64,000 nucleotides of DNA. Source: Polaromonas sp. (GTDB lineage Bacteria > Pseudomonadota > Gammaproteobacteria > Burkholderiales > Burkholderiaceae_C). The stretch spans positions 62,001-126,000 of the forward strand of contig JAAFIP010000007.1 of NCBI GenBank assembly GCA_013297865.1, read 5' to 3'. Within the stretch, counting starts at the first letter, position 1. The number at the start of each line of letters is the position of its first letter. Below the pieces are notes generated by a model. It saw nothing but the letters and a program-made list of their open reading frames with translations. It ran no database searches and was not told where the DNA came from. The translations under genes and the position numbers were made by a program. This document shows positions 1 through 64,000 of the stretch, piece after piece.

Positions 1-1
1 T

Positions 2-3000
2 GGGCGACTGATGGTGTACGCCACCACGGCGGCCCCCGCGTTGGCGCAAGGGGCTGACGACGAGCCTGCAGCCGCAGAGACGACCGAGATCTGGAAGTTC
101 TCCACTGGCCTGCATTGCCCCGAGAGTGATATCCGCTACGCCCAGCCCACGCCCAGCCTGTTCTCGTTCAACTCAGCCAACGGGGCCTGCGCCCAATGCA
201 AAGGCTTTGGCCGCGTGATCGGGGTGGACTATGGCCTGGTCATTCCCAACGACAAACTCACTTTGCGCGCCGGTGCCATCAAGGTCATGCAGACCCCCGC
301 CTGGCAGGAATGCCAGGACGATTTGATGCGCCATGCCGAGCAGGCAGGCATTCCGCGCGACACGCCGTGGTACAAGCTCACGCCTGAGCAGCAGCACTGG
401 GTGATTCACGGCAACCCCAGCTACAAGGAAGGCCAGTGGGGCAAGATGTGGTACGGCGTGCGGCGCTTTTTTGAGTACCTGGAAACCAAGTCCTACAAAA
501 TGCATATCCGCGTGCTGCTGTCCAAATACCGCAGCTACACCACCTGCCCGGTCTGCGCAGGTGCCCGCCTGAAAACCGATGCATTGATCTGGCGCGTAGG
601 CACCCAGGCGCAGGCCGATGCGGTGACGCCGCCTGCCCAGCGCCTGCTGCCCAAGGGCGTGCAGTGGACACGCGAGCAACTCGAAGCCTTGCCCGGTCTG
701 TGCCTGCACGATTTGATGCAGTTGTCCATCGACAGGCTGCGCCGGTTTTTTGACAGCCTGCAAGCCGAGACAGCGCTGGACCCCGCCAGCGGCGACGCGC
801 AGGCGCTCAAACTCCTGCTCGATGAAATCTGCACCCGCCTGAAATACCTGTGCGATGTGGGCATTGGCTACCTCACGCTGGACCGCCAGAGCCGCACGCT
901 CAGCGGCGGCGAAGTGCAGCGCATCAACCTGACCACGGCCCTGGGCACCTCCCTGGTCAACACCCTGTTTGTGCTGGACGAGCCCAGCATCGGCCTGCAC
1001 CCGCGCGATATGGACCGCATCACCCAGGCCATGCTGCGCCTGCGCGATGCGGGCAACACCCTGGTGGTGGTGGAGCATGACCCTGCGGTGATGCTGGCGG
1101 CTGACCGCGTGATCGACATGGGCCCCGGCCCCGGCGAGCGCGGTGGCGACATCGTGTTTGACGGCACGCCCGATGCACTGCGCAGCGCACCCACGCTCAC
1201 AGGTGACTACCTGGGCGCACGCAAGCAGATCAGCCTGGGTTTCAAACGCCTGGTCAGTGACAGCACGCCGCGTTTGATTCTCGAAGGTGCAACAGAACAC
1301 AACCTCAAGAACGTGTCAGTGGATATTCCGCTGCAGCGCCTGGTGTGCGTTACAGGGGTCAGCGGCTCGGGGAAATCGTCGCTGATTCAGGATGTGCTGG
1401 CACCCGCCTTGATGCGCCATTTTGGCAAGGCCACCGAGTCACCCGGTGCGTTCAGTCGCCTGCTGGGCGCAGAGCAGTTGAGCGATGTGGTGTTTGTAGA
1501 CCAGTCACCGATTGGCAAAACCGCGCGCTCCAACCCCGCCAGCTATGTGGGCGCGTGGGACGCTGTGCGCGAGATATTTGCCAGCACGCCACTGTCCCGC
1601 CAGCGCAGCTACACCGCCAGCAAGTTCAGCTTCAACAGCGGCGACGGGCGCTGCCCCAGCTGCGGCGGCTCGGGCTTTGAGCATGTGGAGATGCAGTTTC
1701 TGAGCGACGTGTATCTGCGCTGCCAAGACTGCGATGGCAAGCGCTACCGCCCGGAGATTCTGGAAATCAAGGTGGAGCGGCGCGGCCAGCATGTGAATGT
1801 GGCCGATGTGCTGAACCTCACCGTGAGTGAAGCCGCAGCCCTGTTTGCCAACGACCGAGATGTCATCCGCGCGCTGCAGCCCATCGTCGATGTGGGGCTG
1901 GAATATGTGAAGCTGGGGCAACCTGTGCCTACGCTGTCGGGTGGCGAAGCACAGCGCCTCAAACTTGCTGGCTTTCTGGCAGACGCGGCCAAGAGCGCCA
2001 CATCCAGCAGGCAGATGCTGGCCAACAAAGGTACGCTGTTCCTCTTTGACGAGCCGACCACGGGCTTGCACTTTGAAGACATCAGCAAGCTCATGCGTGC
2101 GCTGCGCAAGCTGATGGATGTGGGCCATTCCCTGCTGGTGATCGAACACAACCTGGACGTGATCCGCGCCAGCGACTGGCTGATTGACCTGGGCCCCGAG
2201 GGAGGCGACGCAGGCGGCCAGGTGTGTGCTGTGGGCACGCCCGATGATGTGAGGCAACACCCCACCTCGCACACCGGCCGTGCGCTGCGCGAATATGACG
2301 CAGCCCTGGGCCTGGGTGCCAATGCGGTGCACGAAAAAGGCAAGCTGCTGTGGAAAACCGCGCACCACGCCCAGGCACCGCGCCGTGTGGGCGCGCACAA
2401 CGCGATTGAAATTGTTAATGCCAAAGAGCACAACCTCAAGTCATTGAGTGTCAATATTCCGCGTGGCAAGTTCAGCGTGGTGACCGGTGTCTCAGGCTCC
2501 GGCAAATCGACGCTGGCCTTTGACATTCTGTTCAACGAAGGCCAGCGCCGCTACCTGGAGAGCCTGAATGCCTATGCCCGTAGCATCGTGCAGCCTGCAG
2601 GCCGCCCCGAGGTGGACGCGGTGTATGGCATACCTCCCACGGTGGCCATTGAGCAGCGCCTGAGCCGCGGTGGCAGAAAATCCACCGTGGGCACCACCAC
2701 CGAGGTGTGGCACTTTCTGCGCCTGCTGTATGTCAAGCTGGGCACACAGCACTGCATCCATGACGATGCGGCGGTGCAGCCCCAGTCGCCCGAGAGCATT
2801 GCCGCCCAACTGCTCAAAACCTATCGCGGCCAGCACATTGGCCTGCTGGCACCGCTGGTGGTCAACCGCAAAGGCGTGTACACCGAGCTGGCCGATTGGG
2901 CTCGCCCGCGCGGCTACAGCCATCTGCGTGTGGACGGCAACTTTTTGCCCACCACCAATTTCCCGCGTATTGACCGTTTCAAAGAGCACAGCATCGAGCT

Positions 3001-5233
3001 GCCCATTGCCGACATGCTGGTGTTTCCCGAGCACGAAGCCCTGCTGCGCAGCCACCTGGCGCGCGCGCTGGAGCATGGCAAAGGCGTAGTGCATGTGCTG
3101 GGCCCGCTGGACGGCCTGCGCACCGCGATGGAGCTGCATGGCACCACGGCGCATATCGGCAAACTCAGCGTGTTTTCCACCAAGCGCGCCTGCCCAGTCT
3201 GCAGCACCTCGTATGCCGAGCTGGACCCGCGCCTGTTCAGCTACAACAGTAAACACGGCTGGTGCAAAGACTGCGTGGGCACGGGTGTCAAGCTCACCAA
3301 AGAGCAGCGCAAGGCCTTTGACGATAGCGTGCAGGACGACGACAACCGCGGCCGCGAGCAGAGTTTTGCCGAGCCCGAAGTGGAAGACGTGACCGACACC
3401 GTCTGCGCCAGCTGCAGCGGCACACGGCTGAACGCCACCGCCCGTGCGGTGAAGTTCCATGGCGTGGGCATTACCGATATTGCCCAGCTGTCGGTGCGCG
3501 ATGTGCGCGTGTGGGTGGAGGGCCTCAAGCTCAGCGGGCGTGACGCCGACATTGCGCGCGACCTGGTGCCCGAGATTCAGAGCCGCCTGGAGTTCTTGGA
3601 AGAAGTGGGCTTGAACTACCTCACGCTGGACCGTGGCGCGCCCACGCTCAGCGGCGGCGAGGCGCAGCGCATTCGCCTGGCGGCGCAGCTGGGCAGCAAT
3701 CTGCAAGGCGTGTGCTATGTGCTGGACGAGCCCACCATTGGCCTGCATGCGCACGACAATAAAATTTTGCTCAATGCCCTGCACAAGCTCAGCGACAAAG
3801 GCAACACGCTGGTGGTGGTGGAGCACGACGAAGACACCATCCGCCACGCCGACCACATCATCGACATCGGCCCCGGCGCAGGCAAGCGCGGCGGTCATCT
3901 GGTGGCAGAGGGCACGGTCGCGCAGATCTCGGCGGCAGCAGACTCCGCCACGGGCCGCTATCTGCTGCATGCTATCAAGCACCCGCTGAGTTTGCGCAGG
4001 GATGTGAACAGCAGCATGTCGGAACTGCCCGAATACAAATCCAGCTTCGTGCCGAAACCGGTAAAGCCGAAAAAATCTGCTGCGAAATTGGGGTCAGATC
4101 CCAATTCAGGACGCGGTGCATCCGGCGAAGGCGATGCCAATACGAAATTGGGCTCTGACCCCAATTCAGGACAACAACATCTGCGAGTAACGGCAGCCAA
4201 CCTACACAACCTGAAAAACGTCACTGTAGACGTGCCATTGCACAGACTGGTCGCCATCACCGGCGTATCAGGCTCCGGCAAATCCACCTTAGCCCGAGAC
4301 GTTCTGCTCAGCAACGTCTACGCCGCCGTCACTGCCAAAGGCATAGGCCGCGAGGCGGGAAACCGTGCGGCAGCCTTCAGCACCTGGACTGGCTGCGAGC
4401 AGATCCAGGGCTGGCAGCAGATCGACCGCGTGCTGGAGGTAGACCAAACCCCGATTGGTAAAACCCCGCGCAGTTGCCCCGCCACCTACATCGGCTTTTG
4501 GGACGTGATCCGCAAGCTGTTTGCCGAAACCCTGGAGGCCAAAGCCAGGGGCTACAGCCCCGCGCGTTTCAGCTTCAACACCGGCGAAGGCCGCTGCCCC
4601 GGCTGCGAAGGCCAGGGCATGCGCACGATTGAGATGAGTTTTCTGCCCGATGTGAAAGTGCCCTGCGAGGTCTGCCACGGCGCGCGCTTTAACCCTGAGA
4701 CGCTGGCTGTGAGCTGGCGCGGCAAAAGCATTGGCGATGTGCTGCAAATGGAGGTGGACGAGGCGGTGGACTTTTTTGCCAGCATGCCCAATATCAGCCA
4801 CCCGCTGCAGTTGCTCAAAGACGTCGGCTTGGGCTATCTGACACTAGGCCAGCCTTCGCCCACCCTCAGCGGCGGCGAGGCGCAGCGCATCAAGCTGGTG
4901 ACCGAACTCAGCAAGGTGCGCGACGACATCACCCGGCGCGGCCAGAAAGCACCGCACACCCTGTATGTGCTGGACGAGCCCACCGTGGGCCTGCACATGG
5001 CTGACGTCGAAAAGCTCATCCATGTGCTGCACCGCCTGGTCAACGGCGGCCACAGCGTGGTGGTGATCGAGCACGACCTGGACGTGATCGCCGAAGCCGA
5101 CTGGGTGATCGACCTTGGCCCCGAAGGCGGCAAAGAGGGCGGACGCGTGGTGGCCCAGTGCACGCCAGAGCAGGTGGTCAAGCTGAAAACCCATACCGGC
5201 AACGCACTCAAGCCCGTGCTTGCACGCGTATAG
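2..5233 (+). CDS. uvrA: Tandem double-length excinuclease ABC subunit A (UvrA paralogue), 5' end outside window
   Basis: ATP-binding DNA-damage recognition protein of the UvrABC type. The frame is open from base 2, so the N-terminus lies upstream; 1740 residues follow the first in-window ATG (base 11), against about 940 for an ordinary UvrA. Two complete UvrA-like halves follow one another. Walker A motifs (GVSGSGKS) lie near residues 447, 824 and 1417 and ABC signatures (LSGGE) near 296, 642, 1212 and 1618, counted from base 11; the first Walker A must lie upstream. CxxC zinc-finger pairs are present in each half. Such fused UvrA proteins are known in Burkholderiales, and their role beside the normal UvrA is unclear. 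A low-complexity linker near residues 1357-1393 carries KLGSDPNSG twice, encoded by REP-like palindromes (separate entry). A dispersed repeat copy begins 12 bp after the stop. Confidence 0.93.
4086..4174 (+). repeat. Two REP-like palindromes translated inside uvrA
   Basis: Two copies of a palindrome, AAATTGGGGTCAGATCCCAATT-like (shown in part: AATTGGGGTCAGATCCCAAT), begin at about 4086 and 4144. Each has arms AATTGGG/CCCAATT around a short centre and is followed by CAGGA. Both are read in the same frame as KLGSDPNSG. They sit in the linker between the second and last nucleotide-binding parts. Similar GGGGTCAGA palindromes are scattered in many proteobacterial genomes and are often associated with REP-type transposases; no such transposase is in this window. 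Confidence 0.75.
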
Positions 5234-5244
5234 AGAAAGTTTAT

Positions 5245-5293
5245 GCTACTAAATTAATAGCTGCTCCCGCGATATTCTATTGGTCTGGAGGCC
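5245..5293. repeat. Dispersed 49-bp element, copy 1 (intergenic)
   Basis: Core ATAGCTGCTCCCGCGATAT followed by TCTATTGG and a CTGGAGGCC end. It lies between the convergent uvrA and Bro-N genes, 12 bp after the uvrA stop. The left part forms GCTAC-N7-ATAGC, a short inverted repeat shared by most copies. The 75-bp gap holds nothing else obvious. Confidence 0.85.
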
Positions 5294-5308
5294 GATTTGA
5301 TTATCAAT

Positions 5309-6238
5309 TTACTTCTTTCTGGGTGCTTTTCTCAGCACAGATTTTGAAGGCGGACTTGTTTGCGTCACTGGCAATGCAGACGGTGCCATGTCGTCTGTGC
5401 CAGCGATGGACAGGTAGTTGGCGCGGCTGACTACAGATTTGCCGGTTTTGGCCTCCAGCGCCTTGCGGGCATTGCCAGCGATTTTGCCGCCTTCCCTGGC
5501 AGAGCTGCGGTTTTCTACAAAACCCAGCGCATCGCTGCGGCGAGCTATCTCGGTAGTGCTGGCCTCACCCAGCATCGTGAAGATCAACTCCAGGTCGGTC
5601 ATGTGGTCGCGCAGGTTGTTGCCGGTTTTCACCACGTCCAGCCCTTTGTGCAGACTGTGCTCACCGGGCGTCAGGCCAAAGGTGGCGCGGGCGATCTCAG
5701 CGGTGAGGATGGAGTACTCTTTGCCTTCTGCCACGCCACGCGCCTTCCATTCGTCGGTCAACTCGCCACGCACTGAGATAGAGCGCATGCGCTTCTCAAT
5801 CCACGCCTGTGGGTAACCCTTGGCTTGGTACAGCTCGCGGGCGCGTGCGCTGGCGAGCTCGGGGTTTTCGATCTCTTTCACTCGCTCGTAGCCTACTTGC
5901 GCCAGCCAGCGTTTGAACGGCTCTGCCTTGGGCGAAGGAATGGACTGGATGATGCGAAACAAACCTTCTGTGTTGGCACAGTTGGTTGCACGCAGTTTGC
6001 CATCGGGTGCTTGCAAAGGAAGGGGGGTACAAGTTGTACCCCAGTTGGCATCCAGGGCGGCGTCACGGCTGCGCATTTTCTTAATGTACTGCCGCGCGTC
6101 AACAGAGTCGGTCAACACCGAGACCACGTCAACCAGCGCAAACCACCATTCGCCATCATGCCAAACGCGGCGGATAGTGGTTTCCTGAAAAACAGCAATA
6201 TGGTTTGCAGAATCGTTATGTGAGGACGGTTTGGTCAT
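5309..6238 (-). CDS. Bro-N domain (phage antirepressor-type) protein, DinD-like
   Basis: 309 residues. The N-terminus (about residues 10-110), with RRVWHDGEWWFALVDVV and VDARQYIKKMR, is a Bro-N domain as found in phage antirepressors and BRO proteins. The C-terminal half carries the REGGKIAGNARKALEAKTG stretch, like the SOS protein DinD. A perfect CTGT-N8-ACAG box lies 24 bp upstream of the ATG (6262-6277), which suggests LexA control, as for dinD in E. coli. The exact function is unknown. The gene is convergent with uvrA. Phage or plasmid ancestry is possible, but no other phage genes are adjacent. Confidence is high for the domain and low for the role. Confidence 0.8.
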   Translation of the reverse strand: MTKPSSHNDSANHIAVFQETTIRRVWHDGEWWFALVDVVSVLTDSVDARQYIKKMRSRDAALDANWGTTCTPLPLQAPDGKLRATNCANTEGLFRIIQSIPSPKAEPFKRWLAQVGYERVKEIENPELASARARELYQAKGYPQAWIEKRMRSISVRGELTDEWKARGVAEGKEYSILTAEIARATFGLTPGEHSLHKGLDVVKTGNNLRDHMTDLELIFTMLGEASTTEIARRSDALGFVENRSSAREGGKIAGNARKALEAKTGKSVVSRANYLSIAGTDDMAPSALPVTQTSPPSKSVLRKAPRKK

Positions 6239-6261
6239 GGCGTGCCTGTTTTACTGATTTG

Positions 6262-6277
6262 CTGTTATTTTATACAG
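6262..6277 (-). promoter_or_regulatory. LexA-type SOS box upstream of the Bro-N gene
   Basis: CTGTTATTTTATACAG on the plus strand is a perfect match to the CTGT-N8-ACAG LexA pattern. It is centred about 31 bp before the start codon of the minus-strand Bro-N gene. The same 16-mer recurs exactly at 9237-9252. Confidence 0.75.
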
Positions 6278-6380
6278 TATTCTTAGCAAGCAATTTCAGT
6301 CTGTAGCGCTGCACGAAAATTTAATTCACGAACAAAGAAACCCAGGCAAAACCGCAAACCGAATCAGCAACAACCGTTTG

Positions 6381-7235
6381 TCACGCGCTCAGCACCAGCT
6401 CGTTGGCCAGCTGGTGCAGGCGCTGCCAGGGCGCGGTCAGGTCTTCCAGCACGCTGAAGTGGTTGCGCTCGGGCACGGTCTCACACACGGGCACGGTTTG
6501 CTTGCCCCAGGCGCTTTGCATCAGGCCGTTGTGGCGCACAAACTCGGGGCTTTCATCCGCGCCCACCAGGGTGTAGAGCTTGCCTTGGCGTGGGCGTGGC
6601 AGCCAGGCCGGGCTGGCCAGAAGCACCTGCTCGGGCGTGAGCTGCAGCGACTCTTTGAGGAAGGGCGTGTGCATCACCGGCTCCAGGTCATACAGGCCAG
6701 AGATCGACATGGCATGCTTCACCAGATCGGCAGGCAAGTCTTTGGCATATGCGGGCCAGAGGCAAGCCAGCAGCATGGTGGCCAAATGCCCACCGGCCGA
6801 GTGACCAATCACGGTAATGCGCTGCGGGTCGCCGCCATAGGTGTGGGCGTTGCGATAGGTCCAGGCCAGCGCCTTGACCATCTGCATCACGATCTGCGGC
6901 AGCGTCACCGCTGGGCACAACGCATAGTTGGGCACCACCACGCAAGCCCCCTGGTTCACAAAACCCGGTGCAATAAACGAATGCTCCGATTTGTCCAGTG
7001 AGCGCCAATAGCCGCCATGGATAAACACCACTACCGGCGCGCCCGGCTGGCGGCTGGGAAACACATCCAGCTTCTCCATCGCACCATCGCCATAGGCAAT
7101 GTCGCACTGGTTGGCATGCGCGCTGCGTGCATCTTCAGACGCCTCCGCCCACTGACCAAAATGCCGCGCATGGTCTGGCACCAGCGCGCGGTTGTTGTAC
7201 ATGCGGTCCAGGAATTGGGGGTCAAATTCAGCCAT
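6381..7235 (-). CDS. Alpha/beta hydrolase, kynurenine-formamidase/esterase-like
   Basis: 284 residues. An oxyanion-hole HGGYW motif (near residue 74) and the nucleophile elbow GHSAGG (near 144) place it in the hormone-sensitive-lipase/arylformamidase-like alpha/beta hydrolases. The catalytic acid lies probably in VGADESPEF and the histidine in PERNHFS. It has no signal peptide, so it is probably cytoplasmic. Kynurenine formamidase activity (N-formylkynurenine to kynurenine) is a plausible subfamily role, but no kyn genes are nearby, so the substrate is open. It lies downstream of the HAD phosphatase on the same strand with a 76-bp gap. Confidence 0.82.
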   Translation of the reverse strand: MAEFDPQFLDRMYNNRALVPDHARHFGQWAEASEDARSAHANQCDIAYGDGAMEKLDVFPSRQPGAPVVVFIHGGYWRSLDKSEHSFIAPGFVNQGACVVVPNYALCPAVTLPQIVMQMVKALAWTYRNAHTYGGDPQRITVIGHSAGGHLATMLLACLWPAYAKDLPADLVKHAMSISGLYDLEPVMHTPFLKESLQLTPEQVLLASPAWLPRPRQGKLYTLVGADESPEFVRHNGLMQSAWGKQTVPVCETVPERNHFSVLEDLTAPWQRLHQLANELVLSA

Positions 7236-7311
7236 GGGGAAAATCCTTCAGAAGTCACGCAGCCTGCTATCTTGGCACAACTCTCGGTGGCCTGGCTGTC
7301 TGGAAGTGAGT

Positions 7312-8127
7312 CTAACGGGAGAGCAGCGCAGCACTGAACTGCGCAAACCCCGCCCCACGCTCGCCTAGCGTCACATAGCGCGGCAGGTGGCTCAGCTGGG
7401 GCACGAAACGTGCGATGTTGGCTACACCGATGCTGTGGGGGAAGGCCTCGAACATGAGCTGGTCGTTGGTGGAGTCGCCGATGTAGGCCCACTGGTGCAT
7501 TTCGGCGCTCAGGTCGCGGCCCAGCAGCTGCTGGGTGATCCAGCGTGCGCCTTGCAGTTTGTTGTGGTCGCCGTACCAGGCGTTGATGTGGATGCTGCTG
7601 ACGGTGGCGTGCATGCCGGCTTGCTGCATCAGGCGCACTACCTGGGCGATGCGCTCAGGCGGTAAATGTGTGAACTCGCTGTGGTCAATGGCGATGTCGG
7701 TCTCGCGGCCGGGGCTGTCGGTGCTGCGCTGCGCGCCGGGCACTTCGCGCTCGATATGCGCCAGCACCTGCTGCATACGTGCGTAATGGTGGGCACGCTG
7801 CGCTGCATCGGTTTGATATGATTTTGATAGCTGCTCGCGCAATATTCTATTGGGCTGGTGGCCTGTTAGACTAATATTTCGCAGTGCAACAGCGCCGTTT
7901 TCTGCCACGATGGCGTCTACCGGCCAGGCCAATGCAAACTCTTCGCTCCAGCCCACCGGGCGGCCTGTGATGGCGATGACATGCAGGCCTGCGGCCTTCA
8001 AATCGTGCAGCGCCTGCAGGGCCTCGGGCGTGATCGCGCCGTTGGTGGTGAGGGTGTCGTCAATGTCGGTAAAGACACCGGTGATGCGGCGGCGGTCTGC
8101 CAAGGGCCAGGTGGAAAGAGCTTGCAT
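7312..8127 (-). CDS. HAD-superfamily hydrolase (type IIB, MPGP/SPP-like phosphatase)
   Basis: 271 residues. HAD motif I is DIDDTLTTNG near residue 21, motif II ITGRP near 54, and the motif IV region GDSTND near 217. This arrangement, with a C2B-type cap, is shared with mannosyl-3-phosphoglycerate and sucrose phosphatases and Cof-type phosphatases; the substrate is unknown. Residues around 89-105 (NRILREQL) are encoded by a dispersed element copy (7815-7863) sitting in the cap-side part of the protein, not in a motif. The start codon is only 2 bp after the DUF1016 stop, so it is probably co-transcribed with that SOS-boxed gene. Confidence 0.85.
   Translation of the reverse strand: MQALSTWPLADRRRITGVFTDIDDTLTTNGAITPEALQALHDLKAAGLHVIAITGRPVGWSEEFALAWPVDAIVAENGAVALRNISLTGHQPNRILREQLSKSYQTDAAQRAHHYARMQQVLAHIEREVPGAQRSTDSPGRETDIAIDHSEFTHLPPERIAQVVRLMQQAGMHATVSSIHINAWYGDHNKLQGARWITQQLLGRDLSAEMHQWAYIGDSTNDQLMFEAFPHSIGVANIARFVPQLSHLPRYVTLGERGAGFAQFSAALLSR
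7815..7863. repeat. Dispersed 49-bp element, copy 2, inside HAD phosphatase gene
   Basis: Near-consensus copy (ATAGCTGCTCGCGCAATAT, then TCTATTGG and a CTGGTGGCC end). It is translated on the minus strand as NRILREQL within the HAD phosphatase, a frame used by no other copy here. Confidence 0.85.
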
Positions 8128-8129
8128 GC

Positions 8130-9221
8130 TTAAATGGTTTCTGCGCTGGCCAGCTCGCGTTCAATCTGCTCAATGCTGGGCAGCTTGGAGGCCAGAGAGG
8201 TGGGCAGGGCGCGGGTCAGTTCAAAGGTGGAGATGCCAATGGGGGTGTCCATGCCGCGCAGCGCGTATTCGGCAATCACCTCATTGTGCTGCTGGCACAG
8301 TATCAGGCCAATGGTGGGCGCGTCTTGGGCATGGCGCAGCGTGTCGTCCACCACACTGCAGTAAAAATGCATCTTGCCAGCATATTCGGGCTTAAAAGCG
8401 CCGCGCTTGAGCTCCACCACCACAAAGCAGCGCAGGCGCAGGTGATAAAACAGCAGGTCGATATAAAAATCCTGATCGCCTACGGCCAGATGGTGCTGCC
8501 GCCCCACAAAGGCAAAGCCCTGGCCCAGCTCCATCAAAAACTTTTCCAGATGCTGCACCAGGCCGGTCTCCAGCTCGCATTCGTGAAAGGGCTGCTCCAG
8601 GGTCAGAAAGTCAAACAGATACGGGTCTTTCAGCGTTTGCTGCACCAGATCAGACTGCGGCCTGGGCAGGCGCTGCACAAAGTTGCTGGTGGATTTGCCT
8701 TGGCGGTGGTGGGCAGCAGTCTCAATCTGCATCTGCAACACACTGCGGCTCCAGCCGTTGGCGCGCGCGGCCTGCATATACCAATGGCGCGTGGGCAGGT
8801 CCTTGGTCTTTTCCATCAGCATCAGGTGGTGCCCCCAGGGAATGGCTTGCACCAGCTCAGCACTGAAAAGTGCCACGGCTTGTGGCACTTTTGCTTCTCG
8901 CGGCAACGGTGCCACCGGCTGTGGCACAAAGGCCAGCAAGGGGTATTCGCGGTAAAAAGCCAGCATGCGTTTGATGTTACGTTCGGAAAAGCCTTTTTCG
9001 TCGGGCAGCTCATTGCGAATGTCCAGCGCCAGCCGGGGTATCACCGCAGCGCCCCAGCCCTCGATGGCCTGGCGGGTATCGAGCATTTGCCCAATTTCCC
9101 AGTACAGGCGAATCAGCTCAGCGTTCACCGCCAGCACCGCCCTGGCCTGCGCATGCCGGATGCGCTGCTTCACTTCAGCCAACAATGCTGAGTAGTGAAC
9201 AAGAGGCTGCGGCAGATTCAT
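8130..9221 (-). CDS. DUF1016 family protein with PDDEXK nuclease domain (YhcG-like)
   Basis: 363 residues. The N-terminal DUF1016 helical region (ARAVLAVNAELIRLYWEIG, KGFSERNIKRMLAFY, PWGHHLMLMEK) is followed by a PDDEXK-type nuclease-like half with DFYIDLLFYHLRLRCFVVVE and an ELK motif. Family members are mostly uncharacterised putative nucleases often found near mobile or restriction loci. A LexA-type box is 15 bp upstream of the ATG. Residues about 99-117 (VAPLPREAKVPQ and flanks) look inserted relative to the family and are encoded by two adjacent hairpins (8870-8927). The HAD gene follows after 2 bp. Confidence 0.85.
   Translation of the reverse strand: MNLPQPLVHYSALLAEVKQRIRHAQARAVLAVNAELIRLYWEIGQMLDTRQAIEGWGAAVIPRLALDIRNELPDEKGFSERNIKRMLAFYREYPLLAFVPQPVAPLPREAKVPQAVALFSAELVQAIPWGHHLMLMEKTKDLPTRHWYMQAARANGWSRSVLQMQIETAAHHRQGKSTSNFVQRLPRPQSDLVQQTLKDPYLFDFLTLEQPFHECELETGLVQHLEKFLMELGQGFAFVGRQHHLAVGDQDFYIDLLFYHLRLRCFVVVELKRGAFKPEYAGKMHFYCSVVDDTLRHAQDAPTIGLILCQQHNEVIAEYALRGMDTPIGISTFELTRALPTSLASKLPSIEQIERELASAETI
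8870..8927. repeat. Twin GTGCCAC/GTGGCAC hairpins inside the DUF1016 gene
   Basis: Two adjacent palindromes, GTGCCACGGCTTGTGGCAC (8870-8888) and GTGCCACCGGCTGTGGCAC (8909-8927), each with a 7-bp perfect stem and a 5-nt loop, spaced 20 bp apart. They are translated in frame and coincide with extra residues not expected from the DUF1016 family pattern. Confidence 0.7.
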
Positions 9222-9236
9222 GGCGTCACTGTAAAA

Positions 9237-9252
9237 CTGTTATTTTATACAG
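9237..9252 (-). promoter_or_regulatory. LexA-type SOS box upstream of DUF1016 gene
   Basis: CTGTTATTTTATACAG, identical over 16 bp (18 bp with the following TA) to the box at 6262-6277. It lies 15 bp before the start codon, so repressor binding would overlap the promoter or start region. Confidence 0.75.
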
Positions 9253-9333
9253 TAATCTTCCCTGTCTCAAGTAAGGGCATTGGCAGGTAATGGCCGCTTT
9301 GGTAACAAAGTCGTGGCCACGGGTTGACGGGTA

Positions 9334-10965
9334 TCAGCCTTGTTGCAACACCAGCCCCGCATGTTCGCGCAGCGCATGGAATTTGATATTCGGATGCCGC
9401 TCCTGCGTCAGGCGCAGGTCATAGGGCGAGGTGAGCAGATAGGCCAAGGTATCCGCGCCATCCAGCGCCAGCTTGCCCGCGTTTTTCTCGGTAAACACTT
9501 TAAGCTCCTCGGGTGTGTCCGCCGTCACCCAGCGCGCTCCCACATAGCTTGAGCTCATCAGGCGGCATTCCACGCCGTACTCGCCTTTCAGGCGGTGCTG
9601 CACCACTTCAAACTGCAGTTGCCCAATGGCGCCCAGCAGCATGTTGCCGCCCATGTGAGGTCTGAATACTTGAATGGCACCTTCTTCGCCCAGCTGGATC
9701 AAGCCCGCCTGCAGTTGCTTGCTTTTCATCGGATTGGCCAGCTCCACGGTCTGGAACAGCTCGGGTGCGAAGAAGGGCAGACCCGTGTACTGCAGGTCGG
9801 CCTGGTCAGCACGGCCTGCGGTGATGGTGTCACCCAGCTGCACGCCGCCATGGGTGGTAAAGCCGATGATGTCACCGGCAAAGGCTTCTTCCACCGCCTC
9901 GCGCCGTTGCGACATGAAGGTCACCACCGAGGTGGGCCGCAGCTCCTTGGCGGTGCGCTGCACCTTCAGGCGCATGCCGCTTTCGTACTTGCCCGAGCAC
10001 ATGCGCACAAAGGCGATGCGGTCGCGGTGCGAAGGGTCCATATTGGCCTGCACCTTGAACACCACACCTGAGAAGCCTTCGTCCTCGGGCTGCACTTCCA
10101 CCGCGTTGCCGCTCTTGCCACTGCTGATGCGCGGGCGCGGCTGGGGAGCCAGGTCCACCAAGGCGTCCAGCACTTCCTGCACACCAAAGTTGTTGACGCC
10201 CGAGCCAAAAAACACTGGCGTTTGCTGGGCGGCAAAAAACGCCTCTTGGTCGAATGCAGGCGCTGCGCCTTGCAGCAGTTCGATATTGCCTTCGGCCAGT
10301 TCAAACTCGTGGCCAAAGCGCTTGAGGAGTTCTTCACGCGCGGTCAAAGCCACAGTTTCATCAGCCTCGTCGTCGCGCTTGGCCTCGCCCGCCTTGAACA
10401 GCCGCATATGCTGCTTGCGCAAGTCCACAATGCCGCCAAACTGCTTGCCCTGGCCCACCGGCCAGGTCATGGGCACGCAGGGCATGCCCAGGGCCTGCTC
10501 AATTTCGTCCAGCAGCTCAATCGGGTCGCGGCCCTCGCGGTCCATCTTGTTCACAAAGGTCATGATGGGCGTATTGCGCTGGCGGCACACTTCGATCAGC
10601 CGCTTGGTCTGCGGCTCCACGCCGTTGGCCGCGTCAATCACCATCAGCGCGCTGTCCACCGCAGTGAGCACGCGGTAGGTGTCCTCAGAAAAGTCTTTGT
10701 GGCCGGGGGTGTCCAGCAGGTTGATTACGCTGTCGCGGTACAGCATCTGCATGACGGAGGAGGCCACCGAAATACCGCGCTGCTTTTCAATCTCCATCCA
10801 GTCGCTGGTGGCATGCCGCGTCGCTTTGCGCGCTTTGACGCTGCCCGCAATATGGATAGCGCCCGAGAACAGCAGGAGCTTTTCAGTCAGCGTGGTCTTG
10901 CCCGCATCGGGGTGCGAGATGATGGCAAAGGTGCGGCGGCGTTTGGTTTCGGTGGCGTAGGTCAC
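9334..10965 (-). CDS. prfC: Peptide chain release factor 3
   Basis: Ribosome-associated GTPase that releases RF1/RF2 after termination. 543 residues, slightly longer than the E. coli protein (529). The G1 motif SHPDAGKTTL is near residue 18, the switch region RHATSDWMEIEKQRGISV near 50, G3 DTPGHKDF near 87, G4 NKMDRE near 140, followed by the EF-Tu-like and C-terminal domains characteristic of RF3. It lies upstream of the DUF1016 gene on the same strand but is separated from it by a LexA box region, so it is probably an independent unit. The ParDE pair is just upstream. Confidence 0.96.
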   Translation of the reverse strand: MTYATETKRRRTFAIISHPDAGKTTLTEKLLLFSGAIHIAGSVKARKATRHATSDWMEIEKQRGISVASSVMQMLYRDSVINLLDTPGHKDFSEDTYRVLTAVDSALMVIDAANGVEPQTKRLIEVCRQRNTPIMTFVNKMDREGRDPIELLDEIEQALGMPCVPMTWPVGQGKQFGGIVDLRKQHMRLFKAGEAKRDDEADETVALTAREELLKRFGHEFELAEGNIELLQGAAPAFDQEAFFAAQQTPVFFGSGVNNFGVQEVLDALVDLAPQPRPRISSGKSGNAVEVQPEDEGFSGVVFKVQANMDPSHRDRIAFVRMCSGKYESGMRLKVQRTAKELRPTSVVTFMSQRREAVEEAFAGDIIGFTTHGGVQLGDTITAGRADQADLQYTGLPFFAPELFQTVELANPMKSKQLQAGLIQLGEEGAIQVFRPHMGGNMLLGAIGQLQFEVVQHRLKGEYGVECRLMSSSYVGARWVTADTPEELKVFTEKNAGKLALDGADTLAYLLTSPYDLRLTQERHPNIKFHALREHAGLVLQQG

Positions 10966-10977
10966 GGGCGGGTCAAC

Positions 10978-11286
10978 TTAAGGTTCTAAATGTGTTGGGA
11001 TGTCAGAGGCTTGGTGCAACACACGCACCACTTCAATCTTATGAGGATGGTCGAAATAGAAAATTACATAGGGAAATTGGCTCAAGCGCCAGACGCGTAA
11101 ACCTAGTAGACCTAATTGCACACCCCAGCACGGAGAGCCAGTACCTGGGTTGCGCTGCACATGCAGCAAAGCAGCATCCAGCTCAAGTGCCAGATCAGGC
11201 ACCATGTGTGGGGCATGCTCTTCATAATAGGTGCACGCCTGCTCCATGTCGCGCAGCGCGCGACGTTGTATCAGCAAAGCCTTCAT
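10978..11286 (-). CDS. parE: Type II toxin, ParE/RelE family
   Basis: 102 residues starting MKALLIQRRALRDMEQA. The compact fold with GSPCWGVQLGLLGLRVWRL, FPYVIFYF and a C-terminal IEVVRVLH strand is typical of ParE (gyrase-targeting) toxins of the RelE superfamily. The ATG overlaps the antitoxin TGA by 4 bp (ATGA), giving translational coupling. I chose this start over a longer upstream frame because it matches the family length and the overlap. Chromosomal stabilisation or stress modulation is inferred; the target is not shown. Confidence 0.85.
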   Translation of the reverse strand: MKALLIQRRALRDMEQACTYYEEHAPHMVPDLALELDAALLHVQRNPGTGSPCWGVQLGLLGLRVWRLSQFPYVIFYFDHPHKIEVVRVLHQASDIPTHLEP

Positions 11287-11573
11287 GCGGCTTTGCGCGA
11301 GCGATCGGTGCGGGTCTTGTCTGCTGCAGACAGTTTGGCCGTCGCAGCCGTTAAAAAGCCAGTACGTAAATCTTTCCACTCACCCGCTGGGCCAGAGGCC
11401 ATACCCTCTTCAATCAGGGCTTTCAAGCGCTCTTCAGCCTGCTTTTCTTCGTCCCGGCGCACCAAGTCGCGCATGTACTCGCTGGCTGAGCTGTAGCCCC
11501 GCGCTTTGATACGTGAGTCCACAAAAGACTTCAGGTCTTCGGTGAGGGAGATGTTCATGGTGACGGTAGTCAT
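11283..11573 (-). CDS. parD: Type II antitoxin, ParD family (ribbon-helix-helix)
   Basis: 96 residues. The N-terminal ribbon-helix-helix MTTVTMNISLTEDLKSFVD with the motif GYSSASEYMRDLVRRDEE is typical of ParD (CC2985-type) antitoxins. The C-terminal half, rich in Lys/Arg/Ala, would wrap the toxin. It is the first gene of the pair, with a perfect palindrome 16 bp upstream that fits autoregulation. The C-terminus (after residue 70) is basic and looks longer than usual. Confidence 0.87.
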   Translation of the reverse strand: MTTVTMNISLTEDLKSFVDSRIKARGYSSASEYMRDLVRRDEEKQAEERLKALIEEGMASGPAGEWKDLRTGFLTAATAKLSAADKTRTDRSRKAA

Positions 11574-11588
11574 AGATGTGATTTTAGC

Positions 11589-11611
11589 ATTTTGGCAAAC
11601 TTTGCCAAAAT
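11589..11611 (-). promoter_or_regulatory. Palindromic operator of the parDE pair
   Basis: ATTTTGGCAAA, one central C, then TTTGCCAAAAT: a perfect 23-bp palindrome ending 16 bp before the antitoxin ATG. The position and symmetry fit binding of ParD dimers. No second copy was seen. Confidence 0.7.
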
Positions 11612-11677
11612 GGTTACTCAGTTGCTATTAGTGCATGTGGTGTGTTAGATTGGTAACACAATAAAGCGGAGAACAAC

Positions 11678-12340
11678 ATGAATTTCCAACGTATCGTGCT
11701 GTTTGTTGGTATTTTTTGTGGATTGTATTTGTCAGGCTGTGGCGGCGGAGGCGGTGGCGATAGCACAGCAAGTGCAAGCAATAACACGTCGACTACTTCC
11801 AATCCAGCGCCTGTAGTGGCTGCTGACTATTTGGGTAAATATCAGGGCACCTGGAGTCGCTGCATAGCGGAAATAGATAGCCCACCAATGAGCGTGCGTC
11901 AAAAGTTAATCGTGTCAGCGCCGGCTAAGGACGGAAGCATTCAACTAGACACCATAGAAGAGATATTTGAAAACAATGCCGATTGCCAAAGCACTCAGGT
12001 GATACCACTGGCAACAATCAAAGAAGTCGCTTCCGGCTCTGGAAAATTCAGTTACACGACGACGCTGACCGTAGGCGCAGTGCCAGGAAATATTTTCGAT
12101 GTGCTCAATATTTTCCAACCGCAAGTCGATACCACAGCCACTGGCACGAATGTATCTCAGGTAGTTATCAATGGCGTACCCACCTGGCGTGTTCGGTCGA
12201 AGGGTACGAGTGTGGTGGATCGCCCAGTCAAATCTGAAGGATTCTCAGGCGAAGTCGGCTTCTTGTTCTCGAACAGCGGGGCTTTGCAGGGGCTGTTCCT
12301 CAACGACGACACAAGATCTTTTACAAAAGCCCCAATTTAA
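11678..12340 (+). CDS. Hypothetical lipoprotein with poly-Gly linker
   Basis: 220 residues. A signal peptide ends in the lipobox LSGC (Cys near residue 21), followed by GGGGGG and a Ser/Thr/Asn-rich spacer, a layout frequent in Burkholderiales lipoproteins. The remaining part (DYLGKYQGTWSRC onward) is predicted beta-rich, with two further Cys residues, and matches no family I recognise. It is probably anchored in a membrane facing the periplasm. Its base composition is less GC-rich than its neighbours. The ahcY leader begins about 20 bp after the stop. Confidence 0.7.
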   Translation: MNFQRIVLFVGIFCGLYLSGCGGGGGGDSTASASNNTSTTSNPAPVVAADYLGKYQGTWSRCIAEIDSPPMSVRQKLIVSAPAKDGSIQLDTIEEIFENNADCQSTQVIPLATIKEVASGSGKFSYTTTLTVGAVPGNIFDVLNIFQPQVDTTATGTNVSQVVINGVPTWRVRSKGTSVVDRPVKSEGFSGEVGFLFSNSGALQGLFLNDDTRSFTKAPI

Positions 12341-12360
12341 TATTAAGTTAAAATATTAAT

Positions 12361-12465
12361 ATCCGAGGAGCGCTGCAGGTCACGCAAAATGATCGAGGCT
12401 CGGAAACGCCGCTTAAATATGGTTTTAAGGGGTTCAAGTTTCTAACTGCGCTCACCCACTGAAAA
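12361..12465 (+). ncRNA. SAH riboswitch upstream of ahcY
   Basis: The start CCGAGGAGCGCTGCAGG, the later AGGCTCGGAAACGCCG and the downstream CTGCGCTCACCCA reproduce the conserved blocks of the S-adenosylhomocysteine riboswitch: the P1 pair CCGAG/CTCGG and the pseudoknot partner GCGCTGC/GCGCTCAC region. In this class, SAH binding turns on the SAH hydrolase gene downstream, which is exactly the gene present. A CTCACC (12451-12456) / GGTGAG (12472-12477) pairing just downstream could be the competing expression-platform helix. The boundaries are approximate. Confidence 0.9.
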
Positions 12466-12552
12466 CTGTGCGGTGAGTGCTTCGGGCAAACCCCCTGGCA
12501 ATTTTTTCTCACGACAGTCTCAGTGGCTCGTTCACCTATAACGGAGCACACT

Positions 12553-14001
12553 ATGAACGCTGTTGTCAAACCCCTGAAAAAGCAAGATTACGCAGTTGCG
12601 GACTTGTCCCTGGCCGCTTTTGGCCGCAAAGAAATGAACATCGCCGAGACCGAAATGCCTGGCCTGATGGCCATCCGCGAAGAGTTCTCCAAGAGCAAGC
12701 CGCTCAAGGGTGCGCGTATCACCGGCTCGCTGCACATGACCATCCAGACCGCTGTGCTGGTCGAAACCCTGCAGGCTCTGGGGGCTGACGTGCGCTGGGC
12801 ATCGTGCAACATCTTCTCCACCCAGGACCACGCCGCTGCGGCCCTGGTGGCTGAAGGCACACCCGTGTTTGCCTACAAAGGCGAGTCGCTGGAAGACTAC
12901 TGGGATTACACCCACCGCATTTTTGAATTCGGCGACAAGGGCTCCAAAACCGAAGGCCCCAACATGATCCTGGACGACGGCGGCGACGCAACGCTGCTGA
13001 TGCACCTGGGCACCAAGGCCGAGAAGGACATCAAAGTGTTGGCCAAGCCCGGCAGCGAAGAAGAAAAATGCCTGTTTGCCGCCATCAAGGCCAAGCTGCG
13101 TGTGGACCCCACCTGGTACAGCCGCCGTCTGAAAAATATCATCGGCGTAACCGAAGAGACCACCACCGGCGTGCTGCGCCTGAACGAAATGTCTGCCAAG
13201 GGCACTCTGGCCCTGCGCGCCATCAACGTGAACGACTCGGTGACCAAGAGCAAGTTTGACAACCTGTATGGCTGCCGCGAATCACTGGTGGACGCCATCA
13301 AGCGCGCCACCGACGTGATGATCGCTGGCAAGATTGCCGTAGTCACCGGCTACGGCGACGTGGGCAAGGGCTCAGCCCAGGCCCTGCGCGCCCTGAGCGC
13401 CCAGGTGTGGGTGACCGAGGTGGACCCGATCAACGCACTGCAGGCTGCGATGGAAGGCTACAAAGTGGTGACCATGGAATATGCTGCCGACAAAGCCGAC
13501 ATTTTTGTGTCAGCCACCGGCAACAAAAACGTCATCACCCACGACCACATGGTGGCGATGAAAGACCAGGCGATTGTCTGCAACATCGGTCACTTCGATA
13601 ACGAAATCGACGTGGCTTCACTGGAAAAATACAAGTGGGAAGAGATCAAGCCCCAAGTGGACCACGTCATCTTCCCGGCCAAAGGCAAAAAGCCTTCCAG
13701 GCGCATCATCCTGCTGGCCAAGGGCCGTTTGGTCAACCTGGGCTGCGGCACCGGCCACCCCAGCTTTGTGATGAGCTCCAGCTTTGCCAACCAGACGATT
13801 GCGCAGATCGAGCTGTTCACCAAGCAAAAAGACTACAAGGTCGGCCAGGTCTATGTGCTGCCCAAGCACCTGGACGAAAAAGTCGCCCGCCTGCACCTCA
13901 AGAAAGTCGGCGCTGAGCTGACCAAGCTGACCAAAGAGCAGGCCGACTATATCGGTGTCTCGCAGGACGGCCCTTACAAGGCTAATACCTACCGCTACTA
14001 A
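12553..14001 (+). CDS. ahcY: S-adenosylhomocysteine hydrolase
   Basis: Cytosolic NAD-dependent enzyme splitting SAH into homocysteine and adenosine, relieving product inhibition of methyltransferases. 482 residues from ATG 12553, chosen over an in-frame ATG 30 bp upstream because of the ACGGAG ribosome site and the family-type N-terminus. The NAD-binding [14 protein letters not shown] is near residue 266, the substrate region [11 protein letters not shown] near 65, and the C-terminal KPNTYRY-like end is KANTYRY. The SAH riboswitch in its 5' leader implies induction by its own substrate. tlyA and metF follow on the same strand. Confidence 0.98.
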
Positions 14002-14037
14002 GACCCAAAAGGTCAAAAGCCGCAGTCAGAAAGACCG

Positions 14038-14193
14038 GACGCAGAGGACGCGAAGGTTACGCAGAGGACGCAAAAGAATACCAAAAGAAGAAAAAATATC
14101 AATGTGATTATTTGACATTCACATTGAATTCAAATTTTGGCTTTCTTTTCTTCTTTTGCGCTCTTTGCGAAACCTTCGCGACCTCTGCGTTCA
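14038..14193. repeat. Long inverted-repeat element between ahcY and tlyA
   Basis: Left arm (from 14038, GACGCAGAGGACGCGAAGG onward) and right arm (14136-14193, ending CCTCTGCGTTC) are inverted and match over about 40 positions with a few mismatches, around a 40-50 bp AT-rich centre. It is the same family as the element at 21194-21381 but more decayed. An open frame running through the right arm into tlyA is probably not translated. Confidence 0.8.
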
Positions 14194-14214
14194 AAAACTC
14201 CCTCTCTGCCGCCC

Positions 14215-15012
14215 ATGCGCGCCGACCAACTCCTCGTCCAACGTGGCTTGGCAGCCTCGCGCAGCCAGGCTGCACGTCTGATTGACGCAGGTGCGCGCTG
14301 GCTGCAGCGCGGCGAGTGGAAGCCGCTGCGCAAAAGCGATGAGCTGCCAAGCGATGCGCAGATCGAGCTGATCAGCCAGGCCGAGGCAAAGTATGTCTCG
14401 CGCGGAGGCTTGAAGCTCGAGGGTGCGCTGGCGGCCAGTGGTGTGAATGTGCGTGGCGCCGTGTGTCTGGATATCGGTCAATCGACCGGGGGCTTTACCG
14501 ACTGTTTGCTGCAGCAAGGCGCGCTCGGTGTGGTGGGCGTGGATGTTGGGCATGGCCAGCTGCACCCGCGTCTGCGCGCCAGTGACCAGGTGCTGTGCAT
14601 TGAAAAGGTCAACGCACGATCCATGAGTGCTACGGATTTTATAGCTTTTCCCGCTATATTTGATTGGGTTAGAAGCCGATTCGACATTAAAAAAGGCGCT
14701 GATATACACGGTGTGGACGTGGTGGTGGGCGATGTGTCGTTCATCTCGCAGACTTTATTGATCGATGCCTTTGCGCCATTGCTTAAGACAGGCGGCCAGG
14801 TGCTGATGCTGGTGAAGCCGCAGTTTGAACTTCAGCCCGAGCAGATTGGCAAAGGCGGCATCGTCGAAGACGCCGCGCATTACGCGCAAGTAGAGCAGCG
14901 CATTCGCAGCGCCTATGCTGCGCATGCCCTGCAGGTACGCAATTATTTCGCCAGCCCGATCGCGGGCGGAGACGGTAACCGCGAGTTCTTTGTCCATGCT
15001 GTCAAGGCATGA
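14215..15012 (+). CDS. tlyA: TlyA family rRNA (cytidine-2'-O)-methyltransferase / hemolysin A-like
   Basis: 265 residues from MRADQLLVQRGLA. An N-terminal S4 RNA-binding domain (about 1-60) precedes an FtsJ-like Rossmann methyltransferase with the SAM motif CLDIGQSTGGFTDCLLQ near residue 84. TlyA proteins methylate 16S/23S rRNA cytidines in some bacteria; the activity in this lineage is inferred. The frame extends 26 codons upstream into the inverted-repeat arm, but the S4 domain start argues for 14215. Residues around 140-155 (DFIAFPAIFDW) are encoded by a decayed dispersed element (14629-14677), lying before the conserved VVVGDVSFIS motif. Confidence 0.88.
   Translation: MRADQLLVQRGLAASRSQAARLIDAGARWLQRGEWKPLRKSDELPSDAQIELISQAEAKYVSRGGLKLEGALAASGVNVRGAVCLDIGQSTGGFTDCLLQQGALGVVGVDVGHGQLHPRLRASDQVLCIEKVNARSMSATDFIAFPAIFDWVRSRFDIKKGADIHGVDVVVGDVSFISQTLLIDAFAPLLKTGGQVLMLVKPQFELQPEQIGKGGIVEDAAHYAQVEQRIRSAYAAHALQVRNYFASPIAGGDGNREFFVHAVKA
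14629..14677. repeat. Dispersed 49-bp element, copy 3 (decayed), inside tlyA
   Basis: ATAGCTTTTCCCGCTATAT with TTGATTGGG and GAAGCC aligns to the consensus with several substitutions and keeps the 49-bp length. It is translated as DFIAFPAIFDW in tlyA. Confidence 0.7.
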
Positions 15013-15037
15013 GCAGCGCTCGCCATAAAGGATGGTC

Positions 15038-15877
15038 ATGAATACCTCAACACTGCCAGTAAGTTTTGAATTTTTTCCACCCAAGACACCCGAGGGCGTG
15101 GAGAAATTGGTGGGCGTGCGCAAGGCGCTGTATGCCCTCAAGCCGCAGTTCTTCAGCGTCACCTACGGTGCAGGCGGCTCCACGCAGGATGGCACGCTGC
15201 ACACGGTGCAGTCCATCCTGGCTGATGGCTTTGATGCCGCGCCGCATTTTTCGTGCATCGGTGCCACCCGGGACAGCGTGCGCGCCCAGCTGGCGCTGTT
15301 CAAGCAGGCGGGTATCACGCGCATGGTGGCCTTGCGCGGCGACCTGCCCAGTGGCTATGGCGCGTTTGGTGAATTCAAATACGCCAGCGAGCTGATCGCT
15401 TTTATCCGCGCAGAAACCGGTGACCATTTCCATATTGAAGTCGGCTGCTACCCTGAAGTGCATCCTCAGGCCAAATCGCCCGAGGCAGATCTGCAGGCCT
15501 ATGCCACCAAGGTCAAGGCCGGTGCCAGCTCGGCCATCACGCAGTATTTTTTCAACAGCGATGCGTATTTCCGTTTTGTCGACGATGCCCACAAGCTGGG
15601 CGCAGAGATTCCGGTGATTCCGGGCATCATGCCGATTTTGAGCTCGTCGCAACTAATGCGCTTTTCCGATGCGTGTGGCGCGGAGATCCCGCGTTGGATT
15701 CGCCTGCGGCTGCAGGCCTTTGGCGACGACAGCGCATCGATCAAGGCCTTTGGCCTGGACGTCATCACTGATCTGTGTGACCAATTGCGCAATGCCGGTG
15801 TGCCTGGGTTGCACTTTTACACAATGAACCAATCCGCCGCTAGCCTGGAGGTATGCAAGCGGCTAGACTTGGTTTGA
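15038..15877 (+). CDS. metF: Methylenetetrahydrofolate reductase
   Basis: 279-residue FAD enzyme that reduces 5,10-methylene-THF to 5-methyl-THF, the methyl donor for homocysteine remethylation. Family hallmarks are SFEFFPPKT near the N-terminus, SVTYGAGGS near 37, the RGDLP FAD/substrate loop, and [13 protein letters not shown] 15038 is preferred over 15032 because AAAGGA lies 5 bp before it. It is 25 bp after tlyA and probably in the same transcript as ahcY: AhcY makes homocysteine and MetF supplies the methyl group. It ends in TGATG with rlpA. Confidence 0.97.
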
Positions 15878-16509
15878 TGCACAGCGAAAAACGCCTTCTG
15901 TCTGACCCACTGCAGCGCGCTGGCCGCTGCGCGGCGCGGGCCGCATTGCTGGCTGCTGCGCTGGTGATGACTGCCTGTAGCGTGGTGCCCCAAGCACCGG
16001 TGCCGCAGAGCGCGCCAGCGCCCGCTGGCGCGCGCGCCCCCACGTCAAAGCCTGCCACAGGCACTGCGCCAGGCGCCAGCAGTTCGGGTGGAGAAACTGC
16101 CTCAGCGCAGTCCAATCCACCCGCTGCACCACCCGTCAGCCCGCCAGCCAATCCCCCCGCCAGCATGCCCGCCGCAGTTGACAACAGCAGCGTGACAGCC
16201 GCAGGCGCTGACAAAACAACAGGCTGGGTAGAGTCGGGCATCGCGTCGTGGTATGGTCCGCGCTTTCAGGGCAAGCGCACGGCCAGTGGGGAGCGCTTTG
16301 ATACGAACGAGCTGACTGCTGCCCACAAAACCCTGCCTTTTGGCACGCGCGTGCGTGTGAGGTCGTTGGCGGACGGCAAGGAAGTGGTGGTGCGCATCAA
16401 TGACCGCGGGCCCTTCATCAAAGGCCGCATTATTGACCTGAGCCGGGCGGCCGCCCAGGCGATTGGCATGCTGGGCGTGAAGCAAGTGGAAATCGAACGC
16501 CTGCGCTGA
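15877..16509 (+). CDS. rlpA: Septal ring lytic transglycosylase RlpA family lipoprotein
   Basis: 210 residues if the ATG overlapping the metF stop (TGATG) is used; an upstream in-frame ATG at 15853 has a GGAGG only 1 bp away and is less likely. The signal peptide ends in the lipobox MTAC, followed by a Pro/Ala-rich spacer (about 40-115) and a double-psi beta-barrel domain ([17 protein letters not shown] near residue 124; [20 protein letters not shown]). RlpA enzymes cleave denuded peptidoglycan at the septum. There is no SPOR domain, unlike the Pseudomonas protein. Placement beside metF probably reflects translational coupling, not shared function. Confidence 0.88.
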
Positions 16510-16576
16510 ATCTGGCGCGCTCTGCCACAATAGGCGGGACAGTTTGAATCCCCCACCCACCAAGGAGAGCATCTCG

Positions 16577-17854
16577 ATGAAGATAGAAACTATTGCCGTC
16601 CACGGCGGCTACACACCCGACCCGACCACCAAAGCCGTGGCCGTGCCGATCTACCAAACCGTGGCTTACGCCTTTGACAACACGCAGCACGGCGCAGACC
16701 TGTTTGACCTGAAGGTGGCGGGCAATATTTACAGCCGCATCATGAACCCGACCAATGGCGTCCTCGAAGCGCGCGTGGCGGCGCTGGAGGGCGGCATTGG
16801 TGCGCTGGCTGTGGCCTCGGGCATGTCGGCCATTGCCTACGCCATCCAGACCATCGCCGAGACGGGCGACAACATCGTCTCAGCCTCCACCTTGTATGGC
16901 GGCACCTACAACCTGTTTGCCCACACCTTTCCGCAGATGGGCATTGAAGTGCGCTTTGCCGACTACCGCGACCCGGCATCGTTTGGCAAGCTGATCGATG
17001 CGCGCACCAAAGCGGTCTATTGCGAGTCCATTGGCAACCCGCTGGGCAACATCACCGACATTGCGGCCCTGGCCAAGGTGGCGCATGACCATGGCGTGCC
17101 GCTGATTGTGGACAACACTGTGCCCAGCCCCTACCTGTGCCGCCCGTTTGAGCATGGGGCCGACATCGTGGTGCATTCACTGACCAAATACCTCGGCGGC
17201 CACGGCACCACCATTGGCGGCGCGGTGGTGGACTCGGGCAAGTTCCCCTGGGCCGAGCACAAGGCGCGCTTCAAGCGCCTGAACGAACCGGACGTGAGCT
17301 ACCACGGCGTGGTCTACACCGAAGCGCTGGGCCCCGCGGCCTACATTGGCCGCTGCCGCGTGGTGCCGCTGCGCAATATGGGTGCGGCATTGAGTCCGAT
17401 GAATGCGTTCCAGATTCTGACCGGCATCGAAACCCTGGCCCTGCGCATGGACCGCATCTGCGACAACGCCGTGAAAGTGGCCACGCATCTGCAAAAGCAT
17501 GCCAAGGTGGCCTCGGTCAACTACGCGGGCCTGAGCGACCACCCCGACCATGCCTTGGTCAAAAAAATGATGGGCGGCCGCGCCTCGGGCATCATCAGCT
17601 TCACGCTCAAAGGCAGCGAGGGCCGCGAGGCGGGCGCGCGCTTTCAGGACGCGCTCAAGCTGTTCACGCGTCTGGTCAATATTGGCGATGCCAAGTCACT
17701 GGCCTGCCACCCCGCGTCCACCACCCACCGTCAGCTCAACCCACAAGAGCTGGCCAAAGCGGGCGTGAGCGAAGGCATGGTGCGTCTGTCTGTGGGCATT
17801 GAGCACATTGACGACCTGCTGGCTGATTTGGATCAGGCACTGGCCGCGGTGTAA
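16577..17854 (+). CDS. metY: O-acetylhomoserine sulfhydrylase (aminocarboxypropyltransferase)
   Basis: 425 residues. PLP-dependent enzyme of the Cys/Met metabolism family making homocysteine from O-acetylhomoserine and sulfide. [15 protein letters not shown] is at the N-terminus, YSRIMNPT near 55, and the PLP lysine in [10 protein letters not shown] near 203. The length, about 425 residues, separates MetY from MetB/MetC (about 380-400). The start at 16577 has AAGGAG 9 bp upstream. It belongs functionally with ahcY and metF, all feeding methionine synthesis. A hairpin follows the stop. Confidence 0.95.
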
Positions 17855-17866
17855 GCCTAGGCAGGG

Positions 17867-17891
17867 CGAACCTTGACTGGTTCAAGGTTCG
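17867..17891. terminator. Bidirectional hairpin between metY and paaE
   Basis: CGAACCTTGA, a short loop, then TCAAGGTTCG: a 10-bp perfect stem between convergent genes, about 12 bp after the metY stop and 15 bp before the paaE stop. It has no long T tract on either strand, so it may act as a weak or Rho-assisted terminator. Confidence 0.55.
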
Positions 17892-17906
17892 TCCGTACTG
17901 GCTCGA

Positions 17907-19022
17907 TCAGCGCTCGTCATAACTGATCACTACCCGCTGCGACACGCAGTGGGACTGGCAGGTCAGCACAAAGCCCTTGTCAATCTCCCACTGCTCCAGG
18001 GTGAAGTTTTTGTCCATCTTCACCTTGCCCTCCAGCACCTTGGCGCGGCAGGTGCAGCACACGCCGCCTTTGCAGGCGTAGGGCAGGTCCAGCCCGCCAT
18101 CGAGCGCGGTGTCCAGCACATTGTCGTCGGCGTTCATGCCAAAGCTGTGGCCTTTGCCGTCCAGCACCACTTCCAGTGCAAATGCATAAGACTTTTGGCC
18201 GCCAGAGCCCTTAAATTCCGCGGGAGCAGCTATCTTTTTAGTAGTTTTGGCTGTTGCAGAAGGTGAGGCAAAACGCTCGGTGTGGATGCGCTCGCGCACG
18301 ATACCCGCCTGGGCCGCCGCACGCTCGCTGCTCTCTATCATCTCTTCAGGCCCGCAGATGAACACCTCGGTGATCTGCCCGGTGGGCACGGCGTGCTCCA
18401 GCAGTGCGCCCACCTTGGCCTCATCCAGGCGTCCCTGCAACAAGGCTACTTCCTGCGGCTGGCGCGACAGCACATGGATCAGCGACACGCGCGCCGCATA
18501 GCGGTCTTTGAGGTCCTGCAGCGCTTCGCTGAACATGATGGTGTTACTGCGTTGATTGCCATAGACCAGGGTAAAGCGCGCGCTGGGTTCGTTCTCCAGC
18601 GTGTGCGCCATGATCGACAGAATCGGCGTGATGCCCGAGCCCGCCGCAATCCCCAGGCGGTGGGCGGACGCGGTGGCCAACGCGGGCTTGGGCGTGAAGC
18701 GCCCATCGGGCGGCATGACATCCAGCTCGTCGCCCACCTGCAAGGCCGTGGTGGCCCAGCTGCTGAACACACCGCCTTCGACGCGCTTGATACCCACCGT
18801 GATCTCCTGCGCGCGTGCCAGCTGCGCGGGCGTGCTGCAGATCGAATAGCTACGCCGCACCGACTCGCCATCCACCATGGCACGCAGCGTGACAAACTGG
18901 CCCGGCGTGAACCCAAAGGTGTCGCGCAGATCTGGCGGGATAGCCAGTGTGATGGCCGCAGACTGCGCTGTCAGTGATTCAATGCGTTTGACAAACAGCG
19001 AATGGAAATGGGGTGTGGACAT
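17907..19022 (-). CDS. paaE: 1,2-phenylacetyl-CoA epoxidase reductase subunit PaaE
   Basis: 371 residues from MSTPHFHSLFVKRIE; the frame is open further upstream but the domain begins here. It has an FNR-like FAD domain (PGQFVTLRAMVDGESVRRSYS near residue 46), an NADPH domain (GSGITPILSI; YGNQRS), and a C-terminal plant-type [2Fe-2S] ferredoxin domain with ACKGGVCCTC and the distal LTCQ cysteine. It passes electrons from NADPH to the PaaA diiron centre. The interdomain linker KIAAPAEFKG is encoded by a dispersed element (18198-18245). It is the last gene of the operon, separated from paaD by a DUF3291 gene. Confidence 0.95.
   Translation of the reverse strand: MSTPHFHSLFVKRIESLTAQSAAITLAIPPDLRDTFGFTPGQFVTLRAMVDGESVRRSYSICSTPAQLARAQEITVGIKRVEGGVFSSWATTALQVGDELDVMPPDGRFTPKPALATASAHRLGIAAGSGITPILSIMAHTLENEPSARFTLVYGNQRSNTIMFSEALQDLKDRYAARVSLIHVLSRQPQEVALLQGRLDEAKVGALLEHAVPTGQITEVFICGPEEMIESSERAAAQAGIVRERIHTERFASPSATAKTTKKIAAPAEFKGSGGQKSYAFALEVVLDGKGHSFGMNADDNVLDTALDGGLDLPYACKGGVCCTCRAKVLEGKVKMDKNFTLEQWEIDKGFVLTCQSHCVSQRVVISYDER
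18198..18245. repeat. Dispersed 49-bp element, copy 4, in the paaE interdomain linker
   Basis: GCGGGAGCAGCTAT core with a GGCCGCCAGAGCCC flank and a TTTTTAGTAG end; the AATAGAATAT block has drifted to TTAAATTCC. It is translated as KKIAAPAEFKGSGG between the FNR and ferredoxin domains. Confidence 0.75.
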
Positions 19023-19035
19023 AAATAAGAAATGT

Positions 19036-19530
19036 TCAGCGCTCGACGGGCAGGCCGTTGGCAGTAAATCGTTGTTTGAAAGTAAACACCTCGGGGCAGG
19101 GGCCTTTGCTGCCCAGCAAACGCAGCTTGGCTTTGGCTTCATCGGGCGTGGGGATGTGTCCGGCAGGCACCCACCACAGGCCGACACCGGGCGTGCCGTC
19201 ACCCAATTCCTTGAGGGTGCGCACGCGGTCTTTCCATTCTTCAAACCATTTCATGCGCGCTGCAAACACTTTGGCGTGATCGGTTCGGTAAGTGAAGCTG
19301 TGCAAGGCCTCAACGCTGTCCCACAGGCTCATGTTGAAGAGCACCCGGGTATCCTGAAACTCGCGATCGCTTTGCACGCGCGTGTCGGACACGTAGCGCC
19401 AGACAAAGCCCGGGCTGCGCTCAGCCAGCGCATTGATTTCGTCGAGCTGCGCCACAAAATCTGCCAGCAAAGGATCGTCCTGTGCAGCGCGCATGTAGGC
19501 CAGGTTGACTTGGGCAAGGTGATAGACCAT
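19036..19530 (-). CDS. DUF3291 family protein inserted in paa operon
   Basis: 164 residues from MVYHLAQVNLAYM; an upstream TTG at 19551 is the alternative start. The family is an uncharacterised dimeric alpha/beta-barrel-type domain (related in fold to antibiotic-biosynthesis monooxygenase-like proteins); SPGFVWRYV, VLFNMSLWDSVEALHSFTY and WWVPAGHIPTPDEAKAKL are its conserved-looking blocks. It lies 13 bp upstream of paaE and 17 bp downstream of paaD on the same strand, so it must be co-transcribed. A role in phenylacetate catabolism, perhaps handling reactive epoxide/oxepin intermediates, is only a guess from context. Confidence 0.8.
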   Translation of the reverse strand: MVYHLAQVNLAYMRAAQDDPLLADFVAQLDEINALAERSPGFVWRYVSDTRVQSDREFQDTRVLFNMSLWDSVEALHSFTYRTDHAKVFAARMKWFEEWKDRVRTLKELGDGTPGVGLWWVPAGHIPTPDEAKAKLRLLGSKGPCPEVFTFKQRFTANGLPVER

Positions 19531-19547
19531 AGGATGGCTTTCGACAA

Positions 19548-20090
19548 TCAATACGGTTTGAAATAATCAAATGGCTCCATGCAGTCCAGGCATTTGTACA
19601 GGGCCTTGCAGGCGGTGGAGGCGAAGTGGGAGGTTTCGGTGGTGTTGTGGCTGCTGCAGCGCGGGCAGGGCACGCTTTCGAAGCTTAATCGGCCCCCAGC
19701 CCTTTGAATAATCGCGGGGGAAGCTATTGAATATGTAGCATTCAAATTGCCATCGGAATCGGAGGCGCTGCATTGCGGCGGCGCGATGCCGTAGCTGCGC
19801 AGCTTGGCTTTGGCTTCATTCGTCATCCAGTCGGTCGTCCAGGCAGGGGCCAGCTGGGTGATGATGCGGGCCTGCAAGCCGGCGCGCGCGATGGCGGCTT
19901 TCACATCGTCTTCAATCTGGCCCATCGCAGGGCAGCCGCTGTAGGTGGGCGTGATCACCACGTCGATCTGTCCGTCCGCAGCCTCGCGCACATCGCGCAA
20001 AATGCCCAGCTCGCGGATGCTGACCACTGGAATCTCCGGGTCGGGCACCTGCTCCAGCAGCTGCCACAGCGCAGAGATGGTATCTACCAC
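19548..20090 (-). CDS. paaD: PaaD, phenylacetate epoxidase maturation factor (MIP18-like + zinc ribbon)
   Basis: 180 residues. The GTG start at 20090 overlaps the paaC stop (GTGGTAG) and has GGAGG 5 bp upstream. The N-terminal MIP18/DUF59 domain (about 1-110: VPDPEIPVVSIRELGI, TPTYSGCPAMGQIEDDV) is followed by a C-terminal four-Cys ribbon (CPRC...CKALYKCLDC). PaaD is thought to help Fe-S assembly for the complex. The linker between domains (YSIASPAII) is encoded by a dispersed element copy, making this PaaD slightly longer than usual. Confidence 0.93.
   Translation of the reverse strand: MVDTISALWQLLEQVPDPEIPVVSIRELGILRDVREAADGQIDVVITPTYSGCPAMGQIEDDVKAAIARAGLQARIITQLAPAWTTDWMTNEAKAKLRSYGIAPPQCSASDSDGNLNATYSIASPAIIQRAGGRLSFESVPCPRCSSHNTTETSHFASTACKALYKCLDCMEPFDYFKPY
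19691..19739. repeat. Dispersed 49-bp element, copy 5, in the paaD interdomain linker
   Basis: GGCCCCCAGCCC, then a drifted TTTGAATAATCGCGGGGGAA and GCTATTGAATATGTAGC. Length and inverted-repeat end are kept. It is translated as YSIASPAII in PaaD. Confidence 0.75.
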
Positions 20091-20866
20091 GTCGCCTCCG
20101 GGTGGGCACGCGCCAGGCTCTGCATTTCGGCCAGCAGGTAGCTCAGGTGCTCGGAATGCACACCGTGTTTGCCGCGGGTCAGATGCCCCTGGTCGCTGGG
20201 CATCTGCAATGTGGCCTGCGTGACCACGGCGCTGACAGCGCTGAGCCAGGGGCCATGCAGCGCGGCCATGTCGATGGTGTCTTTCTCCAGCGCGCTGCCG
20301 GCAAACCATTCCTGGGTGAACGGCATCAGGTAATCCAGCGAGGCCTGCATGCGCGCGTGCGACTCTGCCGTGCCGTCGCCCAGGCGCAGCATCCAGGAGC
20401 TGGCGTGGCGCAGGTGGTAGCGCACTTCCTTGCTGCTTTTGGCGGCGATGGCGGCCAGTTGCGCATCGCTTGCGCTTTGCAGCTTCGCCCATACCAGCTC
20501 CATCAGAGTGGCATAAAGAAAATTACGCGCAATCGTGACCGCGTAGTTGCGCTCGGTCTGCACCGAGGGCGCAAACGCCGTGCGGTGCGGCAGCTCGAGC
20601 ATGGTGTAGTTGAGGAACTGCTCGGGATTGCGGAAGTAGGCTAGTTTGTCTTCGGTGGTGCCTCCTATCAAGCTAGCAACATGCTGGTAGAGCATGCGCG
20701 CCTGGCCAATATGGTCCAGGCCGATGTTGGCCATGGCAATGTCTTCTTCCAGCACCGGGCCGTGGCTGCACCACTCGGCAATGCGCTGGCCGTGGATGAG
20801 GGCGTTATCGGCCAGATGCAGCAGGTAGTTGACCGCTGTTGGCTGCGTGGTGCTGTCCTGCATCAC
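20084..20866 (-). CDS. paaC: 1,2-phenylacetyl-CoA epoxidase structural subunit PaaC
   Basis: 260 residues, the family length. PaaC is the ferritin-like, non-catalytic partner of PaaA in the epoxidase. Recognisable blocks are LADNALIHGQRIAEWC, EEDIAMANIGLDHIGQARML, VRYHLRHASSWMLRLGDGT and the C-terminal HTEHL-like HSEHLSYLLAEMQ. Its ATG overlaps the paaB stop by 4 bp and its stop overlaps the paaD GTG, as expected for stoichiometric subunits. Confidence 0.96.
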   Translation of the reverse strand: MMQDSTTQPTAVNYLLHLADNALIHGQRIAEWCSHGPVLEEDIAMANIGLDHIGQARMLYQHVASLIGGTTEDKLAYFRNPEQFLNYTMLELPHRTAFAPSVQTERNYAVTIARNFLYATLMELVWAKLQSASDAQLAAIAAKSSKEVRYHLRHASSWMLRLGDGTAESHARMQASLDYLMPFTQEWFAGSALEKDTIDMAALHGPWLSAVSAVVTQATLQMPSDQGHLTRGKHGVHSEHLSYLLAEMQSLARAHPEATW

Positions 20867-21150
20867 ATATGCCCCACAGCGTCGGGAATGTCGTAGAACG
20901 TCGGGTGGCGGTAAATCTTGTCACTGGCCGGCTCAAACAGCTCGTCCTTGTCCTCGGGCTGGCTGGCCGTAATGTCCTTGCTGGCCACCACCCAAATGCT
21001 CACCCCTTCCATGCGCCGCGTATACACATCCCGCGCCATCTCCAGCGCCTGCCGCGCATCCGCCGCATGCAAGCTACCGCAATGCTTGTGCTCCAGGCCC
21101 TGCTTGCTGCGGATGAAAACTTCAAATAAAGGGAGTTCTTGTGTTGTCAT
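20863..21150 (-). CDS. paaB: 1,2-phenylacetyl-CoA epoxidase subunit PaaB
   Basis: 95 residues from MTTQELPLFEVFIRSKQG. The small subunit bridges PaaAC heterodimers. HCGSLHAADARQALEMARDVYTRR and GVSIWVV are typical family blocks. No clear ribosome site precedes it, and it follows a 258-bp gap containing a long inverted repeat, so its expression may depend on RNA structure or processing. Confidence 0.95.
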   Translation of the reverse strand: MTTQELPLFEVFIRSKQGLEHKHCGSLHAADARQALEMARDVYTRRMEGVSIWVVASKDITASQPEDKDELFEPASDKIYRHPTFYDIPDAVGHM

Positions 21151-21193
21151 GGTGAATGGGGTGTGTTGGAGGGGCAAGGGAGGGGGAGAGTTA

Positions 21194-21381
21194 CCGGACG
21201 CGAAGGACGCTAAGGTTGCGCGAAGGACGCGAAAGGAATACAAAAAAAGTGAATAAAAATATCAGCATGCGTTTGAAGTTAGTGACGAATCAACCACATT
21301 AAAAAACAAATAAATAAAATTTGGTATTCATTTTTTCTTCTTTCGCGTCCTTCGCGCAACCTTAGCGTCCTTCGCGTCCGG
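21194..21381. repeat. Long inverted-repeat element with 42-bp perfect arms inside the paa operon
   Basis: Left arm from 21194 (CCGGACGCGAAGGACGCTAA onward) and right arm ending at 21381 (CTTAGCGTCCTTCGCGTCCG end) are perfect inverted copies over 42 bp, with weaker pairing beyond, around an AT-rich centre of about 80 bp. It sits between paaA and paaB. It has no coding capacity and no obvious target-site duplication. Same family as 14038-14193; the arms themselves contain direct repeats of GCGAAGGACGC. Confidence 0.9.
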
Positions 21382-21408
21382 AAGTTCGGTATTAAAAACC
21401 TCAAACCA

Positions 21409-22449
21409 TCAAGCCGCCTGCCGAAGCGAACGAGCCTTCTGCTTGGCCGCATAAGCCAGTGCCGCCTCGCGCACCCATGCACCGTTCTCGTGGGCGGCTA
21501 CTCGGGTGGCTACGCGCTCCTGGTTGCAGGGGCCGTTGCCGTTGACGGTGGCCCAGAATTCGTTCCAGTCAATCGCGCCATAGTCGTGGCAGCCTTTGGC
21601 TTCGTTCCATTTGAGGTCAGGGTCGGGCAAAGTGACGCCGAGGATGGCGGCTTGCGGCACGGTGGCGTCGACAAACTTCTGCCGCAAGTCGTCGTTGCTG
21701 ATGCGCTTGATGCCCCAGCGCATGCCTTGGGCGCTGTTGGGGCTGTCGGCGTCGGGCGGGCCAAACATGGCCAGCACCGGCCACCACCAGCGGTTGACTG
21801 CGTCCTGCACCATGGCGCGCTGCTCGGGTGTACCACCCATCATCGTCATCAGGCTTTCAAAGCCCTGGCGTTGGTGGAAGCTTTCTTCCTTACAGATGCG
21901 GATCATGGCGCGCGCATAGGGCCCGTAGGTGCAGCGGCAGATCGGCACCTGGTTCATGATGGCTGCGCCGTCCACCAGCCAGCCGATCACACCGGTGTCG
22001 GCCCAGGTCAGCGTCGGGTAGTTGAAGATGGAGCTGTATTTGGCCTTGCCGGTGTGCAGGGCGTCCAGCATCTGGTCGCGCGAGGTGCCCAGGGTTTCGG
22101 CGGCGCTGTACAGGTACAGGCCGTGGCCGCCTTCGTCCTGCACTTTGGCCAGCAAAATGGCCTTACGCTTGAGCGAGGGCGCGCGCGAGATCCAGTTGCC
22201 TTCGGGCTGCATGCCAATGATCTCGCTGTGCGCGTGCTGGCTGATCTGGCGCACCAGGGTCTTGCGGTAGGCGCTGGGCATCCAGTCTTGCGGTTCGATC
22301 TTGCCGTCGGCGTCGATCTTGGCGTCAAAGCGCTCTTGGTGGGCGGTCTCGGCGGCGCTGGCAGGCGCAGGCACGGCCTTGAGCGTCGCGCCGCCATGGC
22401 CTGCGGGCGCGGCAGTCGTGTCAGGAATATCGAGGGCTTGGGTGTACAT
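21409..22449 (-). CDS. paaA: 1,2-phenylacetyl-CoA epoxidase catalytic subunit PaaA
   Basis: 346 residues. Diiron monooxygenase subunit that epoxidises the ring of phenylacetyl-CoA. Visible metal-binding helices carry [13 protein letters not shown] near residue 103 and [13 protein letters not shown] near 190, with the substrate region [18 protein letters not shown] lies about 7 bp before the ATG. It is the first gene of the operon, behind a TATAAT box and a 32-bp operator palindrome. The rest of the pathway (paaG, Z, J, K) is not in the window. Confidence 0.97.
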
Positions 22450-22500
22450 CAGCGGTCTCCTGGGCTGGGCGGCACGATAGCCGACCAGCTGCTGATGGCC

Positions 22501-22506
22501 ATTATA
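22501..22506 (-). promoter_or_regulatory. -10 box of the paa operon promoter
   Basis: ATTATA on the plus strand reads TATAAT on the minus strand, 52 bp before the paaA ATG and directly adjacent to the operator palindrome. No good -35 hexamer is seen; the -35 region is occupied by the palindrome. Confidence 0.6.
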
Positions 22507-22538
22507 GCAATTAACCGACCGATCGGTCGGTTAATTGC
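22507..22538. promoter_or_regulatory. 32-bp perfect palindromic operator, PaaR/TetR type
   Basis: Centre CCGACCGATCGGTCGG extended on both sides by GCAATTAA/TTAATTGC gives 32 bp of perfect symmetry. ACCGACCG-NN-CGGTCGGT-like sites are typical of TetR-family phenylacetate repressors (PaaR) in betaproteobacteria. It fills the -35 region of the paa promoter and ends 3 bp from the neighbouring gene's stop. No TetR gene is present in the window. Confidence 0.8.
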
Positions 22539-22541
22539 AAC

Positions 22542-23588
22542 TCAGGCTTGCAGAGACTTGAAACTGTGGGTGTCGAAGACCGACTGGCCGGAGTGGCCTG
22601 AGTGGAGATGCGAGTGCAGGTGCGACGGAGGCACCGACAGTGGGCCCAGATCGCTGGAGGGCTGCGCACTGTCTTCGCCCGGCAGGTCGCCGTAGCCGGT
22701 GTGGATGCGCCGGTCGCCCCGCTTGATGGCGCGTGGGTCCAGCGTGACGGTGCCGGTGTAGTACAGCGCCGACAGGCAGGCGCTCAGGCGCTTGAGCGGC
22801 AGGCGGGTCTGGCGGGCCAGGGTGGCCATGGTGCAGGGCTGGTGGCTCAGGTGGGCGATCAGGCTCAGGTGGTCATTGTGCAGCCAGCTTTGCGGCAGCA
22901 CCGACAGGCGGCGCAGGTGGATGGGCACGGTCTGAAACGCCTCGGGCAGCCGGTTGGTGGAGGTGCGGCTGGCGTAAACCCACATCAGCCGCTCCAGCGA
23001 CAGCACCTCAAACCCTGGTGGATAGTGCCTGGCCTCGTCAGGCCGGTGCCGCCAGGAGGCCAGGCCCAGCTCCAGCGGCGGCGCGTCGGGCGACAGCGCT
23101 ACCTGCCAGCGTGCCAGGTCCACCATGGCGACCATGCGGCCTTCAAAATGCAGGTGGTAAGCGCCCTCCACCACGTCGCTTTGCCGCGCGGCGATCTGCT
23201 CGCCCAGGGCGTAGTGGGCGCACAGCGAGCGCAGGGCCTTGGCAAACTGGTTAAGCGCCTGGGCGCAGGCATAGCTGTCGTGCAGCGCAATGCTGAGTAC
23301 CGCGTCAATGGCGGGCGGCAGCGGCTGGGTGAAGGCGACGGGGCGGCTGGTCTGCTGCGGGTAAATGGTCAGCGGGGATTGGGGCGTGTCGGGGTTGTCT
23401 ACGCGCAGGCCGCGGTTGTCCACCAGGCTGACCTGGGGGCTGTAGAGCAGCCAGATGTCTGCGTCCTCAAAGGGCACAATTTCCCAGCGGCTGGAGGATG
23501 TCGCGGCCCGGCTGACCTGTTCGACGGCTTGGTGTACCTGGTCGGCATCAAAGCCCAGCAAACCCAAGCGTAGTAGTGGTAACTCCAT
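22542..23588 (-). CDS. Conserved-looking hypothetical protein with C-terminal winged-helix-like region
   Basis: 348 residues, no family recognised. The N-terminal half (about 1-200) has alternating strands and no signal peptide or membrane segment. Around residues 225-305, LRRLSVLPQSWLHNDHLSLIAHL and ATLARQTRLPLKRLSACLSALYYTGTVTL resemble a winged-helix or helix-turn-helix fold (pieces quoted within larger motifs). The C-terminus is His/Ser-rich (HLHSHLHSGHSG) and could bind metal. It is read on the same strand as paa but upstream of the operator, so read-through into paaA would have to pass the repressor site. Confidence 0.65.
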   Translation of the reverse strand: MELPLLRLGLLGFDADQVHQAVEQVSRAATSSSRWEIVPFEDADIWLLYSPQVSLVDNRGLRVDNPDTPQSPLTIYPQQTSRPVAFTQPLPPAIDAVLSIALHDSYACAQALNQFAKALRSLCAHYALGEQIAARQSDVVEGAYHLHFEGRMVAMVDLARWQVALSPDAPPLELGLASWRHRPDEARHYPPGFEVLSLERLMWVYASRTSTNRLPEAFQTVPIHLRRLSVLPQSWLHNDHLSLIAHLSHQPCTMATLARQTRLPLKRLSACLSALYYTGTVTLDPRAIKRGDRRIHTGYGDLPGEDSAQPSSDLGPLSVPPSHLHSHLHSGHSGQSVFDTHSFKSLQA

Positions 23589-24037
23589 ATTTCCTCAATG
23601 TACTTATATTTCTGTCCATTGGGTGAATTATTAAGTATCCATTTGCTTTTGACCATACGCCATTTGGGTGAGGAAGCTATTTCCAAGGTAAAACACACTG
23701 TCGCAAGCCACTAACGTACGTATACAAAGTGAATGCAGAGAAAAACACGAAATGTTATGACTATGATTTTCATAGCTGCTCCCGCGATGTTTTATTGGTC
23801 TGGGGACTGAAAAGGCTATCGGATTCAGCTGGAAAACACCCAGAAAATACTAAAACAGCCTCCACTCAGATCCGCGTGCGGGACTGGGGCAGACAGGTCG
23901 ATTTATCGGTTTGCAGCATCTGTTTTCTGTAAAAACAACAGGCTTTAATCGTCCTCTTTATAACTTTACGCTTACTCCAGGCGTGCAGACTCCAGTTTTA
24001 AACCTGGCAATCCGATGGTTGCCATGAAGGATATTGA
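23589..24037. other. 449-bp AT-rich gap before the RCC1-like gene
   Basis: It contains one dispersed element copy (23759-23809) and otherwise no gene I can support. The composition is clearly less GC-rich than the flanks. A promoter for the downstream lipoprotein presumably lies in its right half (for example the TATAACTTTACG stretch near 23960), but no convincing -35/-10 pair stands out. Confidence 0.5.
23759..23809. repeat. Dispersed 49-bp element, copy 6 (intergenic)
   Basis: GACTATGATTTTCATAGC followed by TGCTCCCGCGATGTTTTATT and GGTCTGGGGACT. Close to consensus in the core. Confidence 0.8.
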
Positions 24038-26590
24038 GTGAATTTGTTTTTGATGAACTTTCTACGCCCGGCTTTAGCCCTCACCCTGTCGCTGGTCAGT
24101 CTGCTGCTTGCAGCCTGCGGCGCGTCATCAGAAGAGGCAAAATTGGCTGACTTCTCCCCGGCCACTGTCACCTCTGTGGTCAGCCCAGCCCGCGTGGTAG
24201 CCGGGCAAATCTACACTTACAAAGCCGACGCCTCCAGCGGCAGCACCATTACTTGGAGCTGGGGCGACGGCTCGCCTAGCAGCGTAGGCAGCACGGTGCA
24301 GAAAGTGTGGAACCTCTCTGGCACCCAAACCGTCAGCTTGAGCGCCAAGGCAGGCACCAGCACTGCCAGCGTGACGCAAAGTGTGGTCGTGGTGGGCGAC
24401 CCTGTTGCTGCAGGCGGCAACCACACCTGCGCGCTACAGCCCGGCGGCAGCGTACTGTGCTGGGGGGATAACAGCTTTGGCCAAATGGGCAATGGCACAA
24501 GCAGCGGCAATGTCCCCCAGGCAATTACCGTCACTGGTCTGACCAATGCCATCGCGCTCAGTGCAGGCGCCAACCACACTTGCGCCCTCAAAGCGGGTGG
24601 CCGCGTGGAGTGCTGGGGCCGTAACCACAGGGGCCAAATAGGCAATGGCACCACCTCCACCAGCGTGGTGACCCCTACGGTGGTGACGGGCCTCACAGAC
24701 GCGGTAGCCATCACCGCTGGCGATGCTAGCACCTGCGCTATCAGGGCCAATACCAGTGTCGTGTGCTGGGGCGACAACTACGCTGGGCAGTTGGGTGATG
24801 GCACCACTGCCACCAGAGTAATCACCACCCCGGTCACAGGTCTAGCAGGCGTAGTAGCCATCAGCGCAGGCGATGTGCACGTCTGCGCGCTCAAAGCCAA
24901 TGGTGCAGTGGTTTGCTGGGGCGATAACCGTAAAGGCCAAATAGGCGATGGCACCACGGGCAACATTCGAACGACCACCGTGGTTATCGCAGGCCTGACA
25001 GACACAGTGGCCCTCAGTGGCGGCTTGCTGCACACCTGCGCGCTCAAAGCCAATCGCAGCGTGGCCTGCTGGGGCTTTAACGGCAGTGGTGAGCTGGGCG
25101 ATGGAACTCTGACAGACAAATTTACGCCCACAGTCCTCGACGGCCTGACAGATGCCGTAGCGATCACGCTAGATGGCAACTTTATCAACACAGTTCGCGG
25201 TGCCGCCCGCAGTTGCGCCCTCAAAGGCAATGGCAGCGTAGCTTGCTGGGGCGATGTCAGCTATGACGATGGCACAGGCCAACTAGCAGCCCAAAACAAA
25301 ACCACCCCCACCGTTATCACGGGCTTGACCGACACCGCCGCAGTCAGTGCGGGAGGCAGCCACGTCTGCGCGCTCAAAACCAGCGGGGCTGTAGCTTGCT
25401 GGGGTAACGGTGTAAAGGGTCAGTTAGGTGACGGCACGTCTGGCAACATAACTACCAACTTGGTTGCCGTGACGGCGCCTGGTGGCTTGCTAACAGACAC
25501 TACCGGAGTGAGTGCAGGTTTTTATCATACCTGCGCTCTTAAAGTGGGTGGCAGTGTTGCTTGCTGGGGTGATAACCAATTTGGCCAGGCAGGCAACGGA
25601 ACCACTGCCACCAGTGTTGTTACTGCCACAACAGTAGTCGTCCTCACTGATGCAGTCGAGTTGAGTGTGGGTGGCTATCACACCTGTGCCCGCAAAGCCG
25701 ACAATACCGTAGTCTGCTGGGGTTATAACCAATACGGCCAACTAGGTAACGGAACCCCTGGCGCCAGCGTCGTTACTCCCACTTTAGTACCTGGCCTCAC
25801 CAACGCAGTCGAGTTGAGTGCGGGCAGTTATCACACCTGTGCCCGCAAAGCTGACAATACCGTAGTTTGCTGGGGTAGTAATGGAAATGGCCAACTAGGC
25901 AACGGAACCCTTGGCGACAGCCTCGTTACTCCCACTTTAATACCTGGCCTCACCAACGCAGTCGAGTTGAGTGCGGGCTACTTTCACACCTGTGCCCGCA
26001 AAGCCGACAATACCGTATTTTGCTGGGGTTATAACGGTTATGGTCAGGTCGGCAACGGAACCACTTCCCCCAGTGTCATCACTCCCACCTTAGTGCTCGG
26101 CCTCACTGATACCGTCGAGTTGAGTGCGGCTGGCTATCACACGTGCACCCGCAAAGCCGACAATACCGTATTTTGCTGGGGTTATAACCAATACGGCCAG
26201 TTAGGCAACGGGACCACTGCCACCAGCGTCGTCACTCCCACCTTAGTACCCGGCCTCACAAATACAGTGGAGTTGAGTGCAGGTGCTGCTTATCACACCT
26301 GTGTCCGCAAAGCCGACAATACCGTATTTTGCTGGGGTAATAACCAAAACGGCCAACTAGGCAGCGGAGCCACTGGCAACAATATCGTCACCCCCACCTT
26401 AGTACCCAGCCTCACTGATGCAGTCGAGTTGAGTGTGGGTATTTATCACACCTGTGCCCGCAAAGCCGATAGCACCGTAGTTTGCTGGGGTTATAACGGC
26501 TATGGTCAGCTAGGCGGGAGCACATCTGCCACCGCTAGCGTCAAACCCCAACCTACACCTATCTTAGGCGGGGCGATATTCTGGAAGTGA
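24038..26590 (+). CDS. RCC1-repeat lipoprotein with N-terminal PKD-like domain
   Basis: 850 residues. The GTG start at 24038 has AAGGA 6 bp upstream. The signal peptide ends in the lipobox LAAC (Cys near 28). A PKD-like domain (about 45-115, with ITWSWGDGSPSS) precedes 14 RCC1/ATS1-like repeats of about 51 residues, each built as HTCALK...VxCWGxNxxGQxGxGT with two cysteines that may bridge. Repeats 9-14 are nearly identical at the DNA level (153-bp period), showing recent tandem expansion; repeat 6 is irregular. RCC1 repeats form a beta-propeller; 14 repeats would make two seven-bladed propellers. An exported surface or periplasmic binding role is inferred; the partner is unknown. Confidence 0.88.
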   Translation: MNLFLMNFLRPALALTLSLVSLLLAACGASSEEAKLADFSPATVTSVVSPARVVAGQIYTYKADASSGSTITWSWGDGSPSSVGSTVQKVWNLSGTQTVSLSAKAGTSTASVTQSVVVVGDPVAAGGNHTCALQPGGSVLCWGDNSFGQMGNGTSSGNVPQAITVTGLTNAIALSAGANHTCALKAGGRVECWGRNHRGQIGNGTTSTSVVTPTVVTGLTDAVAITAGDASTCAIRANTSVVCWGDNYAGQLGDGTTATRVITTPVTGLAGVVAISAGDVHVCALKANGAVVCWGDNRKGQIGDGTTGNIRTTTVVIAGLTDTVALSGGLLHTCALKANRSVACWGFNGSGELGDGTLTDKFTPTVLDGLTDAVAITLDGNFINTVRGAARSCALKGNGSVACWGDVSYDDGTGQLAAQNKTTPTVITGLTDTAAVSAGGSHVCALKTSGAVACWGNGVKGQLGDGTSGNITTNLVAVTAPGGLLTDTTGVSAGFYHTCALKVGGSVACWGDNQFGQAGNGTTATSVVTATTVVVLTDAVELSVGGYHTCARKADNTVVCWGYNQYGQLGNGTPGASVVTPTLVPGLTNAVELSAGSYHTCARKADNTVVCWGSNGNGQLGNGTLGDSLVTPTLIPGLTNAVELSAGYFHTCARKADNTVFCWGYNGYGQVGNGTTSPSVITPTLVLGLTDTVELSAAGYHTCTRKADNTVFCWGYNQYGQLGNGTTATSVVTPTLVPGLTNTVELSAGAAYHTCVRKADNTVFCWGNNQNGQLGSGATGNNIVTPTLVPSLTDAVELSVGIYHTCARKADSTVVCWGYNGYGQLGGSTSATASVKPQPTPILGGAIFWK
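25668..26512 (+). repeat. 153-bp tandem coding repeats (RCC1 repeats 9-14)
   Basis: Units starting near 25670, 25823, 25976, 26129, 26282 and 26450 share long stretches such as CGCAAAGCCGACAATACCGT and differ mainly in the blade-tip residues. The period is 153 bp for most units. The earlier eight repeats are far more diverged. Confidence 0.85.
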
Positions 26591-26731
26591 TCTTTGAGGT
26601 TTTGGCAACCGATTCCCTTGTCTCAGACTGCTTGAAGGCGAGAGCACGGTGGCGGTTTGCTGCTTCACTTATGTAACTACCGTATCCTAGGCTGGCTCGC
26701 ATAGGCTGCTGTGAAAGTCACTCGCTCAGCC

Positions 26732-27712
26732 CTAGCCACCGGCCTCCACCGCAAATCCTTTGCCGCGCCCGCGGCCCAAAGCGGCCAGCACCTGGGGCAA
26801 GGCTTCGTTCAAAGAGGCTTTCAGGGTGTGCGGCGGATTGATGACGAACATGCCGCTTTCGCGCAGGCCGGGCCGCTTGGGCGGCAGGGGGCGGCCGTCC
26901 GGGCCGATCTGGCGCGGGGCTTTGGCGTCGGGCGCGTCTTCCTGTCCAATATTCAGGGTGGCATGCAGCCAGGTTTTTTTCGCCAGCTGGGCGTAGCCTT
27001 TGAGGCGGCGCGGCAGGTCGTGTGACTCGGCGCGCGGGATGACCGGGTACCACACGGCATAGGTGCCGGTGGGAAAGCGCTTCATCGCGTCCTGCACCGC
27101 CGCGCTCACGCGGGCGTAGTCGCTTTTCATCTCGTAGCTCGGGTCGATCAGCACCAAAGCGCGCTTGTTGGGCGGCGGCAGCAGGGCGCGCAGTGCGTCA
27201 AAGCCGTCGGCACGCTCCACCGTGATCATGCGGCCCGCCTCCAGCTGGGCCATATTGCCGTCCAGCGCCGTGGCGTCCGCTCCGTGCAGCTCAAACAGCT
27301 TGAGCTTGTCACGCGTAGCCGACGTGCCCTCGCGCAGCTGGCTGTGCATGACAAACGGCGAGCCGGGGTAGATTTTGAGGCTTTTGGCGTTGAAGCTGGC
27401 AATGCAGTCGTAGTAGTCCTGCAGGGCAGTTGCTACGCTTTCAATAGCTGCCTCCGCGACATTCTGTTGGCCTGCAGCCTGATTAGCCTTAAAAATATCG
27501 GCAGCAAACAGCTTGCGCACGCCCTCGTCAGCCTCGGCGCTTTTCTGCGCAAACTCGCCATCCAGCCGGTACAGCCCGGCCCCGGCATGGGTGTCTATCA
27601 CGGTGATGCCCGCCACTTTGAGGGTCATGTATTTCAAAGTGGCAATCAAGGTCATGTGCTTGAGCACATCAGCATGGTTGCCTGCGTGGAAGGCGTGGCG
27701 GTAGGACAGCAT
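26732..27712 (-). CDS. rlmJ: 23S rRNA (adenine(2030)-N6)-methyltransferase RlmJ
   Basis: 326 residues from MLSYRHAFHAGNHADVLKH, the typical RlmJ N-terminus; upstream in-frame codons are ignored. The enzyme methylates A2030 of 23S rRNA using SAM. The catalytic DPPY-type motif is DPSYE near residue 180. E. coli RlmJ is about 280 residues; the extra length comes from an insertion near 78-93 (GQQNVAEAAIESVA), encoded by a dispersed element, and a longer C-terminus. The gene is divergent from rplM, whose promoter region starts within about 60 bp. Confidence 0.93.
   Translation of the reverse strand: MLSYRHAFHAGNHADVLKHMTLIATLKYMTLKVAGITVIDTHAGAGLYRLDGEFAQKSAEADEGVRKLFAADIFKANQAAGQQNVAEAAIESVATALQDYYDCIASFNAKSLKIYPGSPFVMHSQLREGTSATRDKLKLFELHGADATALDGNMAQLEAGRMITVERADGFDALRALLPPPNKRALVLIDPSYEMKSDYARVSAAVQDAMKRFPTGTYAVWYPVIPRAESHDLPRRLKGYAQLAKKTWLHATLNIGQEDAPDAKAPRQIGPDGRPLPPKRPGLRESGMFVINPPHTLKASLNEALPQVLAALGRGRGKGFAVEAGG
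27432..27480. repeat. Dispersed 49-bp element, copy 7, inside rlmJ
   Basis: GCTACGCTTTCAATAGC, then TGCCTCCGCGACATTCTGTT and GGCCTGCAGCCT. It is read on the minus strand in a frame where the consensus has a TAG; here that codon is CAG, giving QQNVAEAAIES. Confidence 0.85.
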
Positions 27713-27775
27713 GGGGTGATGGTAACGCACAGGGTCTGCGCCGCAGCCCCGCCTGGCGGGCAAAAACCGGTGAAT

Positions 27776-27805
27776 TTGACCTAAGTGCTTGATTTTGTTT
27801 ATAAT
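27776..27805 (+). promoter_or_regulatory. Promoter of rplM-rpsI
   Basis: TTGACC (27776-27781), an 18-bp spacer and TATAAT (27800-27805): a strong sigma-70 pattern, about 130 bp before rplM. The leader between contains CTCTGC...GCAGAG, a hairpin near 27813-27842, which could take part in ribosomal-protein autoregulation. Confidence 0.8.
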
Positions 27806-27934
27806 CTAAGGCTCTGCAGCGTTTGCTGTGCCCGCGGCAGAGTTTAATTCCCACCTAAGAGGCCCCCAACAGAGGGGCACCGACCGTGGAAAAGGCATGC
27901 TCCAAACCTCTCCTATTTGAAAAAGAGAAAACTC

Positions 27935-28402
27935 ATGACTACGTTCAGCGCTAAACCCGCCGACGTGACGCACGAGTGGTTTGTGATTGACGCCACCGAC
28001 AAGGTGCTCGGACGGATTGCCAGCGAAGCAGCCCTCCGTCTACGCGGCAAACACAAGGCCATTTACACGCCTCACGTCGACACCGGTGACTTCATCATCG
28101 TGATCAACGCATCCAAACTGCGCGTCACAGGTGCCAAGCCATTGGACAAAAAATACTATCGCCACTCGGGCTATCCCGGCGGTATCAGCGAAACCAATTT
28201 CCGCGACATGCAGGCCCAGTTCCCTGGCCGCGCGCTGGAAAAAGCGGTCAAAGGCATGCTGCCCAAGGGTCCCCTGGGCTACGCCATGATCAAAAAGCTC
28301 AAGGTGTATGGCGGTGCTGAGCATCCCCACACCGCGCAGCAGCCCAAAGTGTTGGATATCGCCGGTATTTCCCGCGATGCCGTGCGTAAGGAGTCAGCAT
28401 GA
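27935..28402 (+). CDS. rplM: 50S ribosomal protein L13
   Basis: 155 residues from [20 protein letters not shown]; an in-frame TTG upstream is not used by the family. [17 protein letters not shown] and GLLPKGPLG-like [21 protein letters not shown] are the L13 signatures. It is slightly longer at the C-terminus than the 142-residue E. coli protein. A 4-bp overlap (ATGA) with rpsI couples the two, as in most bacteria. Confidence 0.98.
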
Positions 28403-28791
28403 TCGGTGAATGGAACAACGGCACCGGCCGCCGCAAGTCAAGCGTCGCCCGCGTGTTCATGAAAAAAGGCACTGGCAAAATCACCATCAACGGCAAGGAC
28501 ATCGAAGCGTACTTCGGTCGCCAAACCTCGATCATGATCGCCAAGCAACCCCTGATGCTCACCAACAACGGCGAAGCGTTTGACCTCAAAATCACCGTAG
28601 CCGGTGGTGGCGAATCAGGCCAGGCCGGTGCAGTGCGCCACGGTATCACCCGCGCCCTGATCGACTACGACGCCGTGCTCAAGCCCGCGCTCAGCGCAGC
28701 CGGCTTTGTGACCCGCGATGCACGTGAAGTCGAGCGTAAAAAAGTCGGCTTGCATGGTGCCCGTCGCCGCAAGCAGTTCTCCAAACGCTAA
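28399..28791 (+). CDS. rpsI: 30S ribosomal protein S9
   Basis: 130 residues, the family length, ending with the conserved [17 protein letters not shown] tail that reaches the P site of the ribosome. [12 protein letters not shown] at the N-terminus and [15 protein letters not shown] in the middle are diagnostic. It is translated from an ATG overlapping the end of rplM and followed by a long hairpin and a classic terminator. Confidence 0.98.
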
Positions 28792-28800
28792 AACGCTGCT

Positions 28801-28882
28801 GCGAGACTCTTATGCGGCGTTGCAAATCCTCGCCAGGCGTTCAGCCTGGCTGTGGTTTGCGCCTTGCCTAAGAGCCTCTCGC
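28801..28882. repeat. Long imperfect palindrome after rpsI
   Basis: Arms from GCGAGACTCTTATGCGG to GCCAGGC and back from GCCTGGC to AAGAGCCTCTCGC pair over about 38 positions around a 5-nt loop (GTTCA). It lies between the rpsI stop and the terminator. It may be a REP-like element, or an mRNA-stabilising 3' hairpin. Confidence 0.7.
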
Positions 28883-28904
28883 TACGCGTTTAGTCACTCC
28901 TATA

Positions 28905-28939
28905 TACCGCCCACGTTCAATCCCGGCGGTATTTTTTTT
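28905..28939 (+). terminator. Rho-independent terminator of rplM-rpsI
   Basis: TACCGCC, a 13-nt loop, GGCGGTA and eight T residues. Confidence 0.88.
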
Positions 28940-28957
28940 GAGTGCACAATCCGTCCT

Positions 28958-29668
28958 ATGCGTTTTCGACTCCTTCGTCGCCGCCTGACGATCAGCGCGC
29001 CTACTATGGCTATTCGCAGCCGGGCCTCCTGGCCGCTGCGCTGGGCTATGGCGGCGCTGATGCTGGGCTTTTGCGCGGCGATTGGCCTGTGGGCTTTTGA
29101 GTTTGGCAAGGGCATTGCCGGGCTGGACAGCAACGCCAAGGAAGAGCTGGCCCAGCTCAAGGACGAGGTGGTGCGGCTGCGCGACGAGCGTGAGAAGGCC
29201 CAGTCGATTGCCAACACCTCAGGCAGCCTGCTGACCGCGGAGAAAGCGGCCCAGGAAAAGCTGGCCGTACAGGTCAAGCTGCTGGAAAACGAAAACCGCG
29301 CCTTGCGCGACGACCTGGGCTTTTTTGAAAAGCTCATGCCCACCAGCGGCGTAGAAGGCGTGTCCATCCGTGGCCTGCAGGCCGAGCTGCTGGGCGGCGG
29401 CGCGCAGATCAAGTGGCAGGCGCTGGTGATCCAGCCCACCAAAAACGCCCCCGAGTTCAATGGCAAGATCGAGCTGATGCTCGGCGGCACACAGTCGGGC
29501 AAGCCCTGGTCCATGCCACTGACCAATGGCGCGCAAAGCCTGCAATTTCGGCAATACCGCCGCCTGGAAGGTGTGCTGGACCTGCCCCCTCAAGTCGTGG
29601 TAAAAACCTTATCTGCCAAAGTGATGGAAGGCTCCAGCACTAGAGCGGTGCAAAGTATTAAGTTATAG
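28958..29668 (+). CDS. Single-pass membrane coiled-coil protein (DUF6776-like)
   Basis: 236 residues from MRFRLLRRRL, 18 bp beyond the terminator. A basic N-terminus is followed by one membrane segment (about 28-46, WAMAALMLGFCAAIGLWAF), a coiled coil (about 55-120, rich in Glu/Lys/Leu heptads) and a C-terminal beta-rich periplasmic domain. The frame is open further upstream over the rpsI end, but the terminator and membrane topology support this start. It is conserved next to the bactofilin in relatives as far as I recall; a role in envelope or bactofilin anchoring is inferred from adjacency only. Confidence 0.78.
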   Translation: MRFRLLRRRLTISAPTMAIRSRASWPLRWAMAALMLGFCAAIGLWAFEFGKGIAGLDSNAKEELAQLKDEVVRLRDEREKAQSIANTSGSLLTAEKAAQEKLAVQVKLLENENRALRDDLGFFEKLMPTSGVEGVSIRGLQAELLGGGAQIKWQALVIQPTKNAPEFNGKIELMLGGTQSGKPWSMPLTNGAQSLQFRQYRRLEGVLDLPPQVVVKTLSAKVMEGSSTRAVQSIKL

Positions 29669-29745
29669 CTTTGCATATAAACTATAGATAACAAGTTAGC
29701 GCACACTTGGCTTCGCCAAGGCGCCATCGTCGTTAGGAGAACACA

Positions 29746-30147
29746 ATGTTCGGTAAAAAAACCCAGCCCCCCATCCGTAGCCTGGTGGCCCCCGGCAGCG
29801 AGATTCGCGGCAGCATGAGCTTTACAGACGGCCTGCGCGTGGACGGCTCAGTGGTGGGCGATCTGCGCGCCAACGAAGACAAGCGCAGCATCCTGGTCAT
29901 CAGCGAGTCTGCCCACGTCACCGGCCAGATCCATGCAGACCACGTCATCATCAACGGCCACGTGCAGGGTCCCGTGCATGCCAGCGAGCTGCTGGAGTTG
30001 CAGCCCAAGGCCCGCATCGAGGGCGATGTGCACTACAAAGCCCTCGAAATGCACCAAGGCGCCACCATCACCGGCCAGCTGCGCCCCATGCTCGGGGTGG
30101 GCCTGGAAGACAAGCCCCCACTGAAACTGGCGGCAAACAACGGCTAA
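29746..30147 (+). CDS. Bactofilin (polymer-forming cytoskeletal protein)
   Basis: 133 residues. The central right-handed beta-helix (about 20-110) has hydrophobic/Gly periodicity: IRGSMSFTDGLRVDGSVVGD, HVTGQIHADHVIINGHVQG, ARIEGDVHYKALEMHQGA. It is flanked by short flexible ends, the standard bactofilin layout. Bactofilins polymerise without nucleotide and scaffold cell-wall enzymes, often M23 peptidases; an M23 peptidase gene lies about 6 kb to the right. TAGGAG lies just before the ATG. Confidence 0.92.
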   Translation: MFGKKTQPPIRSLVAPGSEIRGSMSFTDGLRVDGSVVGDLRANEDKRSILVISESAHVTGQIHADHVIINGHVQGPVHASELLELQPKARIEGDVHYKALEMHQGATITGQLRPMLGVGLEDKPPLKLAANNG

Positions 30148-30205
30148 GGCGCATACCTGAGCGATTTGCTGTACTATTAACGCATTGATTCCTTAGGAGA
30201 GTGCC

Positions 30206-30571
30206 ATGAGCGCCGTTGCCGAACATATTGAAACCGAAATGCCCACGCCGATTGTCTTTACCGACAGTGCGGCCGCCAAAGTGGCCGACCTGATCGCTGA
30301 AGAGGGCAACCCCGACCTGAAGCTGCGCGTGTTTGTGCAGGGCGGCGGCTGCTCGGGCTTCCAGTACGGCTTTACCTTTGACGAGATCACCAACGAAGAC
30401 GACACCACCATGAGCAAGAACGGTGTCTCCCTGCTGATCGACGCCATGAGCTACCAGTATCTGCTGGGCGCAGAGATCGACTACAAGGAAGACCTGCAAG
30501 GCGCACAGTTCGTCATCAAGAACCCGAATGCCACCACCACCTGCGGCTGCGGCTCATCTTTCTCTGTGTAA
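30206..30571 (+). CDS. erpA: Iron-sulfur cluster insertion protein ErpA
   Basis: 121 residues. A-type Fe-S carrier with the three conserved cysteines: one in [11 protein letters not shown] and two in the C-terminal CGCGSSFSV. It delivers clusters to targets such as IspG and dehydrogenases. TAGGAG precedes the ATG. The acidic N-terminal extension is short. A Rho-independent terminator follows. Confidence 0.95.
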
Positions 30572-30590
30572 TCAGTTTTTGCACATCTAC

Positions 30591-30615
30591 AAGCCGCTGC
30601 ACAGCGGCTTTTTTT
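30591..30615 (+). terminator. Rho-independent terminator after erpA
   Basis: AAGCCGCT, a 4-nt loop, AGCGGCTT and a run of T. A dispersed element copy begins 11 bp further on. Confidence 0.85.
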
Positions 30616-30625
30616 ATGCCTTTTG

Positions 30626-30674
30626 GGGCTGCAGGCCAATAGAATATCGCGGGAGCAGCTATTAAAAATATAGC
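30626..30674. repeat. Dispersed 49-bp element, copy 8 (intergenic)
   Basis: GGGGCTGCAGGCCAATAG, then AATATCGCGGGAGCAGCTAT and the GCTAT-N7-ATAGC hairpin end. One of the closest copies to consensus. It lies between the erpA terminator and the antiporter gene. Confidence 0.9.
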
Positions 30675-30771
30675 AATTAACTTCTTCTTACGGAGTGCTG
30701 GGTAAGCAGGCCATTTACAGCTCTTACATCTCCTGCCACCTCGTAACGGCCTGCTCGCGTAAGGTGTAGGC

Positions 30772-32391
30772 ATGGAACTACTACCTTCGCACTGGATTGA
30801 TTTCCTCAGTGATCTGGTCACGCAGATCCCCCCTTTGCCCACGCTGCCCACGGCGGCCTGGGTTGGTTTTGCGCTGCTCGTTGCGGTCTGGCTGGGAGAG
30901 CGGCTGCAGCGCGCAGGCATAGCGCGCACCACCGGCTACTGGCTGTGTGGTGCCCTCTTTGGCATTGCGCTGGTATGGGCGCAGGTGTGGCTGGGTCAGC
31001 CGGTGCTGCGGGTGATCGCCAGCAACACGGGCATGGCCGAGCAGCTGGGCAAGGGCGCGCCCAGCACCTGGGCTACTTTGCAAAGCCTGTCGTGGATATT
31101 TGACCTGGCGCTGGGCTGGGTGCTGGTGGAGCTGGGTCAGCGCATTGACCTGCGCTGGCTGCTGCGCAACAAGGCCCTGGCGGCCACCGCGGTGCTGGAA
31201 TATGCCATTACCTGGCTGCTGGTGGCGCTGGCGCTGCGCAGCTTGGGGCTAAGCTGGCTGCCCGCCAGCGTGGCCGCTACGCTGGCTGCGCACAGCTCGC
31301 CGGTCATGCTGTCTACCTTGCTGGCGCAATGGCGCGCCGAGGGGCAGGTGACGGAGCGGGCGCTGCATCTGGGCAGTATCAACACCGTGCTCACGGCCAT
31401 CACACTGCCCGTGGTGCTGGCCCTGGTGGGTGCTTACGCACAGGGCGAGGCTGCACTGGGCAATATCGGTGTGCTGGGCAGCGCGGCCAATGCCGCCAGT
31501 GGCACGCCCACGCTGGGCGGCGTGGTGCTGCGCAGCGGGCTGGAGCTGGCGCGGCCGCTGTGGGAGGCTGTGGGCAGCGTGATTATTGGTTTTGCACTGG
31601 GCTGGCTGCTCTCGCACCTGCGCCAGGGCACGCAGGCCCGGCGCGGCGCGCCAGGTGCCTTGGGCTTGGCGGCCCTGCCAGACCGCGCGCCGTGGCTGAG
31701 CATGCTGGGTGCAGTGTGTGTGGCGGTGGGCCTTGCCCAGTGGCTGACGGCACCCGCCTTGATAGCCTGCCTGGCCATGGGCCTGAGCATGCGCCGCAGG
31801 GCAGCGATGCCTGCTGCGAGCGACGCCTCGGGCGCGGGCTTGAGCCAGCTGGCCCAGGTGCTGATGTTTCTGGTGGCCGGGGCCTGTCTGCCCTGGCTGC
31901 AATGGGCGGGCATGCAGCCTGAGCAGACGGGCTCGGCCCTGGACCTGCAGGCCTGGGTACTGGCGGCGCTGCTGCTCTTGATCCGGCTGCTGGCCAAGGT
32001 GATGGTGTGCACGCTGACTGCGCGCTGGGCCGGGCTGCGCTGGGTGCAGGGCCTGGCGCTGGGCATGATGCTGCAGCCGATGTCGATGACGGGGCTGGTG
32101 TTCTGGGCGCTGGCAGCCAGCGCCATGGCCGCGCCGTATGCCAGCCTGTCACACGCCTTGCTGCTGATGCTGTGCGTCAGTGATGTGCTGGCCCCCTGGA
32201 TGATGCGCAGCGTGCTGCGCAACATGCGCGAGGTAGACCCCGGCACGGCACCAGCCGCTGCACCCACCGACTATGCAGGCCTCAACACCCAGTCCAGCAC
32301 GCATGCCTGGCGCATTGACACCCATGCCGAGATCGTCAGCCAGCGCCGCGATCCGCGCACCGACATGGGCGATGTGCATGCGCTGAGCTAG
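30772..32391 (+). CDS. Cation:proton antiporter (CPA2-type) membrane protein
   Basis: 539 residues with about 12 hydrophobic segments between residues 25 and 480, long Leu/Ala-rich helices, and the LVELGQRIDLRWLLRNKALA and AAHSSPVMLSTLLAQW blocks typical of the Na+/H+ exchanger core. The C-terminus (about 485-539) is cytoplasmic and polar. The ion is not decidable from sequence. No N-terminal signal peptide is needed. It stands alone between erpA and the YbdK-like gene, with a 99-bp gap after it. Confidence 0.83.
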   Translation: MELLPSHWIDFLSDLVTQIPPLPTLPTAAWVGFALLVAVWLGERLQRAGIARTTGYWLCGALFGIALVWAQVWLGQPVLRVIASNTGMAEQLGKGAPSTWATLQSLSWIFDLALGWVLVELGQRIDLRWLLRNKALAATAVLEYAITWLLVALALRSLGLSWLPASVAATLAAHSSPVMLSTLLAQWRAEGQVTERALHLGSINTVLTAITLPVVLALVGAYAQGEAALGNIGVLGSAANAASGTPTLGGVVLRSGLELARPLWEAVGSVIIGFALGWLLSHLRQGTQARRGAPGALGLAALPDRAPWLSMLGAVCVAVGLAQWLTAPALIACLAMGLSMRRRAAMPAASDASGAGLSQLAQVLMFLVAGACLPWLQWAGMQPEQTGSALDLQAWVLAALLLLIRLLAKVMVCTLTARWAGLRWVQGLALGMMLQPMSMTGLVFWALAASAMAAPYASLSHALLLMLCVSDVLAPWMMRSVLRNMREVDPGTAPAAAPTDYAGLNTQSSTHAWRIDTHAEIVSQRRDPRTDMGDVHALS

Positions 32392-32490
32392 GGTCCAGGC
32401 CCGGGGCTGCGCTGCGGTGGACGCCGCAGCTGAGCGCCCCGGCGCGATGCCACACACGTTTTGCTTTTCAAGTACACGCAAGGAGTGACT

Positions 32491-33732
32491 ATGCTGTCCT
32501 ACACCCCATCACGAGCGCTCACCATGGGCGTAGAGCTTGAGCTGCAGCTGCTCAACGCACGCGACTTTGCGCTCTCGCGCGATGCGCCCGACCTGATCAA
32601 CCTGCTGCACCGCAAAACCGCGCTGCAAAAGCGCATCACCCCCGAGATCACCGAGAGCATGGTGGAGCTCAACACCAGCATCCACAGCAGCTACGACACC
32701 CTGCTGGCTGAGCTGCGCGAGCTGCGCGACGCTATCTGTGAGGCGGGCGACAAGCTCAACATCGACATCTCCGGCGGCGGCGCGCACCCGGTGAGCGTGT
32801 GGAAAGACCGGCGCATTTACCCCACCGAGCGTTTTTTGCACACCTCTCACCTGTATGGCTATCTGGCCAAGCAGTTCACGGTGTTTGGCCAGCACGTCCA
32901 CATCGGTTGCCCCACCGGCGACGCCGCTGTGCAGCTGACGCACATGCTTGCGCCCTATATCCCCTACTTCATTGCGCTGTCTGCGGCCAGCCCCTATGCC
33001 GCAGGCGAAGAGACCTCGTTTGAAACCTCGCGCCTGCATGCGGTGGCGGTGTTTCCGCTCTCGGGCCACATGCCGCGTCTGTCCAACTGGGCCGAGTTCA
33101 ACCGCTATTTTGACGAGATGGTCAGCTACGGCATTGTCAAAAGCATGAAAGATTTTTATTGGGATATCCGCCCCAAGCCCGAGTTTGGCACGGTGGAGGT
33201 GCGCATCTTTGACACCCCGCTCACGGTGGAGATGGCTGCTGCACTGGCCGCGCTGGTGCAGACCCTGTCGTCCCAGCTGCTGACCATCAAGCCCGGCTCG
33301 GTGGCCAGCGCCCAGGTGGGCGACCTGGCCACCTACCGTGTGTATGGCTACAACCGCTTCCAAGCCTGCCGCTTTGGCTACGAAGCCATGATTGTTGACC
33401 CGCGCAGCAAGCAGAGCTTTCACCTGGGCACCGCGCTGGATAGGCTGCTCGAAGACCTCATGCCCGCTGCTGCGCAGTTGGGCACAGTGCGCGCGCTGAT
33501 CTACCTGCAAGAATTAGTGGCTGCACGCCAGAACGGCGCCAGCTGGATGCGCGCCATGCTGGCGCAAAGCGGCGACTTGAACGACGTGATGCGCATGCAG
33601 GCCGCGCTCTTCAGACACAGCGGCCACCAAAGCGGCGGCGGCCAGCGGCGCGGCGGCCCAGACTCCAGCAGCTCCCGCAGCGAGCCCACGCTGCGCAGCG
33701 TGCCTCCGCCTTCGCAGCCCATGGCGGCGTAA
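32491..33732 (+). CDS. Carboxylate-amine ligase, YbdK/GCS2 family
   Basis: 413 residues from MLSYTPSRALTMGVELELQL, with AAGGAG 5 bp upstream; an in-frame ATG 30 bp earlier is less good. It belongs to the glutamate-cysteine ligase family 2: VELNTSIHSSYD, HPVSVWKDRRIYPTERF, VFGQHVHIGCP and PKPEFGTVEVRIFDTP are family blocks. E. coli YbdK has weak gamma-glutamylcysteine ligase activity; the true substrate is unknown. The C-terminal 35 residues are Ser/Arg/Gly-rich and probably disordered. The 215-bp gap downstream holds no recognisable gene. Confidence 0.9.
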   Translation: MLSYTPSRALTMGVELELQLLNARDFALSRDAPDLINLLHRKTALQKRITPEITESMVELNTSIHSSYDTLLAELRELRDAICEAGDKLNIDISGGGAHPVSVWKDRRIYPTERFLHTSHLYGYLAKQFTVFGQHVHIGCPTGDAAVQLTHMLAPYIPYFIALSAASPYAAGEETSFETSRLHAVAVFPLSGHMPRLSNWAEFNRYFDEMVSYGIVKSMKDFYWDIRPKPEFGTVEVRIFDTPLTVEMAAALAALVQTLSSQLLTIKPGSVASAQVGDLATYRVYGYNRFQACRFGYEAMIVDPRSKQSFHLGTALDRLLEDLMPAAAQLGTVRALIYLQELVAARQNGASWMRAMLAQSGDLNDVMRMQAALFRHSGHQSGGGQRRGGPDSSSSRSEPTLRSVPPPSQPMAA

Positions 33733-33947
33733 GCGCCCGTTTGGGCTTGGCCCTACGGAGGCGGCTCACACAACCCTTGCCGTTGGCACAGGGCTTGCGT
33801 CATACGCTCTACCGCACCAGGAGAGCGCATGAACCGTCACCGACTTTTGGATGGACATTCCGCGCTAACCGCCCCCAAGGGTGGTTACGTGAATGTGGTG
33901 CTGTCGGGAAAGTTTTTGCCTTACAAAACTTTGTAAAGGAACCCACC

Positions 33948-34358
33948 ATGCACCCTGACACCATACCTCTCGTTCAGACGTCCTGGAAGAAAGTCTCTGC
34001 CATTGCGCCCCAGGCATCAGCGCTGTTCTACCAAAACCTGTTTGCTGCCGATCCCAGCTTGCGACCTTTGTTCAAAGGCGACATGGCAGAGCAGGGCCAA
34101 AAACTGATGCACATGATTGGCGCAGCGGTGAACAAGCTCAACGATTTACCCACGCTGGTGCCGATCCTGCAAAGTTTGGGGCAGCGCCATAGCGGCTATG
34201 GTGTGCAGCCCGCACATTACCAAACGGTAGGCGCTGCCCTGTTGCTCACGCTGGAACAAGGCTTGGGCGATGGCTTCACCCCAGCCGTCAAGGCCGCTTG
34301 GACAGAGGTGTATGGCGTGATGGCCAATGTGATGGTAGAGGCAGCCGTTGAAGCCTGA
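33948..34358 (+). CDS. Single-domain bacterial globin (Vitreoscilla-type)
   Basis: 136 residues from MHPDTIPLVQTSWKKV, with AAAGGA 7 bp upstream; an open frame upstream is not part of the globin fold. The helix A tryptophan region SWKKV, the CD/E region DPSLRPLFKGD and the proximal-His F helix YGVQPAHYQTVGAALL match haemoglobins of the VHb/flavohaemoglobin family, without a reductase domain. Likely roles are oxygen delivery under microaerobic conditions or NO detoxification with a separate reductase. Confidence 0.9.
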   Translation: MHPDTIPLVQTSWKKVSAIAPQASALFYQNLFAADPSLRPLFKGDMAEQGQKLMHMIGAAVNKLNDLPTLVPILQSLGQRHSGYGVQPAHYQTVGAALLLTLEQGLGDGFTPAVKAAWTEVYGVMANVMVEAAVEA

Positions 34359-34403
34359 TACTGTGTGTCTTGCTGCAGATTTTGATAGGGCATTGATTAA
34401 GCT

Positions 34404-34766
34404 TCAAACGACGGCGCACACGCTGCCCGCAACAATCCGCCATGCCTCACCAAAGCGCTGCCAGGTGCGCAGGTAGCGAAAGCTCCCCTCAAACGCCTGC
34501 CCCTTGAATACACCCGCTAAATCTGCAAGCACCACGGTCACCGCTGTTGCACCATGCATTTCAATCTGAACTTCCTTTAAGTCCAGGCGCGACAGCGTTT
34601 GCTGACCCGAGCGATGCAACGCAAGGTCATCCTCCTTACGGTATACCTTGCTGTCCGGTCCCACAAACACCAGCCGGTCGTCTATCAAAGCGTCTAGCTC
34701 GGCGACATTGCTGGCGAGCATCGCTGCGCGCAGATGTTGTTCCATGGAGCGGATTTCGCTGTTCAT
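34404..34766 (-). CDS. SnoaL/DUF4440-like NTF2-fold protein
   Basis: 120 residues if started at MNSEIRSMEQHLR (a 15-codon longer form is possible). HLRAAMLASNVAELDALIDDRLVFVGPDSKV and the C-terminal YLRTWQRFGEAWRIVAG are typical of DUF4440/SnoaL-like NTF2 folds, small cone-shaped proteins used as enzymes or binding modules (motifs quoted within the fold). No clear ribosome site. Convergent with the globin and upstream of anmK on the same strand with a separate start. The role is unknown. Confidence 0.78.
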   Translation of the reverse strand: MNSEIRSMEQHLRAAMLASNVAELDALIDDRLVFVGPDSKVYRKEDDLALHRSGQQTLSRLDLKEVQIEMHGATAVTVVLADLAGVFKGQAFEGSFRYLRTWQRFGEAWRIVAGSVCAVV

Positions 34767-34863
34767 GATGGTGTCCAATACTTTTGAAGTGGCTTGCAGT
34801 ACAGGTCTCAAGCGCGTCTGGCTTATGCCGCATGGGTTAGCAACGCAAAGCGCATGGCATCAG

Positions 34864-35991
34864 CTAAGCAGGGTACACACAGCCCAGCACGCGTGGGCCG
34901 CGTGCGCCGGTGACGCTGGTCAGCGGCAAGGCGCGGCGCTCGATAGTCTGCTTTGCCAGCCAGGCAAAGGCGGTGGCTTCCACGTCCTGGGGTGGCAGGC
35001 CGCGCTGGCTGCTGGGGACGATGCGGGTGCGTGGCATGAGGGCCTGCAGGCGCTGCATCAGGTCGAGGTTGAACGCGCCGCCGCCGCAGACGATGATCTC
35101 GCTGATAGGTGATTTGCTATCTCTTTCATAGCTGCTCCCGCGATATTCTATGGGGCTGACGGTCAATTCGACCAATGTTTTTTGGATATTCTGCGGCGTT
35201 TCACTGGCGAACGCGGCCAGGTGTATGTCCAGCCAGGCGCGGTTGAACAGATCGCGTCCGGTGCTCTTTGGCGGGGGCAGTGCAAAGAAGGGTTCGGACA
35301 GCATGGACTGCAGCAGCGCCTGGTTGACGGTGCCGCCGGCGCCCCACGCGCCGCCTGCGTCGTAGGCCGCGCCCGTGTGCTGCTGGCACCACATGTCCAG
35401 CAGGGCATTGCCGGGGCCGCAGTCAAAGCCTAAATTGCTGCCGTCGGGGCGCAGCAGGGTCAGGTTGCTGATGCCGCCAAGATTGAGCACGCCCAGGGTA
35501 TCTGCGCTGCCCTGGGGCGCAAACCAGGCGCGGTGGAAAAACGGCGCCAGCGGCGCGCCCTGTCCGCCTGCAGCCACGTCGCGGCTGCGAAAGTCGGCCA
35601 CCACATCAATGCCGGTCAGCTCGGCCAGCAAGGCAGGGTTGTTCAGTTGCAGGGTATAGCCGGTGGCATCGTGCAGGCCGGGCTGGTGGCGCACGGTCTG
35701 GCCGTGGGCGCCGATGGCGGTGATCTGCGCTGCAGCAAGGCTACTTTGCGCAAGCAGCGCCTGTACCACCTGCGCATAGCAGCGGGCCAGTGCATTGGCC
35801 GCCAGCGCGGCGCGGTGCAGCTCGTTATCGCCAGGGCTGTTCAGCGCCAGCAGCTGCGCCCTGAGCTCTGCCGCAAAAGGCGCAGATGCCGTGTGCGCCA
35901 CCACAGGCGGGTGGGTGGCAAAGTCTGCCAACACGCCATCCACCCCGTCCAAGGACGTGCCCGACATCAAACCGATATACCACTGTGCCAT
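34864..35991 (-). CDS. anmK: Anhydro-N-acetylmuramic acid kinase
   Basis: 375 residues from MAQWYIGLMSGTSLDGVD. It phosphorylates and opens 1,6-anhydro-MurNAc in peptidoglycan recycling. GLMSGTSLDGVD, AIGAHGQTVRHQP, NLGGISNLT, DCGPGNALLD and the late VCGGGAFN are diagnostic. Residues about 285-299 (SPIEYRGSSYERDS), just before the conserved SEIIVCGGGAFN, are encoded by a dispersed element copy, replacing a variable helix region. The anmK-M23 peptidase-tyrS order is widespread in proteobacteria. Confidence 0.96.
   Translation of the reverse strand: MAQWYIGLMSGTSLDGVDGVLADFATHPPVVAHTASAPFAAELRAQLLALNSPGDNELHRAALAANALARCYAQVVQALLAQSSLAAAQITAIGAHGQTVRHQPGLHDATGYTLQLNNPALLAELTGIDVVADFRSRDVAAGGQGAPLAPFFHRAWFAPQGSADTLGVLNLGGISNLTLLRPDGSNLGFDCGPGNALLDMWCQQHTGAAYDAGGAWGAGGTVNQALLQSMLSEPFFALPPPKSTGRDLFNRAWLDIHLAAFASETPQNIQKTLVELTVSPIEYRGSSYERDSKSPISEIIVCGGGAFNLDLMQRLQALMPRTRIVPSSQRGLPPQDVEATAFAWLAKQTIERRALPLTSVTGARGPRVLGCVYPA
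35116..35164. repeat. Dispersed 49-bp element, copy 9, inside anmK
   Basis: GCTATCTCTTTCATAGC, then TGCTCCCGCGATATTCTAT and a GGGGCTGACGGTC end. It is translated as SPIEYRGSSYERDS. Confidence 0.9.
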
Positions 35992-36103
35992 GCATGCAAT
36001 GGTACACGCTGGCGCCTTGGCCGGATCGCTGCATTGACCCGAAGTCAAGCGCAAAGCACAACGGCGCGCTGTCGCCAGCGCGCCGTTGCCAAAAAAGAGG
36101 GGT

Positions 36104-37513
36104 TTACTGTGCGGAAGCCAGCGACATGGTGCTGGCAGCGGCCAGCTTCAGGCGTATATCACCGACCATGCGGTTAAACGCTGGTCGGGCCGCTGCGCTG
36201 AGCGGTACAGTATTGTTTTCCTGGGCGATGGTCAATGGGTCGTGGTGCACGCCATTGATGCGGAACTCAAAATGCAGATGCGGCCCGGTGCTGTAGCCTG
36301 TGGAGCCTACGGCGCCGATCACATCGCCTTGCTCGACCTTCTGGCCTTGCTTGACACCGATTTTGCTCAGATGGGCAAACAGGGTGCTCTTGCCATCGCG
36401 GTGCTTGACTTCAATCACGTTGCCATAGCCGCGCTGCACGCCAGCAAACTCCACCACGCCGTCACCCACGGTGCGCACGGGTGTGCCGGTGGGCGCTGCG
36501 TAGTCCACACCATTGTGCTGACGCCATTGGCGCGCAATGGGGTGCACGCGTCCGCCAAAGCCGCTGGTCACACGGGAGAACTCCAGCGGCGAGGCCAGGA
36601 AGGCCTTGCGCAGACTGTTACCGTCCAGGGTGTAGTACTGGCCCTTGGTGCCAGGCTCCTGGAACCACACGGCCTGGTAGGTCTTGCCGTTGTTGACAAA
36701 CTCAGCACTGATCACGCGGCCCGAGCGCACAGGCTCGTTGTCGGCCATCAGGGTTTCGTAGACCACGCTGAAGCGGTCACCCTTGCGCAGCGCGCGGTAA
36801 AAATCGATATCACCGGCAAACAGCTCGGCAATCTGGGTGGCTACCGCGTCGGGGATGCGCGCGTCGTCCGTGGCTGCAAATAGCGAGGAGCGGATCACGC
36901 CGCCAGCCAGACGTGAGCTGGCTACCAGTGGCGCGGTCTCGGTGCGTGCGGCAAAGCCCAGGGCAGACTTTTCCACCACCAGGCGCTGGAAATCGGGCGA
37001 TTCGTCCTGCGTCCAGCGTGCGCTGAGCTTGACCAGGCGGTTATTGGGATCTGCCTCGGCAGTAACCAGGCGGCCCGGGCGGCTAAGCAGCGCGGCGCGG
37101 GTGGCGGCATCGCTTTTCACAAAAGCGGCGGCTGCCGTGTCTACAATGCCCAAACGGCGCAGCAGACTCTCGGCAGTGTCGTTGGAGCGGGTGGTATCGG
37201 TGCGGTACAGGGTAATGGGGAGCAGCGGCGATACGCCAGCGACAGGCTCGGCGCTCAAAGCCAATGGCTCCACGGCCTCTAGCACCTGGCGCACGGGCAG
37301 GTCGGCCGCGTCGGGGGCCAGGTTGGCCACGGCAAATGCGGTAGCGCCTGTGCCCAAGAGCAGTGCGGCCACGCCAGCCATGACACGGCGGGGGTGGCGC
37401 TGCAATGCGGCAGCCACGGTGGTGGCTATACCCTGCGCGTCAGCAATAAATTGGTTGAAGGTCAAAACAACGGTTCCAACAAATGACAATATACGAAATG
37501 TGAAAAACAGCAT
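36104..37513 (-). CDS. M23 family metallopeptidase (LytM/MepM-like murein DD-endopeptidase)
   Basis: 469 residues. A membrane-anchoring segment (about 45-63, [19 protein letters not shown]) is followed by a long periplasmic region with an OapA/LysM-like part (about 180-310) and a C-terminal M23 domain (about 335-430). Zinc and catalytic residues are visible in [14 protein letters not shown] and in [10 protein letters not shown]. It would cleave peptidoglycan cross-links. It is divergent from tyrS with about 100 bp between; the two genes and anmK form a conserved neighbourhood. The bactofilin gene 6 kb away may be its partner, by analogy. Confidence 0.92.
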
Positions 37514-37611
37514 GCAATTGGCATGCCCACGTAAAATCGACAGGCTCTAATCCTGCAGGTCGAGCGCAGATTATAGTCACGACCGTCAGGGTCGTATCTG
37601 GAAAAACCCTT

Positions 37612-38856
37612 ATGAATCAAGTCGTTACACCGAATTCTTCGCCCATAACCCCGGTTTCTGACGCGGTGAAAGAAGCTTTGGCCATTACTTTGCGGGGCGT
37701 AGAAGAGCTTATCCCGCAGGAAGATTGGGTTAAAAAGCTGCAAAAGAGCGAAACGTCTGGCATCCCGCTGCGAATCAAGCTCGGCATGGACCCTACCGCA
37801 CCTGACATTCATGTCGGACATACGGTGGTGTTGAACAAAATGCGCCAGTTACAAGATCTGGGGCATACCGTCATATTTCTGATCGGTGACTTCACCACCC
37901 TGATTGGTGACCCAAGTGGCCGAAATACCACACGGCCGCCGCTGAGCAAAGAGCAGATTGAGGCCAACGCGCAGACCTATTACAAACAGGCCGCCATGGT
38001 GCTGGACGAGTCCAAAACCGAAATCCGTTACAACAGCGAATGGGGCGACACGCTGGGCTCGCGCGGCATGATCCAGCTGGCCGGCAAATACACCGTGGCC
38101 CGCATGATGGAGCGCGACGACTTCAGCAAGCGTTACGCCGGTGGCCAGGCCATCAGCGTGCACGAGTTTTTGTACCCGCTGATGCAGGGCTACGACTCGG
38201 TCGCCCTGAAAAGCGACCTGGAGCTGGGCGGCACCGACCAGAAGTTCAACCTGCTGGTAGGCCGCCACCTGCAGGCCGAGTATGGCCAGGAGCCGCAGTG
38301 CATTCTCACCATGCCCCTGCTGGAGGGCCTGGACGGTGTGGACAAAATGTCCAAAAGCAAGAACAACTACATCGGCATCACCGAAGATGCCAACACCATG
38401 TTTGCCAAGGTGCTTTCCATCAGCGATGTGCTGATGTGGCGCTGGTTCACCCTGCTGTCATTCAAGTCGATGGCTGACATCGAGGCTTTGAAAGCCGAGG
38501 TGGCAGCAGGCCGCAACCCCAAAGACGCCAAAGTCATGCTGGCCAAAGAAATCACCACCCGCTTTCACAACGCGGCAGCAGCAGACGCAGCAGAGCAGGA
38601 CTTCATTAACCGCAGCAAGGGCGGCGTGCCCGATGAGATTGACGAAGTCAGCCTCAGCGGCGCGCCACTAGGCATCACCCAGCTGCTCAAGCAGGCGGGC
38701 CTGGCGTCCTCCAGCTCAGAAGCAGGCCGCCTGGTCGACGGCGGCGGCGTGCGCGTAGACTCGTCCGTGGTCAGCGACAAAGGCTTGAAGCTAGAGGCTG
38801 GCACCTATGTAGTGCAGGTGGGCAAACGCAAGTTTGCGCGGGTGAATTTGGCGTGA
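37612..38856 (+). CDS. tyrS: Tyrosyl-tRNA synthetase
   Basis: 414 residues. Class I synthetase: HIGH-type motif HVGHTVVL near 67, KMSKS in DKMSKSKNN near 245, tyrosine-binding [20 protein letters not shown] region, and a C-terminal S4 RNA-binding domain (about 350-414). This is the TyrRZ-like (TyrS type 2) form, with a longer HIGH-proximal region. dtd, its usual neighbour, follows only after a VapBC pair and an ankyrin gene. Confidence 0.97.
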
Positions 38857-38967
38857 TGTATGGGGCAGAGGAGATGGCGATTTTCTGCTTAGGCGGATTT
38901 TTGCGACTTTAATCTGCTTTGTTGGGCTGGGGATAGTTTGGGTGAGGTTTCCCATTGGTTGAAAATA

Positions 38968-38983
38968 GTACAGAAATCTGTAC
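38968..38983 (+). promoter_or_regulatory. Inverted-repeat operator of vapBC
   Basis: GTACAGA-AA-TCTGTAC, perfect 7-bp arms, 10 bp before the vapB ATG and overlapping a TACAAT that could be the -10 box. Consistent with autorepression by the VapBC complex. Confidence 0.65.
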
Positions 38984-38993
38984 AATTAAAAGC

Positions 38994-39239
38994 ATGAAAA
39001 CCACCCTCAATATCCACGACGCCTTACTGGCCGAAGCCAAGTCGCTGGCGGCCCGGCAGCACCTGACTTTGACGCGTTTGATCGAAGAGGGTTTACGCAT
39101 GCGACTGCGTGCGACAGACATTTCCCCCACTGGCAAGCGCAGAGCCATGCCGGTCTTTAATGGTAAGTCTGGACTGGCACCGGGGCTGCGCGGTTTGAGT
39201 ACGCGCGAAATGCTGGATGCGGCCGACCATGCTGCCTGA
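38994..39239 (+). CDS. vapB: VapB-type antitoxin (ribbon-helix-helix)
   Basis: 81 residues from MKTTLNIHDALLAEAKSLAA, a ribbon-helix-helix N-terminus of the type II antitoxin kind, with LTLTRLIEEGLRMRLRA as the second helix. The C-terminal PVFNGKSGLAPGLRGLSTR presumably fills the toxin groove. The start is chosen because the palindrome lies directly upstream; a longer frame beginning inside it is unlikely. It overlaps vapC by 11 bp. Confidence 0.85.
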   Translation: MKTTLNIHDALLAEAKSLAARQHLTLTRLIEEGLRMRLRATDISPTGKRRAMPVFNGKSGLAPGLRGLSTREMLDAADHAA

Positions 39240-39666
39240 CGTTAATGTGCTGGTAGCTGCGCACCGCGCTGACCATCCACACCATAAGGCTGCTGCGGAT
39301 TGGCTGAAAGTGACCCTGAAAGGCGCGAAAGACGGCCAAGTAGTCGTGCTTCCTATGCAGGTGATCAGTGGTTTTCTGCGTTTGGTGACAAATGCAAAGA
39401 TATTTTTAAACCCTTCGACGAGCGAGCAGGCGGTGGATTTTGTCGACTGGCTACTGGAGGACGCGCGAGTACGCCTATCGGTGCAAACGGCAGAATGGAC
39501 TAGTTTTCGCAGTTTGGTGCTGGACAAAAAACTCAGCGCCAATCAAGTGCCCGACGCGCATCTGGCGGCTTTGTCTCTGAGCTTGAGCGAACCTTTTGTG
39601 ACCTTTGACAAAGGTTTTCGGCAGCTTTTGCCGCGCTCTTTGCTGGTACTTTTGCCAACTTCCTGA
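39229..39666 (+). CDS. vapC: VapC-type toxin, PIN-domain ribonuclease
   Basis: 145 residues from MLPDVNVLVAAHRADHPHH. PIN domain acidic residues are visible as the first Asp (LPDVNVL), a Glu/Asp pair around the middle, VPDAHLAAL (Asp near 110) and TFDKGF near the end. VapC toxins cleave tRNA or rRNA. It sits between tyrS and dtd, splitting a pair that is often adjacent. Confidence 0.87.
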   Translation: MLPDVNVLVAAHRADHPHHKAAADWLKVTLKGAKDGQVVVLPMQVISGFLRLVTNAKIFLNPSTSEQAVDFVDWLLEDARVRLSVQTAEWTSFRSLVLDKKLSANQVPDAHLAALSLSLSEPFVTFDKGFRQLLPRSLLVLLPTS

Positions 39667-39719
39667 AAGCAAGTCGTTTTTTGTGTGGCGTGCCGCTACC
39701 TGAGGTGGACTGTTGCGAA

Positions 39720-40409
39720 TCACTTGGCCCCTGCAGCCTCCAGCATTTTCATCATCTGAGCATAGCCGCGCGATTTGGCCAATTGCAGTGGGGTGTTGCC
39801 TTGCCGGTCGGTCAGTTGCAGATTGGCTCCAGCCTTGACCAGCGCCTGCAGGGTGGCCTGGTGTCTGGGGCCGCCACTGCCCAGCACGATGGATTCGATA
39901 GTGGCTGTCCAGTGCAGGTTGTTGACGTGATCCAGCGGTGCTCCCGCAGCGATCAATTGGCGCACGACGCCGTCATGGCCCCGATGCGCTGCCGCTATGA
40001 GGGCAGTGCCGTCATAGCGGCTGGTCACCAGCTTGGCACTGGCACCCAGTTGCAGCAGAACACGCAGCGTTTCTTCGTCGCCGACAACAGCTGCAATGGT
40101 GACCGCGTCGTAGCGGTCGTTTTCCAGAATGTCAACGCGGGCACCGGCTTTGACCAGGGCGCGGATGGCATCGCGCTGCCTGGCAAATGTGGCGACATGC
40201 AGTGGCGTGCGTCCATAGCTGTCGCGGCTGTTGAGATCGGCCTTGCTGGCAGCCAGTTGTTCAATACGCGCCACATCGCCTTGGTGGGCCGCTGCATGCA
40301 AGCCTGAGTAACGGGTGATTTCAGCAGGAGTGGGCGCGACCTGCGCGGGCGCTGCGACCGGTGCAAGTGCCAGCAAAAGCAGCAGACAATACAGTGATGT
40401 AGGTGGCAT
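39720..40409 (-). CDS. Secreted/periplasmic ankyrin-repeat protein
   Basis: 229 residues. A signal peptide (about 1-22, LYCLLLLLALAPVAAPAQ, Ala-x-Ala cut) is followed by about six ankyrin repeats from residue 35 to the end: SGLHAAAHQGDVARIEQL, YGRTPLHVATFARQRDA, YDAVTIAAVVGDEETLRVLL, YDGTALIAAAHRGHDGV, WTATIESIVLG and QGNTPLQLAKSRGYAQM. A periplasmic protein-binding role is inferred. Convergent with vapC and divergent from dtd. Confidence 0.87.
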   Translation of the reverse strand: MPPTSLYCLLLLLALAPVAAPAQVAPTPAEITRYSGLHAAAHQGDVARIEQLAASKADLNSRDSYGRTPLHVATFARQRDAIRALVKAGARVDILENDRYDAVTIAAVVGDEETLRVLLQLGASAKLVTSRYDGTALIAAAHRGHDGVVRQLIAAGAPLDHVNNLHWTATIESIVLGSGGPRHQATLQALVKAGANLQLTDRQGNTPLQLAKSRGYAQMMKMLEAAGAK

Positions 40410-40526
40410 GGGCTGTCTCCATCAGTAGGTGAAGTATTTGAGTAGTTCATCTGTCATGCAGTTCCCGGCAGCCCACCACATCGAGGCGCAATACAGTTGC
40501 GGTGCGCCCATAACCAGGACCATCAA

Positions 40527-40970
40527 ATGCAGGTAGTGATTCAACGGGTGCGTGAGGCACGGGTGGAAGTAGACGAAGTGGTTACAGGCATCATAAACCA
40601 GGGCCTGCTGATTTTGCTGTGCGCAGAGCAAGGCGACACGGATGCTATTGCCGACAAATTACTTGCCAAAATCTTGAAGCTGCGCATCTTCAGCGACAAC
40701 GCTGGCAAGATGAATCTGTCAGTGCAGGATGTGGGCGGTGGCTTGCTGGTGGTGAGCCAGTTCACCTTGGCTGCCGATGTATCTGGTGGCAACCGGCCCA
40801 GCTTTACCCAGGCCGCGTCGCCAGATGAAGGTCGGCGGCTGTATGACTATTTTGTGCAGCAGGCACGCGCCGCGCATCCTGTGGTGCAGACCGGCCAGTT
40901 TGCTGCGGATATGCAGGTGCATTTGGTCAACGACGGGCCAGTGACGATTCCGATCACGATGCGGGTCTAG
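40527..40970 (+). CDS. dtd: D-aminoacyl-tRNA deacylase
   Basis: 147 residues from [15 protein letters not shown]. It removes D-amino acids such as D-Tyr mischarged on tRNA. The active-site [17 protein letters not shown] (SQFTL) and the NGPVT cross-subunit motif as NDGPVTIPI are present. Functionally linked to tyrS upstream. A ten-codon upstream extension is ignored. Confidence 0.96.
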
Positions 40971-41009
40971 CCAGTCGGTTTGAACGCTTCGTCATGCTCA
41001 CCACAGGCA

Positions 41010-41125
41010 GGCTCAGTGCATTGTCTGGAGCAGCCGTTCAATCGTGCGTGGCGCGCTGCTGCACCCGGTCAATACAGGCCTGCCCATCGGGCGCTTGGCC
41101 CGAGCGCTGAGCTTCCCACCGCATG
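41010..41125. repeat. Left direct repeat flanking the binding protein/kinase module
   Basis: About 116 bp starting GGCTCAGTGCATTG and ending before GGTCGGATAAAATAAG, matching 44595-44710 with roughly one difference in seven bases. It includes the 3' end of a DUF1841 gene and some downstream DNA. Confidence 0.85.
41038..41124 (-). pseudogene. 3' fragment of DUF1841 gene
   Basis: 28 codons reading RWEAQRSGQAPDGQACIDRV and ending QQRATHD, nearly the same as the C-terminus of the complete DUF1841 protein at 44623-45057 (WEAQRSGQAPDGQAYIDRV, QQRATRD). The rest of the gene is missing here. Remnant of a duplication or insertion event. Confidence 0.85.
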
Positions 41126-41208
41126 GGTCGGATAAAATAAGTTGTTGCCATTTGTAATGGTGTTGCATGGTATAGATGCGCCGACTCTAGAAATGAGGCT
41201 GGGGACTG

Positions 41209-42042
41209 ATGATTGCATATACATTCTGGAGCTTTCAAAGGCTTGCGTCCTCGGCTCTGGCGCTGTGGGCGCTGGGCTATGCGGCTGGCGCCGGTGCGGA
41301 GACCTTGCGCCTGGGCGGCTCTGGCTCCACCACGGCATTGGCAAAGTTGCTGGTCAAGGCTTACAGCAAAAAATACCCTGAGGACACCGTGACGGTGACC
41401 CCCGCAATGGGTACATTGGGTGGGCTCAAGGCCTTGCAGGCCAAGGCGGTCGGGGTGGCATTGGTGTCGCGTCCCTTGACAGATACTGAGCGCGGCCTGC
41501 AGGCCGCTGAATTTGCGCGAACCCCTTTTGTCCTGGCGGTAGCGGCTGACAATCCCAAAGCCGATATGGGTTTTGCCGAGCTGGCTAGCCTGCTGGCCGC
41601 GCCCAATCCGACCTGGCCCGACGGAAGCCGAGTGCGCTGGGTGCTGCGGCCACCACAGGACAATGACAGCAAGATCGTGTCTGGCTTCCCATCCCAGGTT
41701 GCCAGCGCCTGGACTGCAGCGCTGGAGCGCCCCGGGGCCTTTATTTCCGCCACCGACGAAGACACCATTGCGGCCATCCAGCGCTTGCCTGGTGGCTTAG
41801 GCTTTACGACCTTGGGCCAAATCGTGGCTGACAAGCGGCCGCTCAAGGCGCTGATGCTGGGTGGTGTAGCGCCCAGTGTGGCCGCCATCCAAAACGGCAG
41901 CTATGCATACTACAAACGCCACTTTCTGGTGACGCAGGCCGATGCTGCACCCATTGTTCAGCGTTTTGTGGCCTTTGCGCTGTCTAACGAGGCACAGACT
42001 CTGCTGACAGCCCATGCCAGCTGGGTGGGCAAGTTCAAATAG
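41209..42042 (+). CDS. Periplasmic phosphate/phosphonate-type substrate-binding protein (PstS-like)
   Basis: 277 residues. Signal peptide about 1-30 (ending AAGAGA), then a PBP type 2 fold: LRLGGSGSTTALAKLLVKAY near 33 with the GSG-S/T anion-binding loop, GVALVSRPLTDTE, and LPGGLGFTTLGQIV near 195. There is no permease or ATPase beside it; the next gene, 9 bp on, is a hybrid histidine kinase. So it more likely serves as a sensor input than as a transporter component. The ligand (phosphate or a similar oxyanion) is inferred from the family. Confidence 0.85.
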   Translation: MIAYTFWSFQRLASSALALWALGYAAGAGAETLRLGGSGSTTALAKLLVKAYSKKYPEDTVTVTPAMGTLGGLKALQAKAVGVALVSRPLTDTERGLQAAEFARTPFVLAVAADNPKADMGFAELASLLAAPNPTWPDGSRVRWVLRPPQDNDSKIVSGFPSQVASAWTAALERPGAFISATDEDTIAAIQRLPGGLGFTTLGQIVADKRPLKALMLGGVAPSVAAIQNGSYAYYKRHFLVTQADAAPIVQRFVAFALSNEAQTLLTAHASWVGKFK

Positions 42043-42051
42043 CGGTCAGCC

Positions 42052-44553
42052 GTGAAGACACTTCCCCTGCCGACCCAACGCTCGCTGCAAACCATCACGG
42101 CCATCAGCCTGACGTTTTGTGCATTGATCGCGTTTGCATTGCCTGGTATCACCTACTGGCTTGGGCACGCGCAGCTGCGCGCTGATCTGCGGGTGGAAGC
42201 ATCCACCAGCGTGCGCAGCATCAACACGCTCATCCTGCGTGAACCGCATTTATGGATATTCATGCAAAACGAGCTGTACGTGGCGCTGGATGACAAACTC
42301 ACCGACACCGCACCGTTTGCCTCGCGCATTTTGGCAGGCGAGGGCTTGGCACAGGAGGTGGTGCTGGAGCGAAACACGAAGCTACAGGGGCCGTTGCTGC
42401 GTTTGAGCGAACCGATTTACGACACCGGCAAAGTGGTGGGCCGCATTGAGCTGACGGCCTCCCTGCGCCCGCTGCTCTGGCGCACGGCCGGGGTGGCGCT
42501 GCTGGGGCTGCTTTTGGCACTGGCCTTGTACTGGTCGGTGCGCAGCCTGCCGCTGGCGGCACTGCGCCAGGCCATGCAGGACCTGCAGCAGGAGACCGAG
42601 CGGGCTGGGCAGGCCAACCAGGCCAAGTCGGCTTTTCTGGCCGGCATGAGCCACGAGCTGCGCACACCCATGAACGGGGTAATTGGCATGACAAGCTTGC
42701 TGCTTGACACCCCTTTGAATACGGAGCAGCGAGAGTATGTGGAAACCATCCGCATCAGTGGTGACAGCCTGCTGTCGGTCATCAACGAAGTACTAGACTT
42801 TTCCAAAATTGAAGCGGGCAAACTGCAGTTGGAAAACCAGCCTTTTGAGCTGGCACGCTGTATCGAAGACGTGTTCAGCATCATCGCCCCCTCAGCTGCG
42901 AAAAAAAATCTGGATTTGCTTTATCTGGTGGAGAACGATGTACCCGCCTGGATTGATGGCGACGTAGCCCGGCTGCGTCAGGTGCTGGTCAACCTGGTGG
43001 GCAATGGCGTGAAGTTTACCGAGCGCGGCGAAGTCTACGTGCGGGTAGCCAAAGTCAGCTGCGATAGCGAACATCTGGAGTTGGTGTTCTCGGTACGCGA
43101 TACGGGCATTGGTATTGCACCCGACAAACAGTCTGAACTGTTCCAGCCCTTTCACCAGGTGGACGCGAGTACTGCCCGCAAATACGGTGGTACAGGTTTG
43201 GGTTTGGCCATTACGTCCAGGCTCGTCGTTTTGATGGACGGGCAGGTCAGTGTTCAAAGCGCATTGGGGCATGGGTCTACCTTTAGCTTTACGCTACGCA
43301 CACGGCCCGTGCCCGCCACGGCGGTGCGGTATTCGCAATCTGACCAGTTCACCATACAGGGCAAACACCTTTTGCTGGTGGACGACAACGAGACAGCACT
43401 GAACATACTGGGTACGGTGGTGCGCCGTTGGGGCTTGAGTTGCCAGATCGCCGCATCGCCCTATGCTGCACTGGAGTTGCTGCGCTTGGGTACTCCATTT
43501 GAAGCTGCAGTGATTGACTTTCACATGCCAGGCATGGATGGTGTGCAATTGGCGCAGGAAATACGGCGCATCGATGGCCGTGAATCATTGCCTTTGGTAT
43601 TGTTTTCATCATCCGACCAGGAAGTCAACACTGTTGGTAGCGATGGCCTTTTCGCAACACGTGTTACCAAGCCCCTGCGCCAGTCCCAGTTGTTTGACGC
43701 TCTGGTTGATGTGCTGGCACAACGCAATCTGGCAGTGGAAAAGAAGCCAGAAAAATCACTGCCTGATACCGAGCGAGCACGCCGCACCCAGGTACGCCTT
43801 TTGGTAGCTGAAGACAACCCGGTCAATTTACGGTTGATAAGCTTGATGCTCAACAAGTTTGGCTACCGTGCGGATGTGGCTGCCAACGGTGTGGAAGTGC
43901 TGCAAGCCCTGCAAAGACAGCACTACGATGTCATCTTGATGGATGTGCAAATGCCGGAGATGGATGGTATGGAGGCAACACGCAGAATACGGCAATCTGG
44001 ACAGGGTGCGCAGCCTTATATTGTCGCTGTCACGGCCAATGTGCAGAATGAAGACCGCAGGCAGTATATGCAGGCGGGCATGAACGCCTTTCTTGCCAAA
44101 CCTTTTGTACAGGCAGAACTGGACGCTGTGCTTATCCAGGCCATGGGTAGCGCGTTTGTGCCAGACCATGCGCAGCCCAAACCAGGTGCATCCAGCGCCC
44201 CACCAGGCCCTGATTTGCTGGATATGAGCATAGTGAACGAGATTGCTGAGTTGTTCAGCGATGCAGGCAAAGGTGCATTTGCCAACATGGTGCGCAGTAT
44301 GCACGGCGACACCATCAAGTTTCAGTCCTTGCTGCACGACAAGCTGGAAGGCCCCGCACTGGTACGCGCCGCACACAACCTCAAAGGCTTGAGCGGCAGC
44401 ATGGGCGCCAAGATGCTCTCGAATCTGTATGCCAAGTTAGAGCAGCTCGCCCTTGCAGGCCATGTGCAACAAATGCAACATATGCTGCACGAGAACGATG
44501 CGATGGTGTCCCAATCGATCCAGGCCTTGTACGCAGCAGCCCCGCAAGACTAG
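42052..44553 (+). CDS. Hybrid sensor histidine kinase with two receiver domains and HPt
   Basis: 833 residues from GTG 42052, 9 bp after the binding-protein gene. Membrane segments lie near 14-32 and 140-160, enclosing a periplasmic sensor region of about 105 residues. Then HisKA (phospho-His in MSHELRTPMNGVIG near 201), HATPase (about 300-420, DTGIGIAPDKQ, GGTGLGLAI), receiver 1 (about 437-555, acceptor in AAVIDFHMPGMDG), receiver 2 (about 580-700, DVILMDVQMPEMDG) and HPt (HNLKGLSGSMG near 775). A full internal phosphorelay, with the output regulator not encoded nearby. Confidence 0.95.
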   Translation: MKTLPLPTQRSLQTITAISLTFCALIAFALPGITYWLGHAQLRADLRVEASTSVRSINTLILREPHLWIFMQNELYVALDDKLTDTAPFASRILAGEGLAQEVVLERNTKLQGPLLRLSEPIYDTGKVVGRIELTASLRPLLWRTAGVALLGLLLALALYWSVRSLPLAALRQAMQDLQQETERAGQANQAKSAFLAGMSHELRTPMNGVIGMTSLLLDTPLNTEQREYVETIRISGDSLLSVINEVLDFSKIEAGKLQLENQPFELARCIEDVFSIIAPSAAKKNLDLLYLVENDVPAWIDGDVARLRQVLVNLVGNGVKFTERGEVYVRVAKVSCDSEHLELVFSVRDTGIGIAPDKQSELFQPFHQVDASTARKYGGTGLGLAITSRLVVLMDGQVSVQSALGHGSTFSFTLRTRPVPATAVRYSQSDQFTIQGKHLLLVDDNETALNILGTVVRRWGLSCQIAASPYAALELLRLGTPFEAAVIDFHMPGMDGVQLAQEIRRIDGRESLPLVLFSSSDQEVNTVGSDGLFATRVTKPLRQSQLFDALVDVLAQRNLAVEKKPEKSLPDTERARRTQVRLLVAEDNPVNLRLISLMLNKFGYRADVAANGVEVLQALQRQHYDVILMDVQMPEMDGMEATRRIRQSGQGAQPYIVAVTANVQNEDRRQYMQAGMNAFLAKPFVQAELDAVLIQAMGSAFVPDHAQPKPGASSAPPGPDLLDMSIVNEIAELFSDAGKGAFANMVRSMHGDTIKFQSLLHDKLEGPALVRAAHNLKGLSGSMGAKMLSNLYAKLEQLALAGHVQQMQHMLHENDAMVSQSIQALYAAAPQD

Positions 44554-44594
44554 TCGCGACACTCAGCCTTTGATCTCAACATGCTGGTCGTATA

Positions 44595-44710
44595 GGCTCA
44601 GTGCATTGCCCAAAGCACCAGCTCAATCGCGCGTGGCGCGCTGCTGCACCCGGTCAATGTAGGCTTGCCCATCGGGCGCTTGGCCCGAGCGCTGCGCCTC
44701 CCACAGCATG
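44595..44710. repeat. Right direct repeat flanking the binding protein/kinase module
   Basis: Counterpart of 41010-41125; here it covers the intact 3' end of the DUF1841 gene and 28 bp beyond its stop. Confidence 0.85.
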
Positions 44711-45057
44711 GTGCCCAGCTCTTCCATCACCTCGTGGTGGGCCTGGTGCAGGTCGCCGCGGCGCGCGGTCAGCAGCTCCACCGCCTGGCGGATGCCGCGC
44801 GGCTGGTCGATGCTGCATTGCTCGGTGATTGACAGGTGCATCGACAGATGCAAAAACGGATTGGTCTGGCCATCGCTGCCGTCATACACCCGTGCTACGG
44901 CTGCGTCAGCGTCTTGCAGATCCGCGTGGTATTCGGGGTGCTCGCTCATCCATTGGTTGGCAATGGTTTCCAGTGCGTCCTGCGAGCTGCTGCTTTGCGC
45001 TTTTGCAAATGCAGAGCAGAAAAAGCGGCGCACATCGTCTTGGCTGGGGTTAAACAT
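44623..45057 (-). CDS. DUF1841 family protein
   Basis: 144 residues from MFNPSQDDVRRFFCSAFAKA, the typical start of this betaproteobacterial family of unknown function. HPEYHADLQDADAAVARVY, NPFLHLSMHLSITEQCSID and MEELGTMLWEAQRSGQAPDG are characteristic. The His-rich middle (HLSMHLS) could bind metal. Its last 28 codons are duplicated at 41038-41124. Divergent from the thiolase gene. Confidence 0.88.
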   Translation of the reverse strand: MFNPSQDDVRRFFCSAFAKAQSSSSQDALETIANQWMSEHPEYHADLQDADAAVARVYDGSDGQTNPFLHLSMHLSITEQCSIDQPRGIRQAVELLTARRGDLHQAHHEVMEELGTMLWEAQRSGQAPDGQAYIDRVQQRATRD

Positions 45058-45141
45058 GACTGCATTATCCAATGTGACAGGCTACCTGGTGCGCAATGGA
45101 GATAATCTAGGAACATCTGCATTCAACAAGAGACATTACCT

Positions 45142-46347
45142 ATGACTACCCAAGCTTTTATCTGTGACGCAATTCGTACCCCCTTTGGCCGCTATGGCGG
45201 CGCGCTCAGCAGTGTGCGCGCGGATGACCTGGCTGCCGTGCCACTGCGCGCGCTGATGCAGCGCAACCCCGGCGTGGACTGGCATGCCGTGACCGATATG
45301 GTCTATGGCTGTGTGAACCAGGCCGGCGAAGACAACCGCAACGTAGCGCACATGGCCAGCTTGCTGGCCGGACTACCGCTGGAGCTGCCGGGCTCCACCA
45401 TCAACCGCCTGTGCGGCAGCGGCCTGGACGCCCTGGGCACAGCCGCGCGCGCCATCAAAAGTGGCGAGGCGGGCCTGATGATTGCCGGTGGCGTAGAAAG
45501 CATGAGCCGCGCGCCTTATGTGATGGGCAAGGCTGACAGCGCTTTCAGCCGCAGCACACAGATGTTTGACACGACGATTGGCTGGCGCTTTGTCAACAAG
45601 CTGATGAAAGAAAAATACGGCGTAGACAGCATGCCCGAGACCGCAGAAAACGTGGCAACCGATTACAAGATTGACCGCGTATCGCAGGACACCATGGCGC
45701 TGGTCAGCCAGATGAAAGCCGTGGCCGCACAAAAGTCGGGGTACTTTGATGCAGAAATTTACCCCGTCACCATCCCTCAAAAGAAGGGCGACGCTGTCGT
45801 TGTCAGCCAGGACGAACACCCGCGCGCCACCAGTATGGAAGCGCTGGCCAAGCTGCAGCCCATCGTGCGGCCCGGCGGTACGGTGACTGCCGGCAATGCC
45901 AGCGGTGTGAACGACGGCGCCTGCGCCATCTTGCTAGCCAGTGAGGCAGAAGCCAAAAAGCACGGTCTGACCCCCAAAGCCCGCGTGGTGGGCATGGCTA
46001 CTGCAGGCGTGGCCCCGCGCATCATGGGCATCGGCCCTGCGCCCGCTACGCAAAAGGTGTTGGCGCTGACCGGATTGAAAATTGAGCAGATGGACGTCAT
46101 TGAACTGAATGAAGCCTTTGCCGCCCAGGGCCTGGCCGTGCTGCGCCTGCTGGGCTTGCAAGACAACGATCCACGTGTCAATCCTAATGGCGGTGCGATT
46201 GCGCTGGGCCACCCGCTGGGTGCTTCAGGCGCGCGCCTGGCCACCACGGCAGTCAACCAGCTGCACAAAACCCAGGGCCGTTATGCGCTGTGCACCATGT
46301 GCATTGGTGTGGGGCAGGGTATTGCGGTGATTTTAGAACGTGTTTGA
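45142..46347 (+). CDS. pcaF: 3-oxoadipyl-CoA thiolase / acetyl-CoA acyltransferase
   Basis: 401 residues, the PcaF length. Active-site cysteine in NRLCGSGLDALG near 90, His in GGAIALGHPLGASGAR near 356, second Cys in CTMCIGVGQG near 388. The PcaF-like N-terminus (AFICDAIRTPFGRYGGAL) favours 3-oxoadipyl-CoA cleavage to succinyl-CoA and acetyl-CoA. It would serve both the beta-ketoadipate route from the adjacent intradiol dioxygenase and the end of the phenylacetate pathway. Confidence 0.9.
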   Translation: MTTQAFICDAIRTPFGRYGGALSSVRADDLAAVPLRALMQRNPGVDWHAVTDMVYGCVNQAGEDNRNVAHMASLLAGLPLELPGSTINRLCGSGLDALGTAARAIKSGEAGLMIAGGVESMSRAPYVMGKADSAFSRSTQMFDTTIGWRFVNKLMKEKYGVDSMPETAENVATDYKIDRVSQDTMALVSQMKAVAAQKSGYFDAEIYPVTIPQKKGDAVVVSQDEHPRATSMEALAKLQPIVRPGGTVTAGNASGVNDGACAILLASEAEAKKHGLTPKARVVGMATAGVAPRIMGIGPAPATQKVLALTGLKIEQMDVIELNEAFAAQGLAVLRLLGLQDNDPRVNPNGGAIALGHPLGASGARLATTAVNQLHKTQGRYALCTMCIGVGQGIAVILERV

Positions 46348-46369
46348 ACCACGGCTTGCACAGAAAACC

Positions 46370-47200
46370 ATGCGCAATGTCAACCAACATACGATTACCG
46401 ATGCGGTGATTGCGCGCCTGGCAGATACGCCAGATCCACGCCTCAAGCAGATCATGAGCAGTTTGGTGCGGCATCTGCACGATTTTGCGCGCGAAGTGCA
46501 GCTCACGGAGGACGAGTGGATGGCGGGCATAGAGTTCTTGACTGCGACCGGACATCAGTGCGACGCAAAACGGCAGGAGTTCATTTTGCTGTCAGACACG
46601 CTGGGCTTGTCGATGCTGACTGTGGCCATGAACAATGACAAGCCAGCAGGCTGCACCGAATCTACCGTGTTTGGCCCTTTCCATGTGCCTGGCGCGCCCG
46701 AATACGATCACGGGGACGATATTGCCAACGGTGCCAAGGGTGTGCCTTGCGCTGTGCACTGCACTGTGAAATCTCTGGATGGCAAGCCCATTGCCAACGC
46801 CAAGATTGAAGTCTGGCAGGCAGATGCAGAAGGTTTATACGATGTACAGCGCCCCGATCTTCAGGGTGCGCAAGCGCGCGGCGTATTGCGCAGTGCAGTC
46901 GATGGCAGCTGCTTTTTCAACACCATTGTGGCCGAAGCCTACCCTATCCCCACAGATGGCCCGGTGGGGCGCATGCTCAAGGCCACCCAACGCCATCCCT
47001 GGCGGCCCGCACACTTGCACTTCATGGTGACTGCGCCGGGCTACGAGACCTTGATCACCCATGTATTCCGTGAGGGTGACCCATATCTGGACAGTGACGC
47101 AGTGTTTGGTGTGCGCCAGTCCTTGGTAGCTCCGTGGGAAACTTTACCCGACGGACACTTTCGTTTGGACTATGATTTCGTGCTGCACCAAGCCAAGTAG
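46370..47200 (+). CDS. Intradiol ring-cleavage dioxygenase (hydroxyquinol/catechol 1,2-dioxygenase-like)
   Basis: 276 residues from MRNVNQHTITDAVIARLAD; a GTG at 46340 overlapping pcaF is the alternative. The N-terminal helical linker domain (about 1-100) is followed by a beta-sandwich catalytic domain with Fe(III) ligands Tyr (GLYDVQ near 157), Tyr (EAYPIPTDGPVG near 190) and His-x-His (RPAHLHF near 213). The sequence resembles hydroxyquinol 1,2-dioxygenases, whose product maleylacetate is reduced to 3-oxoadipate, which connects to the PcaF upstream. No maleylacetate reductase is seen here. Confidence 0.88.
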   Translation: MRNVNQHTITDAVIARLADTPDPRLKQIMSSLVRHLHDFAREVQLTEDEWMAGIEFLTATGHQCDAKRQEFILLSDTLGLSMLTVAMNNDKPAGCTESTVFGPFHVPGAPEYDHGDDIANGAKGVPCAVHCTVKSLDGKPIANAKIEVWQADAEGLYDVQRPDLQGAQARGVLRSAVDGSCFFNTIVAEAYPIPTDGPVGRMLKATQRHPWRPAHLHFMVTAPGYETLITHVFREGDPYLDSDAVFGVRQSLVAPWETLPDGHFRLDYDFVLHQAK

Positions 47201-47285
47201 ATAAAGACGGTTCACATTCTGTTGGTACCGTGCAAGCATCGCCTGAACAGGCCCGGACAGTTTTGTGAATTTTGAAAGACTTTGC

Positions 47286-47861
47286 ATGCACACTACCACC
47301 GAACAGCTCTTCGACCACGCCCGCACTGCCAATCTGTACCTGGACAAGCCTGTCGATGACGCGCTGCTGCACCAGCTGTACGGCATGATGAAATACGGCC
47401 CCACCTCGGCCAACTGCTCGCCTGCGCGCATCCAGTTTGTCAAGAGCGCAGCGGCCAAGGCTCGGCTGCTCGAGTGCATGATCCCCAGCAATGTGGAGAA
47501 AACCCAAAGCGCCCCGGTCACGGCCATCATCGGCATGGACATGCAGTTCTACGACAGGCTGCCCGAGCTGTTTCCCCACACCGATGCCCGCGCCTGGTTC
47601 ACCGGCAACCAAGCATTGATCGACGCCACCGCGCTGCGTAACAGCTCCTTGCAGGGCGGTTACTTCATCATCGCGGCGCGCGCCCTGGGCTTGGACTGCG
47701 GGCCCATGAGCGGTTTTGATGCAGCCCGGCTGGATGCTGCATTTTGGGGCGGCAGCACTGTGAAAACCAATTTTGTCTGCAATCTGGGCTATGTCGACAC
47801 GAGCAAGACCTTTGCCCGCAGCCCGCGCCTGGCTTTCGATCAAGCCTGTAGTATCGTCTGA
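47286..47861 (+). CDS. RutE/HadB-like nitroreductase-family oxidoreductase
   Basis: 191 residues from MHTTTEQLFDHARTANLYL. Flavin-dependent reductase of the malonic semialdehyde reductase (RutE) / HadB group: MMKYGPTSANCSPARIQFV, FPHTDARAWFTGN and LDCGPMSGFD are typical. In E. coli RutE acts in pyrimidine degradation, but no rut genes are near; here it may reduce an aldehyde or quinone from aromatic degradation, which is inference. The TauE-like gene follows within 10 bp. Confidence 0.85.
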   Translation: MHTTTEQLFDHARTANLYLDKPVDDALLHQLYGMMKYGPTSANCSPARIQFVKSAAAKARLLECMIPSNVEKTQSAPVTAIIGMDMQFYDRLPELFPHTDARAWFTGNQALIDATALRNSSLQGGYFIIAARALGLDCGPMSGFDAARLDAAFWGGSTVKTNFVCNLGYVDTSKTFARSPRLAFDQACSIV

Positions 47862-47868
47862 TAGCCAC

Positions 47869-48624
47869 TTGAACCTTCCTTTCATTACCGACTGGCATTT
47901 CTATGCCATCGCCATTCCTGCGGTGCTGCTGCTGGGCTTGAGCAAAAGCGGCTTTGGCGCGGGCTTTGGCTCGCTGGCGGTGCCCATGATGGCGCTGGTC
48001 ATCACCGTGCCGCAGGCCGCAGCCATTTTGATGCCTGTGCTGCTGGTGATGGACCTGCTGGGCATTACTGCGTATCGCAAAGATTTTGACCGGCAGCTGC
48101 TGAAGTTTTTGTTGCCCTGCGGCCTGGTGGGTATTGTGGTGGGCGCTGTGCTGTTCAAGCTGCTTCAGCCCAAGGTGGTGGCGGGCATTGTGGGCGTGTT
48201 CACTCTGCTGTTTCTGTCCCAGCGCCTGCTGTTTCCGCCCAAGGCCGACGCCGCACCACCACCGCGCTGGCTGGGCGCGCTGCTAACGGCAACTTCGGGC
48301 TTCACCAGCTTCATTGCCCATGCCGGTGGCCCGCCGATCAACGCCTACGCCATCCCGCTCAAGCTCAAGCCCGTGGTGTACACCGCCACCATGGCGTATT
48401 TCTTTTTCACCATCAATATGGCCAAGTGGATTCCGTACGCCTGGCTCGGTCTGCTGGATGTGCGAAACTTTGCCACTTCATTGCTACTCTTACCGTTTGC
48501 ACCCATCGGGGTGTGGGCGGGCGTAAAAATTGCAAGGTATATCCAGCCTACCTTGTTTTACCGCATTGTCTATACCGGCATGTTCCTCACTGGCCTCAAG
48601 TTAGTCTGGGACGCATTCACCTAG
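47869..48624 (+). CDS. TauE/SafE family sulfite or anion exporter
   Basis: About 251 residues if the TTG at 47869 is used, 7 bp after the previous stop; the frame is open further up (ATG 47791), so the start is uncertain. Eight hydrophobic segments, with LGLSKSGFGAGFGSLAVPMM in the first half and the mirrored TSGFTSFIAHAGGPPINAY in the second, show the internal repeat of TauE/SafE. The substrate is unknown; family members export sulfite, sulfoacetate or other organic anions. Confidence 0.87.
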   Translation: MNLPFITDWHFYAIAIPAVLLLGLSKSGFGAGFGSLAVPMMALVITVPQAAAILMPVLLVMDLLGITAYRKDFDRQLLKFLLPCGLVGIVVGAVLFKLLQPKVVAGIVGVFTLLFLSQRLLFPPKADAAPPPRWLGALLTATSGFTSFIAHAGGPPINAYAIPLKLKPVVYTATMAYFFFTINMAKWIPYAWLGLLDVRNFATSLLLLPFAPIGVWAGVKIARYIQPTLFYRIVYTGMFLTGLKLVWDAFT

Positions 48625-48634
48625 AAAGTCCACC

Positions 48635-50476
48635 ATGACCTCCATCACCCAGTTCAGTGCCCGGCTGACCGAATTCAAAGCCCAGACCCGCAAAGTCTGG
48701 GCTTTGTCGCTTCCATACTTCCAGTCGGAGCACAAGTGGAAAGCGCGCGGCACTCTTGTGGCAGTGATGGCATTGAACTTAGCCTTTGTCTATGTGAGCG
48801 TTCAGTTCAATGAGTGGTACCGTGTTTTCTACGATGCACTGCAAAATAAACAGCAAGATATTTTTTGGGCACAGGTTCGATGGTTTTGTGTGATTGCTGC
48901 TGCAAATATTATTGTGCAGGTGTACAGGTTGTATCTCACGCAGCGCCTGGAGCTCAATTGGCGAGAGTGGATGACCCAGCGTTATCTGAAACGCTGGACA
49001 GAAAACAAAGCCTTTTACTATTTAGAACTCGGTCGTTACACGAAAAATAGCGAAGCGATACCCGACAACCCCGATCAACGCATACAGGAAGATGTTAAGT
49101 TGTTTACAGAAAGCACTGTTGAGTTGAGCATGGGTTTTCTATTGGCTGTAGTGAATATTGCAGCATTCATCGGTATTTTGTGGGGTTTGAGTCGTGGCTT
49201 TGAGTTCACTTGGAGCGGCCAAACCTATGCTGTAGCAGGGTTTTTGGTATGGTTAGGATTGCTGTATGCAATTGCAGGCAGCATATTGACGCATTGGATT
49301 GGAAAACCTCTGATTGCGATTAATTTTGAGCAACAAAAATGTGAGGCTGATTTCCGCCATGACCTTATGCGTATGCGTGAGTACAGTGAGCCCATTGCAT
49401 TGTCTAAAGGTGAGGTGGTAGAACGCGGGTCACTCAATCGACGCTTTGCCAGCGTTGTATTGATCACCGTGAAGATGATTTGGGCGAGAAAGAAATTAAC
49501 GTGGTTTACTGCAAGCTACGGTCAAGCCGCTGTAATTTTTCCGTTCATTGTGGTGGCACCTCGGTACTTTAGCGGAGCAATCCAACTTGGTGAAGTCATA
49601 CAAACATCCAACGCATTCACTGAAGTTCAGGGTTCGTTAAGCTGGTTGGTTGATAACTACCCAAGACTCGCCACCTGGAAAGCCACCACCGACCGCCTCA
49701 CCAGCTTTGAAGCATCGCTGGCCGCGGTAGAGGCACTCAATATCAAGCAAAATCAGGCGCTAGCCCAATGGAATGTCGCGGAAGCAGCTACTGAAAACAT
49801 AGCAAATTCCGATACCTTGCAGCTCAACCAACTCACGCTGTCCCTGCCCAACGGGCAGACCCTGGCGCAGGATGTGCAGCTATCGGCGCAGGCAGGTGAC
49901 AGCATTGTCGTCAGTGGCCCCTCGGGCAGTGGCAAGAGCACGTTGCTGCGCTCCATCGCCGGCATCTGGCCTTTTGCCAGCGGCCAGGTGGCGCGCCCTG
50001 CTGATTTTGACGCGCAGGCCATGTTCATCCCGCAGCGGCCCTATTTTCCCAATGGCAGCCTGCGCACGGCGCTTGCCTACCCTGAAGAAGCCAGCCGCTA
50101 CAGCGACGACGCCTTGCGCACCGCGCTGGACGACGCGCTGCTGCCGCAGCTCAAGGAGCGCCTGGATGATCAAGACGCCTGGGGCCAGAAGCTCTCGGGC
50201 GGTGAGCAGCAGCGTCTGGCCCTGGCCCGCGTGTTCCTCAAAAAACCGCGCTGGGTGTTTGCCGACGAAGCCACCAGCGCGCTGGACGAAGCCGCCGAGA
50301 AAACGCTCTACCAGAGGCTGCTGGCCCAGGTACAGTCAGCCCAGGGCGCCCTGGTGTCGATAGCCCACCGGCCTGCGGTGGCAGGCTTTCACGCCACCCA
50401 GTGGCGCTTTGAGCCCACAGCCGCCCAGGCTACCGCGCGTTACGCGATTGCAGCGATGCCCGTACCAGTAACCTGA
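48635..50476 (+). CDS. ABC transporter, fused permease-ATPase of the SbmA/BacA-YddA (ABCD) type
   Basis: 613 residues. Membrane domain about 1-370 with the SbmA/BacA-like blocks NEWYRVFYDALQNKQ, YYLELGRYTKNSEAIPDNPD (split motif) and EYSEPIALSKGE; ATPase about 390-590 with Walker [13 protein letters not shown] near 428, signature LSGGEQQRLALA near 519 and Walker B WVFADEATSALDE. The DNA from about 48740 to 49660 is markedly AT-richer than both the following ATPase half and all neighbours. The linker QWNVAEAATENIA (about 373-390) is encoded by a dispersed element copy. Substrates could be peptides, cobalamin-like or lipid molecules. Confidence 0.92.
   Translation: MTSITQFSARLTEFKAQTRKVWALSLPYFQSEHKWKARGTLVAVMALNLAFVYVSVQFNEWYRVFYDALQNKQQDIFWAQVRWFCVIAAANIIVQVYRLYLTQRLELNWREWMTQRYLKRWTENKAFYYLELGRYTKNSEAIPDNPDQRIQEDVKLFTESTVELSMGFLLAVVNIAAFIGILWGLSRGFEFTWSGQTYAVAGFLVWLGLLYAIAGSILTHWIGKPLIAINFEQQKCEADFRHDLMRMREYSEPIALSKGEVVERGSLNRRFASVVLITVKMIWARKKLTWFTASYGQAAVIFPFIVVAPRYFSGAIQLGEVIQTSNAFTEVQGSLSWLVDNYPRLATWKATTDRLTSFEASLAAVEALNIKQNQALAQWNVAEAATENIANSDTLQLNQLTLSLPNGQTLAQDVQLSAQAGDSIVVSGPSGSGKSTLLRSIAGIWPFASGQVARPADFDAQAMFIPQRPYFPNGSLRTALAYPEEASRYSDDALRTALDDALLPQLKERLDDQDAWGQKLSGGEQQRLALARVFLKKPRWVFADEATSALDEAAEKTLYQRLLAQVQSAQGALVSIAHRPAVAGFHATQWRFEPTAAQATARYAIAAMPVPVT
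49755..49803. repeat. Dispersed 49-bp element, copy 10, inside ABC transporter gene
   Basis: GCGCTAGCCCAATGGAATG, then TCGCGGAAGCAGCTACTG and AAAACATAGC. The frame used has TAG in the consensus; here it is TGG, giving QWNVAEAATE between the membrane and ATPase domains. Confidence 0.82.
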
Positions 50477-50516
50477 CTGTCATCTGCGTACAAGCCTGGT
50501 CGGCGATACTCAGGGC

Positions 50517-51098
50517 ATGCACCGCACTATTTTCACCACCCCTGTCGTCAACACGCTGCTGCGGGGCCTGTCTGTTGCTTTTCTCAAGCTCACGGGCTGG
50601 AAGGTGGAGGGCGCGCTGCCGCCCGAAGCCACCAAGGCTGTGCTGATCGCCGCGCCCCACACCAGCAACTGGGACCTGCCCTACACCCTGATGGTGGCTT
50701 TTGCGCTGCGGCTCAATATCTACTGGATGGGCAAGGACAGCATCTTCAAGCCGCCGTTTCGCGGCATCATGATGTGGCTGGGCGGCATTGCGGTCAACCG
50801 CGAGCAGTCCACCAATCTGGTGGCCGCATCGGCGCTGGCAATTGAGCAGGCCGACGGCATGGTGCAGCTGATCGTGCCGCCCGAAGGCACACGCAGCAAG
50901 GCCACCTACTGGAAAACCGGCTTTTACTACATCGCCCTCGGCGCCAAGGTGCCGATCATCATGGCCTATATGGACTTTGCACACAAGCGCACCGGCCTGG
51001 GCCCGCTGTTTTATCCCAGTGGCGACATCGACAAGGACATGGTGGCGATCAAGGCGTTTTATGCGCCGTTTACCGGCAAGCATGCTGACCGCACCTGA
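50517..51098 (+). CDS. Lysophospholipid acyltransferase family protein (1-acylglycerol-3-phosphate acyltransferase-like)
   Basis: 193 residues. Catalytic HX4D motif HTSNWD near 48 and the phosphate-binding PPEGTRSK near 122 define the PlsC-like fold. It is shorter than PlsC proper and resembles the small acyltransferases of unknown acceptor common in proteobacteria. Membrane-associated through N-terminal hydrophobic stretches. A dispersed element separates it from the convergent queC. Confidence 0.88.
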   Translation: MHRTIFTTPVVNTLLRGLSVAFLKLTGWKVEGALPPEATKAVLIAAPHTSNWDLPYTLMVAFALRLNIYWMGKDSIFKPPFRGIMMWLGGIAVNREQSTNLVAASALAIEQADGMVQLIVPPEGTRSKATYWKTGFYYIALGAKVPIIMAYMDFAHKRTGLGPLFYPSGDIDKDMVAIKAFYAPFTGKHADRT

Positions 51099-51114
51099 TT
51101 TTTGATATTAAATC

Positions 51115-51163
51115 GGCCTGTAGCCCAATAGAATATCGCGGGAGCAGCTATTATTTATATAGC
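51115..51163. repeat. Dispersed 49-bp element, copy 11, overlapping the queC 3' end
   Basis: GGCCTGTAGCCCAATAG, then AATATCGCGGGAGCAGCTAT and the GCTAT-N7-ATAGC hairpin. The ATATAGC end covers the queC stop codon TAA (51155-51157) and the last two codons. Confidence 0.9.
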
Positions 51164-51889
51164 GTCTATATACTGCTGCCAGCCCCGTGCGCGCAGTGCG
51201 CAGGCCGGGCAGGTGCCGCAGCCGTAGCCCCAGGCGTGGCGCTGGGTGCGCTCGCCCAGGTAGCAGGTGTGGGTGTGCTCCAGCACCAGGTCCAGCAGCT
51301 TTTGCCCGCCGCCCGCCGCCCCTGAATCTGTGCCCAGGCTGTGCGTCATGCGCCAAGTGGCGGCTTTGTCGATCCACATCAGCGGGGTGTCGATCAGAAA
51401 GCGTTTGTCCATGCCCAAGGACAGCGCCAGCTGCATGGCCTTCATGGTATCGTCGCGGCAGTCGGGGTAGCCTGAAAAATCGGTCTCGCACACACCGGTG
51501 ACGATCACCTGCAGATCGCGCCGGTAGGCCAGGGCGGCTGCCAGCGTGAGGAACAGCAGATTGCGCCCGGGCACAAAGGTGTTGGGCAGGCCTGATTGCT
51601 CCATCTGGAAAGCCACATCGCGTGTGAGCGAAGTCTCGCTCACCTTGCCCAGCACGGCCAGGTCCAGCAGATGGTCCTCGCCCAGCCTGGCCGCCCAGGT
51701 AGGAAAGGCTTTGCGCAGCTCGGCCAGCACCACCACGCGCTGCGTCAGCTCCACCCGGTGGCGCTGGCCGTAGTCAAAGCCGATGGTCTCTACCCGCGCG
51801 AATTTTTGCAGTGCATAGGCCAGGCAGGCAGTGGAGTCTTGGCCGCCGGAGAACAGGACCAGGGCGGTGGAATGGGGTGGAGTCTGCAT
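51155..51889 (-). CDS. queC: 7-cyano-7-deazaguanine synthase
   Basis: 244 residues. It converts 7-carboxy-7-deazaguanine to preQ0 with ATP and ammonia in queuosine synthesis. PP-loop [12 protein letters not shown] near 12; the C-terminal zinc site is [19 protein letters not shown] plus PAC. The stop and the last codons lie inside a dispersed element, so the original C-terminus may have been slightly altered. Other que genes are not in the window. Confidence 0.96.
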
Positions 51890-51921
51890 GGGGCTATTAT
51901 CTTCGCGCTACCATCTAGGCC

Positions 51922-52530
51922 ATGGCTGCTGACAAATCATTTGCCGACTACTGCTGCGAGCTGCTGTGCAGCGCCGGGCCGTGCGTGCCCAAGCGCATGT
52001 TTGGCGGCTTTGGCATCAGCACCGACGGCCTGACGCTGGCGATTCTGGCCGATCTGGGCGAGGGCGAGAAGCTCTGGCTCAAAGGTGACGAGGCCAGCCG
52101 CAGCCGCTATGAGGCGGCGGGCTGCGCGATATTTACCTACGATATGAAAGGCGTGCCACGCTCGATGAACTATTTCAGTGCGCCCGAGGCAGCCATGGAT
52201 TCATCCGAAGCCATGCGCCCCTGGGCCGCGCTGGCGCTGGAGTGTGCGGTGCGCGCGCAGGCCGCCAAGCGTGGCGCGACCCACAAGCCATCGGCCAAAG
52301 CATCCGCCAAGGCCTCTGCCAAAGCACCCGCAGCGCAGCAGGCTAGCCCCAGCAAAGCCACTGCGCCCTCCAAGCTGTCTCACACCGTGCTTGAGCGTGC
52401 CCGCGACGCGGCCAAAAAAGCCGCCGCGTCCCACAGCTTGCCCGCCCCCAAGCCCAGCAAGCCCCAGCCCAAGCGCACCGCAGCGCCTGCGCCCAAAACC
52501 AGCGCGGCGCGCAAGTCGGCCAAAGGCTGA
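51922..52530 (+). CDS. TfoX N-terminal-domain protein with basic Lys/Ala-rich tail
   Basis: 202 residues. TfoX/Sxy N-terminal domain about 1-105 (RMFGGFGISTDGLTLAIL, FTYDMKGVPRSMNYF) followed by a histone-H1-like tail (about 110-202) made of Lys, Ala, Pro and Ser, likely to bind nucleic acid. No TfoX C-terminal domain. In some bacteria TfoX controls competence. The tail-coding DNA overlaps the oppositely oriented DUF2917 gene by 151 bp. Confidence 0.83.
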   Translation: MAADKSFADYCCELLCSAGPCVPKRMFGGFGISTDGLTLAILADLGEGEKLWLKGDEASRSRYEAAGCAIFTYDMKGVPRSMNYFSAPEAAMDSSEAMRPWAALALECAVRAQAAKRGATHKPSAKASAKASAKAPAAQQASPSKATAPSKLSHTVLERARDAAKKAAASHSLPAPKPSKPQPKRTAAPAPKTSAARKSAKG

Positions 52531-52970
52531 AGCACGGCAGTGCAGTAGCTGGGGCGTGCGCGTCCAGCCCAGAGTGCCTGCGGTGCAGCCCCAGCTGGTT
52601 CGCACGCATCTACAGCGCGCTGGCTAGCGCGAGTCAGGGCAGGGCGACTCACCGGAGCCTGCTGCGGCACCTGCATGGGCACCGGGTCCCAGTCAAAGTA
52701 CAGGGTTTCGCTCGGCTGCGCCTGGGGTGTGCGCCAGGCCTCCAGCACCACAGCGTCATGCGGCGGCACGCGCAGCTCATCGCCTGCGCGCAGAAAGTGG
52801 TCACCCGGGCGGCTGGGCAGTGTTACCCACGCGCCGCCTTGCACAATGCGCAGCAGTGACGCATGGGCCGGCTTGAGGCTGAGCGCGCGGCCCGCGCGCA
52901 ACGCAAACGCGCCGAGGTGGGCGCTGGCCTGCAAGCCACAGTCTTGGGAGAGGGATGGAGCGTAAAGCAT
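52380..52970 (-). CDS. DUF2917 family protein
   Basis: 196 residues from MLYAPSLSQDCGLQASAH. The DUF2917 cupin-like domain is about 15-95 (RIVQGGAWVTLPSRPGDHFL, GDELRVPPHDAVVLEAW). The C-terminal hundred residues are Ala/Leu/Arg-rich and run antisense through the end of the TfoX-like gene, so part may be a chance read-through extension. It is divergent from a LysR gene across an inverted repeat, a pairing common in Burkholderiales, which suggests control by that regulator. Confidence 0.72.
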   Translation of the reverse strand: MLYAPSLSQDCGLQASAHLGAFALRAGRALSLKPAHASLLRIVQGGAWVTLPSRPGDHFLRAGDELRVPPHDAVVLEAWRTPQAQPSETLYFDWDPVPMQVPQQAPVSRPALTRASQRAVDACEPAGAAPQALWAGRARPSYCTAVLQPLADLRAALVLGAGAAVRLGWGLLGLGAGKLWDAAAFLAASRARSSTV

Positions 52971-53076
52971 GATGAACCTCCTGGAAATACGCCGTTGGGC
53001 AAGGCCAGATCCATGTGATCTGGGAATGAATTTTGCGCTACGCACCCTTGCCAGTCCAATGAATTCCTCATACACT

Positions 53077-53099
53077 ATTAATGTGTTTAAAGCATTAAT
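53077..53099. promoter_or_regulatory. Inverted repeat between DUF2917 and LysR genes
   Basis: ATTAATG, 9 bp, CATTAAT: symmetric arms in the divergent promoter region, 17 bp before the LysR start codon. Its AT-rich, T-N11-A-like layout fits a LysR-type binding site for auto- and divergent regulation. Confidence 0.6.
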
Positions 53100-53116
53100 T
53101 GAAGGAGGCCACCACG

Positions 53117-54115
53117 ATGCTCCATTCGCAAACCCATCTGCGCACCCGCCCTATTGGCGCGGGCAATCTGCGGGCCTTCGAATCGGTGGCCCGCCACCTG
53201 AACTTTCGGGTGGCCGCTGAAGAGCTGGCGCTGACCCAATCGGCCGTTTCGCGCCAGATCCAAGCGCTGGAAGACGAGGTGGGCACCAGCCTGTTTAATC
53301 GCCACACACGCTCGGTCGAGCTGACCGCCGCTGGCATGGCCCTGCTGGGCGCTGCCGCGCCCTCGCTGGAGCGCATCGACAGCGCGGTGCGCCAGATCCG
53401 CACCAGCACCGGCCGCAAGCAGGTGACGCTGACCACCTTTGCGTCGTTCGCATCCATGTGGCTGATTCCGCGGCTGGAAGCCTTTCAGCGTGAAAACGCA
53501 GATATCGACATCCGCATGGATGCCTCGGACGCCACACTGGACATGGAAACCGCTGATGCCGACATTGCCATGCGCTATGGGCCGGCCGCCAAGATGCCCA
53601 GCCACGCCATCCGCATGTTTGGCGAGCAGCTCACGCCCCTGATGAGCCCCTGGCTGCTCAAGTCGCAGCCCAAAATCAAAAGCGCCGCCGACTTCGCCAA
53701 CTTCACCTTGATCGAGGCGGGCGACGCACACACCACGCATCTGGAATGGCTGTCCTGGCGGCGTTGGCTGGACTCACAAGGCCTGCCCAAGCTGGTGCCC
53801 AAGCGCTGGCTGTACTTTGGCTATGCCTACCACATGACCCAGGCCGCCCTCACCGGCCAGGGTGTGGTGCTGGCCCGCACGCCACTGGTGAGCGAGCACC
53901 TGCACAGCGGCGACCTGGTCGAGCCGCTGCCCCAGCTGCGCATCGACTCGCCCATGGCTTTCTGGCTCATCCTGAGCCCACGCGCCCGCTCCAGCACCAA
54001 CGCCCGCGCCGAGGTCACCGCGTTTTGCAACTGGCTCAAAGCCCAAGCCGCGCAGACGCGCCTGGCCATTGGCGAAGTGCCGGGTAGTGATGTGGAGACG
54101 GGGTCGCTCGATTGA
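53117..54115 (+). CDS. LysR-family transcriptional regulator (GcvA-like)
   Basis: 332 residues from MLHSQTHLRTRPIGAGNLRA, with GAAGGAGG 8 bp upstream. N-terminal winged HTH (about 17-75: FESVARHLNFRVAAEELALT, SAVSRQIQALEDEVG) and a periplasmic-binding-like effector domain (about 105-310). It resembles GcvA-type regulators, but the effector is unknown. Likely autoregulated and controlling the divergent DUF2917 gene. Confidence 0.92.
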   Translation: MLHSQTHLRTRPIGAGNLRAFESVARHLNFRVAAEELALTQSAVSRQIQALEDEVGTSLFNRHTRSVELTAAGMALLGAAAPSLERIDSAVRQIRTSTGRKQVTLTTFASFASMWLIPRLEAFQRENADIDIRMDASDATLDMETADADIAMRYGPAAKMPSHAIRMFGEQLTPLMSPWLLKSQPKIKSAADFANFTLIEAGDAHTTHLEWLSWRRWLDSQGLPKLVPKRWLYFGYAYHMTQAALTGQGVVLARTPLVSEHLHSGDLVEPLPQLRIDSPMAFWLILSPRARSSTNARAEVTAFCNWLKAQAAQTRLAIGEVPGSDVETGSLD

Positions 54116-54124
54116 GCAAAGGCT

Positions 54125-54430
54125 TCAGGAAAACACAGGGCGAAAGAAGCTGCGCTCGTAGCTCACGATGCACTGCGTGTCTTCAGCGTAGCGAAACGCG
54201 GCCTGGCAGGCAGGGTCTTTGAACGAGTCGTTGCGATAGACCTCGTAGGCTGCAAGGCTGTCAAAGGTAAACAGCGCCAGCGCGATATTGTTGGCGCCCT
54301 CGCTGGGCATGAAATAGCCATGGTGTTGGCCGCCAAACTTTTCTACCAAGGGTATCCACAGTTTGCCGTAATGTTCAAACTCTTTGAGCTTGGCGGTGTT
54401 GAGTACGTAGCGCAGATAGATGGTGACCAT
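54125..54430 (-). CDS. NIPSNAP family protein
   Basis: 101 residues from MVTIYLRYVLNTAKLKEFEH. Short dimeric ferredoxin-like-fold protein (FEHYGKLWIPLVEKFGGQHH, AYEVYRNDSF). Function unknown in bacteria. It lies 19 bp downstream of the GST gene on the same strand, so probably one unit; a longer upstream frame overlapping the GST end is ignored. Confidence 0.83.
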   Translation of the reverse strand: MVTIYLRYVLNTAKLKEFEHYGKLWIPLVEKFGGQHHGYFMPSEGANNIALALFTFDSLAAYEVYRNDSFKDPACQAAFRYAEDTQCIVSYERSFFRPVFS

Positions 54431-54449
54431 GGGCTTGCTTTCAGTGGGT

Positions 54450-55133
54450 TCAGCGCTTGAGCCGATACGGCTCTTCAAAGTCACGGAAGTCATCCTCCAC
54501 CAGCGCCGCGGCTATCCACTGGGCTACGCCTTTGGCAGCGCGCACGCGCTCGATGTAGGCGTTGATATCGGCGCGCTGGCTCAGGCCGTAGGTTTTGAAG
54601 CGCATGCACACGGGGGCAAAGTAGGCATCTGGGATGCTGAACTGGCTGCCAAACAGGAAAGGGCCGCCGTGCTGAGACAGCAGCTCGCTGAAAATGGTTT
54701 CGATGCGCGCCACATCGGCGCGCACGCCCGCCTGGTCGCGCAGCACCAGCGCGCCTATGTCGGGCAGGCTGGCCTCGATATTCATCATGCAGGCGCTGCG
54801 CAGGGCGGTAAAGCCGCTGTGCATCTCGGCGCAGACGCTGCGTGCGCGGGCGCGCTGGCGGGTGTCTTGCGGCCAGAGCTTTTTGTCAGGAAATTTTTCG
54901 GCAGCGTATTCGGCAATCGCCAGCGTGTCCCACACCACCAGGCCATCGTCCACCAGGCAGGGCACCTTGCCTACGGGGTTGATTTTGTTGATCGCGGTTT
55001 TGAACGCCGAGCCTGGCTCCATCGAGTCAAAGCGCAGCAGCACCTCGTCAAATGCGATGTTCGCATGGGTCAGCATGACCCAGGGCCGCATGGACCAGGA
55101 AGAGTAGTTTTTGTTGCCGATATACAGTTGCAT
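54450..55133 (-). CDS. Glutathione S-transferase family protein
   Basis: 227 residues. N-terminal thioredoxin-like domain with the catalytic Ser region NYSSWSMRPW near 9-18 and the cis-Pro motif GKVPCLVDDG near 55, plus a C-terminal all-helical domain (about 90-220). Resembles stress-type GSTs of proteobacteria. The substrate is unknown; conjugation or reduction of electrophiles in the cytosol is the likely role. Confidence 0.9.
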   Translation of the reverse strand: MQLYIGNKNYSSWSMRPWVMLTHANIAFDEVLLRFDSMEPGSAFKTAINKINPVGKVPCLVDDGLVVWDTLAIAEYAAEKFPDKKLWPQDTRQRARARSVCAEMHSGFTALRSACMMNIEASLPDIGALVLRDQAGVRADVARIETIFSELLSQHGGPFLFGSQFSIPDAYFAPVCMRFKTYGLSQRADINAYIERVRAAKGVAQWIAAALVEDDFRDFEEPYRLKR

Positions 55134-55287
55134 GGCGTGCCTTCTTTGCGTGGGTGGTTGCGCTGAGGCTTACATCATGCCACGTAGGGCACAAGGCATT
55201 GATGCTCAAAACGCGCCGAATTCTTGAGCTGCGTGCATTGGGCAGTGCCTGCCCATGCGGATGCTTTGGCGCCAGGCCAGTGCGCGC

Positions 55288-56274
55288 TCAGCGCCCGCCA
55301 ACGCCTCTGCGGTACTGGTCCATCCTGCGCGCTGCACCGATGTAGGTGGGCACAATGGCGTAGATGCTGCCGGGCTCAATGCCCAGCGCGGCCAGGCCGG
55401 GCAGCTTGCCGCTGGCGATGTTGGGCGAGCGCATGGAGTCCAGGTTGTCGCGGCTCATCAGCGGCTCGCCGGGCAGGTGTTCCATCACCCAGGCCTGCAG
55501 GCGCGCCATGGACATCGGCAATGGCACGATGGGCCGCTGCACACCAGCGCAGCGCCCCGCCAGCGCAAACAGGTCGCGCAGGCTCAGCACATGCTGGCCA
55601 CACAGCTCGTAGACAGGCTGTTTTTGCAGTGTTTCAGGGCTCCGGTCCAATGGAATATCGCGGGAGTAGCTATTATTTTGATAGTAACCAGTCACCAGCT
55701 GCGTGATGGCCGTGGCCACGTCTTCCACCCACACGGGCTGAAACTTCGCGTCTGCGCCGGCCAGTGGCACAAACGGTGCGATCTGCTGCAGCTTGGCAAA
55801 CACATTGAGCAGCTTGTCCTCTGCGCCAAACACCACGCTGGGGCGCAGCAGGGTGAGACTGAGCGTGCTGTCGCTGAGCACCGCCTCGCCCTGCGCCTTG
55901 CTGCGCAGGTACATCGATGGAGCGTCTGGCGCTGCGCCCAGCGCGCTCACATGCACCAGCCGTTGCACGCCTGCGGCCTGACAGGCCGCGACGATCTTGC
56001 GCGGCAACTCTACATGCACATGGTCAAACCGCGCTGCGTCACCGTGCAGCACCGCCACCAGGTTGACCACGGCGTCGTGTCCGGCCACTGCGCTGGCCAG
56101 CTGGGCCGCGTCATGCACATTGCACTCCAGCAGATCCAGGCGCGGCAGGCTCATCAGGTGGCGGGCGTTGCTGCGCCGGCGGGTGGGCACGGTGATCTGG
56201 TGGCCTGCCGCGGCGAGCTTTTCGCAGACGTGGCTGCCAATGAATCCTGAACCACCTAACACTATTATTTTCAT
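55288..56274 (-). CDS. NAD(P)-binding epimerase-like protein (complex I NDUFA9-type SDR)
   Basis: 328 residues from MKIIVLGGSGFIGSHVCEKL; the longer frame upstream is made only of a dispersed element. Rossmann GGSGFIG at 7-13, HVSALGA near 107, YLRSKAQGE (YxxxK-like) near 120; an atypical SDR like the NDUFA9/quinone-assembly group. Residues about 196-209 (NNSYSRDIPLDRS) come from an internal element copy. Thus both the start region and an interior loop of this gene carry copies. Confidence 0.87.
   Translation of the reverse strand: MKIIVLGGSGFIGSHVCEKLAAAGHQITVPTRRRSNARHLMSLPRLDLLECNVHDAAQLASAVAGHDAVVNLVAVLHGDAARFDHVHVELPRKIVAACQAAGVQRLVHVSALGAAPDAPSMYLRSKAQGEAVLSDSTLSLTLLRPSVVFGAEDKLLNVFAKLQQIAPFVPLAGADAKFQPVWVEDVATAITQLVTGYYQNNSYSRDIPLDRSPETLQKQPVYELCGQHVLSLRDLFALAGRCAGVQRPIVPLPMSMARLQAWVMEHLPGEPLMSRDNLDSMRSPNIASGKLPGLAALGIEPGSIYAIVPTYIGAARRMDQYRRGVGGR
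55638..55684. repeat. Dispersed 49-bp element, copy 12, inside the epimerase-like gene
   Basis: GGCTCCGGTCCAATGG, then AATATCGCGGGAGTAGCTAT and TATTTTGATAG. It is translated on the minus strand as QNNSYSRDIPLDRS. Confidence 0.85.
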
Positions 56275-56309
56275 AGCTGCCGCCGCGATATTCCATTGGC
56301 TTGCAGGCC
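56261..56309. repeat. Dispersed 49-bp element, copy 13, over the epimerase-like gene start
   Basis: ACTATTATTTTCATAGCTG, then CCGCCGCGATATTCCATT and GGCTTGCAGGCC. The CAT at 56272-56274 is the start codon of the minus-strand gene, so the element supplies its translation initiation region. Confidence 0.85.
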
Positions 56310-56343
56310 AATAGCTTAATAAAACCAAGACGTCACTGTACCA

Positions 56344-58407
56344 TCAAGGCAAATCTTTGTTCACCTCAGGGGCATTGCCCTCGCGTGGGCCGACGCTGCC
56401 CAGGCGGGCCTTGATGCTTTGCGGCTGGCCGGTCAGGATGGCGGCGTACATGGTGGTGTTGCTCAGCACTTTTTTGACATAGTCGCGCGTCTCGGCAAAC
56501 GGCACGTTCTCGGCCCAGGCGGCGGCCTCCATCAGCGGGCCGTTGCGCCAGGCGCGCGGGCGGTTGGGGCCCGCGTTGTAGGCAGCGGCTGCCAGCGGCA
56601 TGGAGCCTGCAAAATCGTCCAGCGCCAGCTTGAGGTAGGCGGTGCCGATCGTGATGTTGGTGTCGCGGTTGTTGATCTGGTCAGCAGTAAAGCCCTCCAG
56701 GCCAATCTTTTTGGCGGTCCAGCGCGCCGTGGCAGGCATCACCTGCATCAGGCCGGACGCGCCCACACTGGAGCGGGCGTCCATGATGAAGCGGCTTTCC
56801 TGGCGGATCAGGCCGTAGACATAGGCCGGGTCCAGGCCAATCTCCTTGCTGCGGCGCACGACAGAGTCTTTGAACGGCATCGGAAAGCGCTGCTCGGTGT
56901 CCATGCCTTCCTTGGTGCGCTCGCTGGTGTTGATGCAGCGGTCCCAGACCTGGCGCTCGCAGGCAAAGTCGGCAGCGGCCAGCAGCTCGCGCTCGCCCAT
57001 GCCGCCCTTGGTGTGCAGATTGGTGCTGTAGTTCCACTCGCGCACGCCTTCGCTGCGCAGGCCGATGGCTATCGCATACAGGCCGCGGTTGAGGCCTGCA
57101 TTGGTGCGCGCGGCTTCTTTTTCGGCAGCGGTGACGGGGGCGGGGCGGGCCGGCGCGGTGATGCGCTGGCCCAGCTCTTCCATGGCCAGCATTTCATAAA
57201 AGCCGCGTGGCGAGGCAATGCCCTCCAGCAGGCTTTGCGCCTCGGCCAGCTCGGGGCGCAGCACGGCAGTGGGCGTGCCGCCACCAGCGGGTGTGCTCAT
57301 CACCGTGGTGGGCTTGCCGTTGACGATGCCTTTGAGGGCGCGCGCTTTCCAGTAGGCAAAGGTGGGGTCTTTGCGGCCGTCTTCGCTCATGTCGTTGATG
57401 GCGGCCAGCATCACAGGCCAGCCCTTGGGCGCTTCGGTGGCGCGCAGTGCTGCGCGGACTTTCCAGCCCAGCAGGTCGTCGTTCAGGTGCTCGTTTTTGG
57501 CGTTGGCGTAGTAGGCATTGGCCTGGTCAGACAGCTTGAGCGCGGCTTGCTTGCCGATCACCCCCCAGGCCCAGCTGCGCTCCTCGGCGCTCAGCAGCGG
57601 TGCCCATTTGGCGTCCAGCAGGCCGGCTGCGCCGTCCGGGTCGCTGGTGGCCATTTTGATCAGAGCCAGGGTCACCAGCTCTTTGCGTGCGCCGGTGGCG
57701 GTGGCGCGGCTGGCCAGAAAGCGCACCGGGCTGGCATTGATCTCACTGACGCTGGCAGCTGCCTCGGGCGCCACGATCAGCACGGCGTTGGCTGCAGCGC
57801 GGGCGCGGTTGGCCTCCATGCTGATGCGTGCTTCGCGCCACACCTCCAGCGCGGTGATCTTGCGTTCGGCATAAAAGCGCTCTGCCGCCTGCGTGCAGCC
57901 GTCGTCAGCGTCCCGAATGCCATACCAGTTGCGCAGCAGCTCGGCAGACATGTCCTTGCTGATGCTGCCGGTGCGCACCGAGTCCACCAGCAGTGCAAAG
58001 CAGCGCACCTCTTTGTCGTCATTCATGCGGAACTTGGGGTATTCAGCCGCAAAGCTGGTGTAGTCGCGCCGCTTGCCCAGCTGCAGCAGCCAGTCGTTGC
58101 GCAGGCGGTCTTCGTGGTAGGTGCCAGCGTAGCGGGCCATCATGTCCTGCACCTCCTGGGCGCTGGCTTCTTCGAGACGGGCTTTGAGTTCCCAGTAGGC
58201 GGCCTGAGCCTCCAGCGCATGGCCACGCGCCTGCGGCAGCAGGGCAGTGAGGCGGGCTTTGTCACCGCGTTTGAAGGCGTTGGACATCTCGATGATCACA
58301 TCATCGCGGTTTTGGGCCAGGGCACTGCTGGTCAGGCTGGTCAGCGCAAGCGCGCTGAAACATGCCAGAATCAGGCTGCGCAGAGAAACAGTCAGTAGAG
58401 TAGTCAT
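56344..58407 (-). CDS. slt: Soluble lytic murein transglycosylase
   Basis: 687 residues. Signal peptide about 1-32 (LILACFSALALTSLTSSALA), a long helical superhelix (about 35-470) and a C-terminal lysozyme-like transglycosylase domain (about 510-660) with catalytic Glu in LIRQESRFIMD, GASGLMQVMPATA and AAYNAGPNRPRAW. It cleaves peptidoglycan releasing 1,6-anhydro-MurNAc, the compound handled by AnmK. The start is uncertain (58428 possible). Divergent from fthC. Confidence 0.93.
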   Translation of the reverse strand: MTTLLTVSLRSLILACFSALALTSLTSSALAQNRDDVIIEMSNAFKRGDKARLTALLPQARGHALEAQAAYWELKARLEEASAQEVQDMMARYAGTYHEDRLRNDWLLQLGKRRDYTSFAAEYPKFRMNDDKEVRCFALLVDSVRTGSISKDMSAELLRNWYGIRDADDGCTQAAERFYAERKITALEVWREARISMEANRARAAANAVLIVAPEAAASVSEINASPVRFLASRATATGARKELVTLALIKMATSDPDGAAGLLDAKWAPLLSAEERSWAWGVIGKQAALKLSDQANAYYANAKNEHLNDDLLGWKVRAALRATEAPKGWPVMLAAINDMSEDGRKDPTFAYWKARALKGIVNGKPTTVMSTPAGGGTPTAVLRPELAEAQSLLEGIASPRGFYEMLAMEELGQRITAPARPAPVTAAEKEAARTNAGLNRGLYAIAIGLRSEGVREWNYSTNLHTKGGMGERELLAAADFACERQVWDRCINTSERTKEGMDTEQRFPMPFKDSVVRRSKEIGLDPAYVYGLIRQESRFIMDARSSVGASGLMQVMPATARWTAKKIGLEGFTADQINNRDTNITIGTAYLKLALDDFAGSMPLAAAAYNAGPNRPRAWRNGPLMEAAAWAENVPFAETRDYVKKVLSNTTMYAAILTGQPQSIKARLGSVGPREGNAPEVNKDLP

Positions 58408-58437
58408 TGGCTTACATGGAGAGGGCATAGCCCGATT

Positions 58438-59157
58438 ATGGATAAAACAGAGTTTCGCAAACGCCTGGTACAACAGCGTCTTAACATGCCCGACCGTTTA
58501 CAGCGGGCCGAACAGTTACAACGTGTGATGCGCATCTGGCTGGTGGGGCGGCCCGACACGGTGATTGGCGCATACTGGCCGATCAAGGGCGAGTTTGACC
58601 CGCTGCCAGCGCTGTACCGCTGGCAGGAAGACGGCGCGCTCGACACCAGCCTAGCCACGCCTGGCCTGCCATCGGCACCTGAGCCCACATCGAAAACCGG
58701 GAAAAGCACGCTAAAAACCCCTGTAGAACCTGCACAAGCAGCTATCAATTTTATAACAAATCTCACCAGCCCGACGAGCGTTGGCATGGCGCAAGCCCCT
58801 GCAACAGTACGCAAGATTGGGTTACCTGTGGTGGACAAAGTTCACAAAACCCTCACCTTTTACGCTTGGTATCCTGGCTGCCCGATGGAAGAGGATGCCT
58901 ACCACATCCCCAAACCCAAAGACACCGAGATCGTGGTGCCCACTTTGCTCTTCGTACCCTGCGTGGGTTTTGGCCCTGGTGGTTACAGATTGGGCTACGG
59001 CGGCGGCTTTTATGACCGCACCTTGACATCGCTGATGCCCAAGCCCGTCACCGTCGGCCTGGCCTACGCCAACTCCAGCGTCCCCTCGTTCGAACCCGAG
59101 CCACATGACGTGCCCTTGGCAGCGATATTGACCGAGGATGGTCAGGCGTTTCCTTGA
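58438..59157 (+). CDS. fthC: 5-formyltetrahydrofolate cyclo-ligase
   Basis: 239 residues against about 190-200 for the family. It converts 5-formyl-THF to 5,10-methenyl-THF with ATP. N-terminal MDKTEFRKRLVQQR, IGAYWPIKGEFDP and the C-terminal FVPCVGFGPGGYRLGYGGGF (ATP/folate loop) are diagnostic. An extra segment of about 50 residues (about 67-118), rich in Pro/Thr/Ala and outside the conserved core, includes a decayed dispersed element (QAAINFITN). Confidence 0.92.
   Translation: MDKTEFRKRLVQQRLNMPDRLQRAEQLQRVMRIWLVGRPDTVIGAYWPIKGEFDPLPALYRWQEDGALDTSLATPGLPSAPEPTSKTGKSTLKTPVEPAQAAINFITNLTSPTSVGMAQAPATVRKIGLPVVDKVHKTLTFYAWYPGCPMEEDAYHIPKPKDTEIVVPTLLFVPCVGFGPGGYRLGYGGGFYDRTLTSLMPKPVTVGLAYANSSVPSFEPEPHDVPLAAILTEDGQAFP
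58717..58756. repeat. Decayed dispersed element, copy 14, inside fthC
   Basis: ACCCCTGTAGAA, CACAAGCAGCTAT and CAATTTTATAAC line up with the element in order, with a drifted and 1-bp shorter centre. It falls in the segment that makes this FthC longer than usual. Weaker than the other copies. Confidence 0.5.
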
Positions 59158-59167
59158 GGAGTGCTTG

Positions 59168-60253
59168 ATGCAGCAAAGCCATTCAACTCAAGGGCGGCCA
59201 TCGGCCCTTGCCTTGGTGTCACGCAGACGTTTGACAGGGGCGGCGCTGGCCTTTGCCATGCTCAATGCATGCGCTGCGCCAAGGCAGCGGGTTTTGGCAT
59301 TGCCCGTGCTGGACGGGCAGCCTCTGAGGGTGGTGTATGCACACAACCCCCGTTTTGAACGCCTGCCTGCTGCCCTGATGGCAGTCATTCTGGGCCGGGC
59401 ACAGGCCCTTTGCAAATTGCATTTGCGCTTGGAGCTGCAATTTGCAGCGCCGACAGAGCAGCCCATTGCCACACTGTTTCGTGGAGTGACGCCTGCAGTG
59501 TGGAACCCGTTGAAAGAAGCCACTTACGATGTAAAAAACAATACGGGAGACAGAGCGCTGTTGGTCAAAACGACGCGGCAGAGCCTGGCACGTAACCAAA
59601 GCGCTATACCTGCCCAAATTGCCTTCGCACAGCCGTATTTGCTGAGCAAAATACTGCCCACAAATGTAGCCAGTCTTTCTGAAGCGCTGGTGGATACGCA
59701 ACTGGAGCGTATGCGCTTGTGGATGGCGCTCAAAGGCCTAGATGGCCGCGCATTGCTTGACGAGAGCGTGTTCAACGAATATCTCGCATGGATCTATGCA
59801 CCGCGCACCGCGCCATGGCCTTATGAGATAGTGATCACGAACCAGTTGATTGCGAGTGTGGAGTATGTGGAGAATTCGATTCACACTGCTTTGCGCGGCG
59901 GCGTGAGCAACGGCTTGACGATGCAATCGCCCAGCTCGCGTTATGGCACGGTGTCGGTGCTGAGCATGTTTCCGTTCACGAGTCAGGACGCGGTTACCAG
60001 GCTGCTACGTGGCGATGTGCAGGGCCAGAGCACGGATGTTGTAGAGGCTGCGGCATCTCTTCTTGCACATGAGTTGGGCCATCAGTTGCTGCACTTGGGA
60101 CATCCTTTTGGCAGCGCAGCCTGTGTGATGAATCCGCCCCAGCTCTTGCAGTTCAGCGCATGGACGCGAGGCCTGAATGCGATGCAGTGTCCTGTTGGAA
60201 ACTCTGCGGAGAACAAGCCTGGTGTGGTACGGTTTAGTGCTGTAGACCAATAG
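59168..60253 (+). CDS. Putative zinc metalloprotease-like lipoprotein
   Basis: 361 residues from MQQSHSTQGRPS, with a GAGGAG-type site upstream. Twin-Arg-like SRRRLTG and a hydrophobic stretch ending in the lipobox LNAC (about 35) suggest export as a lipoprotein. Near residue 297, LLAHELGHQLLHLGHPFGS contains HExxH followed by further His residues, as in zinc proteases. The rest matches nothing I recognise. The stop TAG is supplied by a dispersed element, so the C-terminus may have been truncated or changed by it. Confidence 0.75.
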   Translation: MQQSHSTQGRPSALALVSRRRLTGAALAFAMLNACAAPRQRVLALPVLDGQPLRVVYAHNPRFERLPAALMAVILGRAQALCKLHLRLELQFAAPTEQPIATLFRGVTPAVWNPLKEATYDVKNNTGDRALLVKTTRQSLARNQSAIPAQIAFAQPYLLSKILPTNVASLSEALVDTQLERMRLWMALKGLDGRALLDESVFNEYLAWIYAPRTAPWPYEIVITNQLIASVEYVENSIHTALRGGVSNGLTMQSPSSRYGTVSVLSMFPFTSQDAVTRLLRGDVQGQSTDVVEAAASLLAHELGHQLLHLGHPFGSAACVMNPPQLLQFSAWTRGLNAMQCPVGNSAENKPGVVRFSAVDQ

Positions 60254-60284
60254 AATATCGCGGGGGCAGCTATTGTTTTTGTAG
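60236..60284. repeat. Dispersed 49-bp element, copy 15, at the end of the metalloprotease-like gene
   Basis: GTGCTGTAGACCAATAG, then AATATCGCGGGGGCAGCTAT and TTTTTGTAG. The TAG at 60251-60253 within it is the gene's stop codon. Confidence 0.85.
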
Positions 60285-60530
60285 TGTATTGTTATCTTCT
60301 GGCCTTTTTAACAGCCCGCGGCAATGCTTTTGTAGCTGAAGTTCACCCTGGACGGGCGATGGGACATGTCGCTGCAAAAAATCTCCGAAAACACGCGTGA
60401 TGCTTGGTAGTTATCTTGAGATGGTGGGCCGCGCCTTTCTGCGATTTTTTCATCGACACGCTCCCATCGCTTCACCCTGGCGGATGGGTTTGTTGAAAGC
60501 CCGCGCGCCGGGGGAGGACGGGGGATTCTT

Positions 60531-60580
60531 TGCACTCTGTGCGCTCTGCGCACTATGCGCACTATGCGCGATCCGTGCCT
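60531..60580. repeat. Imperfect 9-bp tandem repeats
   Basis: Units GCACTCTGT, GCGCTCTGC, GCACTATGC, GCACTATGC, GCGATCCGT. The sequence recalls one arm of the long inverted-repeat family (CTTTGCGCTCTTTGCG) and may be a solitary, amplified relic of it. Confidence 0.6.
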
Positions 60581-60764
60581 GCCTGCCCTGGAGTTGCAAG
60601 GACTTTGACAGGCTAGCCCAAACTGGGGGAGTAAGACCCTGACCGATCAAGGCCCAACAGCCCCACCGCGAAACCGCCGAGCGAAGCCCCAGCCAGTGAA
60701 GAGCACGCTGCACAGGTGACCTGGGGTGGTCCACCCAATCAGAGCGCCGGGCTCGAGGAACGGA

Positions 60765-60828
60765 AAAATTTGGGATCAGAACCGGGCGCTGTCTGAGCGC
60801 AGCGAGTTTGCCCGGTTCCCCAAATTTT
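60765..60828. repeat. Stem-loop element AAAATTTGGG...GCCCGGTT...AAATTTT
   Basis: Left arm AAAATTTGGG-ATCA-GAACCGGGC and right arm GCCCGGTTCCCCAAATTTT pair except for a 4-nt bulge; the loop contains GAGCGCAGCGAG. A MITE- or REP-like intergenic palindrome. Confidence 0.75.
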
Positions 60829-60870
60829 ACGTACCGCAGATGCTTCCCGCGAAGCGGGCCGGTGCTCGGG

Positions 60871-60992
60871 TGGACTACCCCAGGGCGCCTGGGCGGCGTG
60901 CGGACCCAGATCAGGAGCTACAAATGCCCAGTGAACCACCTCAGAGCACCTGGCCAGCGTGCGGCCCCAGATCAGCAACTACAGAAGCCAGA
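60871..60992. repeat. Two 61-bp imperfect direct repeats
   Basis: Units begin TGGACTACCCCAGGGCGCCT (60871) and TGAACCACCTCAGAGCACCT (60932) and share GCGTGCGG and CCAGATCAG with the same spacing. A third, partial unit may lie near 60728. Confidence 0.7.
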
Positions 60993-61028
60993 TAAACAGC
61001 AAAAGACACCGCTTTTACAAGCCAAACA

Positions 61029-61077
61029 AGCCCCCAGCCCAATAGAATATCGCGGGAGCAGCTATTTAATCCATAGC
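61029..61077. repeat. Dispersed 49-bp element, copy 16, upstream of cca
   Basis: AGCCCCCAGCCCAATAG, then AATATCGCGGGAGCAGCTAT and TTAATCCATAGC. It ends 36 bp before the cca start codon, so it lies in the promoter/leader region. Confidence 0.9.
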
Positions 61078-61113
61078 ATTTAACATCTCTTGCAAGCCCG
61101 CTACACTAACGCC

Positions 61114-62379
61114 ATGCAAACCTATTTAGTCGGCGGCGCGGTCAGGGATGCCCTTATGGGCCTGGAGGTGCGCGACCGGGATTATGTGGTGGTGGGGGCC
61201 ACGCCTGAGCAGATGGTGGCCCTGGGTTATCTGCCGGTGGGCAAAGACTTTCCGGTGTTTTTGCATCCCCAGACCCGCGAAGAATATGCGCTGGCGCGCA
61301 CTGAGCGCAAAACCGCCAAAGGCTACCACGGGTTTACCTTCCATACTGACGTAGACGTCACGCTGGAGATGGATCTGGTGCGGCGCGACTTAACTATTAA
61401 TTCGATAGCAGCAAAGCCAATCGATGAAAGCGCAGAAAGCCTGTTTTCTCCGCAAACCATCAACCAGTTTGCGCTGATCGACCCCTACCACGGCCAGCGC
61501 GACATCGCTGACAAAGTGCTGCGCCATGTGAGCCTGGCTTTTGCCGAAGACCCTGTGCGTGTTTTGCGGCTGGCGCGCTTTGCGGCGCGCTTTGCGGGCT
61601 TTAGCGTGGCGCAGGAGACTATGGCGTTGATGCGGCGCATGGTGGCTGCGGGCGAGGTGGACGCGCTGGTGGCCGAGCGCGTGTGGCAGGAGCTCTCGCG
61701 GGGGCTGATGGAGGCCAAGCCTTCGCGCATGTTTCAGGTGCTGCGCCAGTGCGGCGCGCTGCAGGTGCTGCTGCCCGAGGTGGACCGCCTGTGGGGTGTG
61801 CCGCAGCCCGAGGCGCACCATCCTGAGATCGACACCGGCGTGCACCTGATGATGGTGCTGGACATGGCAGCGCAGCTGAACGCACCGCTGTCCATGCGCT
61901 TTGCCTGCCTGATGCACGACCTGGGCAAAGGCACCACGCGCGAGGAAGAGTTGCCGCGCCATATCAATCACGAAAGCCGCAGCGTGGATCTGCTGCTGCC
62001 CATCTGCGAGCGCCTGCGCGTGCCGCTGGAGTGCAAGGAGCTGGCCGTGGTGGTAGCCAAGGAGCATGGCAACATCCACCGCAGCGCTACGCTGGACGCC
62101 AGCGCCGTCATGCGCCTGCTGGAACGCTGCGACGCGCTGCGCAAACCGGCGCGTTTTGAAGAGGCACTGCTGGCCTGTGAGTGCGATGCGCGTGGCCGCT
62201 TGGGCTTGCAAGAGCAGCCTTATCCGCAGCGCGAGCGCCTCTCTAGAGCACTGAAAGCCGCCTTGGCCGTGCCTACCGAGCCGATTGCTGCCAGCGCCAT
62301 CGCAGCGGGTGCAGTGGGGCCGAAGATTGGCGAGATGATTGCCCGGGAGCGTGTGAAGGCGATCGCGGCGGTGCTGTAG
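61114..62379 (+). CDS. cca: Multifunctional CCA-adding tRNA nucleotidyltransferase
   Basis: 421 residues from MQTYLVGGAVRDALMG; an ATG 24 bp upstream is unlikely. Class II nucleotidyltransferase head (VGGAVRD, then the metal-binding RDRDYVVVG near 27-35, RRDLTINSIA near 96), tRNA-binding neck, and a C-terminal HD phosphohydrolase domain (LMHDLGKGTTREEE near 271). It builds or repairs the 3' CCA end. Residues 103-120 after the RRDLTIN motif look expanded relative to the E. coli enzyme, but I could not tie them to a repeat. Confidence 0.96.
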   Translation: MQTYLVGGAVRDALMGLEVRDRDYVVVGATPEQMVALGYLPVGKDFPVFLHPQTREEYALARTERKTAKGYHGFTFHTDVDVTLEMDLVRRDLTINSIAAKPIDESAESLFSPQTINQFALIDPYHGQRDIADKVLRHVSLAFAEDPVRVLRLARFAARFAGFSVAQETMALMRRMVAAGEVDALVAERVWQELSRGLMEAKPSRMFQVLRQCGALQVLLPEVDRLWGVPQPEAHHPEIDTGVHLMMVLDMAAQLNAPLSMRFACLMHDLGKGTTREEELPRHINHESRSVDLLLPICERLRVPLECKELAVVVAKEHGNIHRSATLDASAVMRLLERCDALRKPARFEEALLACECDARGRLGLQEQPYPQRERLSRALKAALAVPTEPIAASAIAAGAVGPKIGEMIARERVKAIAAVL

Positions 62380-62445
62380 GGCGAGCCGGGCGGCGTTTTA
62401 ACTAAGTGCGATGGGTGCGGATAGTCCAGGGTCGCTTGCTATGCG

Positions 62446-62486
62446 CTAGAAGTCTTGGCTGTAGAAAGTAGCGTCAAGACTTCTAG
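62446..62486. terminator. Inverted repeat between cca and pfkB-like gene
   Basis: CTAGAAGTCTTG, 17 bp, CAAGACTTCTAG: perfect 12-bp arms between convergent genes. No T tract, so it may be a bidirectional or Rho-assisted terminator, or a small palindromic repeat. Confidence 0.55.
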
Positions 62487-62516
62487 GGCCTGAGCGCTGC
62501 ATGCAGTTGCTGTGCG

Positions 62517-63488
62517 TCAGCTACCCTGCACGCCCTGCGCAGCCAGCGTCTCATCCCAGGTAGCCGGGTCGCAACCTACACGCTGCACATTGATGCTGGC
62601 CGCTGTGACTGCGTGCGCCAAGGCGGCTTGCAAAACTTGCTGTGGCAGTCCCGTCTGCAATGCTTTCACAGAGAGCTGTTGCTGCTTGTCCAAATAAGCC
62701 AGCAGCGCAGCCAAAAAGCTGTCGCCCGCGCCCACCGTGTCTGCTACCTGAATGTTCTTGGGACTGGCTTGAAATACCTGTGCGTCACGCGTGAGCAGCC
62801 AGGCACCTGCGGCGCCCAGGGTCAAAGCAACCAGTTGGGTAGTGGAGGCCTGAAGCAGTCTGCGCGCAGCGGCCAGCGGGTCAGCCTCTTCCCAACCCAA
62901 ATCCTTGAGGTCATCGTCGCTGACTTTCACCATATGGGCCATCGCGCAGGCCTCCAGTACGCAGGCGCGGTACGGGGCCAGATCGGGGCAGACCACGGTG
63001 CGCAGATTGGCGTCTAGCGTGATACACACGCCGCGCGCCTGCGCCGCCTGCAGCAGCGCGCGGGTTTTGGGCCAGTCATCGGGCACCAGCATCAGGCAGC
63101 CGGTGTGCAGCACGGTGGTGGCCAGGGGCAGGGCGGCAATCGCCTCGGCCGTGCTGATGTCGCGGTCTGCCACGGCCTCGCGGTGGAAGGCATAGCTGGC
63201 TTTGCCCTGGGCATCCAGCTGCACCACGGCCATCGACGTGGGCAGGCCGCTGGGCTGCTCGCTGGCCAGCAGCACACCCTCGGCGCTGAGGATCTGGCGG
63301 TACTGCGCACCGAAACTATCGTGTGACAAAGGGTTAAGGTAACTGGTGGGCAAACCCTGGCGTGCAGCCGCCACACAGAAATTAAAAACCGATCCGCCCA
63401 GACAGGCTTGCGAATCTGTGCGCATGCTTTTCTGAGAGTAAGGACTCACAATGAGGTCGATCAAGGCCTCGCCATAACAGGTCAACAT
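62517..63488 (-). CDS. PfkB-family sugar kinase (fructokinase-like)
   Basis: 323 residues from MLTCYGEALIDLIV. PfkB signature 1 near GGSVFNFCVAAARQGLPTSY and signature 2 DTVGAGDSFLAALLAYLD near 252 with the catalytic Asp. Ribokinase fold; fructokinase is likely given the divergent sugar ABC binding-protein gene, but adenosine or other sugars are possible. A candidate LacI-type palindrome lies in the shared promoter region. Confidence 0.9.
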   Translation of the reverse strand: MLTCYGEALIDLIVSPYSQKSMRTDSQACLGGSVFNFCVAAARQGLPTSYLNPLSHDSFGAQYRQILSAEGVLLASEQPSGLPTSMAVVQLDAQGKASYAFHREAVADRDISTAEAIAALPLATTVLHTGCLMLVPDDWPKTRALLQAAQARGVCITLDANLRTVVCPDLAPYRACVLEACAMAHMVKVSDDDLKDLGWEEADPLAAARRLLQASTTQLVALTLGAAGAWLLTRDAQVFQASPKNIQVADTVGAGDSFLAALLAYLDKQQQLSVKALQTGLPQQVLQAALAHAVTAASINVQRVGCDPATWDETLAAQGVQGS

Positions 63489-63514
63489 GGGGGTATTACA
63501 CCGCAAATCACGCA

Positions 63515-63536
63515 GTCGAAACCTAGGGTTTTCGAT
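63515..63536. promoter_or_regulatory. Candidate LacI-family operator in the divergent sugar promoter
   Basis: TCGAAACC-TAGG-GTTTTCGA: near-symmetric arms TCGAAA and TTTCGA in the 152-bp region between the PfkB kinase and the sugar-binding protein gene. Symmetry and context suggest control by a sugar-responsive LacI-family protein, whose gene is not in the window. Confidence 0.5.
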
Positions 63537-63640
63537 AAATAAAACAAATTGATTTATTAAGTTGAAGCGTGAATAATGCACGCAGCCCGTCAATGGGCTG
63601 ATAAATCCATCCCATGTTTTCCCCATCCTAGGAGACCCGT

Positions 63641-64000
63641 ATGTCCTTCAAACTCAAAGCCACCTTGGTACTTGCTGGCCTCGCATTTGCCAGCGGCGCA
63701 GCCTTGGCGCAAAAGCAGCCGATCATCGGCCTGATCACCAAAACCGAGACCAACCCCTTCTTCGTGAAAATGAAGGAAGGCGCGCAGGCTGAAGCCAAAA
63801 AGATGGGCGCCAAGCTCATGACCGCATCGGGCAAAAAAGACGGCGACACCGCCGCGCAGATCGCTGCCATCGAGACCATGACCGCCGCTGGCGCTAAAAC
63901 CATTTTGATCACCTCCAGCGGCGATGCCATCATCCCCGCCGTGAAGAAGGCCCAGGAAAAAGGCGTGCAGGTCATCGCCCTGGACAGCCCGTTTGAAGGC
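63641..64000 (+). CDS. Sugar ABC transporter substrate-binding protein (RbsB/FrcB-like), 3' end outside window
   Basis: At least 120 residues, cut by the window edge. AGGAGA lies 5 bp before the ATG. Signal peptide about 1-22 (LVLAGLAFASGAALAQ), then a PBP type 1 fold: IIGLITKTETNPFFVKMKEG and DTAAQIAAIETMTAAGAKTI. KTETNPFF resembles fructose/ribose-binding proteins of the CUT2 class. With the divergent PfkB kinase, this suggests a fructose or pentose uptake system continuing to the right. Confidence 0.9.
   Translation, partial: MSFKLKATLVLAGLAFASGAALAQKQPIIGLITKTETNPFFVKMKEGAQAEAKKMGAKLMTASGKKDGDTAAQIAAIETMTAAGAKTILITSSGDAIIPAVKKAQEKGVQVIALDSPFEG

Follow-up and report, generated by a model that had tools for sequence, protein, structure and literature searches.

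Two genes that lie 3 kb apart on the minus strand of a Polaromonas sp. contig, one encoding a DUF1016/YhcG protein and the other a DinD-like Bro-N protein, are each preceded by a LexA-type box. The question raised by this locus is whether the two boxes have a common origin and a common regulation, and whether the surrounding genes form an SOS module. The whole stretch of DNA that was analysed, 64 kb in length, is here called the window, and its relevant features are given in Table 1. A search of the entire window detected the exact sequence CTGTTATTTTATACAG (plus-strand reading) at two positions, one before each of the two genes, as the preliminary description of this DNA had stated, and no third site within 3 mismatches elsewhere in the 64 kb. 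Read in the sense of transcription, which is on the minus strand for boxes and genes alike, both are CTGTATAAAATAACAG. By chance, 0.11 sites with up to 3 mismatches would be expected, as averaged over 100 dinucleotide shuffles, none of which gave two. The DUF1016 box ends 15 nt before the DUF1016 ATG (9221), the spacing given earlier, while the Bro-N box ends 23 nt before the Bro-N ATG (6238) and not 24 as first described. A promoter scan predicted a sigma-70 promoter, TTGAGA-17-TAAAAT (9270-9242), whose -10 is overlapped by the DUF1016 box; in the Bro-N copy of the promoter no -35 passed the scan.

Table 1. Features of the prfC to Bro-N region, in window coordinates.
Feature	Position	Strand	Evidence
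prfC	9334..10965	-	
DUF1016 leader AAGATTACTGTATAAAATAACAGTTTTACAGTGACGCCATGA, apparent copy of the Bro-N leader	9218..9259	-	Direct repeats D4, D8; gapped alignment
LexA-type operator CTGTATAAAATAACAG before the DUF1016 gene	9237..9252	-	Exact match; genome motif in lexA/recA promoters; promoter scan
DUF1016_N + YhcG_C gene, PD-(D/E)XK nuclease family, 363 aa, PADLOC PDC-S02	8130..9221	-	Pfam; PADLOC; conserved residues
HAD-IIB phosphatase, 271 aa, old prfC neighbour, 2 nt behind DUF1016	7312..8127	-	Pfam; NCBIfam; synteny
Alpha/beta hydrolase, 284 aa, between HAD and Bro-N	6381..7235	-	Pfam BD-FAE, Abhydrolase_3
LexA-type operator CTGTATAAAATAACAG before the Bro-N gene	6262..6277	-	Exact match; box also before relatives in other genera
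Bro-N leader AAGAATACTGTATAAAATAACAGCAAATCAGTAAAACAGGCACGCCATGA, apparent copy of the DUF1016 leader, 8 nt more	6235..6284	-	Direct repeats; gapped alignment
Bro-N (BRO family) DinD-like gene, 309 aa, PADLOC PDC-S13	5309..6238	-	Pfam PF02498 2.4e-14; PADLOC 1.3e-115; PHROG 15286

The genome (4.0 Mb) was scanned for its own LexA sites by pattern searches. Its single lexA gene has two tandem boxes upstream, CTGGTTTAATATACAG and CTGGATAAGAAATCAG, and recA has CTGTAATCAATAGCAG and CTGGTTATGCACACAG, so each carries paired near-consensus CTGT-N8-ACAG boxes. A different motif in these two promoters had been named in the preliminary description as evidence against its LexA-type reading; they were inspected and contain the same motif, which upholds that reading. 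The window genes have in their promoter regions an operator matching the genome's lexA and recA sites, as is expected of a LexA/SOS regulon, and the same scan recovered the known E. coli dinD box, CTGTATATAAATACAG, in the dinD control region. The two boxes are likely LexA operators of the genome's SOS type. That they are AT-rich palindromes with some other role in vivo appears very improbable: the genome does contain 56 CTGT-N8-ACAG sites, many of them within genes, but fully A/T cores are rare (8 among roughly 50 sites listed, with both window boxes among those 8), and the window boxes stand at short distances before start codons and share their motif with lexA and recA. Among the sites listed in this whole-genome search, only these two fall within the window. 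Another exact AT-rich box of the genome overlaps the start of a radical-SAM gene, and further ones precede two genes named from sequence only, one apparently YifB/ComM-like and one small and toxin-like.

The identity between the two promoters extends beyond the box. A direct-repeat search aligned 22 of 23 nt between 6262-6284 and 9237-9259, and a second repeat, running from the start codon upwards, matched 17 of 22 nt between 6235-6256 and 9218-9239, in a register shifted by only 8 nt. A gapped alignment pairs about 50 nt of the two leaders, ending with ATGA and interrupted by a single 8-nt indel, in the layout AAGA(A/T)TACTGTATAAAATAA, 8-nt gap, CAGT...ACAG..ACGCCATGA. The leader comparison was chosen after the sequences had been seen; for the 28 nt that lead into and cover the start codon, only 1 in 6000 start-region pairs drawn from this genome did not score lower. 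Start regions served as the null because a null made from pooled boxes is biased, the pool including loci that had been fetched with a similar pattern.

A box of this kind can originate repeatedly, since TACTGTATAAAATAACAG is also present on unrelated viral contigs, and the putative copying event is thus argued from the flanks and not from the box by itself. An independent origin of the two boxes, in which selection within mobile, damage-linked gene pools would have produced the same good LexA site twice, is consistent with the occurrence of the same 18-mer on 13 viral contigs in unrelated contexts, and with the ACTGTATAAAA boxes that precede further SOS-type genes of the family (radical SAM, ImuA-like). 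It is nevertheless unlikely, given that the identity includes AAGA upstream and CAGT...ACAG..ACGCCATGA downstream, which lie outside any LexA consensus, and that DUF1016 genes otherwise practically never have the box. Because the identity exceeds the box and some 50 nt including ATGA can be aligned with a single 8-nt indel, the leaders are regarded as copies of each other, and the common origin first proposed for the boxes can be extended to the whole leader.

The distribution of the box among relatives points to the family in which the promoter belonged. A box was found close upstream in 6 of 30 Bro-N family loci, that of the window included; in two of these six, the box occupies the space between a Bro-N gene broken by stop codons and a divergently oriented DinG-like helicase gene. 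The closest Bro-N genes by sequence (82% and 76%) have no box. For DUF1016, about 200 relatives were sampled, with the genus itself represented by one genome. No convincing box was detected within 250 bp in 80 named loci or in 34 viral DUF1016 loci, and two further sets of family loci (29 and 60) gave none except one borderline site. This near-box, CTGTATGAATATATAG, lies 31 bp before a 46%-identical DUF1016 gene, and is graded borderline in view of the control sequence, which gives one such near-site per about 75 kb. DUF1016 orthologues of about 80% identity in two other genomes occupy the same uvrA...HAD chromosomal region and have no box either. These relatives, which practically lack the box, rule out that LexA control is conserved across DUF1016, and SOS control of this DUF1016 gene seems to be a rare and recent acquisition. 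Because boxes recur on Bro-N genes and not on DUF1016 genes, the best reading is that the SOS promoter is new on the DUF1016 gene and is of Bro-N type, derived most simply from a Bro-N gene; the direction and mechanism of copying are inferred.

Among the six Bro-N genes with a box is one from another genus (genome G086), whose product is 74.6% identical to the window protein over residues 1-185. Its box is CTGTATAAAATTACAG, and its leader, ACTGTATAAAATTACAGTTTTTCAG-GGCGCC, is closely like the DUF1016 leader, with a score of 46 against it and 34 against the window Bro-N leader. A pattern made from the DUF1016 and G086 leaders had zero-mismatch matches at those two genes only in 400 genomes of the family, a sign of rarity that does not amount to an independent test, the pattern having been written from the two loci recovered. 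The G086 locus differs from the window in that no DUF1016, HAD, prfC or uvrA was found within 7 kb of the gene, and no standard start codon was seen at the expected place.

On the minus strand of the window, the gene order is prfC, DUF1016/YhcG, HAD-IIB, alpha/beta hydrolase and Bro-N. The HAD gene (Hydrolase_3, 3.8e-14) starts 2 nt after the DUF1016 stop, as reported before, but its ancestry does not make it part of an SOS module: in at least 8 relatives HAD is found directly behind prfC, at 13-46 bp, with no DUF1016 between them, and in some relatives uvrA converges on HAD from the other side. Because HAD is directly behind prfC in relatives, the prfC-DUF1016-HAD order is read as reflecting an insertion into an old prfC-HAD pair, and HAD may be co-transcribed from the SOS promoter as a by-product. 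A single DUF1016-HAD operon selected under SOS control as a repair module would account for the 2-nt spacing and for the SOS promoter upstream of both genes; it is quite improbable, however, considering the prfC-HAD arrangement of the relatives and that in no relative sampled was a DUF1016-HAD pair found behind an SOS box.

The double-length uvrA mentioned in the preliminary description is real; it is on the plus strand, runs towards the minus-strand genes, and has an open frame of 1969 codons that starts at position 61324 of the contig, 677 nt before the window. However, a search of 3.2 kb upstream of and across its start detected no LexA box, exact or near, and a link between uvrA and the SOS pair was ruled out; uvrA lies near the pair because prfC-HAD-uvrA is an old neighbourhood. 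Of the SOS module proposed earlier, what stands is an SOS promoter common to two genes; it is neither general to DUF1016 nor a HAD/uvrA repair module.

DUF1016/YhcG proteins are widespread and largely uncharacterised. The window protein matches DUF1016_N and YhcG_C (1.6e-36 and 4.9e-64), with PF17761 and PF06250 above their gathering scores (125.8 and 215.4 bits), which places it in the YhcG/DUF1016 family with the same two full-length domains and motif residues. E231, D255, L271 and K272 are invariant, with E or D at 270, and all are intact in the window protein, including the conserved E/D-L-K motif at 270-272; it has the acidic residue and (D/E)xK in the fold core that define PD-(D/E)XK nucleases. 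The fold model is of low confidence (pLDDT 64), and its top structural matches, MGME1, a Pyrococcus repair endonuclease, Cas4 and RecE, all of them PD-(D/E)XK proteins, are weak but consistent, none reaching E <= 0.001; a sequence search against solved structures gave no match. DUF1016 has been assigned to the PD-(D/E)XK superfamily (PMC1913061), and the window protein is a putative nuclease. Close relatives of the gene are labelled mostly as Burkholderiales and other betaproteobacteria. In the literature search, no paper linking DUF1016 to LexA was found, nor anything direct on E. coli yhcG and DNA damage.

The Bro-N protein had been described as DinD-like, which is correct as to relationship, since it matches PF02498 as E. 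coli DinD does and both are covered by the PADLOC profile PDLC04920, with a C-terminal cross-match of 2.2e-16, but not as to identity. The window protein gave no match to the DinD equivalog model NF008573, to which E. coli DinD scores 488 bits, and BLASTP against E. coli DinD gave no convincing match; profile comparison (hhalign) reached a probability of only 50% over 62 columns. Orthology to DinD was ruled out by these searches, and on this evidence the protein is a relative of E. coli DinD and not DinD itself. The resemblance to E. coli dinD (NC_000913.3, b3645) consists in the Bro-N domain, the upstream LexA box and the PADLOC group PDC-S13. According to a report cited in PMC4457935, E. coli DinD modulates RecA, an activity that cannot simply be carried over to the window protein.

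The N-terminal domain of the Bro-N protein also matches phage antirepressor (Ant) families, and phage antirepressors under direct LexA control are established in the Gifsy prophages of Salmonella (PMC3121763). The Bro-N gene could accordingly be an SOS-driven, Ant-like antirepressor for resident prophages, with DUF1016 as unrelated cargo and the pair a relic of mobile DNA instead of a defence module; in favour of this, several of its relatives are broken by stop codons. We consider this a minor possibility. Matches to Ant families are weak, at 1e-6 or worse, while the best PHROG is phrog_15286 (8.5e-91), a family without assigned function, and relatives of the gene sit in restriction-modification operons. 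The likeness to the Gifsy genes lies in the predicted LexA control of an accessory gene and in the weakly Ant-like domain; in contrast to them, the window gene has another C-terminal region and no adjacent prophage was identified.

Both proteins are PADLOC phage-defence candidates, and both families are, judging from gene neighbourhoods, companions of restriction-modification systems. Restriction-modification genes were found within 4 kb of at least 38 of 80 DUF1016 relatives, and in Limnohabitans sp. T6-5 the two families occur together in a type I restriction-modification operon, with hsdM, DUF1016, hsdS, Bro-N and RhuM consecutive. In contrast to such operons, the window genes have separate promoters and no hsdM, hsdS or hsdR nearby; their neighbours are prfC, HAD, the alpha/beta hydrolase and uvrA, and the adjacency that marks accessory genes of these operons was not found. 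Members of the YhcG/DUF1016 family often adjoin restriction-modification genes and lack a LexA box, whereas the window gene stands by itself, behind an SOS promoter. A defence role of the pair is suggested by family membership.

What the two genes, both of them accessory and restriction-associated, have in common is therefore taken to be an SOS promoter that was copied, and not a HAD/uvrA repair operon. Probably, the two accessory genes were fitted into the prfC-HAD-uvrA neighbourhood, behind copies of one SOS promoter, with a Bro-N-type promoter copied to DUF1016. What can be read from the sequences compared is the presence of the boxes and their agreement with the motif of the genome, the leader common to both genes and how rarely DUF1016 genes have it, and the synteny; LexA binding and damage induction are what these observations predict. 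The DUF1016/YhcG gene would have been inserted between prfC and HAD, and the DinD-like Bro-N gene between the alpha/beta hydrolase and uvrA, with SOS promoter copies before both and the LexA operator overlapping the -10 box. The likeliest source of the promoter, together with its leader and start codon, is a Bro-N gene of this type, from which they would have been copied onto DUF1016. In the undamaged cell, LexA on the operators would keep both genes low; upon DNA damage, RecA-driven LexA cleavage would switch DUF1016 and Bro-N on together, and the old HAD gene would be downstream of the same SOS promoter as a side effect. Through the copying, a nuclease-family protein that is usually associated with restriction-modification loci would have come under the control of DNA damage. 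The pair would most likely serve, when induced, to process or destroy DNA that is damaged or foreign (phage).

A more speculative possibility, to which we give rather less than even weight and hold only tentatively, is that the promoter duplication made a new two-gene SOS-inducible defence regulon, in which a nuclease-family gene and a DinD-like gene are co-induced by damage. If true, DNA damage resulting from restriction or from the entry of a phage would set off a second, damage-gated layer of DNA destruction. The second-hand SOS promoter on DUF1016 would connect, in a concrete case, nuclease-family proteins associated with restriction to the response to DNA damage, and the locus would illustrate how a regulon may grow, through the copying of a 50-bp promoter, operator and leader between accessory genes.

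The HAD-IIB phosphatase gene, which lies 2 nt behind the DUF1016 gene, holds one copy of a dispersed repeat (ATAGCTGCTCCCGCGATATTCTATTGGNCTG...) that is read through in frame as RNISLTGHQPNRILREQLSKSYQ. A pattern search of the 4-Mb Polaromonas genome, allowing up to 3 mismatches, found 434 matches (209 + 225) to this repeat and 0 to its reversed control. Relatives carry at the same position an insert of differing length with similar residues (..GLQ...LSK.YQQ). Judged from sequence, the internal repeat resembles a palindromic element residing within a protein gene.

Two other features were found in the window. The ParE-family toxin-like gene is located immediately 5' of prfC, and the SAH riboswitch precedes an ORF that reads as an adenosylhomocysteinase gene, which is the expected arrangement.

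Features located in the window and in loci from relatives
Feature	Sequence	Position	Details
Dispersed repeat	window	7824-7873
Dispersed repeat	window	5254-5303
ParE-family toxin-like gene	window	10978-11379	same strand as prfC; PF05016
SAH riboswitch	window	12359-12460	RF01057; 47.3 bits
Putative adenosylhomocysteinase ORF	window	12523-14001
Type I restriction operon	L029 (Limnohabitans sp. T6-5)	2430-8215
Exact LexA box	L223 (genome G294)	about 7024
Exact LexA box	L224 (genome G283)	about 6151
Near-consensus LexA box	L292 (genome G206)	1909-1924	CTGTATGAATATATAG

In Limnohabitans sp. T6-5, DUF1016 and DinD-like Bro-N genes were found in a Type I restriction operon that includes hsdM, DUF1016, hsdS, Bro-N and RhuM, with 4-nt overlaps between adjoining genes. 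At locus L213 of genome G204, an SOS-like box (ACTGTATAAAAATACACATTTCCAG) is located ahead of an apparent DNA methyltransferase gene.

The exact LexA boxes at L223 and L224 lie between Bro-N, which is interrupted by stop codons at both loci, and a divergent DinG-like helicase gene. The near-consensus box at L292 is located 31 bp 5' of a DUF1016 gene whose product is a 46% identical relative, and on sequence grounds it could be a second, independent case of an SOS-type box on a DUF1016 gene.
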